DNA of 64,000 nucleotides from Pythium myriotylum (Eukaryota; Oomycota; Peronosporomycetes; Pythiales; Pythiaceae): assembly GCA_023091665.1 (NCBI GenBank), contig JALJCQ010000006.1, positions 1,178,001 through 1,242,000 on the forward strand. The letters are read 5' to 3'. Below the pieces are notes generated by a model, which worked only from the letters and a program-made list of their open reading frames with translations, searched no databases and was not told the DNA's origin. This document shows positions 1 through 64,000 of the stretch, in pieces (positions within the stretch are counted from its first letter, which is position 1; each line of letters starts with the position of its first letter). The position numbers and the translations under genes are program-made.

Positions 1-632
1 TAAGCACGGCATAGCTGAAGGTGGCCCCGATGTTGATGGCCCAGTAGAACCAATTAAAGAACGAGTCCTTCTCTGCGCGTTGTGCGGGCACGTCCATATC
101 AAACTGATCGGCACCTAGGACGACGACGTTGGGCTTGATGCCGCCGGCTCCAAAGGCGACGCCGCCGAAGAGCCCGGCCATGAAGATCGGCAGCGACGCG
201 ATCGACGGCAGAGACGCGACGACGCAGAGCGCGAGCCCCGCGAGGTAGAGCAGACAGAAGCAAACGATGGTCGCGAAGCGGCCGAGATGCCTGTCCGCGA
301 CATAGGCGCCGAGCAGCGGTGTGAGGTACGAGAGCGACGTGAAGGCGCTGTTGAGCTCGGTCGCGAGCACGCTGTTGATGCCGAGGTTCTTGCGGAAGAA
401 GATGGGGAGCGAGCCCGTGAGCCCGTAGTAGGCGAGGCGCTCGCAGAACTGGAGCGAGTGCACGGTGAGCGTCGCGGCGAGCGCGCGCGAGAGGGCGGGA
501 GACGGCGCTTACCTCAGTCACGAGGATGAAGGAGCAGACGCTGACGATGATGGACTTTCTCGGCGGCGGCGGCGCGGTCTCGACGGGCAGCAGCGCGCGC
601 GCCTCGTCATTGCGTCGCGGCGGTGGTGCCAT
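1..632 (-). CDS. POT/PTR-family proton-coupled oligopeptide transporter, 5' part (runs off the left edge)
   Basis: Proton-driven di/tripeptide (or nitrate) uptake carrier of the plasma membrane, major facilitator superfamily. Exons are 513..632 and <1..448; the intron 449..512 starts GTAAGC and ends CTCCAG. The ATG at 632 opens a Pro/Arg-rich cytosolic tail ending in the first hydrophobic segment. Exon 2 carries the family hallmarks GGIKPNVVVLGADQFD and FFNWFYWAINIG (PTR2 signature). The frame is open to base 1, so the C-terminal half is outside the window. It is paralogous to the three POT copies at 21480-27991, with the same phase-0 first intron placed just before the conserved FCERL/FCVCL segment. 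Family assignment is firm; substrate is not. Confidence 0.92.
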
Positions 633-791
633 GGCAGACGCGGCGGTGCACAGACAGGGCGCGAGCGAGCGAGCGTGACGCAGGGACGAGGGATGGAGGG
701 AGGCCTCGCGTTCCGCCGCCACGCACGATGGCTCAGAATGGAACGCTGAAGAGAGGAAGATTGGACGTGTGGCACACACAAAATAGTCAAT

Positions 792-821
792 GTATACCCA
801 ATGTATACCACCGAGTATACC
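792..821. repeat. Three GTATACC heptamers
   Basis: GTATACC occurs at 792-798, 803-809 and 815-821, spaced 11 and 12 nt. It lies in the 296-bp gap between the POT start (632) and the ankyrin gene stop (929), so it is in the promoter of the transporter or the 3' UTR of the ankyrin gene. The gap holds no gene. Confidence 0.5.
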
Positions 822-928
822 ACGACTCACCCCCCAAAGTATCAAATTTAGAAGACTGTTCTTTTTCGAATGTTGAAGGATCACTAACTCAGTACGTTTC
901 TTCGAATGCAGCAACAGAGACTCAGTAC

Positions 929-1732
929 TTAAACGCCGCCCACGGCGACGGGGGGCAGCGTCGCCGAGATGCGCGTACGCGACGCGTACTTCTCGTGCCA
1001 CGCCATGAGAGGCCTGTCTCTGTCCGCATGCATCTTGTCGAGCCACGCGAGTACGTGTGCATGACCGTGGCGCTTCGCCGCGGCGGCCGCCAGCGACGAG
1101 CAGCCCTCACGGCGGTGCTCATGGAGCCACGCGAGCATCGCTAGGTGGCCGTTGGCGGCCGCGCCGTCCATCGCCTGCGTCGTGCAGCCTTCTCGGCGGT
1201 TGGCGTGCAAGAACTGGACGACCTCCAGCCTTCCGGCACGAGCCGCGCCGTCCATGGCGCGCGTCGTGCAGCCTTCGGATCGGTTGACGTGAAGCCACTT
1301 GAGAACGTCGAGGTGGCCATTCACGGCCGCGCTATCCATAGCGTCGAGCGTCATGCGCTGCGAGCCCGTTGCAGCGTTCTCATGGAGCCATGAGAGGACG
1401 CTCAGGTGTCCGTTCGCGGCTGCGTCTTCCATGGCCGAGATCACCTTACAGTCGGGATGCCACGCGAGCAGAGTCTTGACGACGTCGAGGTGGCCGTTGG
1501 CCGCGGCCTTTTCCAGCGCCCGTTGGACGTCGCCGGAGTCGCCGTGTGGAGTGTACGACGCTGTGAGAATGCGGGAGACGAGCTGCTTGTGGCCGCGCGC
1601 GGCGGCGTCCTGGAGCGTCCAGACGCGCGTGGTGTCGAGCATGGCGCTGACCGTAGCGACGACGTGGCCGAGCGCGTCGACTCCGCTCGCGCGACACACG
1701 ACGCGCGCCGCTGCCAACTCAAAGCTCTGCAT
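929..1732 (-). CDS. Ankyrin-repeat protein, 267 aa
   Basis: Single-exon protein built of repeats of the oomycete ankyrin type: units reading roughly AMDxAAxNGHLxVLxWLHxNRxEGCTT recur about every 33 residues from residue 70 to 235. The last unit is followed by a short basic tail ending in VAVGGV. The repeats predict a protein-binding solenoid; no catalytic domain, signal peptide or membrane segment is seen. It is divergently arranged with the F-box-like gene at 2287. Such ankyrin proteins form large families in oomycetes and their partners are mostly unknown. Confidence 0.8.
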   Translation of the reverse strand: MQSFELAAARVVCRASGVDALGHVVATVSAMLDTTRVWTLQDAAARGHKQLVSRILTASYTPHGDSGDVQRALEKAAANGHLDVVKTLLAWHPDCKVISAMEDAAANGHLSVLSWLHENAATGSQRMTLDAMDSAAVNGHLDVLKWLHVNRSEGCTTRAMDGAARAGRLEVVQFLHANRREGCTTQAMDGAAANGHLAMLAWLHEHRREGCSSLAAAAAKRHGHAHVLAWLDKMHADRDRPLMAWHEKYASRTRISATLPPVAVGGV

Positions 1733-2286
1733 GGCGTCGACTGCGGGGCGCGAGGGAAACTGGAGACTGCGCGGCGCCGTCGTCGGCGAGATGTGGCGAA
1801 ACGGCTCGGGGAGCAGCCATCTCCGACGACGCCAACCTCAACATGGCGTCTGATTGGCCCTTGCGGGGATTTTGCGCGAATCCGAACCGAGAGGCTTCCG
1901 ACGGATCAGCTCGAGATGCCACTTCCGCCAAAGCACTGCAACTGCGACGGCTCCGCGAGATGATTTCTCCTGAACCCACGACGAGCCGCGGGATGTGCGG
2001 AGCGAGGCAGCAGAAGCGCCGGCCACGGCCACGGCCGCCGCGCTCCAGCGCGCGAGGGCAGCGATCGACCGCCGGGACGCGGATGCTGGCGCGCCGCGCG
2101 GCGTATTCATCTCGGCTTCAACTTGCGATTACGAGCGAGACGTCTCGCCGAGGCCAACGCGGCGACGTCACTACCACGTCGCAGCGACATGTTCCAGCCC
2201 ATCTTGCCGCTCGGTCACTATCGCGAAGTTCTCGGGTGAGAACGAGAAGAAGAGAGCGCGCGCGTGCCCATCCTCATCACTCACGC

Positions 2287-3393
2287 ATGAGCTCCGCGCT
2301 GGACCCCTCGGCGCTGCCGCCGCTCGCGCGCGCGCTGCTCGTTGAGTTCCTCGCGCTGCGCGACGTCGTGGCGCTGCTCAGCTGCAGCCGCGCGCTGCGC
2401 CTCGACGTCCCCACGGCCCAGCACGCGCTGCGCTTCGACGCCGTCGGGCGCCACTTCGGCCGCGGCTGCACGCTCGACTGGGCCGCGCGCCTGCCCGTGT
2501 ACCTGGCGAACGCCGCCGACGAGCAGGCCTCGTGCGCGCTGCTCCACGAGAACGAGCGCGCAGTGGTCTCGTTGCAAGGGGCCGAGACAGCGTCGCTGCT
2601 GTCGCTGCTCGAGCTCGTGGCCTCGCAGCTCGGGCCGCTGCTGTACAACAGCATCAACGTCGATGGCGTCTTGTACACGCCGCTACCGTTCGTGTGGCCA
2701 CCAAGACGCGTCAACGCGGACACGAGTGTGGAGACTGAGCCCGAAGACGAAAGGTTTGTCGACATGTCTGCTGCCGCGACGCCGCTGGCTCTCCACTTCG
2801 AGAACGTCGAGGTCTCGCCGTTCGCCCCGCACACGGTCGTGTGTGCGTTTTGCGAGATGGTCAGGGTCGAAGTGGAGAAATACACCATCGAGGGATTTGA
2901 GTATCTGTATCATCGCGATGAAGAAGCGAGCGCGGCTGGTGAGCAGCTCCGAGCCCTCGGTTACGACGAGCACAGTGACGAGTGGGCGGCAGTCGTGCAA
3001 CGCTTTAATCAACTGGACGCTCTCTACGACGAAGATGCAGTAGACGATGAGGACGGACCCGAGATCTTCCGCCGTCTGATGGCCTACGGTGAGGTCCCAG
3101 TGCTCGCACGCATGGAACACGTCAAAGACACTGACGAGGTCGGACTCGCGACGAGGCGGGCAATCTGCGAGGCTGCACGCGAAGACTTCGCGGAGAGCGT
3201 GTGCCTGCATCTCTGCGAGCGCCTACGGTGGTTCTATGTGAGCAACGGCTTTGACGATATTCGTCACGAGGCCGGTCGCCTGGCGCATTTTCCCGACATC
3301 CTTGTGGAGAGAATCTCCGCCGTCGCTCCAAGCGGGTTCACTGTTGGTGTATATATCGTGTCGGGAGAAAACGTTGGCATCGCACCATCCTAG
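2287..3393 (+). CDS. F-box-like domain protein, 368 aa
   Basis: The frame is open upstream, but the ATG at 2287 fits best because the preceding residues are Arg-rich, non-conserved and start inside the divergent intergenic region. Residues 8-45 (LPPLARALLVEFLALRDVVA and following) look like an F-box: a Leu-Pro start, an aliphatic 'L..L.DV..L..CS' core and hydrophobic spacing. The remainder (about residues 130-368) has acidic linkers and two Cys-containing stretches, and I recognise no domain in it. If the F-box is real, the protein would recruit substrates to an SCF ubiquitin ligase. Function otherwise unknown. Confidence 0.65.
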   Translation: MSSALDPSALPPLARALLVEFLALRDVVALLSCSRALRLDVPTAQHALRFDAVGRHFGRGCTLDWAARLPVYLANAADEQASCALLHENERAVVSLQGAETASLLSLLELVASQLGPLLYNSINVDGVLYTPLPFVWPPRRVNADTSVETEPEDERFVDMSAAATPLALHFENVEVSPFAPHTVVCAFCEMVRVEVEKYTIEGFEYLYHRDEEASAAGEQLRALGYDEHSDEWAAVVQRFNQLDALYDEDAVDDEDGPEIFRRLMAYGEVPVLARMEHVKDTDEVGLATRRAICEAAREDFAESVCLHLCERLRWFYVSNGFDDIRHEAGRLAHFPDILVERISAVAPSGFTVGVYIVSGENVGIAPS

Positions 3394-3486
3394 TTCCCGA
3401 GGAAATGTGTACTAGTGTTAGTTAGAGAATGAAAGAGATGCAAGAACGCCTTTTGGACGTGGCCCGCTCCGAGTCTACCAGGGCAT

Positions 3487-4164
3487 TCAGAACGCGAAGC
3501 GATCGAAGAGCTGGATGTCGCCTTTCTGTGCATAGTGGTCGACATACGCGCGCACTTTGGGCGGCCACACGAGGCCTTTGACGATCGTGATGCCGCGCAA
3601 GCGTGTGACAATGTCCAAGTCGTCGTAGCTGAGCGACTCGTTCACGGTCTCAGACGAGTGGAGCAAGCCAGCGAGCTGCTCCAAAAGGTCGTTCGCCTGC
3701 TCGATCAGCGCGGGGGTCTGGGCTAGCAGCTCGTCGAACGTGGCACCAAGGTGATGCTCCTTCTTGACGCGGTAGTACTCGCGCGAGGCGTGGCGTGCGA
3801 ACTCGGCGAATGGCGTCTGGTGGAAACGAGGATGCGTGAGGCGCAGAAACGGCTGCGAGGTCGCGGCGATCCAGGCCTTGATATCGTCTCGATCGGCCGA
3901 CGGGGCGAGCAAGACGTCCCCTTCGTAGTTCTCGTCGAGATACTTGACGATGTCCATGCTCTCGCCCATCGCTCTGCCTGAGGGCAGCTGGAGAATCGGC
4001 GCTTGCTTGGATCCGATGAGACCGATCGGCGTGGCCTCGTCGTCATTAGCGAGGAATACGAGCTCGTGGTCAATCTGCTTGAGCCCAAGCAGCACACGCA
4101 CGCGCGCGCAGAACGGACAGTGGTCGTACACTTAGAGCTTGAGCTTCTGCGTCGCGTCGGCCAT
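3487..4164 (-). pseudogene. GrxB-type glutaredoxin copy 1, interrupted by a stop at codon 11
   Basis: From the ATG at 4164 the frame reads M-A-D-A-T-Q-K-L-K-L and then TAA (4132-4134), directly followed in the same frame by V-Y-D-H-C-P-F-C and a full 214-residue GrxB-like body ending at 3487. The neighbouring paralog (4476-5150) has TAC (Tyr) where this copy has TAA, so one C-to-A change explains the break. The next in-frame ATGs lie after the CPFC active site, so restart would give an inactive protein; opening the frame at GTG 4131 would need a non-standard start. The rest of the frame is intact, which suggests a recent null, a polymorphism or an assembly error. A good core promoter is retained upstream. 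Confidence 0.85.
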
Positions 4165-4197
4165 GATTGAAGCGGTGAGTATCTGAAGGGTTGCTGC

Positions 4198-4212
4198 CAA
4201 ATGGAGAATGAG
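4198..4212 (-). promoter_or_regulatory. Oomycete-type Inr/FPR core promoter of GrxB copy 1
   Basis: On the minus strand the site reads CTCATTCTCCATTTG, a close match to the oomycete core consensus GCTCATTYYNCAWTTT, about 35 nt upstream of the ATG at 4164. The expected transcription start is within or just after the TCATT. Confidence 0.65.
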
Positions 4213-4475
4213 ACACGACACGCTCAAATGCGGCGGTTGCACGAGATTCAACAAAGAGTATCGCGTTCCAAAGGAACTGAGATGATGCATACAATAGTGG
4301 ACGACTTCGCATTCATTATTGGGTCTGGCATCGACATGGAACTGGTCAGGCCTGTCTGCGTGCCAGGGCTGTCTGAACTAATAATCGAACCGATGGACGT
4401 GCACACAGCACATCAGCATATAGATGTCCCGTGAATTTGGCTAGAACAACGTCGTGATCGATTGTGACCATCTTC

Positions 4476-5150
4476 CTAGACTGCGAAGCGCTCGAAGAGT
4501 CGGAGGTCGCCCGCCTTCTCGTAGTACTCCAAGTACGCGCGCACCTTAGGTGGCCATTGGATCCCCTTCACGATCGTGATGCCGCGCAGACGCGTGAACA
4601 CATCGATGTCGTCATAGCTCAGAGATCCACTCACAAAGTGTGGGTCTACCAGAAGAGCTTCGAGACGCACGAGAAGCGCATTGGTCTTCTCCACGAGCTC
4701 CGGGGTCTTGACCAAGAGATCAGCGAACGGTCCGGAGGTCTTCTCTTTCTTGGCTCGGTAGTACTCGCGTGAGACGCGGCGCGCGAACTCGGGGAATGGC
4801 GCGTCGCCATTGCGAGGCACAACCAGCGGTGTGAACACCTCACCGGCCTCCTGGACCCACTGCTTGAGATCCTCGCGCCCAGAGGGCTCCTTCAGGATGA
4901 CGTCCCCACCGTAGTTCTCGTCGAGGTATCGCACAACGTCCATGCTCTCCGTGATGGCCTTGCCTGAGGGGAGCTGGAGAATGGGGACTTGCTTCGCGCC
5001 GACAAGTCCGATCGGCGTGGCCTCATCCTCGTGGGCGAGGAATACGAGCTCATGGTCGATCTGCTTGAGTCCGAGTAGCACTCGTGTACGCGCGCAGAAC
5101 GGACAGTGGTCGTACACGTAGAGCTTGAGCTTTTGCGGCGTGTCGGTCAT
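4476..5150 (-). CDS. GrxB-type (Grx2-like) glutaredoxin, 224 aa, copy 2
   Basis: Glutathione-dependent thiol reductase of the GrxB family: an N-terminal thioredoxin-fold half (active site CPFC at residues 16-19; the following ARTRVLLGLKQIDHE and the cis-Pro loop KQVPILQLPSG contact glutathione) and an all-helical GST-like C-terminal half (residues about 85-224). Length equals that of bacterial GrxB (about 215 aa), and the motifs YDHCPFC, VPILQLPSG, ESMD(I/V)V and the C-terminal LRGIT(I/L)VKG follow E. coli GrxB much more closely than dithiol eukaryotic glutaredoxins. Single exon. No targeting peptide is seen, so it is probably cytosolic. Start fixed by the conserved short N-terminus and the core promoter at 5185-5198. 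Confidence 0.92.
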   Translation of the reverse strand: MTDTPQKLKLYVYDHCPFCARTRVLLGLKQIDHELVFLAHEDEATPIGLVGAKQVPILQLPSGKAITESMDVVRYLDENYGGDVILKEPSGREDLKQWVQEAGEVFTPLVVPRNGDAPFPEFARRVSREYYRAKKEKTSGPFADLLVKTPELVEKTNALLVRLEALLVDPHFVSGSLSYDDIDVFTRLRGITIVKGIQWPPKVRAYLEYYEKAGDLRLFERFAV

Positions 5151-5184
5151 GGTGCAGTGGTGAGTGGCTGAGGGGGTCGAGACT

Positions 5185-5198
5185 AAATTGGGAATGAG
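5185..5198 (-). promoter_or_regulatory. Oomycete-type Inr/FPR core promoter of GrxB copy 2
   Basis: Minus strand reads CTCATTCCCAATTT, matching almost every defined position of GCTCATTYYNCAWTTT. It lies about 35-48 nt before the ATG at 5150. Confidence 0.7.
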
Positions 5199-5676
5199 GC
5201 AGACCCCGCATGCTGCGCAGGATCCGCGATTATGGAATCATTCTGAGACAGTGGGAGACTCTCTGTGGTTGTCGATGGGAACGACTGTGGGACAAGAAAA
5301 GAGGCTTACGCTCCACGGAATGGATTCATCTGACTCAAGATTGCGACCAACTCAACTGAACTAGATCAACCCAGTAAACACTGACGGGTCGTCGAATACA
5401 GTGTACGGTACCAGTGATGAGCACCGAGTCAACGCAGTGAATGCGAATCACACATTATTTTCAATACTCGAGATGACTCTTGAGCCGCTCTTGCAGAACA
5501 CACTCCCCGAGTGTTTAGTTCCTGTATCCTCATCAGACACCCCCCTTCAGCTTGCAGGAAACCCACTGGGATGCACGAGCGGTGGCGTTTTGTAGCCGGA
5601 AAATACCTTCAGTTGTGAGCGTAATCGCAAAAGAACCATAGCTATAGAACATTCTTGCACTACTGGATGCTGGAGA
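5199..5676. other. Intergenic, no gene seen
   Basis: Between the GrxB copy 2 promoter and the 3' end of the Ank-GAF-Fic gene. Only short open frames without domain or composition support; it would hold the 3' UTR of the latter. Confidence 0.5.
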
Positions 5677-8600
5677 CTAGAACCACATCGACGAGTTTTC
5701 CTTGCGGGTCGATAGCATCCTTGTCTGGCGATTCTGACGGCGGCTATTGGTGATTATCTCCATCGTCACGATCACTCGTTGTAGGAACTCTGGTACTTGG
5801 ATTGTCTTGTCTGCAGCTCGGAAAATGGCGGGGAAGCCAAGTTTCTTGGCGATGATGTTACCCAGCAGCCGCGCACAGCGTCCATTCCCGTCGTGGAATG
5901 GGTGGATATAGAACACTAGAATGGCGAAAGCGTAATATGCACAGAGAAGCGGGCGCTGAACCCACCTCTCGCGTGTGTTGATGGTCGTCACAAGGTCTCG
6001 CAACGCGTTGAGAATTTCTCCAACAGGCAAGAATACTCGGTAAATGCGAGGCGACGCATACCCAACCGCAGCTGTCGAGCGAATGACTCCTGCTTCACTT
6101 GAGTTCTCGGGAAGTAGGCAAGAATGGAGTTTTAGTAGCTGATCGTACGAAATAAGCTTCGACGAGTCTGCCATAATCGAGTTGATCACTTCAAGCAGTT
6201 GCTTTCGGGGGTCTTTTGCGGATTCAGCAGCCATTCCCACGCTGGGGCGTCGAGTCGGAACGTCGTGGGCAGCACCGATGGCGTCATACAAATCGCTCAC
6301 AGTGAAGGAGCTCGACACAAATCCGTCCATGACGATACTATTCAAGGATGCTTTCCTCTCAAAACTGTCGTACTCAGACTCCATCTTCGCGAGGGCCTAC
6401 TCGTAATTTGGTGAGTTGCTTTACATACAGCCGCAATATGTGAAGTCCTTACTCCGGTAATCTCTCGTAGCACTGGTGAGCGTGGATTTCCAGGTGCCCC
6501 GAAGAAGTTCTCGCCTTAAAAAGATAACAAACGGTGTCGTCAGTTCCAAAAGGTTCTCCGTCTGCAGAAAATTGCTCACCTGGCGAATAAGGTGATGTAG
6601 ATGTGAAAACGGGTTTCTTGGGCTGGGGTGCCTGAGCTGGAATTGATGGTTTTCCTGGGTGGATATGACCTTTATCCGCAGCAACTTTCCGTCATTCAGC
6701 ATGTAATCGGCAAATAGAATTGCATGTCGTACCAGGTACTTTGTACTTGCACAGGACACATTCTTTCTCAGTGTTTGTGTTTGACGCTGGCGTCGGCGTT
6801 GCAATTGACTCGGCCTTCGTATCTTGTTCATTATGGGAGGGGTCTTCCTTGTCGGACGTTACCTTCTCACCAGCGAAATACTTGTTGATCGTGGGGACGA
6901 GCACGTTCACGTCACTGAACACAGTTCCTTCTGTCGGGCTTACAGCATATAGATACATCAGGTAGTATCTGAGGTGTACAAGTAGCTCCCATCTTGTCCG
7001 AATGATGCCCTTGCACTGATGAATGACCGCCTCTTGTGGTGTATCTCGTTGTAGTTGGGTAGTCTCATCGAACACTCCCTCAAATACACCGTTTCTGAGT
7101 AGAGTCACAAGTGAGCGGAGCAAAAACAAGACTGCGGAGTGGTCTTCGCTGCTCATAGAGGTTGCTAGTTTGTCTGCGAGATCGAACAAACCCCACTCCA
7201 GCGCCAAGGGGATTGTGTCAGCCATCCTCACTACAGAAAATTCCACATTAGCTGGATGGAGTAATGATAGCAAGTCCAACGTCACCTGTTACCGTCATGT
7301 TTGGAGGCACTCTGGTCCAGTAAATCCCCATTCGCTGTGATGGCATTGTCGAGAGACTGGCAGTATTGAAACCGAGTGATGTGAAGTAGCGTTGTCGAGG
7401 ATTCCTGCACACTCATGATCTCTTCACGGAGTGTGGCCAAAATAGTGATAGACCGGAGAAGCCGTTGTATTTGTTGAAGTTCCTCAACATCCTCACTGAT
7501 AAGCTCATCAGAGTACCATGACAGGACGGCAATCGTCGACATCTTGTACACCATTGGAACTGAAATGATCGTTTGAATACCCGCACGACGGGCATGAGGG
7601 AGCAAGAACAGATGGCTCTGTTGCACGTTAGCAAGAGCTAGCCACTCAGGATGTTGCCCACTAAATACTCGACCGGTATGACCCTGTCCGGGATCGATCA
7701 TCATCAAGGATCCTGCCTTCCTGAACATTTGGATCGGATCATTCCAAAACGAGGAGGCGGAGGCAGCTGACGCAGCACCGCGCACCAAACTCGATGCAGC
7801 CGTTGGAGAAGACGGTCTCTCTTTGCCAGAATAGATTCGCTGCCGGCGTGAGCCGATCTGCTGATCGTTTCGGTGCCATACGCTGTGCGCAACAAGAACA
7901 CAGGCGCCAGTTTCATCCTTCATTGGGCAGAAAACCTGGCCCATAATCCAGCGATCCTAGCAAGTAACGGGTTAGACTTCAGCGTCAAATCGATCCAGCT
8001 TCTGCAATGCTTACCCTGGTCACAACTCTCAAAGCATACTCAAGCGACGCGTTCAGTGTCGCATTGTCAATGTGGTCGACAGCGATAGCTGCACGGTTCC
8101 CGCTCTCGGTCGCGTGGTTTGCGATCAAAAAGCGGGCAACGTCGTTGTGCGCGAAGTCTACTGCCTCAGAGAGTGGTGACGTACCCCATCGATCGAGCAA
8201 GTTCACATTCGCACCGCATCCGACGAGGTACTTGGCGATCTCCAAGTGGCCCTCGGCACTAGCGATATGAAGGAGCGTGCGGAGGTCATAGTCCTGCGCG
8301 TCGGGGTGGACGATGTCCGGCACGAGGCGCTTGAGGTCATCAAGGATGCCTTTCTTCACGGCCGTGAAGGCATGCGCAACGTAGCGCTGATCGGCTTCCG
8401 AGTTGCCGGTCTGCAGCGACAGTTTGGCCTTCTGATGCGCGCGCAGCATTTCGGCGATCGCAAAGAGGCGCTTGTCTAGCGCGATGCTGATGGGCGAGCG
8501 CCCCGCGTCGTCCAGCACATTGGTCTCCACATCGGCCGAGAGCAACAACTCAATCACGCCTAGTTGGGCGTTCTCGACCGCGACGTGGAGCGACGTGCGT

Positions 8601-9061
8601 CCGTGCTCGTCGACGCTGTTCAGCTGGAGACCGCCGAGCCAGACGCGCTTGACCTTTTCGGTGTCTCCTCGCTGCACGGCCTGGAAGAGCGACTGGATGT
8701 CGCTGCTCGAGCGCACGCGGCGCAGCTGGCGCGCGTCCTGGCCGACCGCCGCGGGCGCCGCGGAGAGCGAGACGCGCTCGAGCATCTGCACGATGCGCGC
8801 GTTGCGCGTCTCGAGCGCGCAGTCCATGGGCGAGCGGCCCCAGCGGTCGACGCCGTCGGCGCGCGCGCCGTGCTGGAGCAGGAACTCGACGGCGCGCTCC
8901 TGGCCGTCGCTCACGGCGATGTGCAGCGGCGTGCGCTTGTCGTAGTCGGCGGCGTTGACGTCGGCGCCGTGGTCCAGCAGGCGCTGCATCATCTCCACGT
9001 CGCTCTCGGCCGCGGCCCAGCACATGGCCGTCGTGTGCGTCAGGCGCCCGAGCGTCGCCAT
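5677..9061 (-). CDS. Ankyrin-GAF-Fic fusion protein, 1039 aa, five exons
   Basis: Predicted exons: 8015..9061, 7293..7956, 6733..7251, 6453..6654, 5677..6364 (introns 58, 41, 78 and 88 nt; total 3120 nt, exactly 1040 codons). Exon 1 encodes ankyrin repeats (residues about 1-340: HGADVNAADYDKRTPLHIA and later similar units). Exon 2 carries a GAF-like domain (GRVFSGQHPEWL, then GIQTIISVPMVY). Exons 3-4 include a helical region and Cys/His-rich stretches. Exon 5 is a Fic domain with the full catalytic motif HPFHDGNGRCAR at about residue 965, expected to transfer AMP or another nucleotide monophosphate from NTP to protein hydroxyls. S-I-V-M-D-G at about residue 820 resembles the (S/T)xxxE(G/N) inhibitory motif. 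The start could also be ATG 9187. The exon 3-4 and 4-5 junctions are the least certain; the alternative is that the 235-aa Fic ORF (ATG 6384) is separate. It shares a 283-bp divergent promoter with the GrxB gene at 9345. Confidence 0.72.
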
Positions 9062-9344
9062 GTTCAACTTCCGATCATGACCCGAACTACGGTGGTCCTG
9101 GTGGGTTTTTACAGTGGAGTCCGTCAAAAGCCCCCAATACGTAATTACCCCTGACATGTCGCGAAGTCCGTTTTTTGTGGCTGCCATTTCCCGATCTTCC
9201 CAACCGATGGCGTTGAAGTGGGTGAGGTGGGCCGAAGGTACGCGAGCCTGCTTGCGTCGACCGTCGCGCAACCTCGTCGGCCTCCTGCCAATCGCACCGC
9301 ACTTCCTCCACACGTCACATCCCAAGAGCTCTCCTCGCGCGCAC

Positions 9345-10130
9345 ATGGGCGATCTCACGAAGCTCGGCGTGGCGCTGACGCTCGGCGGCGCCATCGGCGC
9401 GACCGCCGCGACCGTCGCGCTGGGCCGGAAGCTCTCGCGCGGCGTGGCCACGACCGCCAAGAACGAGCCGCTCAAGCTCTACATCTACGACCACTGCCCG
9501 TTCTGCGTGCGCGCGCGCATGATCTTCGGGCTCAAGAGAGTGGACCACCACCTCGTCTTTCTCGCCAACCACGACGAGGCCACGCCCATCGGACTCGTCG
9601 GCTCCAAGCAGGTGCCCATCCTGCAGCTGCCATCGGGCAAGGCCTTCCCGGAGAGCATGGACATCGTCCGCTATGTGGATGAGAACTACGGCGGCCCCGT
9701 GCTGCTCAAGGAGGCCTCGGGCCGTGAAGACCTCAAGAAGTGGATCAAGGACTCGGCTGACGTGCTCCGCCTCGTGTACCACCCGCGTTTCCACAAGGCT
9801 GTCTTCGCCGAGTTCGCGCAGCTCGAGTCCCGCGAATACTACCGTGTCAAGAAGGAGAAAACCATTGGCCCCTTCGAAGATGCGCTCGCCAAGACGCCAG
9901 AGCTGGTCAAGCAGACGGAGCACTACTTGGAGGAGCTCTCCAAGCTCTTCCACTCGAACCGCTCCGTCAACGCAGGCGGTCTCAGCTACGACGATATTGA
10001 CCTCTTCGGTCGGCTGCGTGGCCTCACGCTTGTCAAGGGACTGAAATGGCCAAGCAAGCTGCGCGAGTACATTGATCACTACTCCCTTGCGGCCGACATC
10101 CCGCTCCTGGACTCGATGGCCCAATACTAA
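9345..10130 (+). CDS. GrxB-type glutaredoxin with hydrophobic N-terminal extension, 261 aa, copy 3
   Basis: Same two-domain GrxB body as its neighbours (CPFC active site at about residues 50-53, KQVPILQLPSG loop, GLSYDDIDLFGRLRGLTLVKG near the C-terminus), but preceded by about 40 residues: a Gly/Ala-rich hydrophobic run (LGVALTLGGAIGATAATVAL) followed by basic residues (GRKLSRG). This could be a membrane anchor or an organelle-targeting segment absent from the other copies. ATG 9345 is chosen because it opens this extension; in-frame upstream sequence is part of the divergent promoter. Single exon, opposite in orientation to the other copies. Confidence 0.9.
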   Translation: MGDLTKLGVALTLGGAIGATAATVALGRKLSRGVATTAKNEPLKLYIYDHCPFCVRARMIFGLKRVDHHLVFLANHDEATPIGLVGSKQVPILQLPSGKAFPESMDIVRYVDENYGGPVLLKEASGREDLKKWIKDSADVLRLVYHPRFHKAVFAEFAQLESREYYRVKKEKTIGPFEDALAKTPELVKQTEHYLEELSKLFHSNRSVNAGGLSYDDIDLFGRLRGLTLVKGLKWPSKLREYIDHYSLAADIPLLDSMAQY

Positions 10131-10327
10131 ACCAGCGACAGATGACCACTGTAGCATTTCACAGCAGCTGTTCTTTCGGTTTTCATTAAGGCGAAAGCTG
10201 TATGGTAGCTTTGCATCTCTTTTGCTAACAAATCGCAACGGCTACGCATTTGCCTCCATCAAGCGTGATTTCACCGTCAGCACCAGAAATGGAATCGAAT
10301 ACACGATATACGTCAATCTTTCCACCA

Positions 10328-11116
10328 TTAAAAGCGGCTTGGGCGGTCGCCAGGCTTCTCGAATGGCGGGCGGAGGTTATCGTCGTCGCTGAGAGCACGA
10401 GTAGGGCGGTCGCCAGGCTTCTCGAATGGCGGGCGGAGGTTATCGTCGTCGCTAAGAGCACGAGTAGGGCGGTCGCCAGGCTTCTCGAATGGCGGGCGGA
10501 GGTTATCGTCGTCGCTAAGAGCACGAGTAGGGCGGTCGCCAGGCTTCTCGAATGGCGGGCGGAGGTTATCGTCGTCGCTGAGAGCACGAGTAGGGCGGTC
10601 GCCAGGCTTCTCGAATGGCGGGCGGAGGTTATCGTCGTCGCTAAGAGCACGAGTAGGGCGGTCGCCAGGCTTCTCGAATGGCGGGCGGAGGTTATCGTCG
10701 TCGCTAAGAGCACGAGTAGGGCGGTTCGCTGAGATGCTGTTGGGTTTCATGATCTCATGTGTTCGAAGCTTTCGAGTGTAGATCGATCCGGAGTGCTTGG
10801 TCGTGATGCGTCCAATTACGTATCCGCAACCTCGGCCGTTTGCTTCGGTTCTTGTTGGATTGGATCCTCCCTTGATCCAGCAGCCATAGTTTGGCTCCCA
10901 TGCCCAGTGCGTGCAGCGCGTGTCATCGACACAAATCTGACCGCATTCCGTGGACGGGCGGTTTATCGGGTACAAATCGTTGCCAAAGAAATCGCAGTTG
11001 CTGTCCCACATGACGAGACCGCCCGACCCGGACTGCCATGCTACCACAGGGGATAGCGATGTGGTTGCGACAGCCGCAACTGAGATGACGACAATTTTCT
11101 TCGGAAAGGGATGCAT
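10328..11116 (-). CDS. Secreted PAN/Apple-domain protein with six tandem 21-aa repeats, 262 aa
   Basis: ATG 11116 opens a signal peptide (MHPFPKKIVVISVAAVATTS, cleavage expected near PVVA-WQ at about residue 27). Residues 38-101 form a PAN/Apple-like module: NCDFFGNDLYP, ECGQICVDDTRCTHWAWEP, CWIKGG and GCGYVIG, with six Cys. This resembles the carbohydrate- or protein-binding PAN modules of oomycete secreted proteins. A basic stretch containing R-K-L-R (residues 115-118) follows, then six copies of a 21-residue unit (RPTRALSDDDNLRPPFEKPG plus D), and the protein ends DRPSRF. Acts outside the cell; ligand unknown. The upstream in-frame ATG at 11227 would mask the signal peptide. Confidence 0.85.
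   Translation of the reverse strand: MHPFPKKIVVISVAAVATTSLSPVVAWQSGSGGLVMWDSNCDFFGNDLYPINRPSTECGQICVDDTRCTHWAWEPNYGCWIKGGSNPTRTEANGRGCGYVIGRITTKHSGSIYTRKLRTHEIMKPNSISANRPTRALSDDDNLRPPFEKPGDRPTRALSDDDNLRPPFEKPGDRPTRALSDDDNLRPPFEKPGDRPTRALSDDDNLRPPFEKPGDRPTRALSDDDNLRPPFEKPGDRPTRALSDDDNLRPPFEKPGDRPSRF
10341..10718. repeat. Six tandem 63-bp coding repeats
   Basis: Units begin at 10341, 10404, 10467, 10530, 10593 and 10656 and are almost identical. The only difference noticed is one base in the GCTGAG/GCTAAG stretch: units 1 and 4 have G, units 2, 3, 5 and 6 have A (synonymous in the encoded protein). The G-A-A, G-A-A order indicates that a three-unit (189-bp) block was duplicated. Because 63 is divisible by three, two frames on the minus strand and one on the plus strand stay open through the array. 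Confidence 0.95.
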
Positions 11117-11415
11117 TGAGGAAAGGCCGCGCCTTGATGACGAGCGATGTAATCTGGTGGCAACTGGAAGTCGCTTTGTTCTTGTCGCCGGAAATCGAGT
11201 TGTGAGATTGACCGAAAGCACGCTCACAGAGTCGAAGGCATGCTCACCTCCCCCTTGAGCAGGATTTTGGTCATGGCTTCGTGATGCTCTGACGCTAGAC
11301 TAGCAGTGGAGCAACCGAGTCGATACGAATCAGCAATAACTGTACATGCTGGAGCCACTGAAAAATCAAGTTAATCCAAAAACCAGCATTACTGTATTCG
11401 CCAAGCGTAACCAGC

Positions 11416-11454
11416 AAGGAAGTGGACCCACAGAATCTGTGGGTTCACTTCCTT
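11416..11454. repeat. Tight 18-bp inverted repeat, 3-nt loop
   Basis: Arms 11416-11433 and 11437-11454 pair at 17 of 18 positions, and the exception becomes a G-U pair in one transcript orientation; the loop is AAT. A weaker flanking pair (11354-11370 with 11460-11472, with a 4-nt bulge) extends the symmetry. It sits in the gap 11228-11893, which otherwise shows no gene. Could be the end of a degenerate miniature transposon or a transcript hairpin. Confidence 0.75.
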
Positions 11455-11893
11455 ACTACCTTGATTTGTGGCACAGATCAAACCGTAATTGGAGTTGGGT
11501 TCGTCGTCATCTGGGTGCTTGGCTTCACCAGAGCATATCTTCACCTGGACAAAACAGCGGACGGAATCTCACCTTCCACAAAACTTCCAGCCAACACTGG
11601 TGAACTCATGCGAGAGCGTGGTAGGCTTGTGATGTTGTCGGTTGACTGTGCTTCTGCGGTATAATGGAGAGTAAAGTTCAAAGTTTGATGACGATAAACT
11701 CGATGAACTTCGTTTTGACATCTCCCAATGGTACTGTCCTTACCAATCGAGTGACCTTGCTGATTGTGAGAGAGAAACTGGGGTCTACGAAACTTCGAGA
11801 TCAAGCAGAAGCGACAAAACGCAAACTCCATCAAAGTCGATTGTATTCGACAAACCTCTCTCTTCATTCTCTCGTTCATTCACTAGCGGACGT

Positions 11894-12580
11894 TCAGAAC
11901 GTGGCCATGCGTTCAAGCAGCGGAACGTCAGCCGCCTGCGAGAAGTGGTCGATGTAGGCGCGCACCTTCGGCGGCCATTTGATGTCCTTGATGAGCGTGA
12001 GTCCGCGCAGCGAGCCGAAGAGCGTGATATCGTCATAGCTGACGCCGTCGGCGTTGACCGACTTCTCCGAGTGGATGAGAGGCTCGAGCTTCTCGAGCGA
12101 CTTGTTCACGGACACCAGCAGTTCCGGCGTCTTGGCCTCGAGGTCCGCGAATGGACCCGTGAACTTCTCCTTCTTGTTCTGGAAATACTCACGCGATGCG
12201 CGCTGCGCGAACTCAGCAAATGGCGCCTTGACGGTGCGAGGCGCGAGAAGAGGAAACATGTTCTTGCTTGCCGACTGGAACCACTCCTTCAAGTCCTCGC
12301 GACCCGAGGCCTCCTTGAGCAGCACGGGGCCGCCGTAGTTCTCGTCCACGTAGCGCACGATGTCGAGGCTCTCGGGGAAGGCCTTGCCCGACGGGAGCTG
12401 CAGGATCGGCGCCTGCTTAGCCCCGACCAGTCCGATGGGCGTGGCTTCGTCGTGGTTGGCGAGGAAAACGAGCTGATGCTCGACGCGCTTGAGTCCGAAG
12501 ATGATACGCGCGCGCACGCAGAACGGACAGTGGTCGTAGATGTAGAGCTTGGGCAGCGGCTCGGCAGCGGGAGTGGCCAT
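11894..12580 (-). CDS. GrxB-type glutaredoxin, 228 aa, copy 4
   Basis: GrxB-family glutaredoxin: KLYIYDHCPFCVRARIIFGL with CPFC at residues 18-21, cis-Pro loop KQAPILQLPSG, ESLDIVRYVDENYGG, and helical C-terminal half ending GLTLIKDIKWPPKVRAY. Thiol-disulfide exchange with glutathione, probably cytosolic (no targeting signal). Single exon with ATG at 12580, about 45 nt downstream of a core-promoter element. It is most similar to copies 3 and 5 (IFGLKRV, NHDEATPIGLVG), whereas copies 1 and 2 form a second subgroup (LLGLKQIDHE), which suggests successive local duplications. Confidence 0.93.
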   Translation of the reverse strand: MATPAAEPLPKLYIYDHCPFCVRARIIFGLKRVEHQLVFLANHDEATPIGLVGAKQAPILQLPSGKAFPESLDIVRYVDENYGGPVLLKEASGREDLKEWFQSASKNMFPLLAPRTVKAPFAEFAQRASREYFQNKKEKFTGPFADLEAKTPELLVSVNKSLEKLEPLIHSEKSVNADGVSYDDITLFGSLRGLTLIKDIKWPPKVRAYIDHFSQAADVPLLERMATF

Positions 12581-12622
12581 GGCTGAAGTGTCGAGGAAAG
12601 CGCTTGCGGTTGAGGTGGCGGG

Positions 12623-12635
12623 TTGGAAAGTGAGC
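12623..12635 (-). promoter_or_regulatory. Inr-like core promoter of GrxB copy 4
   Basis: Minus strand reads GCTCACTTTCCAA, matching GCTCATTYYNCA with C for T at the sixth base (the Y of the shorter TCAYTYY form). It ends about 43 nt before ATG 12580. Confidence 0.55.
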
Positions 12636-12932
12636 GGCTCGCGACGAAGATCAGCTCAAGTGAGAGATGCTGAGGGAGGGTCGCGGGTGAGCCAATGGTA
12701 GAGCAGGAAAGCGATGAGCTCAAGATCGTTTGGAAGGAGAGATGATGCAATCAAGAGAGGAGCAGTGGAAGAGCGGGTCGAAGTGGAGCTGCGTGGTGCG
12801 ACGATTGCCTTCCTGCCCATGCGAATGTTCCTCGACTGCAAGTATCAGAAATAAGCTTTGCCATTTTACTACTGAACCAACGCTGCCTCTAATCTGACGA
12901 TTCGACATGAAGAGCTCGCTTCGTGAGTCCTC

Positions 12933-13604
12933 TCAGAACTTCGCCATGGCAGTGAGGAGCGGGATGTCTGCAGCTTCGGAGAAGAACTCGACGTACGCGC
13001 GCACTTTTGGCGGCCACGCGAGGTCTTTTACAAGTGTGAGGCATCGAATGGAACCGAAGACCGTGATATCGTCGTAGCTAACGCCGCCTGCGTTGACTGA
13101 CTTCTCCGACGCCAGCAAACCTTCCAGCTCAGCTAAAATCGCGTTGACCGCCGCCACGAACTCGGGCGTACGGGCAACGAGGTCCTTGAAGGGTCCCACG
13201 GTCTTTTCCTTTTTGTTTTGGAAATACTCCCGCGACGCGCGCTGCGCGAACTCTGCGAATGGCGCTGTAACCTTGCGAGGGTACAGCAGTCGATGGAGGT
13301 ACTGGTGGATCTTTTCAAACCAAAGCTTGAGATCGTCGCGACCCGAGGCCTCCTTAAGCAGCACGGGGCCACCGTAATTCTCATCCACGTAGCGCACGAT
13401 GTCGAGGCTCTCGGGGAAGGACTCGCCCGACGGGAGCTGCAGAATGGGCACCTGCTTAGCCCCGACCAGTCCGATGGGCGTGGCTTCGTCGTGGTTGGCG
13501 AGGAAAACGAGCTGATGCTCGACGCGCTTGAGCCCGAAGATCATACGCGCACGCGTGCAGTAGGGGCAGTGGTCGTAGATGTAGAGCTTGATCGGCGTTG
13601 ACAT
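12933..13604 (-). CDS. GrxB-type glutaredoxin, 223 aa, copy 5 (CPYC active site)
   Basis: GrxB-family member with KLYIYDHCPYCTRARMIFGL; the active site is CPYC (residues 13-16), as in E. coli GrxB, whereas the other four copies have CPFC. It keeps KQVPILQLPSG, ESLDIVRYVDENYGG and the C-terminal SIRCLTLVKDLAWPPK, where LRG of the sisters is replaced by IRC. The frame is open to 13718, but ATG 13604 aligns with the sisters' short N-termini and lies 22 nt below a core-promoter element, so it is the likely start. Single exon. Confidence 0.92.
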   Translation of the reverse strand: MSTPIKLYIYDHCPYCTRARMIFGLKRVEHQLVFLANHDEATPIGLVGAKQVPILQLPSGESFPESLDIVRYVDENYGGPVLLKEASGRDDLKLWFEKIHQYLHRLLYPRKVTAPFAEFAQRASREYFQNKKEKTVGPFKDLVARTPEFVAAVNAILAELEGLLASEKSVNAGGVSYDDITVFGSIRCLTLVKDLAWPPKVRAYVEFFSEAADIPLLTAMAKF

Positions 13605-13625
13605 GGTGGCGGGGACGAGACGAAG

Positions 13626-13637
13626 AGGAAAATGAGC
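13626..13637 (-). promoter_or_regulatory. Inr-like core promoter of GrxB copy 5
   Basis: Minus strand reads GCTCATTTTCCT, matching the first eleven positions of GCTCATTYYNCAWTTT except one. It supports ATG 13604 rather than the upstream in-frame ATG 13718. Confidence 0.6.
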
Positions 13638-13878
13638 GGATCTGTAGCCACTGACGGACGGCTCCACCGAATTCGCCGGAGGAGGTTCTAAATAGAAGGC
13701 GGTTGGAATTTCATTCAATCATGTCACTCGGTGATCATGCAATCATGAGCTCTCCACTCAGACTCAGAATGGATCCACGGCAACTGAAGCAAGTTCAACA
13801 ACGGTTGATGATATGTTCGAATGTACGACAGTATAAAGATTCGGGCACAAGCTGCCCCCAAGACATCATCGACTAGAG

Positions 13879-16092
13879 CTAGCAAGAGCCGGTGATGCCG
13901 ACGTCGGCATTTGTGACGCTAGGAAGCCCGATCCAGGCACGCATCGAGTTGACAATCGACAGATCACGGTGGACGCGCGTCCACTTCCCGCCAGCAAAAC
14001 CTTCGACGGTGTAACCACACGAGCCGGCTCGGAATGCTGGCTCATAAACCGTGGTTTTACGACAGACACTCGGGGCGTTCGCGATCATTCCCTTGCAATC
14101 GGAGAATCCATCTGGGATGCCGATCGCACCGTCTGTGCCGAAAGTGAACGAGCTCAGCACGACCTTGATTTTCCAATCGTTGACGCGATCGTTGAAGAGC
14201 TTGAGCTCAAATGATCGGTGGAGGTCGACATTCTTCTCCTTGATCAGCACTGATCCGAGCGAGCCCATCGGTCGTGTGGTTGAGTCTGGCGCCTGTTGGT
14301 CGTGGTCGTCGTTCTGCACGACAAACCGCGACGGAGGCAGCACCCACGAGCCACAGATGGGGTAGTTTGCCGGGTAATCCGATGACCAGATTTTGAGCTT
14401 GGCGATATCGGTGGCCGAGATGTTGTTGGCAGCGTAAAGCTTGTCGAGACCCTTGTAGAAGTCGTAGCCGGAATTCTCGTTACACGCAAGGAAGTCTTTC
14501 CATTCAGGTTTGATGATTACCTCGCCCCACATAAGGAAGTCGTCCGGAAGGGAGCCACCCATGTACTTCGTGAATGTTCCCAAGATTGCGGCCGCGTCCG
14601 TAGGCCCGAGGTGCTTGTACGCATCAATGCGGAAGCCCGCAAAGCCAATCCCCATGAGGTCAATGAGATACTGGGCTATGCGCTCGCGCACAAAGGTTTT
14701 CTTGGTGTTGAGATCCGCGAGGCCAAGCAGCCAACCGACCTCCAGCTTGCGAAAGTTGGTCTCGTCGTCGCCTACAAGCTGGCAGTGAAAGTCGCTCGGT
14801 CCGTATGGGACCGCAGGGAATTCGAGCGCAGGACGCTCACCCGTGTAGGCGTTGGCTTCATAGGCGAACGAGTGAGTGAAGTACGGGGAGCCCTTGGTGC
14901 TCGACTTGTCCGTCCACGTTGCGCAAGACGAACCAGAAGGGTTGCGATGCTTGAGATTGACGCCGTTGCCCTCGCCCACCATGTGGTTGATCACCGCGTC
15001 GGCGTAGACCCGGATGCCGTTCGCTCGGCACGTCTGCAACATCGAGCGCAGCTCCGACCGTGTGCCCATGCGGGAGTAGAGACGGTAGCTTACGGGTTGG
15101 TAGAAGTTGTACCAGGGGTTGCGCTGGTCGTCGGCCGTCCACTTGTCCGACATGAGTGACTCTTGCGGAGGGCTAACCTTGACACCAAGATAGCCAGCCT
15201 TACCCAGAAAGTCCTTGCACTCGGACTCGATGTCTTTCCACGGCCAACCAAAGAGGTCTACGATGGCTCCCTTCTGGCCATTCTCCAGGTTGGGACTCGT
15301 GGGCACAGCCGTGTTCTGCCACACAAAGTATACCGGGTCCAAGCCAAGAGTCCATTTCTCGCCGTTCGACTTTTGTGTGCACTCGACGCGGATGAGGAGC
15401 TCGGTTTTGAGGGCCGATGTTGCACGGAAGTCGGGCGATGACTGCGCGACGTTGTTGAAGTAATAGACGCACGAGGCCGCCGAAGGATCGACGCGGAGGA
15501 TCGTGCGCGCTGTCACTGTGGCGCCTAGACGGTTGGCGTCGTACACGACGTGAGCATAGCCTGTCAGGGAGCGGTAGTCCTGGTACTCAAATGACCATGT
15601 GGATGCGTTGCGCGGTGGCGTCTGGAAGCGTCGGATTTCCTCCGTGCTTGAGACGTCGTTCACGGTCGAAGACGGACACGAGTCGAGTCCATTCCAAGTC
15701 CAGCACGCTGGGCGACTCGGCGGAGTTGTGACCTTCGTCGTAACGGCCTACGTGCCCGCCGAGTTGATCTTGTAGTTGGCATTGTTGTTGTTATCCCACG
15801 TGCCTTGGCCGTTGTTGAAGACGAACTCGAGGGAGCTTGCCGGCTTAGCGAAGTCCATGCGAAACCATCCTTCTTCAGGAGGGAATCGAACGTAGTCCGT
15901 GCTGGTCACCATCTTGACTCCCGGCACGGCCGTCCAGCCGCTCCCACCGAGATTGTAGTGGATGTACGGGGCCGTCCAGGCCGTGCGGAAGTACACATGG
16001 AGGCCTGTTCCGTCGTCGGACTTGGTCAAGGTCTGGGCTTGCACCGCGATGGTGAGCCACAAGCAGGCCAGCGTGAAAACGAGCGACTTCAT
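13879..16092 (-). pseudogene. Secreted CBM25-GH13 alpha-amylase with an in-frame TAG between the domains
   Basis: ATG 16092 starts a signal peptide (MKSLVFTLACLWLTIAVQA) followed by a CBM25-like starch-binding module (LHVYFRTAWTAPYIHYNLGG, then FVFNNGQGTWDNNNNANY). At 15748-15750 the frame meets TAG, and continues in the same frame through a Thr/Pro linker into a GH13 catalytic domain ending at 13879. GH13 regions are present: YADAVINHM (I), GFRIDAYKH (II, nucleophile Asp), MWGEVI (III, acid/base Glu), VVQNDDHDQQ (IV). The intact protein would hydrolyse extracellular starch. Either the gene has a nonsense mutation, or a 36-nt intron (15714-15749, GTAGGC...GAG) removes the stop in frame; that would be unusually short and end in GAG rather than YAG. 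Without either, only the binding module would be secreted. Confidence 0.8.
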
Positions 16093-16901
16093 CAGTGGGG
16101 CTTCTCTGCGACGCGAGGAAACTTTGCGAGTGAAATGCGCGAGTTGATGACCAGCGCGTCTCTCGTGGTGGGGGAAGAAGCTCATGGCCAGTCCTTTCTC
16201 TTGGGTCCTTACTAGATTCTTGTGCGAGTCGTGCCACTATGCGCTGGGACGTCCTCCCACTCCCCCACCACTTCAAGTTCGGCGAAGGAGGAATGGTCAC
16301 CAATGCTGACTGGCGGGGCAACTGAGCCGACGACAGAATCCAGCAGGGCTCAAACACTCTCGTGGCAGCGTCGAGGGAGCATTGCCCCGTTTCATTGCTT
16401 TAGAACTGAGTCGAGTGAACTGACCGTTCTATGTGCGTCCGTTCGAGATCATCCTTACCTCCAAGCACCGACTGAAGCTGAAGTTCAACACCGCCGCATC
16501 CCTCCATCCGAGAAATCCAGTAGCAGACGCGGGCATCATCAGACTCGGCCCATTTTTGCCGTTGCTTATTCACTAATCCACGGATCAAATGTGATACCCA
16601 TTCGATAACCGAAGTACTTCTGTCAAGGTTGCCTGTGCAAGCTGAGCACCAACTGCAGTCGCAAACCTCTCGAAGAATCCAGTGGAGTTAGAAGATGAGT
16701 CCCGACTCCAATGAGCACGACACTGTTGTGGCTCTTCTCCACACTCTCGAAGCGAGAGCTCCTGTACGAAGCCGAACACAAGAATCAGCAAACGAAAAGT
16801 GGACACGCTCCACAGTTTTGATTCAATGCGGTAAGCACCGCTTACACATCACTCGAAGGAAAGATCCAATCTAACCTCGTCGTATCTACTAAACGAAGCT
16901 A
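16093..16901. other. Intergenic; one doubtful 73-aa ORF
   Basis: Amylase promoter plus the 3' flank of ornithine aminotransferase. The only item noticed is a minus-strand 73-aa frame (16585-16806) opening with a hydrophobic MSTFRLLILVFGFVQ stretch; it has no family match I know and lies where the OAT 3' UTR should be. Confidence 0.4.
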
Positions 16902-18426
16902 TCACGGCTCGGCCTCGCGGAGCACGTCCTTGATGATCTGCGTGCACTCGTCCATCTGCGCTTCGGTCATGCAGAGCGGCGGAGCAAGGCGGATAATGTT
17001 TCCGTGTGTCGGCTTAGCGAGCAAGCCGCGGTCGCGTAGATTCAGGCAGATCTGCCAAGCGTCGGGCTGGTTCGGGCGCTCGTTGATCACGATCGCATTC
17101 AAGAGACCACGACCACGAACGAGGTTCACGACCGAGGAGTCCATCCTACGTCAGAAAATACAATCAGTCGGGGCGTCTGCGCACATTGCCCTTCCACGCG
17201 ATACGTACTCGCTGATCTCCTTGCGGAACTTGTTACCCAGCTTGAACGCGTTCTCGGCCATGTTCTCCTCGACAAGCACGTTCATCGCGGCCATCGCGAC
17301 CTTGCAACCGAGCGGGTTGCCACCGTATGTGGAGCCATGTTGGCCAGGCTTGATTGTGAGCATAACTTCGTCGCTCGAGAGCACCGCTGAGACGGGGTAC
17401 ATGCCACCCGAGAGCGCCTTGCCGAGGATCAGCAGGTCGGGCTTGACGCCCTCGTAGTCAACCGCGAGCATCTTGCCCGTACGTGCAAGCCCGGTCTGCA
17501 CCTCGTCCGCGATCCAGAGCACGTTGTGCTTGGTGCAGAGCTCACGCACGCGCTTCAAGTAGCCGTCGTCCGGCACGACGACGCCGGCTTCGCCCTGAAT
17601 GGGCTCAACCATGAACGCGGCGATGCGGTCGCCCTCCTTCTCAAACAGTGCCTCGAGCGCCGCGGCGTCGTTGTACGGCACGCTCTCGAAGCCCGGCATG
17701 AAGGGGCCAAAGCCGCCAAACGCGTCCTTGTCGTTGGACGACGAGATGGCGCTCATCGTGCGGCCCCAAAAGTTGTTCTTGGCGAAGACAACCTTGGCCT
17801 GGTTCTCCGGCACGCGCTTGACGTCGTAGGCCCAGCGACGCGCGAGTTTCACGGCCGTCTCACCGCCTTCCACGCCCGTGTTCATCGGCAGGATCTGCGG
17901 TCATGCGACGCTATGAGCCTCAAACGCACGCCACGCAGTGTTAGATTCAGTACGTACACGGTCGTAGCCGAGCAGTTTGGTCATGAACTCCTCATACTCG
18001 CCCAGCACGTCGTTGTAGAACGCGCGCGAGGTGAGCGAGAGCTTGGAGGCCTGCTCCACGAGCGCCGCGAGGATCTTAGGGTGGCAGTGGCCTTGGTTCA
18101 CGGCCGAGTACGCGCTCAGAAAGTCAAAGTACTCCTTGCCTTGGACGTCCCAGACCTTGCAGCCTACAGCAAACGTCAGCGTGGCTCCTGAGCGCGCGAG
18201 AGAGAGGGCACGCACCTTGTCCCTTGGCGAGCACGACGGGCAGCGGGTGGTAGTTGTGCGCGCCGAACTTGTCTTCGCGGTCGATGTACTGCGTGCGCGG
18301 GGCGGTCAGTCGTGACGGAGCGACGCCGAGAGCGCGATGACTCACCTGCTGCGCCGTCCAGGCGGCGCGCGTCTGCGGGGGCGCGAGGCGGCGCGGGACG
18401 CGGGTCGAGAGCGCGCGGAGGTTCAT
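16902..18426 (-). CDS. OAT: Ornithine aminotransferase, 429 aa, five exons
   Basis: PLP enzyme converting ornithine plus 2-oxoglutarate to glutamate semialdehyde plus glutamate, normally mitochondrial, linking arginine and proline metabolism. Exons: 18346..18426, 18216..18288, 17958..18163, 17209..17894, 16902..17145 (introns 57, 52, 63 and 63 nt; total 1290 nt). Class III aminotransferase signatures are clear: [60 protein letters not shown], and [17 protein letters not shown] with the PLP lysine, then [13 protein letters not shown]. The Arg/Ala-rich first 27 residues look like a mitochondrial presequence. Divergent from AMP deaminase across 516 bp. Confidence 0.95.
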
Positions 18427-18942
18427 GGCGGAGGCGGCGAAAGGCGAAGTGGGCGGCTACGCAGTTCGCGGCATGAGCGCTAAGGTTCGCATGCGGCCGC
18501 GAGCAGGAGGCGGCGACCACAGATATGGCGCCGCTCGCACTTACGCAGCACCTTCCTCGACCGAGACGACGACGTCAGCGGCCCGAACCCCTCGCGCCGC
18601 CCGCGTGGACGTCCCGGATCGAGGATGGGAGGTCGATTGCCACGGTTGGCACAGATCAGAGAATCGATTTGGAGAGGGATTACGTTTCAGAAGTTCTCCG
18701 GAGGATCTCCGATCAGCTGGTTGCTGTCTCGTGCCCAAGGTTCGTCTCCAAAGCCAGGTCGCAGGTTGGAGTCTCTCATAAAAAGAGCGTACAGAGAAAG
18801 GCCAGACCACCGACGACCCGCAACTTCAACAAAGGGACGGTTCAGCTGGCCCGGGCCCGGTTCCGAGGGATTGGCCTTGTGGACCACACGGTAATCGTCT
18901 GTGTTCTCTTATCTCAGTAGGTATCCCCGCCCCTCGGAGTGA

Positions 18943-21397
18943 ATGTCCAATCTTCCGGAGCTGCTCGCATTCACGCTCTGCGCATTCACCGACTCGATGG
19001 ACGCCGCGCTGACCAAGATCCTCGAGCACGAGCTCGCGCTGCCGCACGAGGGCGACGCCTGCGGCCACCACGGCCACCACGACCGCGACCACGACGCCTC
19101 GTCGCCGCGAGGCCGCAGCGCCGCCTCCGGACGCTCGCTCGGCATGCACGTCATCAACGGCCGCCCCGTGGCCGCCGCGCTGCCCGTGCCCGACGAACTG
19201 CTCGCCACCTCGCCCAAGTCCGCCTCGGCCTCGGCCATGGCGGCGGCCGTCGCGGAAGCCGACGACGAAGACGACCTCGTCGAGCTCGAGGCGCCCACGC
19301 GGCTGACCCACCACGAAGGCATGCTCAAGGCCTCGATCCTCCAGAAAGTGCAGAGCGAGAAGCGGCTGCGCGGCATCTCGGTCGAGCGCGCGCCCAACGA
19401 GCTCGAAGACCTCTTCGACAAGATCCCAGAGCCCTACGGCGACTCGCACGCCTACCAGAAGATCCAGATCTCGTCCGCGCCCGACGAGGTGGACCGCGAG
19501 ACCGTCGAGGTCTGTGAGATGATCCGCAAGTGCCTCGCGCTCCGGACGAAATGGCTCGCGCCCATGACGCTCGACGCTGCCGACGCCGCTTCGGCTGCTG
19601 ACGCCGTGCCGGTGAGCCCGCGCGCGCCCGGCAACCGTCTGCGCCATCGCGACGAGCTCACTTACGACCCACTCTCGCGGCCGCTCGCACCGACCACCGA
19701 CCACGTCGTGCGCATGGTCGACGGTGTCGTCACGGTGTTTGCATCCGAGGAGCTAGCAGCCGCTGGCAAGCCAGCTTTCCAGGTCGGCTCGCTCGCCGAG
19801 TTCTACCACGACTACTTTGAGGTGAAGCGAATCATTAATTCGGGACCAGTTAAGACTGTGAGCTACAAGCGATTGCAGCTACTGGAGGCTCGCTACAACC
19901 TTCACACGTTGCTCAATTGCGACCGCGAGTTGCTAGCGCAAAAGGCTGTTCCTCACCGCGACTTCTACAACATTCGTAAGGTGGATACGCACATCCACCA
20001 CTCGGCGTGCATGAACCAGAAGCACCTGCTGCGCTTTATCAAGTCGCGCCTGCGCAACTCGCCGGGAGAGATCGTCATCTTCCGCGATGGGCGCTTCATG
20101 ACACTATCCGAGGTCTTCCGGTCGCTTAACCTCACGGCCTACGACCTCAGCGTCGACACGCTCGACATGCACGCCTCCAATACGTTCCACCGTTTCGACC
20201 GCTTTAACCTCAAGTACAACCCGGCTGGGCAGTCGCGCTTGCGTGAGATCTTCCTCAAGACAGACAATCTCATCGCAGGCAAGTACCTCGCCGAGATCAC
20301 CAAAGAGGTCATCTCGGATCTCGAGGCGAGCAAGTACCAGCTTGTCGAATGGCGGGTTTCGGTGTACGGTCGCAAGCACAGCGAGTGGGACAAGCTCGCT
20401 CGCTGGTTCTATGTCAACAGACTCGTCAGTCCGCATGTGCGATGGATGGTTCAGATTCCCCGCCTCTACTTCATCTACAAGAAGAGCGGAGAGATTGACA
20501 ACTTCCAGGAGATGATCGACAACATCTTCCTCCCACTGTTTGAAGTCACCAAGGACCCGGCATCTAACCCGCCACTCCACTATTTCCTCGAGACCATGAT
20601 CGGTTTTGATTGTGTCGACGACGAAAGCAAACCCGAGCCGATACGCGCCGAGCGTGGCAAGTTGCTGCCCACGCCAGACAAGTACACGGCTGACTCGAAC
20701 CCGCCCTATGACTACTGGTGCTACTACATTTACGCCAACATTGCGTCGCTGAACATGTTCCGGAAGAGCAAGGGCCTCTCCACGTTCTCGTTCCGCCCAC
20801 ACTCCGGCGAGGCTGGCGATCCGGATCACTTGGCAGCAGCTTACCTCACAGCCAACGGCATCAACCACGGTATCACGCTTCGCAAGTCTGTTGCGCTCCA
20901 GTACCTGTACTACCTGACTCAAATTGGCATCGCGATGTCCCCGCTCAGCAACAACAAGCTCTTCTTGGATTACCATCGCAACCCGCTGCCGACGTACCAC
21001 GCTCGCGGCCTCAACGTGTCGCTCTCGACCGACGATCCGCTGATGTTGCACTACACAAAAGATCCGCTATTGGAGGAATACTCGGTCGCAGCCCAGGTGT
21101 GGAAGCTCACGTCAACTGACATCTGCGAGATTGCGCGCAACTCGGTGCTTCAGTCAGGCTTTGAACACCCGTTTAAGCAGCACTTCCTTGGTCGTAACTA
21201 CCACTTGCCAGGCGCCCAGGGCAACGGTAAGTGGGGCTTTCGTGAACCCATGATTGCTGTTGCTAACTGATGTGCTCGTTTTGCTTACAGACATTCGCAT
21301 GACAAATGTGCCAGACATTCGCATCGACTACCGTTTCGAGACGCTCCAGAACGAGCTCCAGTTCGTTGAGACGACAGGCAACACGACCTCTGTTTGA
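18943..21397 (+). CDS. AMP deaminase, 796 aa, two exons
   Basis: Hydrolyses AMP to IMP and ammonia (purine nucleotide cycle; adenylate energy balance). Exons 18943..21226 and 21291..21397; intron of 64 nt, GTAAGT...TTACAG. Zinc and catalytic motifs: KVDTHIHHSACMNQKHLLRF (about residue 346), FRPHSGEAGD (general-base Glu), GINHGITLRKS, and LSTDDPLMLHYTKDPLLEEY; the C-terminus NDIRMTNVPDIRIDYRFETL is classic AMPD. The first 60 residues include a His/Asp-rich stretch (GHHGHHDRDHD). ATG 18943 is used; ATG 18997 (MDAALTKILEHE) is an equally plausible start. Confidence 0.95.
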
Positions 21398-21479
21398 TCT
21401 CTAGTGACACCACGATTCAACCTAGCACTCCGAATAATCCTTTTGCACGCGAAAGCGTTCGTTGATTACGTTTTGGTAT

Positions 21480-23333
21480 CTAGGCTACAACCGCTGCATT
21501 GGCATGAACTGGCTCTAGGTACTGGAATGATCGAGAGACATAGAGAAAGACAGCAATGCTCGCTGCAACGAGCGTTGCCATCAGAAAGAACACGTTTTCG
21601 AGCTTGCCTTCGTTCAGATCACTTGTGATCCAGGCAGAAAAAATGCTGTTGACCGCTCCTGCAACGATGTATCCCAATGTCGTCGTCAGCAAGTTGAGTG
21701 ACTGACAGGCACTTCGCACAGTCTCGGGCACCTCGCTGTAGAAGAGATCGTACGCTGTCGGCAACAGTTTGTTAGTGCTCGTGTGAGTTCGGAGTGCTCG
21801 TAGATTATGACATTACCAGTAACGCTTGTGAGGATCTCGCTGATGCCAATGAGCAGATACTGAAGAGTCTGCCACCCCACACTGAGCTGCGACATGGGAA
21901 GTCGCGCGGTTGTGCTCTCATCGGCACAGTTGGAGCCGATGGTCAGGACGAGGTCCATCGACTTTCGGGAGATCTCCACTGTCGCTGCGCAAAGCATCGC
22001 TGCAAGTGAGAAGAAAAGCCCTGCCCCAATCCTTTTCATCAAACTCGGGTAGGATAGTGCCGGGTAGACGACGCGATCGAAGACGGGGATAAACATCAGG
22101 ATGACGATGGAGTCGACGATGGTCAGCGTTGCGGAGGAGATCATGCCTCCGCCAGGAACGCGTAGATCCATTTGACACCCTTGGAGGACGAAGGTAGTCT
22201 CCATTTGACTGTCCGTGGCCCAGAAAAGCACGATGGCGCTCATGTAAGGGAATAATCGTAACACGAGACCAACATCTCGTAGCCTCGGGCATGACGCAGA
22301 CGAGACCCACTCTGTCGAGTGGGCATGTGAATATGAGTACAATGAGGCCGTAGGCGACCGCGCCGGCGCCAGTCAATGCAAGTGTCAGATGCCGAGTCGA
22401 CGGCGCATCCACAAAATACGACGCGGTCGTCAGCACGATTCCGGGCACAAACGCCATCAGCGCTGAGAGGACAAGTTTACCTCGTGCACTTTGCGCGCAC
22501 ACATTGACCAGCGACTTCACGAAATCGGTGAGCGCGCTCCCCGCAGGTGGAAGTCGGCGATACCGTCGCTTGCCGCCATAGAATACAAGCGAACCAATTG
22601 CGAATACGATCGTGGCGACGCCAAACGCGGCTGCAAATCCCGCTTTCTCGGAGACGAACGGTCTAAACCCACTAACTGCGAGGTTTGAGAGGAAGGCGCA
22701 GCTCACAAAACTCCCCACGTTGATACTCCAGTAGAACCAGTTGAAGAAACTCTGCTTCTCGACTCGCTGGGATGCGATCGAGATGTCAAATTGGTCGGCG
22801 CCGAGCACGACTATGCATGGCGCTGTTCCTCCCTGTGCGATCGCGACACCACCGAAGAGCCCAAGAAGAAGCAGACGGACGGACGCCACCGCCGGGTGAG
22901 CGGCGATCGTGCAGATCACCAAGCCAGTCGTGAGGGTAACGCAGGCTAGCACGATCCTAAGGCGACGGAGAGTCAGCTCACGCCCAGTGATTCGTCAGAG
23001 AGACCACGAAGAAACCTACGTGGAGAAACGGCCAAGCACCTGATCCGCGAGGTACCCTCCGCCGAGTGGCGCGAGGTTACTGAGCGTCTGCAGCGCGTAG
23101 TTGACTTCCGTCGCGCGCACACTGTCGATGCCCAGGTGCTTGCGCAGGTAAATGGGAACGGAGCTCGTCAGCGTCGCGGACGCGACCCAGAGACTGAATT
23201 CGAGTACGAGAATGGGGAGGCAGACGTGGACAAGGATAGATTTGGTCTTAGGCGGAGATGGAGCTTGTGGCAACAAACACGAAGACTCGTCTTGGCGCGC
23301 ATTCTGGATGGTGGTGGAGGCGATTTCTGTCAT
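21480..23333 (-). pseudogene. POT/PTR peptide transporter, frameshifted
   Basis: Exons as in the paralogs: 23020..23333, 21817..22956, 21480..21754 (introns 63 and 62 nt); total 1729 nt, one base over a multiple of three. The frame breaks near 22313-22337: the stretch from ILIF to TGWV in the intact paralog is 24 nt there and 25 nt here, so one extra base shifts the frame between IVLIF and TEWVSS. The loop after it is also shorter, and the hallmark GGIKPN is changed to GGTAPC. Upstream (ADQFD, FFNWFYWSINVGS) and downstream (LFPYMSAIVLFWA to YDLFYSEVPET) parts are otherwise well preserved. Probably non-functional, unless the extra base is a sequencing error. Confidence 0.8.
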
Positions 23334-23460
23334 CTGAATTAACAAATCAGGAGGCTAATGAAAAAGATCGCAATCTCAAAGGACGCCATTCCACTCCGTC
23401 AATTCAATAACAGGACTCAGGAGACTACTCGACTTCAGACTAATGCAAGTGCGACAACGA

Positions 23461-25540
23461 CTACCCACCCCGTGCCGACTGAATGTCCACGGAAGACGAT
23501 CGAGCAGCCGGACGCAGTTTGCCTGTTGACAACATCGCGCGGTGAGTGATATCAATTGAAGGTCCAGAATAGACCGCCACAGCGTACCCATGACAGCTCG
23601 TGCCGCACGAGCGATGGCTGGAGAGAACCCCGAGATGTTCGCGTTGGATTCGGGAGGCGGCACGTGGTACTTGAAAGATCTTGAGACGAAGATGAAAGCT
23701 GACAGATTGATCACGAGAAGTGCGGCTACTACAAGGAAGATGTTCTCCAGCTTGCCTTGGTTCAAGTCCGTCGTGACCCAGAATGAAAAGATGCTGTTGA
23801 GTGCACCAGATACGATGTAGCCGAGCGTGATGGCCAGCAGGTTGAGTGCCTGGCATGCGCTGCGCATGGTCTCAGGGACTTCGGAGTAGAACAGATCGTA
23901 GGCTGTTGCAGAAATACAGTCAGTCACTTCCGGTTGAACACACCGAAAATGATAACTCTCACGTACCTGTGATGCTCGTCAGGATCTCGCTGACACCCAC
24001 GAGTAGATACTGAAGTCCTTGCCACCAGATACTGATCTCAGACATGGGAAGGTGCTCATTGCTGTTAGCGCAGTTAGAGTACAAGCCGTCGCCGACGAAT
24101 CCTCGACTCTTCCGCTGGATTTCAATCCACGCAGCAACGAGCATGGCTCCAAGCGAGAAGACGAGGCCGGTGCCGATCTTGCGGAGCAGTGTCGGGTGGA
24201 ATCCGATAGCACTCATGAACGGGTAGATGAGACGATCGAAGATCGGGATGAAAATGAGGATTGCCCCCGAGTTGAGGACAGTCAGCGTCGCGGGAGAGAT
24301 CAGTGTCCCGCTTGAGCCCAATCGCAGGTCCATTTGACAGCCTTGGAGCACGAAGTTGGACGACATTTGGCTGTAGCTGGCCCAGAAGAGAATGATTATG
24401 CTCATGTAGGGCATCAATCGTACGACTTGGCTGGCGTCTTTGACTTGAGCCTCGTTGAACGATCCCCCGTTGACCGTGGATGCTGCGCGCACCCAACCTG
24501 TTGTCCTTGCCGCGAAGATAAGCACTACGGTGCCGTACACGACCGAAGCAGCACCAGTGAGTGCGAGCACCATGTGCCATGTCGGGTGCTCGACGAAATA
24601 TGAAATCGACGTGAGCACGATGCCTGGCACAAAGGCAACTCCACCACTCCCGACCAGCTTGCCCTGGCGGCTTTTACCGCCAGCCTGTGCAAGAATACGG
24701 AAAAAGGATGCGAGCACGCTACCTTTGGGCGGCAGACGTCGGTAACGAGACTTTCCGCTGAAGAAGACTGACACGCCTACGATGTATGCGAGGGTTGCGA
24801 AGCAAAACGACGCGACAAAGCCTTGGCTCTCCGGGATATACGGGGGCAGCCCATTGACAGAGATATTGGAGAGCACCGAATAGCTGATAAACGATCCGAT
24901 GTTGATTGACCAGTAGAACCAGTTGAAGAAACTCTCCTTCTCGAGACGCTGAGCGGGAATATCGAGGTCGAATTGGTCCGCTCCGAGCACAACAACGTTG
25001 GGCTTGATGCCGCCAGCTGAGAAGGCGATGAATCCATAGAGACCGACGAAGAAGAGTGGCGACGAGGAGATGGTGCTTGTGGACGCCAGCGTACAGAGAA
25101 AGAGTCCAAAAATATAGGCCACGCAGGAGACTGCGATACTGGAACCAAATCAACCGTTAGAAAGGCAACACGTCCACGCAGCATCTAAAGCAAGCACTGA
25201 CGTCTTGAAGCGACCGAGGTGCGTGTCGGCGACGTAGGCGCCGATGATGGGCGTGAGGTTGAAGAGACATGTGAGCAGCGTGTTGAGCTCCGTGGCCTTG
25301 ACGCTGTCGAGCCCGAGGTGCTTGCGGAAGTAGATCGGCAGCGAGCCCGTGAGCGTGGAGCTCGAGAGGACGAGGCAGAACTGCAAGATGGTTAGGTCAG
25401 ACGCGAGCGCGGCCGAGCGTCTAACCGGCGCCTACCTCCGCCGTGAGAATGAAGGAGCAGACGCTGAGGATGATCGACTTGGGCGCCGGCTTCTTGAGCT
25501 GCTCGAGCGGCAGCAGCCGCTGGGCCTCGCCGACCGCCAT
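23461..25540 (-). CDS. POT/PTR oligopeptide transporter, 610 aa, five exons
   Basis: Exons: 25436..25540, 25202..25380, 23967..25138, 23588..23902, 23461..23522 (introns 55, 63, 64 and 65 nt; total 1833 nt). Twelve-helix MFS carrier importing small peptides with protons. Motifs: GSLPIYFRKHLG, GGIKPNVVVLGADQFD, EKESFFNWFYWSINIGS (PTR2 signature), FVPGIVLTSISYFV, SEILTSIT and AYDLFYSEVPETMRSACQ. A final 62-nt exon gives the tail GKLRPAARSSSVDIQSARGG, matching the intron-exon layout of the next copy. Head-to-tail with the paralogs at 21480 and 25898. Confidence 0.92.
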
Positions 25541-25897
25541 GGCTCCGAAGGGGGAACTCGGGAAATGGACGGCGGCACCAGCGTCATTCGGACGCTTGAC
25601 CAGAGCTCTCCTGATTGGCTACACCTTGACACGCAAGCACTGAGATAAGCAAAACTATACGTGTTGCACTCAAATATCATCATCATGTATTGCATTCTGA
25701 TAACAGTGCAGACTTTTGGCTAATGCGGTCCAACGTTGAGTCTCCATGTTGTCGATGCGTCAGTTAGACGCACTCGCTGTTTCTGATTGGTCGCGGTCGG
25801 CGGTGAGGTATCGCCGCGACGACTGTTCATTGGCGCATGTGGTCGTGGTTAGACCAACCAGACGTGGCGTCTAACGCTTTGATCTTGAAGTGGTCAC

Positions 25898-27991
25898 TCA
25901 CCCCCTGGCGTTGCGGGCGCGGCCTAACCACGCGGCGGTTGTGGTTAGTCCTGGGCGAGGAAGCGCGGCGCGACTAGGCAAAGGACCTACCGAAGAGAGC
26001 TCGCGCCGCGCGCGCGACGGCGGGCGAGAAGCCGGAGATGGCAGTGGCGGCGGGCGCGGCGGGCGGCGCGTGGTAGACGAAGGCGCGCGCGACGGCGACG
26101 AAGGCCGCGAGCGCGAGCAGCAGCAGCGCCGCGAGCAGGAAGAAGATGCGCTGCAGCTGGCCGCGGTTGAGGTCGGTCGTGACCCAGAAGGAGAAGATGC
26201 TGGTGAGCGCGCCCGAGACGAGGTACCCGAGCGTGACCGAGAGCAGGTTGAGCGCCTGGCAGGCGCTGCGCATGGTCGCGGGCACTTCGGAGTAGAAGAG
26301 GTCGTAGGCTGCGCATGCGACAGATGTTAGACCGTGAGAGGATGGTTAGGCCGACCCGGCGAGGAGCTACGCACATGTGATGCTGGTGAGGATCTCGCTG
26401 ATGCCGACGAGCAAGTAGGGCAGCGTCTGCCACCAGACGCTCATTTGTGACATGGGCAGCGCCTCAGCCCCGCTGGCGCAGTTGGAGAAGACGCCCGACA
26501 CGAGCGGACGGCGCTTGCGCTCTTGCTCGATCCAGCCCGCGACCATCATGGCCAGGAAGGAGAAGAAGAGACCCGACCCGATCTTCCGAAGCACAGTCGG
26601 CTGGAGGCCGACAGCCGACAGGAACGGGTAGACGACGCGGTCGAAAATGGGAACAAAGACGAGGATCGCACCCGAGTTGAGGATACTGAGCGTCGCCGAG
26701 GAGATGAGCGGAGTCGTGCCCGTGGCGGAGGTCGATGTGGGTAAGCGCAAGTCCATTTGGCACCCTTGAAGCAGGAAGTTGGACTTCATCTGACTGAACG
26801 CGGCCCAGAAGATGATGATGATGCTCATGTACGGCATCAAGCGCATCACTTCGCTCACATCCTTGACGCTGGCATCGCTGTGGGTCCCTCCGTTCAAACG
26901 ACTCGCCTGTCGTACCCATTGAGTGGACTGACCCGCCACCACCAAGATGACAGCACCGTAGACCACCGAACCCGCTCCGCTCAGCGCCAAGACCATGTGC
27001 CATGTTGGATCCGTCACAAAGTAAGATGTGGTGGTGAGCACAATACCTGGAACGAATGAAGCTCCTCCGCTCAAGACGATGGCTCCGCGCCGGGTCTTCT
27101 TGCCAGCTTCGAGCAGCACCGAGAAAAAGTTCTTGAGAGCACTGCCCTTCGGTGGCATGCGACGGTACCGAGATTTGCCACCAAAGAACACTAGCGAACC
27201 GACGAAGAAGGCTACCGTCGAGAAAAGGAAGGCGGCGACGAAACCCTGGCTTTCAGGGATGTAAGGCGGCAATCCGTTGACGGCAATGTTGGCAAGAACC
27301 GAGTAGCTGATGAACGACCCGATATTGATGGACCAATAGAACCAGTTGAAGAAGCTCTCCTTCTCAATGCGCTGCGCAGGAATATCGAGATCGAACTGGT
27401 CAGCACCGAGCACGACGACGTTGGGCTTGATCCCCCCAGTGCCGAGCGCGACGCAGACGTAAAGACCGAAGACAAAGAGTGAAAACGAAGAGAACGTCTC
27501 GGTCGAGCCCAGCGTAATGAGACCGAGTCCGAGAACGTAAACCACGCAGGAGAGAGCAATGCTGTATCGTACGAGATTGGGTGGAGGTGAGCGTGGCCGG
27601 GCAGCACTAGATAAGAAGCCACACGAAGCTTACGTGTTGAATCGCCCGAGGTACTTGTCTGCCAAGTAGGCGCCTACGATGGGCGTGAGGTTAAACAGCG
27701 CCTGCAACGCATTGTTGAGCTCCGTCGCAGTGACGCTGTCAAAGCCGGGGTGCTTGCGGAAGTAGATGGGCAGCGACCCAGTGAGGGTGGCCGACGCGAG
27801 GCAGACGCAGAACTAGCAGCAGCAGCTCAGCATCACGACTCGCAGGCCTCCGTCGCGTGGAATGGACGCACCTCCGCCGTGAGGATGTAGGAGCAGATGC
27901 TGAGGATGATCGAGCGGTGGTAGCTCGTCGCAGGAGCGCGAGAAGCGTCCGCGTGGGCCAGCAGGTGCGAGCTCTCGTCGGACTTGGCCAT
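25898..27991 (-). CDS. POT/PTR oligopeptide transporter, 609 aa, five exons with a 26-nt last exon
   Basis: Exons: 27872..27991, 27634..27812, 26375..27561, 25991..26308, 25898..25923 (introns 59, 72, 66 and 67 nt; total 1830 nt). Same motifs as the neighbouring copy (GGIKPNVVVLGADQFD, EKESFFNWFYWSINIGS, YDLFYSEVPATMRSACQ). The last intron has a good CTAAC branch site, and the tiny last exon encodes only RARNARG before the stop. If that intron is retained, the protein ends a few residues earlier in GRSFA, so the C-terminus has two possible forms. Likely an intact plasma-membrane peptide importer. Confidence 0.92.
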
Positions 27992-28242
27992 GGCTTCGCT
28001 TGTGATGGATGGGCGATCGAGAGGCTGTAATGTATTGGTTTAGCAATTAAATCGCGCACTCGTCGGGGGAAGTTCTACGTTTGGATTGGCTACACGGTGA
28101 AATGCACTGTCTTTAATTAACGACCACGGCTCTTTCGTCCACACGACCTCGACACTCTCGGCGATTGGCTGCGAGCCGCGTCATTCGCGTGTTCTGGTGA
28201 CAGCTTCAAGCGACAAGAGAGCGACACGAGCGCGCGTCGTGC

Positions 28243-28899
28243 TCAGAAGATAAAGTACTCGAGCAGCCGCAGCTCGTCGGGCTGCCAGGACGCCCACGAG
28301 CTCTCGAGCCGCAGCGGACTGAGGCTCGGCGGCTTGCTGGCGACGTCGCGGCGCCCGCCGAAGCGCTCGCGCGACTCGACGCGCAGCTTGGCCGGCGAGA
28401 TCACGGCGCTGGCGTGGTAGAGCGAGCTCATGCTCTCGCGTCTCGCGAGCACGGCGCCCGGAGGGTGCGCGTCGGCGAGCGACGAGATCATGGCCGGCGT
28501 GCTCACGATGGGCGAGAGAAGCTGCGAGGGGAGAGACGGGCGAGCGAGCGCGGGTCGAGCCGGCCGCACGACGCGAGCCGACGGTGTGCTCGGCAGCGTC
28601 AGCAGCAGGCGGTCGAGTCCGTGGGCGTTGGCCGGCGGTGAGAGGCTCTGGACGCGAGGGCTGTGCTTGTCGAGCTGGCGCTTCTTCGCGCGGTGGTGCC
28701 GGTACTTCATGTCGCTGCGCTTCTTGGTGCGGTTCTGCTGGTCGCGGTGGAACTCGCAGAGCAGCAGCAGCGAGCCGTTGGGCTTGACCACGCGCGCGTT
28801 GCTGCAGCGGCCGGTCTTGTAGCGGCAGCGCGATGCTTCCAACGAGTGGGAAGCCCGAGAGGACATCACTACACGCGACGAGACAGCAACAGACGACAT
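28243..28899 (-). CDS. Small Cys/His-motif protein of an oomycete family, 218 aa
   Basis: Residues 25-52 read CRYKTGRCSNARVVKPNGS then LLLLCEFHRDQQN: the spacing C-x5-C...C-x2-H with Gly and basic residues is a compact metal-binding motif I know from many uncharacterised oomycete proteins. It is followed by a Lys/Arg-rich helix (RTKKRSDMKYRHHRAKKRQL) that could be a nuclear signal or nucleic-acid contact. The rest is Ser/Pro-rich and disordered, with a conserved-looking WQPDELRLLEYFIF end. Probably a nuclear regulator, but this is inference. Single exon. Confidence 0.75.
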   Translation of the reverse strand: MSSVAVSSRVVMSSRASHSLEASRCRYKTGRCSNARVVKPNGSLLLLCEFHRDQQNRTKKRSDMKYRHHRAKKRQLDKHSPRVQSLSPPANAHGLDRLLLTLPSTPSARVVRPARPALARPSLPSQLLSPIVSTPAMISSLADAHPPGAVLARRESMSSLYHASAVISPAKLRVESRERFGGRRDVASKPPSLSPLRLESSWASWQPDELRLLEYFIF

Positions 28900-29579
28900 C
28901 CCAGCGGCGGAGGTCGAGAGATCAACGGAGTGGGCCCAGGTCAGGCGATTGCAGAATGAAGCCTCGCCGCGTCGCCATCATGCGTCTGACGTCGGGATAA
29001 GCTTTTGCCCCCGTCGTCGCGTGCACAAGCAGTCGCATGGAAACTGGTGCGTCCCGTGTTGAACTGGACTCGAGCGACGCACTGGTGTTGGAGTTAGCAG
29101 ACGTGGCGGGACACGAGGATAAGCATCGCATTCGCTCGCTCGTCGTCGCACGCCAGCCGAGATCCACGCGCTGTTGGCTCTCGAATGCGTATCTTTAGTG
29201 ACGTTGGCTTGCACGCGCGCATACACCGACCGCCCAATTTTACACCAGAGACGAGATCTGAGCCTTTCGCGTGGTCAAGCGAGATGCCTGAGAATAGTTG
29301 GCGCATCCCATGAAAGCGGCCAAACGTGCGACGGCGAAGGATCTTGCGACTCAACTACCCAACACTCGTGACCTGACTGAATGAGACTCGTGAAACACCC
29401 GACAGATAGATGCACGTCGCAGGCAGGAGGAATAAGGTGCCGATTGACGAAACGAAGTTCAGTGGTAGGGCCAGAGAGAGGAGCAAGCCAGGGTCGCTAA
29501 AACGAAACATAGAGGCGACTTTAGATTTCTAGATTAAATGATCCCCCACACATTACATCACAGAAGTCCTCCCTTCGTC
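28900..29579. other. Intergenic, 680 bp, no gene supported
   Basis: Promoter of the Cys/His-motif gene and 3' flank of the anoctamin gene. Short minus-strand frames (for example 29094-29354) have no domain, signal peptide or paralog in the window. Confidence 0.5.
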
Positions 29580-32500
29580 TTAGTTCACGTAGAAGAATGA
29601 AGAGTTACGCTGGCGGATGCCTTCGCCGCCGGATGCCACACTGCTGACACTGTTGCGATGCGACACGACGCTCGATACCTCGCTCATAACACGCCTTAGC
29701 TCGAGGCCGTCGTTCGCGTTCCGGATTTCTTCGTTAAGGTCGCCATTTAGTGGGTCGTAGAGACCGAGCAGGCACGAAAAGAATCGGTCATGGTTCACGT
29801 GCTGGAGCATCAAGCAGCACGTCGAGAAAGGGACTTTTCCCAGTGCATTTTTGTCCATGTAGCGGAAGATGATGCCCGAGTACGGCAGAAGCTCTGTCGG
29901 GTGTTTGCAAATCCACTCGGCCAGGAAAGCAATCAGGTCGGGCTCGTTCAAGTGCCCGTCCTGCTCGACGTCGTACTTGTCGAACACTTTCTTGAGTTTT
30001 TGGATGTACTCAAACTGAGATGCGCGAGCAGCTCGCGCGTTAGTAAGCTGGTGGATCTGCTTGAGACGCTGGTAGCCTGATGAGCGAATGGCTGACGGAG
30101 TCTTCTCCACCTGTAACACGAGGTATCGCAAGCAAAATGCAATATGCTCGAGGAAAACGAAGACAATAATCTGCGTCATCATCCATCGCGGCGTGCCACT
30201 CATGTTGTGGCACGATGACGGGTCCACGACTTGGGCAGGGTCGATCCAACCAAATGGCACCATTTCTCCCTGGCCGAATACATAGTTACAGTCGGTCTTG
30301 AAGTAACCCCATTGGTAGACGACGATAAACCCCATGACCACAGTGATACCGATAATGTTAGCGTACTGAAGCACCGTCGCCCACTCGCCGATTGAAGTGT
30401 CACGGCGTGGCATCGGACGCCGCTGAGCAAACAATAAGCGGAACGCATCACCACGCACTTCGAGCAAGTTGTTGAAAAACGCCGGGAAGGGCAACAGTGG
30501 CCACACAACCGTGAACATGATCACATACGAAAACTGGATACATGCATCCAAATAATCGAGCATCGGATCGAACACCGTCAGTTTAGACTCGGCAATGATT
30601 TCGTACGCAGTGTACTGGTTGCTATCATCGGAGCACGGCATGACTGGCACGTGAAAGCCCGTTTTCTGACGGACAAGTTGAACGAGGCGCTTCGCTGTCA
30701 TGTAGCGTGACTGGACCTGGGTTTGAGAGACTTCATCAGTCTTTTTCTCTGTAAATCTGCGCTTGATCTTGCCCATACACCAGGCAATGGGAGATGACTT
30801 GCGGCAAGTCATCGGGCGGCCTCGTAGCTTCCTCATTAGATAGGGCACGAGAGTCTCAAGCAGCATGTTCAAGAACTGAGTAACGACGAGAGGGGTCACA
30901 AATAATGTGTCTAGTGTGAGCTTTGTGGGGTCCCATTCGTAGGGTGCAAGCGCACTAAGGCCAGCTTGGCGAAAGTACTTGAGAAACACGTCGCCGAACG
31001 GTAGGTAGACAAACGCGATGAAGAGGAACCAAAAGAACCAGTTGCTCCACACGAACACGAAGCGGCGATGAATCAGGCGGTTCTCATGCTCAGACTTCTT
31101 GGAAAAGTTCTCCCACCCCACAAACTTTTCCGACACCCAATTGAATACTTCGAAGAACACTATGTCGATCAAGAGACCGAGGGCAATGCCTTGGATCAGA
31201 ATGTACATCCAGCGGTCCGTTCCGAGCGAAGAGTCAGCCGACTCGAAGCACGACACAAACCAAATGCACTCGTACGAAGGATTCCCCGTGTTGGCATCAC
31301 AGCTTGCGCACTGTGGTGCGTTCTTCGCGTACACGTACCATTGGATGAACGGCACAAGACAAATGCACTGAATGACAGCAGAGAGAAGCACGTAGAACAG
31401 CATCGTCACTTGAATCAGGTGGTTCTTGCGCTGCTTGGGGACCTTTTCCATCTCCTTGGTTAGCTCGTTCTTGACCCAAACGTACTGAAAGTCTGGGTTG
31501 TAGTCGTTTTTCTCGTACACCGTGTTCTTGTATTTGGCCAAGTTCCATTTCTCGATTAGAATTCGCGTCTCTCTCTCCCAGCAGACGAGAAAAGATGGCC
31601 CCCAAAACACAGCGACACCGAAACCGATCACGGAGAGGCCTTCCAGATACTGCCTCCAAACGGGGCCTTGCAAGAACCGAAAGCTCAGATAGTATCCTAC
31701 ACATAGTAGAGTGATGGGTAGCAGGTGCTTGGTGTAAATGTGCATGAAGGCGAAGAGAAATGCGACGCGTTCACCGAAATGGAGACGTAACTCCTCGACG
31801 GCCCATCGATCACTGTTACCTGATGCCGCTTTGTTCAGCCGAATGTCAAATGTACGCTTACGATACTCAGCGAAGAATTTTTTGTTGAAAGCGCGGTCAT
31901 GGAGCGGGAAGCACTGTTTAACGATGTCTTTGAGGGTGAGTTCTCGGTTGATGTCCACGAGCCAGTCCTCTTTTTCATAGTCTTTGAACGCGTTCTCAAT
32001 GATGTTGTGAGTGAGTTGCAGCTCGAGTGCGGGTGAGAAGCACATTTCCCGAATCGACTCGAGTGATTCTTCGGCAATGCGACCCGTGGCGACACCTTGC
32101 TGTATTGCTAGCTCGTCCATCTCTCGCTTGAACTCGTGCATGAGCAAAAACTTGTCTTTCTTTGGATTGATGAGGATGCAGATGTTGCGCGCAGCTTGAG
32201 CTTCGTCCTGGTCGGCTCCAGTGGCGTATATGTCGTTCTCAAGGACTGTCACCCCGAGGCCAGCCTGGATGAGGCGTCGCACGCACTTCTGCTGGAGTTG
32301 ACTGACCGTGTGATCCAGGTCGCGCCGGATCGAGGATGCCGACTTGGACGGGAACCGTTTCCGAAGGATCGAGTAGACTTCCTCTGTGTGGTGCAGTACG
32401 ATTGCGAACGTGTACTTTTGGGTCTCGTCGATAGTCACGTGGGGCGCCGCGTCGATCGTGTGACCGATGATGGTGGGAGCTGCGAGAGCGGACGAACGCG

Positions 32501-33410
32501 CCTTGAAGTTGGCCGTAAGCCGCACGTCCGAGTGGACTTCTTCCTTGTTGACGCTGCGGAAGACTGAGAGGCCTAAGAACGAATCACCAACCTCAGTAAG
32601 CACGTGGGGGCGTGCGTCCGGATCCGTGACCGAACGGCCACGGTCGTGGAGCGAACTTAGCTTGGGCCCCCCTGTAGGAGTGTTGCTGGGAAATCCGGCG
32701 GCTCCGACCACAGGCGTCTCGGACGCGAAGTAGACGTCGTACTGGTCGCGGGAGTCCACCATGCGGAGCGCCGGCCCGTTGAAGTTGTACTCGTACTGGC
32801 CTTCAACGTCCGCGTCGCCGAGAGTGACAGCCGACGTGTTTTGCGATCGCAAACGGTCGTGGCGGCGCAGCGCGTCGTTGCTGCCGGTGCTCTCGAGCGT
32901 CGGGAGGCTGTAGCGCTCCTCCTCGAACATCTCTCTCATGCTAGGTTTCTTGGTGAGGCGCATGCGCGCGGCGACGGAGGACCATATCGATGTGGTGGCG
33001 GCGGGCGTGGTGGCTGTGGACGAGGGCGTGGCGGGCGTGGCGTGGAAGGCGACGTCGGCGCTGGACATGGAGCGCGCGCTCGAGGGCGTGGGCAGCGCGT
33101 GGCTCAAGCGGCGACTGGTGGGCGTGTCGGGGGGCGTGCCGGGGAAGCCGTGTCCGGAGGCGACGAGCATGGATCCGTGGGTCTGCACGTAGGCGGCGTT
33201 GAGGTTGCGCTGGCTGCCGACGCTGACGAAGCTGAGGCGCGCGTCGGCGTCGTCGTCGCGCGGGCGCACGAGCCCGACGGCGCGCGGCTGGGCGTCCATG
33301 GCGGAGATGCGCTCGGAGATGAGCGCGGCGCGCTGCATCTCGTCCATCGAGATGGGCGTCGAGGGCACGCGGTCGTCCTGCTCATACGAGTCGCGGTCGA
33401 GCTCGCCCAT
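29580..33410 (-). CDS. Anoctamin (TMEM16)-like membrane protein with C-terminal EF-hand, 1276 aa
   Basis: Single-exon TMEM16-family protein, a Ca2+-regulated lipid scramblase or ion channel. The N-terminal 280 residues are low-complexity and Ser/Thr/Ala-rich. A cytosolic anoctamin N-domain follows (residues about 320-540, ending LHFGERVAFLFAFMHIYTKHLLP), then the transmembrane core: the WERETRILIEKWN, YEKNDYNPDF, NWVSEKFVGWENFSKKSEHENRLIHRRFVFVW and FLNMLLETLVPYL blocks typical of the family. After the last helices, about residues 1140-1165 (FDKYDVEQDGHLNEPDL) form an EF-hand loop (Asp1, Glu3, Asp5, Gly6, position 12 Asp), not part of a standard anoctamin. Start ATG 33410 is the first in frame. 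Confidence 0.92.
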   Translation of the reverse strand: MGELDRDSYEQDDRVPSTPISMDEMQRAALISERISAMDAQPRAVGLVRPRDDDADARLSFVSVGSQRNLNAAYVQTHGSMLVASGHGFPGTPPDTPTSRRLSHALPTPSSARSMSSADVAFHATPATPSSTATTPAATTSIWSSVAARMRLTKKPSMREMFEEERYSLPTLESTGSNDALRRHDRLRSQNTSAVTLGDADVEGQYEYNFNGPALRMVDSRDQYDVYFASETPVVGAAGFPSNTPTGGPKLSSLHDRGRSVTDPDARPHVLTEVGDSFLGLSVFRSVNKEEVHSDVRLTANFKARSSALAAPTIIGHTIDAAPHVTIDETQKYTFAIVLHHTEEVYSILRKRFPSKSASSIRRDLDHTVSQLQQKCVRRLIQAGLGVTVLENDIYATGADQDEAQAARNICILINPKKDKFLLMHEFKREMDELAIQQGVATGRIAEESLESIREMCFSPALELQLTHNIIENAFKDYEKEDWLVDINRELTLKDIVKQCFPLHDRAFNKKFFAEYRKRTFDIRLNKAASGNSDRWAVEELRLHFGERVAFLFAFMHIYTKHLLPITLLCVGYYLSFRFLQGPVWRQYLEGLSVIGFGVAVFWGPSFLVCWERETRILIEKWNLAKYKNTVYEKNDYNPDFQYVWVKNELTKEMEKVPKQRKNHLIQVTMLFYVLLSAVIQCICLVPFIQWYVYAKNAPQCASCDANTGNPSYECIWFVSCFESADSSLGTDRWMYILIQGIALGLLIDIVFFEVFNWVSEKFVGWENFSKKSEHENRLIHRRFVFVWSNWFFWFLFIAFVYLPFGDVFLKYFRQAGLSALAPYEWDPTKLTLDTLFVTPLVVTQFLNMLLETLVPYLMRKLRGRPMTCRKSSPIAWCMGKIKRRFTEKKTDEVSQTQVQSRYMTAKRLVQLVRQKTGFHVPVMPCSDDSNQYTAYEIIAESKLTVFDPMLDYLDACIQFSYVIMFTVVWPLLPFPAFFNNLLEVRGDAFRLLFAQRRPMPRRDTSIGEWATVLQYANIIGITVVMGFIVVYQWGYFKTDCNYVFGQGEMVPFGWIDPAQVVDPSSCHNMSGTPRWMMTQIIVFVFLEHIAFCLRYLVLQVEKTPSAIRSSGYQRLKQIHQLTNARAARASQFEYIQKLKKVFDKYDVEQDGHLNEPDLIAFLAEWICKHPTELLPYSGIIFRYMDKNALGKVPFSTCCLMLQHVNHDRFFSCLLGLYDPLNGDLNEEIRNANDGLELRRVMSEVSSVVSHRNSVSSVASGGEGIRQRNSSFFYVN

Positions 33411-34108
33411 GGGAGCGAGCGAGTCGGGAGATGGCGGCGGGTGAGCGACTGACCCTGCCCAAATACACTGGGGAAAGACAAAAAAGCTTATTAGGGCTAG
33501 GGACGAGGCACCCGGATAACTACACCTTCAGTTTGGACCAATCGCAGCAGGCGAAGAGGTCGATCACCTACCCACCGTGTCGTCAAGTCAGTCCGCAGAC
33601 GGAATGAGCTCGCCAACGGCTCGCTGGGGATGTGGGCGAGCGGCCGTCGACCCAGAGCCAATGTCGCTGGTGTTACACAAATATCACAAAGCAGAAGGAG
33701 GAAGAAGACTCGTCAGAAGACGCGACACGCGACGACGAAGGGAGTGCGCTGATGGCTTCACAGTGGTGATGATCTGGTGGTGAGGAGAATCATCCCACCC
33801 CTACCCCCCGATTAGCGGAATTTCCACCAATTGTGACATACGGCCAGAGCGTAATCAGGTGATTTACAAGCGACGGGCATTGATGTGGACCACAACGACG
33901 TAGAAACACGGGAAACGTCTTCAACTCAGGGTCAGGATGCATCCTCTGAAGAGCTCTCTCTCTCTTCCTCTTGGCCGTCTCGTCTTGTGGAGTCTGTTGG
34001 GAATGCACGAAGTGATCATGTTTCAAAGCCTCGAATCGGTTCTATAAATGGCGTTGAGCCGACCTTCAATACCGATTGCGACACAGCTGAGGGCCGTCGT
34101 GGGAGGAT
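33411..34108. other. Divergent promoter region, no gene seen
   Basis: Roughly 700 bp between the anoctamin start and the unrecognised plus-strand gene. A CCAAT box (ACCAATCGC, near 33537) lies 127 bp above the anoctamin ATG. Plus-strand frames here (such as from 33885) show no coding signature. Confidence 0.4.
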
Positions 34109-35167
34109 ATGGAGGCGGCGTCGCGCATGTACGTACGTGGCCAGGACACACCGGAGGTCTAAAGAGCTCACGTCGTTCCGAATGCAGTCGCCTCTGCTCA
34201 CTCTGCCAGCAATGCTACGGATCCGGCATGCGCGACCACGTGGCTGCCTCAGTGAGTTGGTCGTCTTGTCATCAGGCTGGCTCTCAATACATTATTGTCA
34301 TGGCATAGGACATTCTCCGATCCAGGCGCATGCTCTTAGACCGATCGTCAGATGCACGAGTCCGCGATGGGCTGGAGCTTTTCCTGGATGACATGACGCG
34401 ACAGAGCACGGATCTGAAGCACCAACAGCTTCTGAGTGTCTGCGCCTTTTGCGTTCAGGTACAGCTGCGGCTATCACGTACAATGACTTCCGTGACTCAT
34501 TGTGACCGGGCAGTTCCTGCCTCCAATGTACCAAGAAGACAAACTCGTCGACGATTTGCGTCACCAGCTCCTATCAGCGGGGACTGTTCACAATCACCAG
34601 ACGACTCTAACACGAAGAAAGACAAGCAACCTCGTAATCCAGCACCAAATACCAAGGTCTGGTATCAAATCATCCCTCCCGGTTCCCCAACCCGCTCATC
34701 CCCAGACGTATCGCTTGTTAACCGACGAGATCACGAGAGTGCTGCACCTCGATGCATCTGCCGTCCACTCCTCTCTAGGTGCCCAGTCCAATCTCATGAG
34801 CGGGGACACTATCAATGACCTCCGTCAGAAGGAAAAACTGCAGAGCGCTAGTTTTCTCGCAGCGCGAAGAGCATCTCGCGATGCCAGGCTTACCTCTGCC
34901 CAGCAGAATTGTCACATCCGTCCGGACGGTCAGTCTTTGTCGAGTGATATCAACTATTCCCGGACTGAGAAGAGGAACCTCGTGAGGGCGATCGCAAACC
35001 CTACGACTGGGGCCTCAAGTATCTACACCGGAGTGCTCATCCATCCTCCCTCGCGACCAAAGGCCCCCGGAGACCTTTCTAAAGGAGCAACAAGAGCGAA
35101 AGTGATTGTGGTGAAGCACGGCCGACATTTTAAGACAGAACTCAGGTTTCCTCTGCTCCCCAAATGA
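34109..35167 (+). CDS. Unrecognised spliced gene, about 295 aa
   Basis: Model: exons 34109..34128, 34188..34251, 34309..34458, 34514..35167 (introns 59, 57 and 55 nt; total 888 nt). Donors GTACGT, GTGAGT and GTACAG and acceptors GCAG, ATAG and GCAG are all good, and every phase joins. The product begins MEAASRI, has a Cys cluster (LCSLCQQCYGSGMRDH), then a helical segment (LELFLDDMTRQSTDLKHQQL, KLVDDLRHQLLSAG), and a long polar, Ser/Arg-rich tail with basic stretches. I know no family for it. It lies 260 bp upstream of enkurin on the same strand. The first 20-nt exon is the weakest part; the frame from 34502 to 35167 alone is the minimum. Confidence 0.45.
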
Positions 35168-35426
35168 TGAGAATTTTGTGCGCGCGTCCCTTGTGATGGA
35201 TCCGTGATGTCTTGGTCGAAAATCGGATTCGCACTTCCTGATCTCCGTTGCAGCGAAGAAGCAATATCAGAGCTAATCATGGCGACAGAAGAAAACGGCT
35301 AATGATAGAGCGCCACCCCTTCACGACCATTTGAGAACAGATCTCACCAACGATTCAGAGTACGGCTGTGCCTGTTGCAAGCACCGGGTGTCTGACGGGG
35401 ATACAAGAGGAGGAGCATTGAGCACC

Positions 35427-36310
35427 ATGCAGCGGGAGGAGTGCATTTACAACCTCATTCCTCGCATCGTCGTGGCCCCAGTGAAGCCTGAGAGATACAA
35501 GTCCAAACACGACCCCAAAGTAGCACCAACAGGAAGCACGTTCGGACTACAAGGGCAAACGCGGCTCATTGGTGCAAACGTTGGCGAAGATACCTACATC
35601 GAGAGGAGGGCGAGTGCGAAGGGTATCGGCCGCATCAGTGAGAAGCCCGACCCTAAGGGCTTCACCAAGAAGGGCGAGCGGTGCTCGACGGTGGTAGATC
35701 CATCTAAGAAGCGTAGGTCTAGTCCGTGTGGTTCTATTATGAGAGACTCGCTCACGTATCTATCGTTACAGCGAGCAAGTTTGACTACGCTGGTCCAAAG
35801 AGACCTGGCGTCGTAACTCGAGATGAGAAACCAATAATGGGGCTCAAGTCGTCCAAGAATTTCGTCACTGCTAACGCCGTTGAGGCAATCCTTGCGGTGC
35901 CGGGGAATCGAGCCCGCATGACAAAAGAGCCGCCGCAGTACCTGAAGAAAGACGATTTTGGTCAGGTTCCCAAGTATCTTAACCAAGTCAAGGACGAGAT
36001 CGAGCGCGAGAATGAGATGATCGAAGAATTCGTGCGCCAAAACCGAAACATGCTGGACGAGGATGATGGCGCGCGCGTCGAGCCAATTGACGAGAACGAG
36101 CGCAAACAGCTCATCAACGCCCTCAAAGCCAAATGGGATCACGTCAATGGCAAGTACCAGAAACTGTGCCATAATGTCGTCTTCGACACGCTCGGAAAGG
36201 TCCGACGAAAGGAGACATTCGAGAAAGAGCTCGCACAGTTGGAGAAGGACATTGAGCTATTGTCCAAAGGCCAGGTCGCAGTCGCCAAGACCCACGACCA
36301 CCGTTACTAG
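35427..36310 (+). CDS. ENKUR: Enkurin-domain flagellar protein, 274 aa
   Basis: Exons 35427..35712 and 35772..36310 (59-nt intron, GTAGGT...TTACAG; total 825 nt). The N-terminus MQREECIYNLIPR matches the enkurin start. The C-terminal enkurin domain is clear: VPKYLNQVKDEIERENEMIE, then DENERKQLINALKAKWDHVN, YQKLCHNVVFDTLGKVRRKE and the terminal LEKDIELLSKG. Enkurin is a microtubule-associated axonemal protein conserved in flagellated eukaryotes. Its presence fits an oomycete with flagellated zoospores, and it should be expressed at sporulation. Length is close to animal enkurin (about 256 aa). Confidence 0.9.
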
Positions 36311-36371
36311 TCATACAGCTTCACACGAGCATTCGTAACACGGCAACACTAAAATTTATACCGTCGTTCAC

Positions 36372-37125
36372 TCACGCTTGTACAGGTGGAGCACCGTTGG
36401 TAGCAATCTTTTCAATTGCGTTTGTCGCACCCTGTAGACGATACACAAGGTCTCGCAGACCTTCGACCGAGCACGAGAACGTGAGATCCCTCATCGGACC
36501 CAGAGGTGGCTGAATCTTGAGAGTCACAAAGTACAGAGGTTCATGCACATTGCCCTGGGAGCTCGACCGGAGCACATAGTCAAGGCGCCACGAGACGTCC
36601 ACCACATGGGCAAAGTCAAAGCCTGCTCCGAGAAAAAACGAAGAGCTGTGGGTATGTATCGCGCCGCCTAGATGAGCGGATCAGATACGTACTCCTTGCG
36701 CGCAGATCGGCGCGGATTCGGGCCACATGGGGCGCTAGCAGTGGCAGCAGTTTGGCCAGCAGCGCCTCATCATCCACTCCGCAGCTGACTACGACCTGGC
36801 TGGCGTATCGCATCTACGCGTCAGTACTCTCCGTCTCGCATGCTCGACTCGATTTTCCGCACCGAATCGGCATCAGTGGCTCCGAGGCGTCGCGAGCACA
36901 GCGCGCGAGCAGGCAGACGACCGCAGCGAGCGCCTCGTCGCGGCCGTGGTCTGTCGGCGGCGCGTCGTCGGCTCCCGACGGCGTCTGCAGCCGCCGCGCG
37001 GCCGCGTCCACGAGCGCGCGCAGCTCGCTCTCGTCCACGCGGCGCAGCGCGTCGACGGCGCCGCGCGGCAGCACGCGCGCCAGGTCCAGCGCCGCGAGCG
37101 CGAGGTCGCTGCTGCCGACGGCCAT
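36372..37125 (-). CDS. COMM-domain protein, 206 aa, three exons
   Basis: Exons 36863..37125, 36693..36799, 36372..36622 (introns 63 and 70 nt; total 621 nt). The C-terminal COMM domain is recognised from VVDVSWRLDYVLRSSS, LYFVTLKIQPP and LTFSCSVEGLRDLVYRLQGA; the helical N-terminal half contains LRALVDAAARRL and ALLAKLLPLLAPHVARIRADL. COMMD proteins assemble with CCDC22 and CCDC93 into the Commander complex, which supports endosomal recycling and NF-kB/cullin regulation in animals. Which of the ten COMMD paralogs this is cannot be settled by eye. It faces the E4 ligase gene head to head, with about 215 bp between starts. Confidence 0.8.
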
Positions 37126-37340
37126 TGGTGGCTTGTTCTCTTGGGAAGATCTCTCGCCCGCCTGTCTCTCGCCGAGGCCCAGCCGCCTGAGTCACGCACT
37201 GTGCTCCCTCTGTATCCGCATATGTGACGTCGTGGGCCCTGCGCTGGCCGCTAAAAGAGAGTTCTTGTCGCCACTTCATGGCGCTACTTCATCCCAGAAC
37301 TCACTTGATGTCCGTGTCCCGCAGCAGAGACCAAGTCCCC

Positions 37341-40300
37341 ATGCTTCCGTGGCGCCGCGCGCCGCCCGCGCCGCCGCCGCCGCCGCCGCCGCCGCTCGCG
37401 CCGCTCGACCGCCAGCAGCGCGCGGCCGCCGCCGTGCTGCGCGTGCACGCGCTCTCGGCCGCGCTGCGCTTCGAGCCCCTCGCGCCGCTGCGCGTCGACG
37501 CCGCGCGCTGGTGGGACGAGCTCCGCCAGCAGAGCAGCGCCGCCGTGCAGACGCGCCACTCGCGCAAGCGCCGCCTCCAGCCGCGCAACGAAGCGACCCG
37601 AGACGCCGACGACGACCACGAGCTGCTCGTCGAGACGCTCCTGCGCGTGCTCCACAGCGCCGCGCTCTGGACCCAGCGAGACGACGCGCGCGACCCCGAG
37701 CTCCGAGAGCTGCTCGACGACATCCGCGACGCCATCGGAGACGTCGGCGCCATGCTGCTCGACGCCTGGCGACGCATAGGCAACCAAGGACCCGACGCCG
37801 ACGCCAAGTGCGCCGTCGACGTCGTCAACGTGCTGCTTCAGGTGGACCGCCGAGTCGGCGCCTTCCACGCCTTCCACGACCACAAGCTCTGCGCGTCGAC
37901 AGCCCAGCGCCTCTTCCGCGCAGCGCCCGCGTGGTCCTGCTCCCGCTGCGAGCGGGCGTGGGAGACCCACGGCGCCACCGCGCCCGTGCTCGTCTTTTCA
38001 TGCGCCGCCTGCGCCTTCACTATCTGCCGGGAGTGCTACACGCGCGTCCCGAACGCCTCGGTCGAGCTCCAGGCGCTCGCGCTCGCGAGAGAAGCCTTCC
38101 AGCCGCTCCAAGCGCAGTGGTTCCTGCCGCTCGCGATGAGACGACTTCTCGAGCAGGATCGCGAACTCTTCTCGACGCTCGCGCCCAAAATCGCCGTCGC
38201 TGCGCGTGGCCGTTTGCACGATCTCCTGCTGTATCGGTCAGACGAGATGGTGCCAATGATGGAGATGGTGCTCGAACTCTTCTCCATTCCCGAGTTCCCC
38301 CGCATCTTCATTGATAAAGAGCCACAAATGTGGCTTCCCGTGTACATCTCGAGCGCGAAGCTGCGCCTCCACACTTTTCTCGGACCACTCATGTGGTGGA
38401 CTAGCATGAGTGATGAGCCAGGCGAGATCAACTTGACGCCTGATGGACGGCGAGATGGGTCGGCCATGGCACTAACGCTACAGTGGCACGAAGGGTACCG
38501 AATCCTCAGGAATAAGCTCGCCCGGCTGTTTGAGATCCTCCTTGACGACAACGCACAAGACCCCTATGTTGTAGATGCCACACTCACGTACCTCGCGACG
38601 ACCATTGTATGCTTCCAGTCCTATCGCAGCAGCGGATCGGGTAACGATGACTTGTACGACGGATATTTAGTCAATATCAGCTCGGCGCTAGTCCATGTAG
38701 CTCTGCCGATGCTGTCGAAGAACCGTGAGGCTCTCCAGGCCACTTACCACGAAGGCTTTGTATCGCGACGAGTATACCATCACAAAGTCGAGCCTCTTCG
38801 CAAACCAAGTTCAGAGGACGAAACAGCTCTGCGAGCCGCCGATGACGAGCGTGTGAAGCACGCTGATACGGAGATGAGTGAGAAGCGCAAGTCAGGAAAA
38901 GTACCAGCAGCTGAGTTCTACTACCCGCACAACTCGAAACACTTCGGAGTGCTGTGTGACTTTTGTAATGGGGCAGATTTTGTCGGACTCCGATACAAGT
39001 GTGCGATCTGTGACGACGCGGACATCTGTGCAAGCTGCTACGATGACTTCAGTCGGCGCCCTGTACAAGACGAAGCCGTACAAGAAGCACAGCGAGCGCA
39101 ACACCCGGACCAGTTCCACTGCACCGACCACGTGTTCCTACGACTGGACGTCCCCGTGCCGCTTATCGCTGCCAACCACTATGACCCATTTGAGTGCGAC
39201 TTAAAGGCACTCCTTTACAAAGAAGGCGCCGAAGACGACAGGGAGAGAGATACAGCAGATACCATCTCACAGGAACTTATTTGCGCAGACTGCGGCGTGC
39301 ACCTAGACTCCTTTGATGTCTACTACCGGTGCTCTAACTGCATTGATCCTCGTTTCGTATGCCCGCATTGCTTAGAGCAAGAAGAGCAATACCACGACCC
39401 AAATCGAGTCCACTTGCCTGGGCACGTGTATATGGGAATCCCACGACCCTGGCGCAAGCACTTTAATCCTCGAGGCACAGGTCTGCTAAGTCGAGGCTTG
39501 GTGTATCCAGCGTGTATCTACCCTCGGGAACGATTCAACACAGCAACTGAGTTGTTGTATATGACCGTGGAGTCCCTTCACGTCGGCCCTCTGCATGCGT
39601 TGTCTAAGCTAATGACGGTTGTCAAAGAGACCCATGAATTGCGCTCTTTCTGTGCCTGCGAAGAGCAACGTGTCGAATACGAAAGGCTTCAGCAGCACTT
39701 GCGAGGGCCCGGAGGTCGACGCCCAAAGCTGTCAGCTCACTACGCAGCAAGCCAAGCCCGTCTTGCAGACCTCGCGGCAACGCGATTGATGTCCGAGATG
39801 CACTTGTTGGAGACCTCGAATGTGATCGATTGGATTGCATTCTACTCCGGGACTTGCCGCTGGCTGTTGGAGATTGCCTCCACCACACAGAATGCTTTCA
39901 AAACTATTGTGACGCAGTTCTCGAGTGCTTTCAGTTCTTTTCCAGAACATTTCTTCTTCGATTTGTGTGACATCGTTCATGTGCTGACGTTGGATGGCAC
40001 TACAAGCAATGGTGGAGGGACCGGCGGAGTGGACTACCAAAAAGCGTTCGCCGAAGAAACCCAAAGCCCCCAGATTCTCGAACCGATTTTTGTCATGCTC
40101 GTGCAACTCATCGCGACGCGGAAGTGCACTAGGAACCCACATTTGAGGGTGCAAGCAGCCAAGGCGATGTCATCCCTTCTGGGATTCTACGCCAAAACCA
40201 ATGCACTTGTCGTCGTTCTGCGTAAGGTTTTCCACCGATGCCTCGTCCTCCGTGACTCAGCTGTCCGGGCGGTGCTGCAGTTTCACGAGGATATGGAAGG

Positions 40301-41900
40301 TTATCATCTGCGCAACAATGGACTAGTGTTTAACAACAACGCCGGCAACGGTGACCACCTTCTATGGGGCTTCCTCTCGATCCGCGTGACAACAGTGCTG
40401 CTGTTGCGGTTCATGTGGCAGTTTTCTGACCAGCGTGTGGAGCTAGCGCGTGCATTCCAAGCCAAGAACAACACACCACAAGTTGCAGCTCCCGCGGGCG
40501 AACCCCCAGTGGACGTACAAGCGGAAGCGCGCCTCTCCACACAGGTGAGCATGTTGTTGACAGGCCTGTGGAGCGACGCAGCCAAACTATTGGAGGAGAG
40601 TAACGGAAAGGTCGGCGTGCTGACGCAGCTCGCCGACGTCCGCGAGGCACTGCTCGAGGGTCGCCAGATCCAGCTCCCATTCCGTCCGTCTATGCTCGAA
40701 GGCTACATAGCATTGCATTCGAAGCACCTCCGTATTTCGATGCGCATGCTCGTCGAGGTGCTTGAACTGCTCTCTTGGATTGCAGACAACGCCCAGCTCA
40801 AACGCTCCATGCTCAAGCCGGAACTAACAGATCAGTGCGCACGCACAACAAGCTTTTTGATCTCGAGCATCGCCTCCGCTTTCAAGTCGGATTCTCTCAA
40901 CTTTACCTGGCATCACTTGGAGGACACAAAACGGGTCTTTGCTAATCTAGTGTTCCTGGTGTCGAGGTGTGCGGCTATGGAGTACAACAGTGAAAAGGCG
41001 ACATCTCCGTCCCCGTTTTGGAGCCTTGTCCAAGACAGCGCAGCGACAATGCTGCGGTTCATTGGCGATGCCGAAGTTCACAACCGCTGGACGTTAAATC
41101 GAGCAGTTATTCGTCTCGAGACCGCTCGCTATCTTGGCGAGGATACAGGAGAAGATGCAATTGGCCACCGGAAGCGCGACACGGGAGGGCGAGTCGCTCG
41201 AAGAATCGACAAATTTGGTGACGATAGCTCGATTCCGACCGATGACTATGATGAGAACGATGCGCTAGCATTTCTCGAGCAACAATCTGCACAGAATCTC
41301 ACGGCACTCAATACCTCTAGTCCCACGAAAGGCCACCGTGGCCTGGCTCGCCAGTTGGGTACCAGGTTTGTATCTGCGCTCGCAAAGGATGGGCGATTCG
41401 ACTACGAGCTGTTCCTCAGCGGCTGCGACCTGTTATTGCGTCGAGCAAGCAGGCCGAGCGGAATGGTCCCAGACAATGATCGCGACTACGAATTGGTGGG
41501 CCTGTCATGGATGACGGTGTTCATGAGCGTGCTGCGTCGCTGTCAGGACACGGTTACGCTCCTCGCAGCTATGGATGAACTGCTGGCGGACATCCCAGAG
41601 GAGTTTTTGGACCCATTGCTGAATACGATCATGACAGATCCTGTTCGCCTGCCTTCGGGTAACGTCGTCGATCGCGCAGTCATCGAACGTCACTTGTTGT
41701 CGGCGAACCGTGTAGACCCATTCACGCGCGAACCGCTGACCGTCGGTATGCTCGAGCCCTGTCACGCACTTCGCCGGGAGATCCAGTCGTACTTACAGAG
41801 GAAGCTACAGCACCTTGATACACGGAAAGAAGACGTCCTCGCTTCTTGGGGCCTAGCGTGGGATTGCATCTTCGACGTTGCTGGCGAGGCAGCGATTTGA
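37341..41900 (+). CDS. UFD2-type ubiquitin E4 ligase with ZZ zinc fingers and C-terminal U-box, about 1519 aa
   Basis: Single exon. The frame is open from 37224; ATG 37341 (MLPWRR followed by a Pro tract) is preferred because the upstream residues look non-coding. The C-terminus is a U-box (about residues 1420-1490: EEFLDPLLNTIMTDPVRLPS, DRAVIERHLL, DPFTREPL), and the preceding about 800 residues resemble the helical UFD2 core (QMWLPVYISSAKLRLHTFLG, HYAASQARLADLAATRL). E4 enzymes extend ubiquitin chains on substrates handed over by E1-E2-E3 and Cdc48. Unusual inserts: a Cys-rich motif near residues 199-235 (CSRCERAW...CAAC...CREC), a ZZ finger near 537-575 (CDFCNGADFVGLRYKCAICD) and another near 647-695 (CADCGVHLDSFDVYYRCSNC). 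Typical UFD2 proteins are 950-1100 aa and lack these. Confidence 0.88.
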   Translation: MLPWRRAPPAPPPPPPPPLAPLDRQQRAAAAVLRVHALSAALRFEPLAPLRVDAARWWDELRQQSSAAVQTRHSRKRRLQPRNEATRDADDDHELLVETLLRVLHSAALWTQRDDARDPELRELLDDIRDAIGDVGAMLLDAWRRIGNQGPDADAKCAVDVVNVLLQVDRRVGAFHAFHDHKLCASTAQRLFRAAPAWSCSRCERAWETHGATAPVLVFSCAACAFTICRECYTRVPNASVELQALALAREAFQPLQAQWFLPLAMRRLLEQDRELFSTLAPKIAVAARGRLHDLLLYRSDEMVPMMEMVLELFSIPEFPRIFIDKEPQMWLPVYISSAKLRLHTFLGPLMWWTSMSDEPGEINLTPDGRRDGSAMALTLQWHEGYRILRNKLARLFEILLDDNAQDPYVVDATLTYLATTIVCFQSYRSSGSGNDDLYDGYLVNISSALVHVALPMLSKNREALQATYHEGFVSRRVYHHKVEPLRKPSSEDETALRAADDERVKHADTEMSEKRKSGKVPAAEFYYPHNSKHFGVLCDFCNGADFVGLRYKCAICDDADICASCYDDFSRRPVQDEAVQEAQRAQHPDQFHCTDHVFLRLDVPVPLIAANHYDPFECDLKALLYKEGAEDDRERDTADTISQELICADCGVHLDSFDVYYRCSNCIDPRFVCPHCLEQEEQYHDPNRVHLPGHVYMGIPRPWRKHFNPRGTGLLSRGLVYPACIYPRERFNTATELLYMTVESLHVGPLHALSKLMTVVKETHELRSFCACEEQRVEYERLQQHLRGPGGRRPKLSAHYAASQARLADLAATRLMSEMHLLETSNVIDWIAFYSGTCRWLLEIASTTQNAFKTIVTQFSSAFSSFPEHFFFDLCDIVHVLTLDGTTSNGGGTGGVDYQKAFAEETQSPQILEPIFVMLVQLIATRKCTRNPHLRVQAAKAMSSLLGFYAKTNALVVVLRKVFHRCLVLRDSAVRAVLQFHEDMEGYHLRNNGLVFNNNAGNGDHLLWGFLSIRVTTVLLLRFMWQFSDQRVELARAFQAKNNTPQVAAPAGEPPVDVQAEARLSTQVSMLLTGLWSDAAKLLEESNGKVGVLTQLADVREALLEGRQIQLPFRPSMLEGYIALHSKHLRISMRMLVEVLELLSWIADNAQLKRSMLKPELTDQCARTTSFLISSIASAFKSDSLNFTWHHLEDTKRVFANLVFLVSRCAAMEYNSEKATSPSPFWSLVQDSAATMLRFIGDAEVHNRWTLNRAVIRLETARYLGEDTGEDAIGHRKRDTGGRVARRIDKFGDDSSIPTDDYDENDALAFLEQQSAQNLTALNTSSPTKGHRGLARQLGTRFVSALAKDGRFDYELFLSGCDLLLRRASRPSGMVPDNDRDYELVGLSWMTVFMSVLRRCQDTVTLLAAMDELLADIPEEFLDPLLNTIMTDPVRLPSGNVVDRAVIERHLLSANRVDPFTREPLTVGMLEPCHALRREIQSYLQRKLQHLDTRKEDVLASWGLAWDCIFDVAGEAAI

Positions 41901-41992
41901 AACATCTTAGAACTAGGATAGAGGCATATTCGTCCTCAGGTGTGAAATAATACTAGAATGACACATATTTTCAAAAACCGCATCCTGGCTTT

Positions 41993-44900
41993 CTAAACGA
42001 CCTCGTCGTCAGAGTTTAGTCCGCGCGAGCGTGATGCGTTCGAGCGACGTCCATACTCGGCATCCTCGTCATCGCTCTGCTTCCGCTGGGAAGCGCGGGG
42101 ACTCGGGGTGCTGTCATCCTCTGCTTCTTCATCGTTGGCCTCATCCTCGTTGTTGACGACTTTGACGTAGTTCTTGCGTTGCCCCGGCTTGGCTGATCCG
42201 CCGCTACCACCGCTCGTCTTGCTCGAACTTAGTCGTCTACGGTGACGCAGCGCAAAGAATGCGACAACAAGTACAACGACCACGACCGTGGCAATAACTG
42301 GAACCGTTATGAACGAGGTGAAGCTGATACTGTCACCTGATGCAGTCGTCGAGGAATTGAGTGTAGTATCCGTTGACGTGGTCGGGCTTGAATGTGGCGA
42401 CAACGAATCCAAAAGTGATGGTGTCGTCGTAAGCGTGCTTGGCGAGGGAGAGTATGAAAGTGAGAGATGCGGTGACGGCGAGGGGTTCGGCGACGGAGAA
42501 GGAGATGGAATTAGCGTCTCCCCTTCCGACGTTGGGGTTGTCGGGGATTGAGATGACGTCATCGGAGTGGGTGTCGGCATCGAAGAGGGCGTCTCCGATT
42601 TCACGATAGGTTGGGGAGTGAGCACAGGATTTGCCTCCCGTGTCTCCGAGTCAGTATTATGGTGATCGGAAACTCTTCCTGAAGTCACAGTGGCCAACGA
42701 CAGAGTCTGTGCTTGCACAAGATCGTCAATCGTTTGGCAAGCAGGCGACGCACCCAAGCGAGCAAGTTCGTCAGCATCACGCTCGAGAGACCGACAAAAT
42801 GTACACGGTGGGAGATCCAGTGCATGCCACTGCTCGAAACGAACTTCCTTCTCATCGGATACTACAGTCACTCGAGTATACTGGCATGACAGCGAATCAC
42901 GAAGAACCACGTGAAGAATGGAGGACTCGGGAATCGCGAGAAAATGACTGGCAGGGAGCCTTTCACCATCACGAACGGTCCCAAGCTCTGCCGCGCCAAC
43001 TTTCTTTGATGTCGAGTATGTTTGAGTGCCATTGTGATCGATCAGCGCGGTCGTTACTATGATATCCACGTCACCTGCAGCGCGGAGTCCACGATTCCTC
43101 AGCTCCAGAGCGATCTGAAGCAGAGCTTGTGGCCCTTCGTCGTCTTCAGCAGCAGGAATTCTAGTAATGTTATGGATAAACACTTCATAGATTGGACCAG
43201 CGAACCGGGCAGCGACGAGATTCGAGTAATGGAGTTCCGCTGCGAGCGCTGGAACGGTTTCTCTCGAAGGCCAAAATCCTTGGTCAACGCGAGTGGAGAA
43301 CGCAGGGCCAACCTCAGGTGACATGGAGAAGATTCCGTGCTTGATCCAGAGCCAGTCACTTGTTTCACCATTCACCGAGTACAGGTTGTCATCCTTCCAC
43401 GGTTGACCATAGGAAAATCCATTGTAGCGTGTCATTTCCTTTGCCCACATCTCGAAAACTGTCAAATTCGACCCTTGAGGTGTATCGAGAGCCTTGCAGG
43501 CGAACGGTACGTTAAAGTATCTGCCAAACGAGTGGTAGTTCAGCGATACTGAAAAATGCGAACTATCTTTCTCAACAAACTGCTTGATCGCGAGCGTTTC
43601 TGGTTCCGAAAAAGGCGCTGGGCCTCGGTAGTCTTCGCCACATGGGTTTGTGCTGCTACCCTCGTTGTCCTGGTCGAAGCATACATCATAATTACGATTC
43701 AAATCCACACCGCCATCCGCAGGATTGCTACTACAGCCACCCTCAGAGCGCGTGTTCTTGCGCTGGCCTGCTTTGTGGAGCTCCCAGATCTTGAGTTCTT
43801 CGTTCCTTGCATAACCATCGGGATTGACAACCAGCACAAACCACAACTGACGAGAAAGCAACAGCGCTGCGATATCTACTACTCCGTTGGCGAGGTCGTG
43901 TGCGAGGAGGTCGATAGTGTAAATGAGGTTCATCATCGAGATTGGCTCGCGTGAGTGGTGCATGCCCGTGAACAGCACTTGAGGCGCATCTGCCACATCA
44001 CATGCGCCAAGGCAGAGAGCCACCAGAGATCGGTTCTGATTCGACTTGCCTATCTCCTCCAGCTTGGTAAACCCAGGAGGGAACTGGGACGACACATTTT
44101 GAACATACTCGTACACTTGTGCTAGGGACAGATAGCCCTGGTCTTCCCCAAGACGAGGTTTAAAGTCTACAAGAATCCCAAGTCAGTTCAGATATGGTTA
44201 AATACCAAATCGTCTCGGCATCGTACGATTGCGGTGCCTGCAATTTGCATCCGGTGTGAGTACGTGGGGCCGGCACACAGCCTCATCTTGTCCGTCAGCG
44301 ACGCGCTGAATCTCCACCTTGGATACGTAGAGCGCGACGGACGCAGGAGACTTTGTAGAGGTCGAAGAGGCAGAAAGGTCTACCTTCAGTATATCGCCCT
44401 TTGTGGCGGATCGTTCTGGGAGCTTCATCTCATGTAGTAAGTGTCCATCCCAGTGCCACCGCAGCCACCGCGACGGCGTCCACTCCAGATCCACGATATG
44501 GGTCTTGACATCGGAAGACTCACAGGGCGGCACGATCTCGACACTGAGGTTATGAGATGCCGACCCTAGCCGAATTCGCGAGCCCGCCACACTAAGTGAA
44601 AGCGATGCGCCGAAATTAGGAAGCGACAGCGCAATGGTGCTGACGCTGCTGTTGTCCTCCTATTGTGATCAGAAAGGAAACGTGAGTGCCAAACCGTGTG
44701 TGCTGGAGAAATCAATGAACGCACGCGAGGAAACGCCGCGTGCACGCGCAGTCGCGCTGTCGAGTTCCACGCCGCGGAGGCGTTGACCGCGGCTGAGACG
44801 CGCGCGCCACCCGCCGAGGCCGACGCTGCGAAGGAGAGTTTCCCGTCGACGAGGCTGACATGGCGGCCGTTGGCACAGGCTTGGTCTGCTCGGCTGGAGT

Positions 44901-45132
44901 CGCACGAGTCCACGCGCGTCCACTCAGTCGACGCATTGGCCGAGGCGAGCGGCCGGTCGAAGAGCGCGTCGAGCGCGTCGACGTCTGCGAACGCCGTGCG
45001 CGCCAGCGTGTCCATGCGGCACTCGCGGCGGCGGTGGACGACGAGGCCGCCGTCCCAGCTCAGCGCCGACGCGGTCGCGAGCCCCAAAACCAGCAGCGCC
45101 GAGAGCAGCACGCGGCGAGGCGCCATCTCCAT
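41993..45132 (-). CDS. Secreted/membrane-anchored M14 zinc carboxypeptidase, 1004 aa, three exons
   Basis: Exons 44725..45132, 44227..44659, 41993..44166 (introns 65 and 60 nt; total 3015 nt). Residues 1-23 are a signal peptide (MEMAPRRVLLSALLVLGLATASA). A beta-rich, N-glycosylatable domain (about 24-290) precedes the M14 domain: zinc ligands HSRE within GMHHSREPISMM (about 349-355), NPDGYARNEE, DLNRNYDV, third zinc ligand His in SLNYHSFGRY, and catalytic Glu in FSMSPEVG. A long Ser/Thr/Pro mucin-like stalk follows, then one transmembrane helix (ITVPVIATVVVVVLVVAFFA) and an acidic cytosolic tail. It should trim C-terminal residues of external peptides at the cell surface, possibly feeding peptide transporters. 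ATG 45126 is an alternative start. Confidence 0.9.
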
Positions 45133-45940
45133 TCTGGCCCTGGTGACGTGGGAGAGTGCCACGAGGGTGATGCGAATCAGAAATAAACAGGATTGGGGTC
45201 ACTGGAGACATGATTTACCGGTATTTGGTGCGACGTTGCCGATGACACTAAAACAGTACACACCACCGGAACCCGAACCGGCTCGCATTGAAGACCTGCT
45301 GACGATGACGACCTGGGATTCAATGCGAGTCCTAATAGCTGGGCTAGTTTCGACGTCTTGATGCCCGACACTGCTCCCGGTAAAGCCACAACGCGCGGGC
45401 TCGAGGCGTTCTGCATAGTAGATCGGCCTGGTTGTCTTGTCATGGACTTTTGAGCTGGGCTCCTTGTCCATCGGCTGATTGGCGAACAAGTCTGTCATGC
45501 TAGAAGCAAAGACCACGGCTGATTGTGTCCTCAGCGGGGATAAGTAAGCTGACCGTACTGCCAGCACCGTCTCAACCTGTGATGGCTTCCTGAATATCAA
45601 ATCGATTGCGGTTGGGATGATTACAGTCGCTGAGTGTTTCATCATTTGACGGGATGTTCTGGCCCTCTTGAAACATTTTTAGTTGGTAAGACGAAATGGG
45701 TACCTAGAACACTCGTCGCATCGCACCCCTTTCATGCCTTTCAGCGGGTCTATCCCTTCGTTCAATCGCTCCGTATGCTGTCCGATGCGTTCGCGCCTCA
45801 CTCATCTGCTGACGGTGGTGGGCGACTTCCGATGGTGGACGACTGTGTTGGGCGACTTTCAACCCCGACGGAAGTAGAATTCCCACTGCGTGTCTCTCCC
45901 ACTTGGTAAGTCACCGCATTTAACAAAAGCTCATCTAGCT
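45133..45940. other. Divergent promoter between M14 peptidase and B12D copy 1; one doubtful ORF
   Basis: A 148-aa minus-strand frame (45199-45645) is open, but it has no recognisable domain and overlaps the peptidase promoter, so I do not call it. The right part contains the TGGGCGACTT motifs listed separately. Confidence 0.4.
45819..45858 (+). promoter_or_regulatory. Paired TGGGCGACTT motifs upstream of B12D copy 1
   Basis: TGGGCGACTT at 45819-45828 and 45849-45858, about 85-120 bp before ATG 45941. The same pair recurs upstream of B12D copy 2, while the surrounding sequence differs, so it may be a shared regulatory element. Confidence 0.5.
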
Positions 45941-46267
45941 ATGCCCGCCGCGAAACAAGCCTCTCGTGCCGGCCTCGGTGTGCTCCGTCTCTGGACAACT
46001 GACGCAGGCACGTTCCCGGTTCTCTTTTGTGCGGGGACAGCGGCGGCCCTGTGCACCTTCACGGCCGTGCGTGCAGTGACCAGCTGTCCGGATGTTCGAG
46101 TCAGCAAGGACCGACGACGCAACGCGCTATCGTTCAGCAAAGAGGACGGCAACGAGTGGCGGGCCAAGAGGTTCAAGCTGGCCAACCTCGAGCGAAACCC
46201 CTTGAATCAATCGCGTCAATTCGACAGCCTCTTCGCCAAGGAGGAAAACCAAGACATTTTGAGATAG
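45941..46267 (+). CDS. B12D/NDUFA4-like small membrane protein, 108 aa, copy 1
   Basis: Short protein with the B12D (MLRQ-subunit family) pattern: LRLWTTDAGTFPVLFCAGTA forms one membrane helix, followed by SCPDVRVSKDRRRN, where the PDVR block is the family signature. A polar C-terminus (EWRAKRFKLANLERNPLNQS, then FAKEEN) is shared with copy 2 and seems specific to oomycete members. Relatives are mitochondrial inner-membrane proteins of respiratory complexes I/IV or of unknown role in plant B12D. Single exon, ATG 45941. Confidence 0.8.
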   Translation: MPAAKQASRAGLGVLRLWTTDAGTFPVLFCAGTAAALCTFTAVRAVTSCPDVRVSKDRRRNALSFSKEDGNEWRAKRFKLANLERNPLNQSRQFDSLFAKEENQDILR

Positions 46268-46446
46268 ACTCCCAGCAAACAATGCGCTCTTCGAAGCAGA
46301 TTGCAAGAGACAGCAGTTCCGCTACTGGCTCCAGCCAAGTTGATGCGATTAACATGTTTCCATTTTCGATTTCAAAATCATGAGTTTGTCGGTTCTTCCG
46401 TTAAACTGTTCGAAAGGGCAGATTTCTGTGTTGCCTCATTCGATGG

Positions 46447-46469
46447 TGGGCGACTTTGCTGGGCGACTT
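46447..46469 (+). promoter_or_regulatory. Paired TGGGCGACTT motifs upstream of B12D copy 2
   Basis: Copies at 46447-46456 and 46460-46469, 13 nt apart, about 150-170 bp before ATG 46620; compare 45819-45858. Confidence 0.5.
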
Positions 46470-46619
46470 GTTCACGCGTGTTTATACGACCACTTAAAAA
46501 AGGATGGGACTCGCACCCAAAGGACGCCGTTGCAAGGTATCCGTTATTGGGGCTCGGAAACCTCTTTCACTCCCGAATTCGCGACCGCCCTCCAACATCG
46601 ATCAGTCTCTTCTCCAACC

Positions 46620-46949
46620 ATGCACGCTGCTGCGAAGAAGGCTTCCCGCGCCAACATGAGCGTCTTCCGCCTCTGGATGACAGACGCTGGCACATTCCCC
46701 GTACTCTTCTGCGCGAGCGTCGCGGCCGTCGGCTGCACGATCACGGGCATCCACGCCATTCGCTCTAGCCCAGACGTCCGCATCGACAAGGACAAGCGCC
46801 GTAACTCTTTCGCATACAACGAACAAGATGGCAAGGAATGGCGTGCCAAGCGCTTCAAGTTCGCCAACTACGACCGCAACCCGATCAACCAGTCGCGCCA
46901 GTACGACGATCTCTTCGCGAAGGAGGAGAACAAGGGCGTCGCGAGGTAG
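46620..46949 (+). CDS. B12D/NDUFA4-like small membrane protein, 109 aa, copy 2
   Basis: Tandem paralog of the gene at 45941: FRLWMTDAGTFPVLFCASVA membrane helix, SSPDVRIDKDKRRN signature, and the same EWRAKRFKFANYDRNPINQS C-terminal block. About two thirds identical to copy 1, with copy 2 closer to the usual family pattern (PDVRI). Predicted small mitochondrial membrane protein. The start at ATG 46620 aligns with copy 1. Confidence 0.82.
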   Translation: MHAAAKKASRANMSVFRLWMTDAGTFPVLFCASVAAVGCTITGIHAIRSSPDVRIDKDKRRNSFAYNEQDGKEWRAKRFKFANYDRNPINQSRQYDDLFAKEENKGVAR

Positions 46950-47029
46950 TTTGCTCATTACAATAAATACTGCATGGGCGACGGGCGTTGCCCCATCGAT
47001 AATACATAACCACTACACCATACTACATC

Positions 47030-48454
47030 CTAGAGACCAAACAGATGCAACGCAGTCACGACGTACCCAGCGAGCGAGCCGAAGCTGATGCCCAGGAAGA
47101 GGAAGAGCACGAGGACCGAGCTTGCAGCTTCGCGATCTTCCGGGCCGACCAGAAGTGGCGCAGCTCCCATGGTTACGGTGCCCAGGAGGCCACACGAGAG
47201 TCCCACGAGCATGGTCATCACCAGGCCGTACATGAGTGGAGGAGACGATGCTGACCCGAACACATAGAGTGAGCTGCCGTAGACGTTAAGCAGCAGAAGG
47301 GGAATGAACGCGATACGCAGCACGATAAGCACGATGGATCGCTTCATCGTGAAAACACGATATACCGCGGCTGTGCAGATCACACGGCCGATACAATCTC
47401 CGTAGTTGAAGCTCGCGATGATGCCTGGGGCGCAGTACCACTTGCTGGCCACGTCATCGGAGTCCAACACGCGACCAGCGGCGCATGCCATGCCGGGATA
47501 CACGAAGAGGGAGACGAAGTAAACCATGAACTGCGCAAACGCCGGACCGGCGACGAGCCGAAAGACTCGCACGAGATTGCCCACGCGCTGTCCCACAGTG
47601 CTAGCTTCGCTCACTTGCTGCTGAGTGGCAAGCATTGCACTGCGTGTGAGAAAATACTGCATGCAGTGGATGCTCATGAGACGACGGTAGACGAGTATAG
47701 CGATGACGCACACAGCGAGCAATAGCGAGAAGAAGAGATAGAAGCTGATCTTCTGCGACTTCTCGGTCTGGTCGAGTCCCCCGATGGCGAGCCGAAGCAG
47801 CGTGCTGAGGGTGACGTTGAAGACGCCGGCACAGACGTTTCCGATCTGGACGGCATTGGTGTACTTCTCCATGGGAAAGGCGGCGGCTGTGGCGTACAGA
47901 ACGGACTGCGGGATAGAGTTGGCGAGTCCCGTGATACCGATGCAGACAAGGACGAGCGTCGCGCCTAGCGTTTGGTTCTCCCATTGTACGGTGCTCAGCA
48001 GCATGATGCAGATTGACATTACCATGAACAGAACGAAGCCCGTCGTGAAGCGGGTGGAATGGGCGATGGACCGGTCGAGGCCGAAGACAAGCTGAGTTGT
48101 GTGTCCCACGACTTGCGGCCAAGAGGTCGCGATAGTTGTCAGGAACGTGAACTTGGTGTCGGGAAACTGTAAGCTGTAGAAGTCTTGCGCAGAGAGGCAC
48201 GAGTAGTAGGCCCACATGACGGCTGCGCTCAGGTAAAGCAGTGAGCAGTAGATGGTGCGACTGTTGCGCACGAGGTCTTCCCAGACATCCGGCGGGATGT
48301 TATCGCGTTCCTTGGCCGTCTGCAGCAGCACGGGTACGCTGAGCAGCGTCATCTTGCGCGTCACACGCTCCTCGACGGTTAATACGCCTTCCTCGAGAAC
48401 GAACATCGACTCGCGCCGGTCGTGAGTGGGAGTCGCTGCTGGTGTATCGATCAT
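47030..48454 (-). CDS. Equilibrative nucleoside transporter (ENT/SLC29) family protein, 474 aa
   Basis: Polytopic membrane protein with about eleven hydrophobic helices, a long central loop (about residues 270-310) and the ENT-type blocks GLANSIPQSVLYATAAAFP (ENT helix 4-5 pattern) and, near the C-terminus, FNYGDCIGRVI (the conserved NxxDxxGR of helix 8) followed by a basic helix with IPLLLLNVYGSS. ENTs move nucleosides or nucleobases by facilitated diffusion. ATG 48454 (MIDTPAATPTHD) is preferred; ATG 48538 in the same frame would add 28 non-conserved residues. Single exon. Confidence 0.85.
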   Translation of the reverse strand: MIDTPAATPTHDRRESMFVLEEGVLTVEERVTRKMTLLSVPVLLQTAKERDNIPPDVWEDLVRNSRTIYCSLLYLSAAVMWAYYSCLSAQDFYSLQFPDTKFTFLTTIATSWPQVVGHTTQLVFGLDRSIAHSTRFTTGFVLFMVMSICIMLLSTVQWENQTLGATLVLVCIGITGLANSIPQSVLYATAAAFPMEKYTNAVQIGNVCAGVFNVTLSTLLRLAIGGLDQTEKSQKISFYLFFSLLLAVCVIAILVYRRLMSIHCMQYFLTRSAMLATQQQVSEASTVGQRVGNLVRVFRLVAGPAFAQFMVYFVSLFVYPGMACAAGRVLDSDDVASKWYCAPGIIASFNYGDCIGRVICTAAVYRVFTMKRSIVLIVLRIAFIPLLLLNVYGSSLYVFGSASSPPLMYGLVMTMLVGLSCGLLGTVTMGAAPLLVGPEDREAASSVLVLFLFLGISFGSLAGYVVTALHLFGL

Positions 48455-48538
48455 GCTGGCTGGAGTACCTTGCGGCCAAGTGGCAAGTAGGGTAATGGCG
48501 CAGGGTAGCTCGGAACCGTGGGTGGACTGGGTGATCAA

Positions 48539-49215
48539 GATGCTGTCTCACCCACCACCTGGATGAGTTGTGGCCTTGATGAGTGTCGAGGCACCTCTCT
48601 GGACCGAGATGAGCTTGATGGTGAATGCCTGGTCAACCATTTTCAGTCTCAGCTTTCGCATGGAGAGCTGGCCAGTCAGTCAGGCTGGTGAGTGATTGCG
48701 ATCGCCATGTTTGTGATCATCTGGACCAGCTGGCTGAGGCGACGTTGGCGACAGCAGCTGCGTGAAGCGCCGCGCTGTAGCGGCTCGCGATGCGCAATGG
48801 AGTCTGTAGAGTGAGGTGCTTAAGGTCGAAAATCTTACGGCGTGGATGATCCGCTTGAACTTGGTGATGGCCACTGTAGAGAGCTCGGCGATGTGATTTG
48901 AAATCACTTTGGATCGTTTGTGTTGAGGTTACACGCGCTCTCTGCCGAGACTGAACGGAACTGGACAGCGGACACTTCAACGTAGACGTGGCACTGCGTC
49001 AGGACACCTCTGGCAGCTGGTGACGGTGTCAGTCGATGTGGTCGACTGTCGGGTCGGCGCTTCTACGATCTGAACAGCGCCACGCTGCTGTGCACGACTG
49101 ATTCGCACCTGGGGGCGTCCAGATGAATCTGACGATTCACAACAGACTTGAAAACGACGATGATCTGACGTCCCATCTGCAAGATACTCGTGCAAGTACC
49201 CTCTTTAATTAGGCG
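48539..49215. other. Intergenic, no gene seen
   Basis: Promoter of the nucleoside transporter and 3' flank of PARN. Only short frames with no family resemblance. Confidence 0.5.
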
Positions 49216-51203
49216 TTATTCACTATACCTATGGCGCTTCGAGATCGGTTCCATTGTGTCGTCGTCTTGTGCGTCACCGTCTCCATTCTCCCCAGCACCC
49301 ATTCGGAACAGATCCACGCAGCCGAGAGACGGCAAAGGATCACGATCCGACCCTTTAGCCTCTTTACACTCTCGGCGTATCTCAAGCAGTTGATCGGCTT
49401 GATCAGCGCTGGGCAGCTCGATATAAACACTCATCTTGTCCTTGTATCGCACCTTCACATGCTTTGGGGTTCGTAAGTTCAACGCCCATGCGACACTTTG
49501 CTGGATATGGTGTGGTTTGACCTTAGGGATCCATGCGCGTGTCAACTTCATCAGTAAAAATCTTGCTCGGCTCGGCATCTCGATTTCTTTAGGGTACGGT
49601 CCAGGGCGAGTGAGCATCACTGGAGGCAGTAATTGGGTGAGCTTGATCGAATTTCGAAGCCGGAGTATCGTTTCTTTCCATTTCGGTCGTTGATCTTCGC
49701 TGTCTTCTACTGCTCCAATTCGTGCGAGTTCTTGATTGGGAACCCCAAGTCCCGAGCACACTCGGAGGAAGACGGCGCCCGTCATGAAAGCGTCATAACC
49801 AGCCTGGTGGGCGCTGAGTGGGACGGTCTGGCACGTTGTAGTTTCGCTCGAGCGAGAGTCTTCGACAATGGGTCCATGGAACGGATCTTTGGACACGCAT
49901 TCGTACACATGCTCCAAGGCCGAGTGCTGAAGCCGGTCGCCGAACAGATCGACGTGATCCATTGCGTGCTCGACCAGCAGCTTCGTGTCGAACAGGCTCG
50001 TCCTGCCGAGCCAAGTGTGGAGTTCATGGAGGAACGCAGAGCATGACGTAGGTAACGGCTCGTGAAACTTGTCATAACATTGCATGAGGTCCAATAGCAT
50101 GTTATGGCCCACGAGCGGCTTGCCCGCCTCTGTAAGCAGGTCGAAGAGAGCTGTGAAGCCAATCAGAGAAAGATTCCGTTGTTGGAGCTCCTCGTGAGTG
50201 ATAGCCTCGTGAGCGGCTCGTAGTCGCTCCTTCTGCTGCTCATCATCAGTCCTAACGAGGCGCAGTCGCCGCTTCCACGGCGATGCCTTCACATCTGCAT
50301 CGTCGTCGTTGTCGGCCGAGCAGTCCAGCACAACGATGGATGGGAATTCCTTTTCGGCCATCGTCAACAACGCGCTCCGACGGAACGGCGGCAAAGCTTC
50401 AGTCACAAACATGCGCCAGCACACACCACCACCATCGCAACGTATGACTGCACGCGTCTCTGAGATCTTTTCCATCAAGAACCGCGTGGGAAGTTCGAGT
50501 GCTGTCGTGTCTTGGTTTTCCGCACCCTCTGCCTTCTGTGTGTCTTTCAGATCTGCAAGTACCGCAATACGCTTGCGCATGTCTTTCAAAAATCGCTCAC
50601 TCTCAGCTGTTCGGATCTTAGCGGCAGGATCGCCTTTGAATTTCGCCGTCACGTCCTCGCGCAGCGGTTTGTCGAGCACGTCTGCGGCTTGGCGCTGCTC
50701 GTGATGGGATAGATAGCCGATGCCTTCGTCCACCCATGCGTTCAAGTCGAAGCCGTGCTGTCGGATATAGGTGAGGCACTTGGCCTGAACGGCGAAGCTG
50801 CGGTCTGGAAGCTCGCTGCGCTGGTGGTTGTGAACGCTCGGGTGGAAGACGGGGAAGATCGGGAACTGGAACGTGCGCACGCGGAAGACGCGCGCGTCGG
50901 CGTCCCACGTGAAGCAGCTCAGTCCAAACTCCACGACGGCGAAGGACTGCGCACTCTCGCGCATTTGCGCGTAGCGCTGGTCGACCGTGTCCGTGAGACT
51001 CGGCTTCTCGCTGCAAACAAGCGCAAGTGAGCGGCGTGAGGAATAAAAGGACCAGCGAGTGAGCAGCGGGCGTCGTACAGCTGCGCCGAGAGGCCGCTCA
51101 GCTCGGTGTCGAACGCGACGAAGGACGCGCCGCGCAGGATCTCGCGGATGGCCGCCAGCGCCTCCGGGAAGCGCGCGCGCGCGACGTGCTCCACATGGAC
51201 CAT
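49216..51203 (-). CDS. PARN: PARN-like poly(A)-specific 3' exoribonuclease, 639 aa
   Basis: Exons 51079..51203 and 49216..51010 (68-nt intron, GTACGA...TTGCAG; total 1920 nt). DEDD-family deadenylase: catalytic Asp/Glu in FVAFDTELSG (residues 32 and 34), Asp in LVGHNMLLDLMQCYDKF, and the His/Asp pair in HQAGYDAFMTGAVFL. EKPSLTDTVDQRYAQMRESA matches the PARN segment after the first motif. An R3H-like insert is expected around residues 170-260. Removes poly(A) tails from mRNAs and trims snoRNA/scaRNA ends. The model depends on the intron placed inside the first conserved block, which restores continuity. Confidence 0.92.
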
Positions 51204-51327
51204 GCTCTTCCTGCAGCTCGGTTCTTAGAGAAAGAGTGACGTGTCCGTAGTGACCAAAATCCGTATTTAGTGGGACCACTCTACAACTTCAACTGCCAAG
51301 AGCTCCGTCCGTATCCAGTGTACTCGC

Positions 51328-52625
51328 TCAGTGCTTGAGCTTGTCGAGGCAGCGCAGGCCCTGCTCCTCGTAGTCGCGCTTGAGGATCCAGAACTCGTCG
51401 CGGTCCTTCATCACGTCCGCCAGCACGCTGCCGCCCTGGAACACGAGGTGCTTGCGGCGCGGCGGGTCGTTGATGCGAAGACGGAACTTGCTCAGGCGCG
51501 ACTTGTCGCCCTTGAGCACGTCCGTCAAGTAGCGGTCCTTGATGTCCTTCTCCAGACGGCTCGGCAGACCAGGGTACATGCTCGAGCCACCGGAGAGCAC
51601 GATGTTCTTGAAGAACTCGGTGCGCAGGTCAATGTCTGCCTTCATGCACATGTCGAAGACCATGTCGCTCATACCCGCGCCCTCAACGTCGATCAAGCCC
51701 GGGTTGAAAAGAGCCTCAGGGGCTTCGAATCGCTCGCGGCCGAGGCGGACGATACGACCGTCCGGCAACTCGTACGTCTCTTCCAGCACAGTCGTCTCGA
51801 GTGCGAGCTTCCGCTCGGCCTGAGGCTCGTAGGCGACATAGCAGTGTTTCTCCTTGATTTGTCGCACTGTTTCGAAGTCTGCTGTGCGGTTGAACGCATA
51901 TCCTCGCAAAAGCAGCAACTTGATCAGGTACTGCGTGATGTGGCGACCAGCAACGTCAAGTCGGCAAATCAGGTGTTGCGGCACGTATCCTTCATACACA
52001 GGCACGATGTGTGTCACGCCATCACCAGTATCGATGACCACACCCGTGACTGTGCCTTGAGCGTAAAGCGTGAGCATGGCTTGTGTCGTTACGTTCGTGC
52101 CTTCGAATCCGTACTTCTCGAACATCGTCTCCACGAGCTTTTCGCGGTTTCGCTTTGGGTTGAGCGGCGGCTCCGTGAGCAGGATGCGATGGCCCGCTGG
52201 GTTGATCTCAAGCCGCTCGTGGAACGTGTAGTCCCATAGCTTCTCCATATCATCCCAGTTCTTGACGATGCCATTCTCCACGGGGTACGAGATCTCGAGG
52301 TTGGAGCGCACGGCCGCGGCTTCATCACCGAACATGATATCCTATCGCACGCGCCTCAGTCTCAGCACGGCGCGCACAGAGCTATGGCCACTACGCACCT
52401 TGAGCAAGATGTCTTTCTGCACAGCCTCCTCCGCACGAAGGATCGGGCGACCCACGAGCGACGGGAAGATGCATTTCGGGAAGTTCTCGCCGGCGAATCC
52501 TGCCTTGACGAACTGCGAGCAAGCAAAGATCCGGTCAGCGCAGGGCGGAGAGCTCTCGCGAGGGGAGGCGCGCAGCGTACGCCCGTGCCGTTGTCGCAGA
52601 CAACGATCTTGTTGGCGGCCACCAT
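51328..52625 (-). CDS. ARP2: Actin-related protein 2 (Arp2), 390 aa, three exons
   Basis: Exons 52581..52625, 52399..52512, 51328..52341 (introns 68 and 57 nt; total 1173 nt). Subunit of the Arp2/3 complex that nucleates branched actin filaments. Arp2 hallmarks: [73 protein letters not shown] and [20 protein letters not shown], with the nucleotide-binding loops intact. Length is close to other Arp2 proteins (about 390-394 aa). Essential cytoskeletal gene. Confidence 0.96.
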
Positions 52626-53191
52626 GGCGATGCTGCTCTTGTTCTCTAGTGCTCTCGGCGACCGCTTGTCGCGTGCTTCGATGTTGGACTCTGTTCCCCT
52701 CGGGAGGCACAATCAGAGCATGCTCTTTATCAGTTTCTAAAAGTCTATCATGGTGTCATCAAATACGATATAGCAACACATCAAATAAAGGAGGTAATAG
52801 AATATCATATACCCCGCTTCAATGCCAGCAAGATCTTCTCGAGATCTGGCTCGACAGGACGACGTGGGAGCCATGGCCAAGACGAGAGAAGACTTGCTGC
52901 GTAGGACTTGGGGGCTCAATTGATTGCATTCATCATGAGGATCGACCATCCAGTTAACACAATTAGTGTACACAGCATGTTCTGCCGCGATTTTGTGCTG
53001 CAGCGTTCGTTTCGCCGTCGCGGAGTCGATCTGAGATGGTCTGGGGTGGTCTCGGCCACTGGTCTGTCGTCGCATCGATCGTGCTCATCCATGGCTTGCA
53101 TTGTCGACCGACTCATAGAAGAGGACCCACAGATCGGATCGATGGTGGCACGCCCAAGGTACGAGAAGTGCTTCGAGTCGTCGAGACACTT

Positions 53192-53692
53192 CTACGTCGA
53201 CATCCGTACTCGGTGAGCGGTTTTGCAGTCCAGACCGCAGTAATGGTCAAAGTGGCTGAGCTGGCGCTGGAAGCACTTGTGGCAATTGAGACACCAGCGC
53301 TGGTCCTTCGTGGGTTCATAAAAAGAGGATTCGTCGTTGAGAAACGAAGAGAAAAGCGAGGTTTCCGAGTCCGAGGTCCGCGTGGTCGTGATGCTGGACC
53401 GCCGGTCGTCGCAGTGGAAAGCAGGCTTCGCAGGCTCGACCATCAGCTCCTCTTCGCAGCAAATGATCTCCCGCACGCTCGCCCCAAAGTTCTCGTCCTC
53501 ATCTGCCGCAGACGCCATCGTGTCTCGCGAGTCCTTGTGCAGCCATCCGCGCACTTTGTGGCTGAGATACTTGAGCGACGTGAGCTTCCGGAGCGTGCTC
53601 ATTTCATCGAACGGTTTGTGGATGGATCGCGTGCTGCGGACGCGCTGCAGGTGTCCATTGTAGACGACGTACTCTCGAGCATCGCGAGCCAT
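53192..53692 (-). CDS. Small Cys/His-rich-ended protein, 166 aa, unknown function
   Basis: Starts at ATG 53692 (MARDAREYVVYNGHLQRVRS); the upstream open frame has no coding character. The N-terminal 60 residues are basic (FDEMSTLRKLTSLKYLSHKV), followed by a Ser/Glu-rich linker. The C-terminal 35 residues contain WCLNCHKCFQRQLSHFDHYC then GLDCKTAH, five Cys and four His in a zinc-binding-like arrangement. I recall similar C-termini in uncharacterised oomycete proteins but no named domain. Could bind nucleic acid or protein. Single exon. Confidence 0.65.
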   Translation of the reverse strand: MARDAREYVVYNGHLQRVRSTRSIHKPFDEMSTLRKLTSLKYLSHKVRGWLHKDSRDTMASAADEDENFGASVREIICCEEELMVEPAKPAFHCDDRRSSITTTRTSDSETSLFSSFLNDESSFYEPTKDQRWCLNCHKCFQRQLSHFDHYCGLDCKTAHRVRMST

Positions 53693-54608
53693 GTTGGCGC
53701 GAGCAGGGGAGTTCCGAAATGCAAGCCCTCGACGGGAGCACAGGAAGGGGGATGATGGACAGCGCTGGTTAACGCTGACGCCAGGAGGCACAAGAGCTTC
53801 CTGTTGTGTGCACAACGAGCGAGCTCCCCACCTGTCGCTGTTTCCTGGGAGCCATGTTGCGCGTGAGAAAAAACCTTGGCTCAGAGAAACGGTTAACGTT
53901 GAGGTGCAATCTCTGTAATCCGATAACGTAGATGGGAAGCGTTCCGGGTTCCACAGCTACGCTGTTGGAGAAACCTTCTATTTTCGATGAGCAGAAATTT
54001 CGAAGAAGCGGGATGTACCTATTCAGCGGCGCCGGCGGCTGCCTCGGCAACAAAGAGCGGGGGCTCGTCTCCTCGCCCAACGGATCTCTATCTCGCTGTG
54101 GGCGGCGGCATTTCGCTCGCGGCGGCTGGCGGGTGGCGCGCCGGATCTCCCTGTGCGCGCGTCGCATTAGCGTCGCCTCTCGAGGCGGAGAGCTCCGGAG
54201 GCGCTTCGAAGAGCCACCCACGCCAACCCAGTCACTCACGCCGCGGAGGGAAAGAGGGACGATTCGAAGCGCAAATCGTCCAATGAGAGCGACGCCCTCG
54301 CGCGCCGGAGCCGACGATGCCCTTTGCCCTTGACTCGCCGTCCGCGGCGTCCGTTAGCAAGCGAGTGGCTCGCCATGTCGGCGGCGCGTGGAGCCATGTC
54401 GGCGACTGGTCCGGTGTTCTAGAAGAGTGGCCCCATGGCGGTGGGCGGCTCAGTGGGTTCCACGTGGACCTCTCTTTTGTCGGGTCGCGATTCAATTTTG
54501 AATTGCAGAAAGATTCCTTCTGAATTGCAGAGGCGGTGGCCGGCGGGAGCCCACTCTGGACTTCAATTCAAAATCTTTGTTCTGGAGAGAAGGGAACGAA
54601 GAGCTCCC
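53693..54608. other. SERCA promoter/5' UTR region
   Basis: About 900 bp before the SERCA start. The last 120 bp contain an 11-bp inverted repeat (54495-54505 with 54564-54574) and a direct repeat TGAATTGCAG (54499-54508 and 54521-54530), perhaps a 5' UTR structure. Plus-strand frames (53932 onward) are not supported as genes. Confidence 0.45.
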
Positions 54609-57600
54609 ATGGGCAGCGACGGCTTCCGCTTCGAGGTGGAGACGCCCGCCGCGGTGCTCAAGCACTTCGACGTCAGCGAGGACCGCGGCCTGGACGACGC
54701 CGCCGTCGCCAAGCAGCGCGCGGCCTTCGGCTTCAACGAGCTCGACAAGGAGGACGGCACGCCGCTCTGGAAGCTCGTGCTCGAGCAGTTCGATGACGCG
54801 CTCGTCAAGATCCTGCTCGCGGCCGCCGCCGTCTCCTTCGCGCTCGCCTACTTCGAGGGCGGACACGAGGAAGAAGGCATCGCCGCCTTCGTCGAGCCGC
54901 TTGTCATCCTCGTCATCCTCATCCTCAACGCCATCGTCGGCGTGTGGCAAGAGTCGAACGCCGAGGCCGCGCTCGACGCGCTCAAGGACCTCCAGCCCGA
55001 GAACGCGCGCGTGCTCCGCAACGGAGAGATGGTCACCATCCCCGCGCGCGAGCTCGTGCCCGGTGACATCGCCGAGATTCGCGTCGGCGACAAGGTCCCG
55101 GCCGACATGCGACTCATCTCGATGAAGACTACGGCCATCCGCGTCGAACAGGCGCAGATGACAGGAGAAAGCACGTCGGTCAACAAGGAGATCGACGCGC
55201 TGCCGAAGAGCACGGAGAACGTGATCCAAGCCAAGACCAACATGCTCTTCGCCACCACGGTCGTCGTGAACGGTCTCGGCCGCGGTGTTGTCACGGAGAT
55301 CGGCATGAAGACGGAGATCGGTAAGATCCAGGCCTCCGTCCAGGAGGCCGCGGAGGACGAGGAGGCTACGCCATTGAAGAAGAAGCTGGACGAATTCGGC
55401 GAGATGCTCTCAAAGGTCATTCTCGTCATCTGCATCGTGGTCTGGGCTATCAACTACAAGAACTTCTTCGACCCGGCTCACGGCTCGGTGATTAAGGGCT
55501 GCATCTACTACTTCAAGATCGCCGTTGCGCTTGCCGTGGCCGCCATCCCGGAAGGTCTTCCGGCCGTCATCACGACGTGCCTTGCGCTCGGCACGCGTAA
55601 GATGGCCAAGAAGAACGCCATTGTGCGTAAGCTGCCGTCTGTCGAAACATTGGGCTGCACGACTGTGATCTGCTCGGACAAGACGGGTACGCTCACGACC
55701 AATGAGATGTCCTGCGTGACGTTCTCGCACCCAGGTAGCAGCGAGACGGAGCTCATCACGTACGACGTTGAGGGCCACACGTACGCGCCGGTCGGCAAGA
55801 TCACCGGCAAGCCACTGGGCCAGTACAAGACCGTGACGACCCTCGCTAAGATCGCGTCGCTGTGTAACGAGTCGGCGATTGAGTACAACGAAGGCAAGTA
55901 CCTGCGCGTGGGTGAGCCAACTGAGGCGGCACTCAAGGTGCTCGTGGAGAAGATTGGCTTCCCGGACGACCCGGCCAAGCAGGCGGAGTTTGCCGCGCTC
56001 CAGAACTCGAACCCAGCCAAGGCTGTTCAGTTCTGCAACGACTTCTACGCGGAGCAGCACAAGAAGCTTGCGATCCTCGAGTTCTCGCGTGACCGTAAGT
56101 CGATGTCGGTGCTCTGCTCCAAGGGCAACTCGGCTCAGCGCTCGACCCGTTCGTCGACATCCAACCAGAACGTCCTCTTCGTAAAGGGTGCCCCAGAAGG
56201 CCTTATCGACCGCTGCTCGAGCATCCAGCTTGGTGACGGCTCGGTCAAGCCGCTCACGGCCGCCGGCCGTCAGATGTTGCTCGCGCAAGTTTCGGCCCTT
56301 GCTCGCAAGTCGCTTCGCTGCCTTGCGTTGGCGAAGAAGGAAGATCTTGGTGACCTTGGCCTTTACGACGGCGACCGTCACCACCCTGCGCACAAGCAGC
56401 TTGAGAAGACTGAGAACTTCGCAGCGATTGAGTCGGGTCTGACTTTTGTCGGCCTCGCCAGTATGCTCGACCCACCGCGTCCGGAGGTGCGGCCGATGAT
56501 CGAGATCTGCCACACGGCTGGCATCCGCGTAATCGTGATCACTGGTGACAACAAGCTCACGGCCGAGAGCATCTGCCGCAAGATCGGTGTCTTCACCGAG
56601 ACGGAGGATGTGTCGCACAAGTCGTTCACCGGTGGCGAGTTCTTCGCGCTGCCAAAGGACAAGCAGGTGGAGTATCTCATGGGCCACGGCGGTCTCGTGT
56701 TCTCGCGCACGGAACCCAAGCACAAGCAACAGCTCGTGAAGATGCTGAAGCAGCAGGGAGAAGTCGCGGCTATGACGGGTGACGGTGTGAACGATGCGCC
56801 TGCCCTCAAGCAGGCCGACATCGGTATCGCTATGGGTATCACCGGCACGGAGGTGGCTAAGGAGGCTGCGGACATGGTGCTGGCAGACGATAACTTCGCC
56901 ACCATCGTGTCGGCTGTTGAGGAAGGTCGTGCCATCTACAACAACATGCAGGCGTTCATCCGCTATCTGATCTCGTCGAACATCGGCGAGGTGGCGGCTA
57001 TTTTCTTCACGGCTGCGCTTGGTCTCCCCGAGGGTCTCATTCCCGTGCAGCTTCTATGGGTCAACCTCGTCACGGACGGCCCGCCCGCTACGGCACTTGG
57101 CTTCAACCCGCCGGACAAGGACATCATGACCAAGCCACCGCGCCGCAGCGACGACGTGCTCATCAACCGTTGGGTTTTCTTCCGCTACATGGTTGTCGGC
57201 GTCTACGTTGGTCTTGCCTGTGTCGGTGTGTTTGCTTACTGGTACGTCTACTACGAGGGCTCGAACGACGGCCACACGCTCATCACGTTCGAGCAACTCA
57301 CGCACTGGGGCAAGTGCCACGAGTGGAAGGACTTCAAGGTCAACAACTTCGATGGCATGGACTTCTCATCGGACCCTTGCCGTTACTTCACGGACGGTAA
57401 GCGCACGGCCTCGACGCTCTCGCTCTCTGTGCTTGTTGCGATCGAGATGTTCAACGCGCTCAACGCGCTTTCGGAGGATGCCAGCCTCTTCACCATGCCG
57501 CCGTGGTCCAACCCGTACCTCCTCATCGCCATGGTCGTCTCCTTCGGTATGCACTTCGTGATCCTCTACGTCGATGTGCTCGCCGACACGTTCAGTGTGA

Positions 57601-57755
57601 CTCCTCTGGACCTGAACGAGTGGCTTGTTGTGCTTGCGTTCTCGTTGCCCGTTATCCTCATCGATGAAGTGCTCAAGTTCTTCGGTCGCCGCATGGCCGC
57701 GGCCGAGCTCAAGCGCCGTCTGGAGGCGGAGAATGCCGAGAAGAAGGACCAGTAA
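54609..57755 (+). CDS. SERCA-type Ca2+-transporting P-type ATPase, 1048 aa
   Basis: P2A ATPase pumping Ca2+ from cytosol into the endoplasmic reticulum. All catalytic motifs are present: TGES (about residue 183), helix-4 calcium site with [18 protein letters not shown], phosphorylation site [13 protein letters not shown] (Asp at about 357), nucleotide-binding KGAPEG, hinge [20 protein letters not shown], and [20 protein letters not shown] of helix 6 with the calcium-binding Asn/Asp. ATG 54609 ([20 protein letters not shown]) matches the usual N-terminus; the open frame upstream is UTR. Length is typical for SERCA (about 1000 aa). The tail ends in a Lys/Asp/Gln-rich stretch. Confidence 0.96.
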
Positions 57756-57926
57756 GTCAGTCTTGTTGTCTTCACTGCTGGAAACCCCTCGGATAGAAGG
57801 TTTCAAGAAAGTGAGCCGTGTAGGTGAAGGCTCAGGAGCCTTTCGCCGGCGGCTCCTCCCGCATACTGTAGCGATCGATCGTGTTCTTTAGAGAGAATGC
57901 ATTTTTTACTTTTCGAAAGGTTACAC

Positions 57927-58853
57927 TCACTTGGACTTCTCACTCGGTGCAATCTCGGCGTTGAGTCCCAGTTCGTGGACCACGAAGTGGCCGAACGCAG
58001 CCATGAGAGCAAAGCTCTCGATATGGTGGGCAGCCTCCGAGAGCGATCGAAGCGAAGAGGCCGAAACGCTCATAAAGCTGACCGCAGCGACGCCGTAGAA
58101 CAGCGTGCTCAGCGCACAGTTCTTGGACCCGATGTATCGCGGCACGTCTCTCCAGCGCGCTGGCCACCCGCCAAAGTAAGCTTGATACGCACGTCCCATG
58201 ACGGCACTGACAAGCGCGGTGGTGGTGAAGCGCACCATGAACATCATGTCGATGAATGCAGCCATGAACGTCGCTCGCTTCGCGTCGACGGGCACAGTCC
58301 ATGTGGACAGGATCTCCACGACACTGGACTGCGTGATCTTGGCGCAAATGAGAGAGAGCACGCAGAGGCATACGCTTGGGATGGCCACACGAGTGGTTAT
58401 GGCCTTGGTCCGTGCCAGGAAAACCAGCAGGCCCCACTGGAGCACCACCTTGCTCACCAAGAGATACGTCTCCCATCGCACGACGAGCACGATGCGAGCC
58501 AGCAGCTCGTCTGCGTTTCGGAACGGCGACGTCGACGTCTTGGCGTCCGTGCTCTCGGCGTTGAAGGTCGCCATCGCCGAGAGGAAGGCGCCGAGGTCTT
58601 CGGCGGCATGCACTTGCTCAAGCCAGCGCAGCACGTGGAAGAAGCCCCGGCGATCGCGGAAGCTCGTGGGGAATGCGCGCGGCAGCTGCGCGAAGGGCAG
58701 CGACGGTCCATCGACAGCGCAGAGCGAGAAGACGCAGCCGGTGAGCGCCGTCGCGAGCTGCAGCCGCCGACGCGACGCCAGTCGCATGTTGGCGGTATCC
58801 TCAGGATACTCGCTGGTCTGGTTTCCATCACGCGAAGAGACACGTCTTTTCAT
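57927..58853 (-). CDS. Multi-pass membrane protein of unknown function, 308 aa
   Basis: Continuous frame with about five or six hydrophobic segments (for example LLVSKVVLQWGLLVFLA, VAIPSVCLCVLSLIC, FMAAFIDMMFMVRFTTTALV and LSTLFYGVAAVSFMSVSAS) and polar loops, C-terminus NAEIAPSEKSK. I recognise no family. ATG 58853 is the first; ATG 58787 (MRLASRRRLQL) could also be used and would put the first hydrophobic segment nearer the N-terminus. Convergent with SERCA and divergent from the Dicer-like gene (104 bp between starts). Confidence 0.6.
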   Translation of the reverse strand: MKRRVSSRDGNQTSEYPEDTANMRLASRRRLQLATALTGCVFSLCAVDGPSLPFAQLPRAFPTSFRDRRGFFHVLRWLEQVHAAEDLGAFLSAMATFNAESTDAKTSTSPFRNADELLARIVLVVRWETYLLVSKVVLQWGLLVFLARTKAITTRVAIPSVCLCVLSLICAKITQSSVVEILSTWTVPVDAKRATFMAAFIDMMFMVRFTTTALVSAVMGRAYQAYFGGWPARWRDVPRYIGSKNCALSTLFYGVAAVSFMSVSASSLRSLSEAAHHIESFALMAAFGHFVVHELGLNAEIAPSEKSK

Positions 58854-58956
58854 TGACTGAAAGTGCTGCCTATAATCGACAGGATTGGCTGTAAATCCGC
58901 CAATCTCTCAATCCAGTATTCCACACCCGAGTTCCTGATCAAGCTCCATTCCATCA

Positions 58957-61900
58957 TTGACGCGCGACCCGATGGCCGAGCTCTGGGAGCACGAGCGCGA
59001 GGCGCTGGCGGTCGCGGCCGCGCGCAACGTGCTGCTCTGTAGCGCGCGCCGCGTCGGCAAGACCTTCCTCGCGGCGCTGCGCGTGCGCGAGTGGCTGCTC
59101 CGCGACGACGGCGCGCCGCGCAAGCCCGCGCTCGCCGTCGCGCCCTCGCCCGAGATGCGCGCCGCGCTGCAGCTCGAGATCGCGCGCGTCTGCAGCGCCG
59201 CCGCGTGGACCGAGAGCGCCGACGCGCCCGACGCCGCCGACCAGCTCGCGCCTCGGCTGCTCGACGAACGACACGCGCAGCGAGTGTGCGTCGCCGTCGT
59301 TTCGCCTCGTCTGTTCCAAGCGCTGCTGCGGAAGCGACTCGTGGGGATGGGAGACATCGGGCTCTTGGTGTTCGAAGGCGCCGACGAGATCCACGAGTCC
59401 TCGCCCGCGCTCTTCCGGCTCGCGTTCGAGCCCGTGCGCATCGTCGGCGCCACGCTCGCCGCGGCTCCCGACGTCGAACTGCCGCGCATCTTCGCAACGT
59501 CGCGCGCGCCGGCCTCGGTGCTCGCGCTTGACCCGCGGGAGAACCCGCTCGTGCGCCACATCCACGTCGTCAACCTCGTTCCCGTGATCTCGCGCGACGC
59601 CATGGCTGTACTCGAAGGCCTCGCCCAACCGGCGCTACCGCTGCTGCTTCCCGAGTCCTTCGACTCGACCGCGACTCCAAGTGCGACGCTGCCCTGTGCC
59701 GTCCGCGACTTCCTGCTTGGCGAAAACGACAAGAAGATCGATTTTGTGAGGCTCTTCCGCATGGAGATGGAAATGGGTAACTCGGCCGCCGTCTACGACG
59801 AGCGCAAGAAGCAGGAGCGAGCAAAACGCTTCATCGCGGACGCTGAGACAGTGTACCAGCACCTCGGGTTGTGGTGTCTGCTCAAGTTTGTCGAGCTCGA
59901 ACTGCAGTTCAATCTGCACGCGTGTCTCGTCGAAGACGTGGACAATATCAATCGGAGACGCCGGCGACAGCTCCTACTTCAGCGAGGTTTGGACGATACG
60001 GACCCTGACGGCGAAGGTTTGCCTGTCGGAGAAGCCTCAGACGACGATAACGAAGAGGCAGAAGAAGAGGCCAGCGAAACCAGTTCACTTACCACGCTGG
60101 TTGAGTCCGCGTCGGCCAACCTGGATGAGAACAAACTGGGTAAGATCAAGCTTATCATCAAAGTACTCAGTTCCCTAGCCGCAGCCGCCAACAAGCTTGG
60201 CGCAGATGCGGCGACGCCGCGGCTACTCAAGGTCGCAGCTATGACTCGAAATCGACTAATGGTCTCTGCGTCGTCTGAAACTGACCGGAAGCTTTCACCC
60301 TGGTCGCGGTGCTGGGTGTTTGTGGAACGCCGCGTGCACTGCACCGTCGTCGCCGAGTACTTGTCCTTTGCGCTTCATGACCTCGGCATCCCACCCTGCT
60401 GCAGTATGCTCGGCCACAGCAACGCACGTATCGTCGGCTCGCTCCACTTCTCTTCATACCTTAAAATTATTACGCTCTTCGCCAACGGCGGTACGAACGT
60501 CCTGGTGACCACGTCAATAGCCACCAAGTCGCAGCGTGCCCGTGTTGAGCCGCCGCAGTGCGACATGGTGGTTGTTATGGACGAGATCCAAGAGGCCGAC
60601 AAACTCCTCGGCTACTGCCATCGAGCCTATGCAGCTCACGGTGCTGTCAAAGTAGTCATACCAAATGATCGTCATGACGCGAAGAAATTCCAGTTGCTGG
60701 TGCACAAATTAAAAGAGCTTGTCCAGATAGAGGCATCGCCAATTGACACCAGCACAAGCGGTGCATCCGCGTACGCGCCTCCCGCGATCCCAAAACCTCA
60801 ACGTGCGTTGGCAACAACTCGAGCTAGTTTGATCAGCGACCAAACGGTCGATCCGGTTGGGGGAGGCACTTCTGATGCTGGAAATGATGGCGATACTTCA
60901 GGTTCTGTTGTATCGGCATCACTTCCAGCATCAGAAGTGCCTCCCTTAGTGAAACCTACGGCCATTAGATCGCACCAACCACGAGTCGCTTCTGCTCCAG
61001 CACCTACAGTCACGTACGAAATCGTCAACAAAGACACCGGGGCGGTGCTAAATCTCGAAAACAGCGTGAGGACTTTGAGCAAATTCTGCGAGACGATCCC
61101 AGGGCTCGACACATATGATCGCCATCCGCAATATTTCGTCAAACGCCACCCGATCTCAGGTCCGACAATGTCTGCGTCCATGAAGCAGATGATGAAGAAG
61201 AAGTTCAAGTACAACAGCAAGCTTGACGATAAGATTGATGAGCTCGCAGCTCAGGCAGAGGCACGGAAAGCGTCTCGAGAGGGTGAGAAAGATGTCGACA
61301 TGCCCGCTGTCGTGGACGAGAGTTATTCAAGCTCGGGGCGTTTTCTCTACACGGCCAAACTACGTCTGCCGGTGGCGCTGAACATGAAGAAGGAGATCGG
61401 CAGCCCCAAAGTATTGTCTGACGTCGAAGCAAAGGCAATTGTTGCGTTCAAGGCATGTCAAGAACTGATCAAGCGTGGCTTGCTCGACCGTCACTTTAAG
61501 TCACTGATCGATCACGAAGAAAACTCAGAGTCTCCTGCTGAAAGCCCTGCCGATAAGACTGTCTACGTGGACGACGAAGATATGAACTCCAGACGTTTGG
61601 CGGACCTGTCTGCCCAAAATAGCTATGACCTCCCACCCGTCAGTGCCGCTGAACTTGGGCTTCCTACCGTCCGCAGTTTGATGGTGTCGGCGAAGGCCAC
61701 CGAGTCATCGGAAGCGCTTGAGAACGATCCGTCGGGAGTGACTGTGTCGATGTGCTTTTATGGGATTGAAGGCATCCGGTTCGCGATCTTGAGCTCAAAG
61801 GAGCTCTACACTGGTAACACAAACACAGGGTGGCGGTACGATTTTGCCACGAGCGATGTCATGGAACCCACCGTGAGTCGTGTTACACTCCAGAAGAAAC

Positions 61901-63936
61901 CTACACCGCTGAAACTCACCAAGACACAGCTCGACCAAGTACTTCACTTCCATTTGATCACAATGCGGCTCGCGTGTATGAACGTGGACGATGCGACTCG
62001 AGAGGTAGATATCCAAGGTGACAAAGTATGGAACGAGTTTTCGGAGCAGAACGACAAAGGATACTTGGTCGTACCGAGCCGAATAGACGCGGACGGGGCA
62101 CTTGTGCTTGACTGGGACTATGTGAAAGAGATCGTAAGCGAGCCGCTACTGGTCGATTGCTGGCCTCTACCAGACTTACATCAGTGGCCAAGTGAAGAGT
62201 GGGTTTGCGTACCCAGGTTCAGGCGCAACGTCTACTACGTGGTGCGAGCTATCATGGACGAAAAGGCCGGCGACCGAGTGCAGCCCATGGCAGAGCTTGA
62301 ATCATCGTGGACGGCCCACTTGAAGTCGAAGGCTATGCCAGGTGTACCCGTCTTCGGCCGCTGGCACACACGAGAGCAAGTGAAGGAGGCGGACCCGAAC
62401 CAGCCACTTGTCCATGTAGTACAGGTGCCAGCCATCGTGCCACTGATCCGCCGCGTCATGCAGCGTAACAATGACGAGGCTAGCATCGCGCAGTCCAAAA
62501 CCAAATTTCAGGAGCGGTTTCTGCTTCCTGAGCTCACTCACTTACTGCGAGTACGGAAGACGCGTTTCTTCGAGGCCATGGGTATCGTTCCACTGCTGTA
62601 TGAGTTTGAGCGCAAGTGCCAGATGTCGAACCTTATGCGCCACATCGGCCTCGAGCTCGATCTTAAGCTGCTGGACGACGCGACGACCAAGCCAAACTAC
62701 GAGCGACTCGAGATCTTGGGCGACACATTTCTCAAACTCGAGACTTCGTGGTTCCTCTTCCAACACCGGCCCGATATCACCGAGGAAGGACATCTCACGC
62801 AGCTGCGGAGGGATATTATTCGCAATGACCGACTCAACATGTTCGCACTCGCGAAGAAGCTTCACCACTACATCCTCTACCCGGCTGAGGTCGAGCAGCA
62901 CCCGTTCAAGTTTTGGAAGCCCTCGTGCATGGGCCAGACCCCCGACAACATCGTCGCGCCGTCCAAGTGGATTGCGGACGTGCTTGAGGCCATGTGCGGT
63001 GCCTACCTTGTGGGCCAGAACGAGGCTGGCGCACGTCAGTTCCTGCGGTGGGTCGGGGTCACCGTGCCGGACGAGAGTCATCGCTTCCTCACGGCCTACT
63101 ACCCAGACTATTTACCTAACGAGATAGATGCTGACGAAAGACCCGCAACGCTCGCGCGACAAAGAGACTTGGGCTTCCGGGTGGAAGCCTTCGACGATAT
63201 TCCAAGCCGTCTTGAGGTCATGCAGCAGCGATTGAAGTACACGTTCTCCAACAAGTTGCTGCTGCTTGAGGCGCTCACTCACCCGTCCGTCGGCGCGCTC
63301 ATGATATCCCATGGCGATGCCAAGCCAAAACCGTGGAAGGGTAATTACGAGCGGCTTGAGTACCTGGGCGACGCCATCATCGAGTACCTCACGCTGTCAT
63401 ACGCTTTCGTGAGCTATGCCAAGTGGTTGCCTGGATCGCTATCACAGTGGAAGAGCGCAACGGTCTCGAACGACGCACTCGGCAAGACGGCCATCTCCTG
63501 TTTCGGTGTGGACGAGTGCTTGCTCGCTGGCGCACTTCGGATGGACCGTGAGTCGATCGCACTGGTCACAGCCATGGAGCGGAGGTATCCTCGCAGCGAC
63601 GCCCAGGCGCAAAGTAGGCTTCATGGCGTCGTGGCCACCAACAACAAGAAGAAGAAGCCTAATGACAAGGCCATCAATACCCTCGCACTGCCCAAGATGT
63701 TCGCGGATGTCTTCGAGGCCCTGGTCGCCGCCGTCTTCCTAGACTCAGGTCACAGCCTCCAGTCTGTGCGCGATGTCTTTCTCGGACCGCTCATTGAGGT
63801 CGTGGGTCGCGATGCGTATGCCTATGTATGTCGTGAGAGCGGACTTCCGATGGATGACGACCTCCTCGCCACTGGGGACGACTTCGACATGGAGGAGCTG
63901 CGACTCTTTTCGGAAGAGGAAGAAGAGGACGAATGA
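58957..63936 (+). CDS. DCL: Dicer-like ribonuclease III, 1659 aa
   Basis: Single-exon Dicer-like enzyme cutting double-stranded RNA into small RNAs. An N-terminal helicase-like part has CSARRVGKTFLA (motif I) at about residue 28 and DEIH (motif II) at about 143. A helicase-C-like part lies at about 445-590 and a Ser/Gly linker at about 610-690. A dimerisation/platform-PAZ-like middle follows, with the connector helix FLLPELTHLLRVRKTRFF near 1190. RNase IIIa has YERLEILGDTFLKLE near 1248 and IADVLEAMCGAY; RNase IIIb has YERLEYLGDAIIEY near 1465 and FADVFEALVAAVFLD. All acidic catalytic residues of both RNase III domains are present. There is no dsRNA-binding domain after RNase IIIb; the protein ends in an acidic tail. 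ATG 58972 is an alternative start. Confidence 0.93.
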   Translation: MTRDPMAELWEHEREALAVAAARNVLLCSARRVGKTFLAALRVREWLLRDDGAPRKPALAVAPSPEMRAALQLEIARVCSAAAWTESADAPDAADQLAPRLLDERHAQRVCVAVVSPRLFQALLRKRLVGMGDIGLLVFEGADEIHESSPALFRLAFEPVRIVGATLAAAPDVELPRIFATSRAPASVLALDPRENPLVRHIHVVNLVPVISRDAMAVLEGLAQPALPLLLPESFDSTATPSATLPCAVRDFLLGENDKKIDFVRLFRMEMEMGNSAAVYDERKKQERAKRFIADAETVYQHLGLWCLLKFVELELQFNLHACLVEDVDNINRRRRRQLLLQRGLDDTDPDGEGLPVGEASDDDNEEAEEEASETSSLTTLVESASANLDENKLGKIKLIIKVLSSLAAAANKLGADAATPRLLKVAAMTRNRLMVSASSETDRKLSPWSRCWVFVERRVHCTVVAEYLSFALHDLGIPPCCSMLGHSNARIVGSLHFSSYLKIITLFANGGTNVLVTTSIATKSQRARVEPPQCDMVVVMDEIQEADKLLGYCHRAYAAHGAVKVVIPNDRHDAKKFQLLVHKLKELVQIEASPIDTSTSGASAYAPPAIPKPQRALATTRASLISDQTVDPVGGGTSDAGNDGDTSGSVVSASLPASEVPPLVKPTAIRSHQPRVASAPAPTVTYEIVNKDTGAVLNLENSVRTLSKFCETIPGLDTYDRHPQYFVKRHPISGPTMSASMKQMMKKKFKYNSKLDDKIDELAAQAEARKASREGEKDVDMPAVVDESYSSSGRFLYTAKLRLPVALNMKKEIGSPKVLSDVEAKAIVAFKACQELIKRGLLDRHFKSLIDHEENSESPAESPADKTVYVDDEDMNSRRLADLSAQNSYDLPPVSAAELGLPTVRSLMVSAKATESSEALENDPSGVTVSMCFYGIEGIRFAILSSKELYTGNTNTGWRYDFATSDVMEPTVSRVTLQKKPTPLKLTKTQLDQVLHFHLITMRLACMNVDDATREVDIQGDKVWNEFSEQNDKGYLVVPSRIDADGALVLDWDYVKEIVSEPLLVDCWPLPDLHQWPSEEWVCVPRFRRNVYYVVRAIMDEKAGDRVQPMAELESSWTAHLKSKAMPGVPVFGRWHTREQVKEADPNQPLVHVVQVPAIVPLIRRVMQRNNDEASIAQSKTKFQERFLLPELTHLLRVRKTRFFEAMGIVPLLYEFERKCQMSNLMRHIGLELDLKLLDDATTKPNYERLEILGDTFLKLETSWFLFQHRPDITEEGHLTQLRRDIIRNDRLNMFALAKKLHHYILYPAEVEQHPFKFWKPSCMGQTPDNIVAPSKWIADVLEAMCGAYLVGQNEAGARQFLRWVGVTVPDESHRFLTAYYPDYLPNEIDADERPATLARQRDLGFRVEAFDDIPSRLEVMQQRLKYTFSNKLLLLEALTHPSVGALMISHGDAKPKPWKGNYERLEYLGDAIIEYLTLSYAFVSYAKWLPGSLSQWKSATVSNDALGKTAISCFGVDECLLAGALRMDRESIALVTAMERRYPRSDAQAQSRLHGVVATNNKKKKPNDKAINTLALPKMFADVFEALVAAVFLDSGHSLQSVRDVFLGPLIEVVGRDAYAYVCRESGLPMDDDLLATGDDFDMEELRLFSEEEEEDE
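60861..60945 (+). repeat. Near-perfect inverted repeat (pre-miRNA-like hairpin) inside the Dicer-like ORF
   Basis: The arms 60861-60896 and 60910-60945 pair at 34 of 36 positions. The outer 23 (60861-60883 with 60923-60945) pair without a break; the mismatches are at 60884/60922 and 60890/60916; the loop 60897-60909 is 13 nt. G-U and U-A pairs extend outward by about five positions, and a further short pairing (60846-60853 with 60968-60976) is possible. It encodes a Gly/Ser/Ala linker between the helicase-like and middle parts of the protein. In RNA it would be a stable hairpin of the size of a miRNA precursor. The pairing is read directly from sequence; any processing is inference. Confidence 0.93.
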
Positions 63937-64000
63937 TGAAGAAAATACAAGTAGTAGTAAGTAGTACATGACACCACAATGAGGAGAGGATTTTTGAATT

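What the first reader, a model, noticed from the sequence alone, without database searches (positions are those of the whole stretch)
60861..60945. Dicer-like mRNA carries its own dsRNA hairpin
A 36-position stem with only two mismatches and a 13-nt loop lies inside the coding sequence of the Dicer-like gene. By chance such symmetry is very unlikely, and the encoded linker does not require it. In RNA it is an almost ideal RNase III substrate, so the enzyme could cut its own mRNA (negative feedback) or release an approximately 21-25-nt small RNA. Precedents: plant DCL1 pre-mRNA contains a miRNA hairpin, and Drosha cleaves hairpins in DGCR8 mRNA. Here the hairpin is in an exon, so cutting would destroy the message.
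Basis: partly seen in the sequence, partly recalled or inferred. Interest (0 to 1): 0.88.

Follow-up and report, generated by a model that had tools for sequence, protein, structure and literature searches.

The report
Young coding hairpin in oomycete Dicer
The gene for an RNA-cutting enzyme (Dicer) in a water mould contains a stretch of DNA followed almost at once by its own reverse complement, which none of 43 related proteins could encode; it likely arose by a recent DNA-copying slip, and the message is predicted to fold into a hairpin that the enzyme might cut, so a self-control role is possible but untested.

Summary
The hairpin is real. Window 60861-60945 holds a 36-position inverted repeat with 34 Watson-Crick pairs, extendable to 37 of 41 around a 3-nt loop, the outer 23 perfect. 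It lies in one uninterrupted 1654-codon ORF for an oomycete DCL1. Chance does not explain it, nor does the peptide force it. The 23-nt arm occurs in the 58.7-Mb genome only here, at up to 3 mismatches. Over all synonymous codings, 0 of 43 Dicer relatives could encode 34/36 or 37/41 pairs as an ungapped stem, and this linker is the longest among the oomycetes (161 residues against at most 138). I read it as a young, lineage-restricted, in-frame inverted duplication, probably from replication template switching, in a variable linker that tolerates it. The RNAi machinery is present and inverted repeats are potent small-RNA sources in Phytophthora infestans, so dicing of this mRNA is plausible but untested. 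RNase III-type cutting of coding hairpins in an own message is known in bacteria and for DGCR8. No relative's DNA and no small-RNA reads were available; the closest relative has 63-65% protein identity, so conservation among sister species is open.

The parts
58972..63936 (+). DCL1 ORF, 1654 codons and stop, uninterrupted
   Evidence: Dicer_dimer and RNase III domains; 44 relatives
60861..60883 (+). outer 5' arm, 23 nt, perfectly complementary to 60923-60945
60884..60901 (+). inner 5' arm, 18 nt, 14 of 18 paired
60902..60904 (+). 3-nt loop of the 41-nt-arm version (13-nt loop 60897-60909 in the 36-nt-arm version)
60905..60922 (+). inner 3' arm
60923..60945 (+). outer 3' arm, 23 nt
60739..61011 (+). 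variable linker, about residues 590-680, ahead of the Dicer dimerisation domain; lowest GC3 of the gene within it
61063..61506 (+). Dicer dimerisation domain (residues 698-845)
62686..62910 (+). first RNase III domain (residues 1239-1313 matched)
63349..63750 (+). second RNase III domain (residues 1460-1593)

Best explanation
The coding sequence of this oomycete DCL1 carries an in-frame inverted repeat with 41-nt arms and 37 pairs that none of 43 relatives could encode as an ungapped stem, and it likely arose recently by a template switch (fold-back copying) during DNA replication in a linker that tolerates insertions. Shown: the repeat, its open frame, its single-copy state, its absence from those relatives, and the longest linker of the oomycete set. 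Inferred: the replication slip copied one arm as the reverse complement of the other across a very short spacer; the copy stayed in frame and free of stops; substitutions then left 4 mismatched positions, all in the loop-proximal 18 of 41. Predicted, untested: the mRNA folds into a near-perfect hairpin that the cell's RNase III enzymes could cut at some rate, and a small RNA from one outer arm would be perfectly complementary over up to 23 nt to the other arm of the same message. I hold little or no effect on DCL1 expression more likely than an evolved feedback loop.
For: Near-perfect inverted repeat with a very short spacer, single copy. No exact copy of the arm in the viral or the bacterial/archaeal collection. 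Best possible pairing over all synonymous codings in relatives: 33/36 and 36/41 against the actual 34/36 and 37/41, 0 of 43 (0 of 37 in the first version). Linker segment of 161 residues against at most 138 in oomycetes. Two more single-copy stems with 3-nt loops in 274 kb (17/18 and 18/19 paired) hint at the same process elsewhere. Template switching can create perfect hairpins in one event, mismatches arising later (PMC8794818; abstract and section 5 read), and has altered yeast coding DNA (PMC8604942; abstract read).
Against: No hairpin-free ancestral DNA is available, so source arm and switch points cannot be named. The test of which arm is older was inconclusive: 3' arm like the closest ortholog P0002 (shuffle p 0.01), 5' arm like two Globisporangium proteins (p 0.002 and 0.018); p <= 0.05 in 4 of 37 and 2 of 37 relatives. 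The mismatch-free outer 23 pairs could also reflect selection for the stem. Landing in a Dicer gene of all genes is a coincidence this reading must accept. The other two single-copy stems are far shorter, so no second event of this size was seen in the 274 kb.
Confidence: 0.6

Rival explanations
1. A functional self-control element: the hairpin in the DCL1 message is cut by DCL1 or by the second double-RNase-III enzyme, which lowers DCL1 mRNA and may release a small RNA that targets the same message.
For: Stem of 34/36 pairs stable in mRNA context. RNAi genes present: six RNase III matches, among them a second double-domain gene on C13; four Piwi matches; one RdRP. In P. infestans inverted repeats gave the most small-RNA reads per Mbp and hairpin RNAs are processed to about 21 nt (PMC3804510, passages). 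Coding-sequence self-cleavage by bacterial RNase III (PMC3386247, passages) and DGCR8 (PMC2736397, abstract). Outer 23 pairs perfect.
Against: 0 of 43 relatives can encode the stem. No match to a curated RNA family. No small-RNA or cleavage data. Translating ribosomes would open the stem (inference).
Confidence: 0.17
2. The hairpin lies in an in-frame, stop-free intron and is absent from mature mRNA, similar in position type to the miR838 hairpin of plant DCL1.
For: 19 in-frame GT..AG combinations of 45-300 nt span the hairpin; five share a donor at 60803 with a full GTRNGT match, one of them ending TAG at 60949, four bases past the hairpin. Removing 60803-60949 keeps the frame open and would shorten the 161-residue segment to 112, near the 114 of Pythium oligandrum. 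GC3 is lowest here.
Against: No CTRAY branch-like site in the last 60 nt of any of the 15 combinations listed of the 19. GC at codon positions 1/2/3 in the hairpin codons is 0.69/0.69/0.21, a coding-like period, though the two arms are complementary and not independent. Full-length frame open for 1654 codons. Of three cloned P. sojae genes the paper names DCL2 as the one with introns, of 71 and 83 bases (PMC4791657, passages).
Confidence: 0.07
3. An assembly or sequencing artefact (fold-back read or chimera).
For: Fold-back artefacts exist in long-read data (recalled); reads were not available.
Against: Arms of only 41 nt with four mismatched positions, frame kept over 1654 codons.
Confidence: 0.04
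4. A fold-back transposable element or its remnant.
For: Such elements occur in this genome: L025:7784-7847 has related copies on C12, C9, C4 and C3.
Against: No related copy of the DCL1 hairpin; by eye no target-site duplication at its ends.
Confidence: 0.03

Closest known systems
Template-switch-mutation hairpins (for example MIR633 and rRNA stems, PMC8794818)
   Same: Near-perfect inverted repeat, absent from relatives, with a few mismatches
   Different: Here in a protein-coding exon; without the ancestral DNA the event itself is not reconstructed
RNase III (rnc) self-regulation through its own coding sequence in S. aureus and Streptomyces (PMC3386247)
   Same: A dsRNA-cutting enzyme whose own coding sequence holds a structure of RNase III-substrate type
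   Different: A eukaryotic Dicer; cleavage not shown; stem absent from relatives
Drosha/DGCR8 hairpins in Dgcr8 mRNA (PMC2736397)
   Same: Hairpin in the message of an RNA-processing component, one of them in the coding region
   Different: There the message encodes the partner protein and destabilisation is reported; here neither is shown
Arabidopsis DCL1: miR838 in intron 14 and a 5'-UTR stem-loop (PMC12825306)
   Same: Stem-loop in a Dicer-like transcript with proposed feedback
   Different: Intron and UTR, not coding sequence; unrelated lineage
Coding palindromes in mitochondrial genes of Nematomorpha (PMC6649704)
   Same: Inverted repeat inside a protein-coding gene, both arms in frame
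   Different: There numerous, perfect, up to 284 bp and in conserved protein regions; here one, imperfect, in a variable linker of a gene on a 1.4-Mb contig

Membership tests
Template-switch-mutation hairpin | near-perfect reverse-complement copy beside its source with short spacer | tested here: met
   37/41 pairs, 3-nt loop, outer 23 perfect
Template-switch-mutation hairpin | derived state: relatives lack the inverted copy | tested here: met
   0 of 43 relatives can encode it as an ungapped stem; protein level only
Template-switch-mutation hairpin | source arm and switch points inferable from hairpin-free ancestral DNA | tested here: inconclusive
   peptide similarity of the arms points both ways; no orthologous DNA
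Exonic RNase III self-regulatory hairpin | stable double-stranded stem in the enzyme's own coding sequence | tested here: met
   (prediction of folding)
Exonic RNase III self-regulatory hairpin | cleavage by the enzyme with effect on the mRNA | not testable with these tools
   no reads or assays
Exonic RNase III self-regulatory hairpin | pairing kept in relatives (evidence of selection) | tested here: not met
   closest relative 63-65% identical, so conservation among sister species is not excluded
miRNA or miRNA-like precursor | small RNA precisely processed from the stem | not testable with these tools
   no small-RNA reads
miRNA or miRNA-like precursor | match to a curated RNA family | tested here: not met
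   0 Rfam gathering-score matches in the window; a new family would not match either
Fold-back transposable element / MITE | related copies elsewhere in the genome | tested here: not met
   only its own locus
Coding palindrome of the Nematomorpha type | both arms encode conserved protein sequence | tested here: not met
   arms lie in the variable linker

The most novel reading that the evidence does not exclude
A lineage-specific off-switch built into a Dicer exon: one replication slip gave an oomycete's DCL1 message a 36-bp hairpin that its own RNase III enzymes dice, so that each cut destroys a Dicer message and may release a 21-25-nt RNA perfectly complementary to the other arm, a self-limiting loop gained in a single mutation.
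Probability: 0.17. Interest if true: 0.82.

Novelty: new member of a known kind. Interest (0 to 1): 0.42.

Why it matters
If it is only a tolerated template-switch product, it is a clear case of a long hairpin born inside a coding exon in one step, a route by which hairpin small-RNA sources could begin. If the enzyme does cut its own message, it would be a coding-exon feedback element of a eukaryotic Dicer gained by one mutation. One small-RNA library and DNA of one sister species would separate the two.

Tried and rejected
Rejected: transposon or MITE origin (only its own locus). Viral or prokaryotic source of the arm (0 exact hits of the 23-mer; exact matches only). A second genomic match for arm-derived small RNAs (none at up to 3 mismatches, backward control 0). 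Hairpins as a habit of RNAi genes: ten fetched stretches with Piwi or RNase III matches scored at most 13 against 30 here; L011 and the RdRP locus L034 were not scanned. A known RNA family.

Led nowhere: a protein search with the linker region alone (1293 candidates, none at E <= 0.001); telling the older arm. Of eight paper searches, searches listed papers that I then opened; searches added none; (Pythium, Dicer, hairpin, inverted repeat, coding sequence) listed one paper, PMC4791657, of which I saw passages. I make no claim that this hairpin is unpublished beyond that search.

Full report
What is there. The window lies in a 58.7-Mb, 55-contig genome. Its DCL1 gene is one open frame, 58972-63936, 1654 codons, with a Dicer dimerisation domain and RNase III domains. 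A protein search gave 44 relatives; best is a JGI protein of unnamed organism (63% identity), then Dicers of Pythium oligandrum, Globisporangium and Phytophthora. I therefore call the organism a Pythium-like oomycete (inference).

The hairpin. The outer 23 pairs are perfect. The mismatched positions are 60884/60922, 60890/60916, 60897/60909 and 60898/60908; third codon positions face third positions and first face second. Folding gives z -12.0 for 125 nt and z -4.9 for 501 nt with the stem kept.

Chance. Synonymous redraws reached at most 32 of 36 pairs in 20,000 trials. In 274 kb (the window and 21 stretches of 10 kb, most from one contig) 13 stems scored 12 or more against 3 in one Markov copy, whose best was 13. 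The only equal score, L025:7784-7847 (30/30), belongs to a repeat with related copies. Two weaker single-copy stems with 3-nt loops, window 11416-11454 and L026:1971-2011, lie where the listed frames are short: at most 100 aa at the former, two of 62 and 66 aa at the latter.

Conservation. For each relative I took the peptide aligned to residues 565-725 and computed the most Watson-Crick pairs any synonymous coding could give in an ungapped stem. One search aligned 38 of the 44 relatives; one search examined 37 of them with arms of 36 at twelve loop sizes and arms of 41 with loop 3; one search added the six left out and all loops 3-30, 43 of 44 in all (P0041 has only 21 residues in the segment). 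The window protein allows 35/36 and 39/41; the relatives at most 33/36 and 36/41; 0 of 43 reach the observed 34/36 or 37/41. The bound is strict for ungapped stems; a bulged stem could escape it. One of the 43 (P0045) is a distant protein of Quaeritorhiza, P0038 aligns poorly here and P0042 lacks most of the linker. The segment has 161 residues here and at most 138 in the oomycete relatives (225 in P0045). Shuffled peptides reach 32-36 of 41 (40 shuffles of each of two linkers), so the relatives look like chance and the window does not. No relative closer than 63-65% protein identity and none at DNA level was available, so conservation among sister species is untested.

Origin. Single copy, a very short spacer, arms in frame and absence in relatives fit a template switch during replication, described as able to create perfect stems in one event with mismatches arising later (PMC8794818, abstract and section 5 read) and reported to have changed 39 coding genes in yeast (PMC8604942, abstract). 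Which arm is the source stays open. Codons 641-680 have the lowest GC3 of the gene's 40-codon blocks (0.25 against 0.69 overall), which fits weakly constrained sequence (inference) but would also fit an intron.

Could it act? The genome holds six RNase III matches (two here, two in one 693-aa frame on C13, one each on C7 and C9), four Piwi matches on C18, C13 and C3, and one RdRP. In P. [quoted passage not shown]). The oomycete DCL2 class is called more similar to Drosha in one paper (PMC10080066, abstract and sections 12 and 16 read) and more Dicer-like in another (PMC4791657, passages). A hairpin of this kind is thus a plausible substrate (inference). The outer arm matches only this locus at up to 3 mismatches over 23 nt. 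No reads were available.

Intron rival. Nineteen in-frame GT..AG combinations span the hairpin; the best-looking, 60803-60949, would bring the linker to 112 residues, near the 114 of Pythium oligandrum. None of the 15 listed has a CTRAY site near its end; the three-base period of GC (0.69/0.69/0.21) and the P. sojae gene structures speak for an exon. RNA-seq would settle it.

Comparison with the known. RNase III of S. aureus and Streptomyces regulates itself through its own coding sequence (PMC3386247, passages); the Microprocessor cuts 5'-UTR and coding hairpins of Dgcr8, and that study found this exonic read pattern unique to Dgcr8 (PMC2736397, abstract), which speaks against exonic hairpins being cut in general; Arabidopsis DCL1 has the intronic miR838 hairpin and a 5'-UTR stem-loop bound by DCL1 from which no small RNAs were mapped (PMC12825306, passages). 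Long coding palindromes are known in Nematomorpha mitochondria (PMC6649704, abstract). The present case resembles the first two in layout but has no shown cleavage and no conservation, so I do not file it with them.

Verdict. Real, striking and, by the relatives available, young; most likely a tolerated template-switch product, with self-control a live but unproven reading.

Noticed in passing
window 11413-11457: Second short-loop inverted repeat (22-nt arms, 91% complementary, 1-nt spacer), single copy in the genome, in a stretch with only short ORFs.
   Followed up: partly
L025:7784-7847: Perfect 30-bp stem with a 4-nt loop; related copies on C12, C9, C4 and C3, two of them matching on both strands: a repeat family with fold-back structure.
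   Followed up: partly
window 58972-60738: The N-terminal part of DCL1 has a GKT stretch like a Walker A motif (recalled) but no Pfam helicase match, suggesting a degenerate helicase.
   Followed up: no
window 10328-11299, minus strand: ORF with about six tandem copies of a peptide repeat (RPTRALSDDDNLRPPFEKPGD).
   Followed up: no
proteins P0003 and P0038 (Pythium oligandrum): Two Dicer-like proteins with close gene numbers (004684, 004687) on contigs of the same length, suggesting a neighbouring pair; PMC10080066 lists one DCL and one DCL2-class gene for this species.
   Followed up: no
G000:C3:2378999-2379616 and C3:2395791-2396066: Two partial Piwi matches about 16 kb apart covering different parts of the domain: possibly interrupted or partial Argonaute genes.
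   Followed up: no
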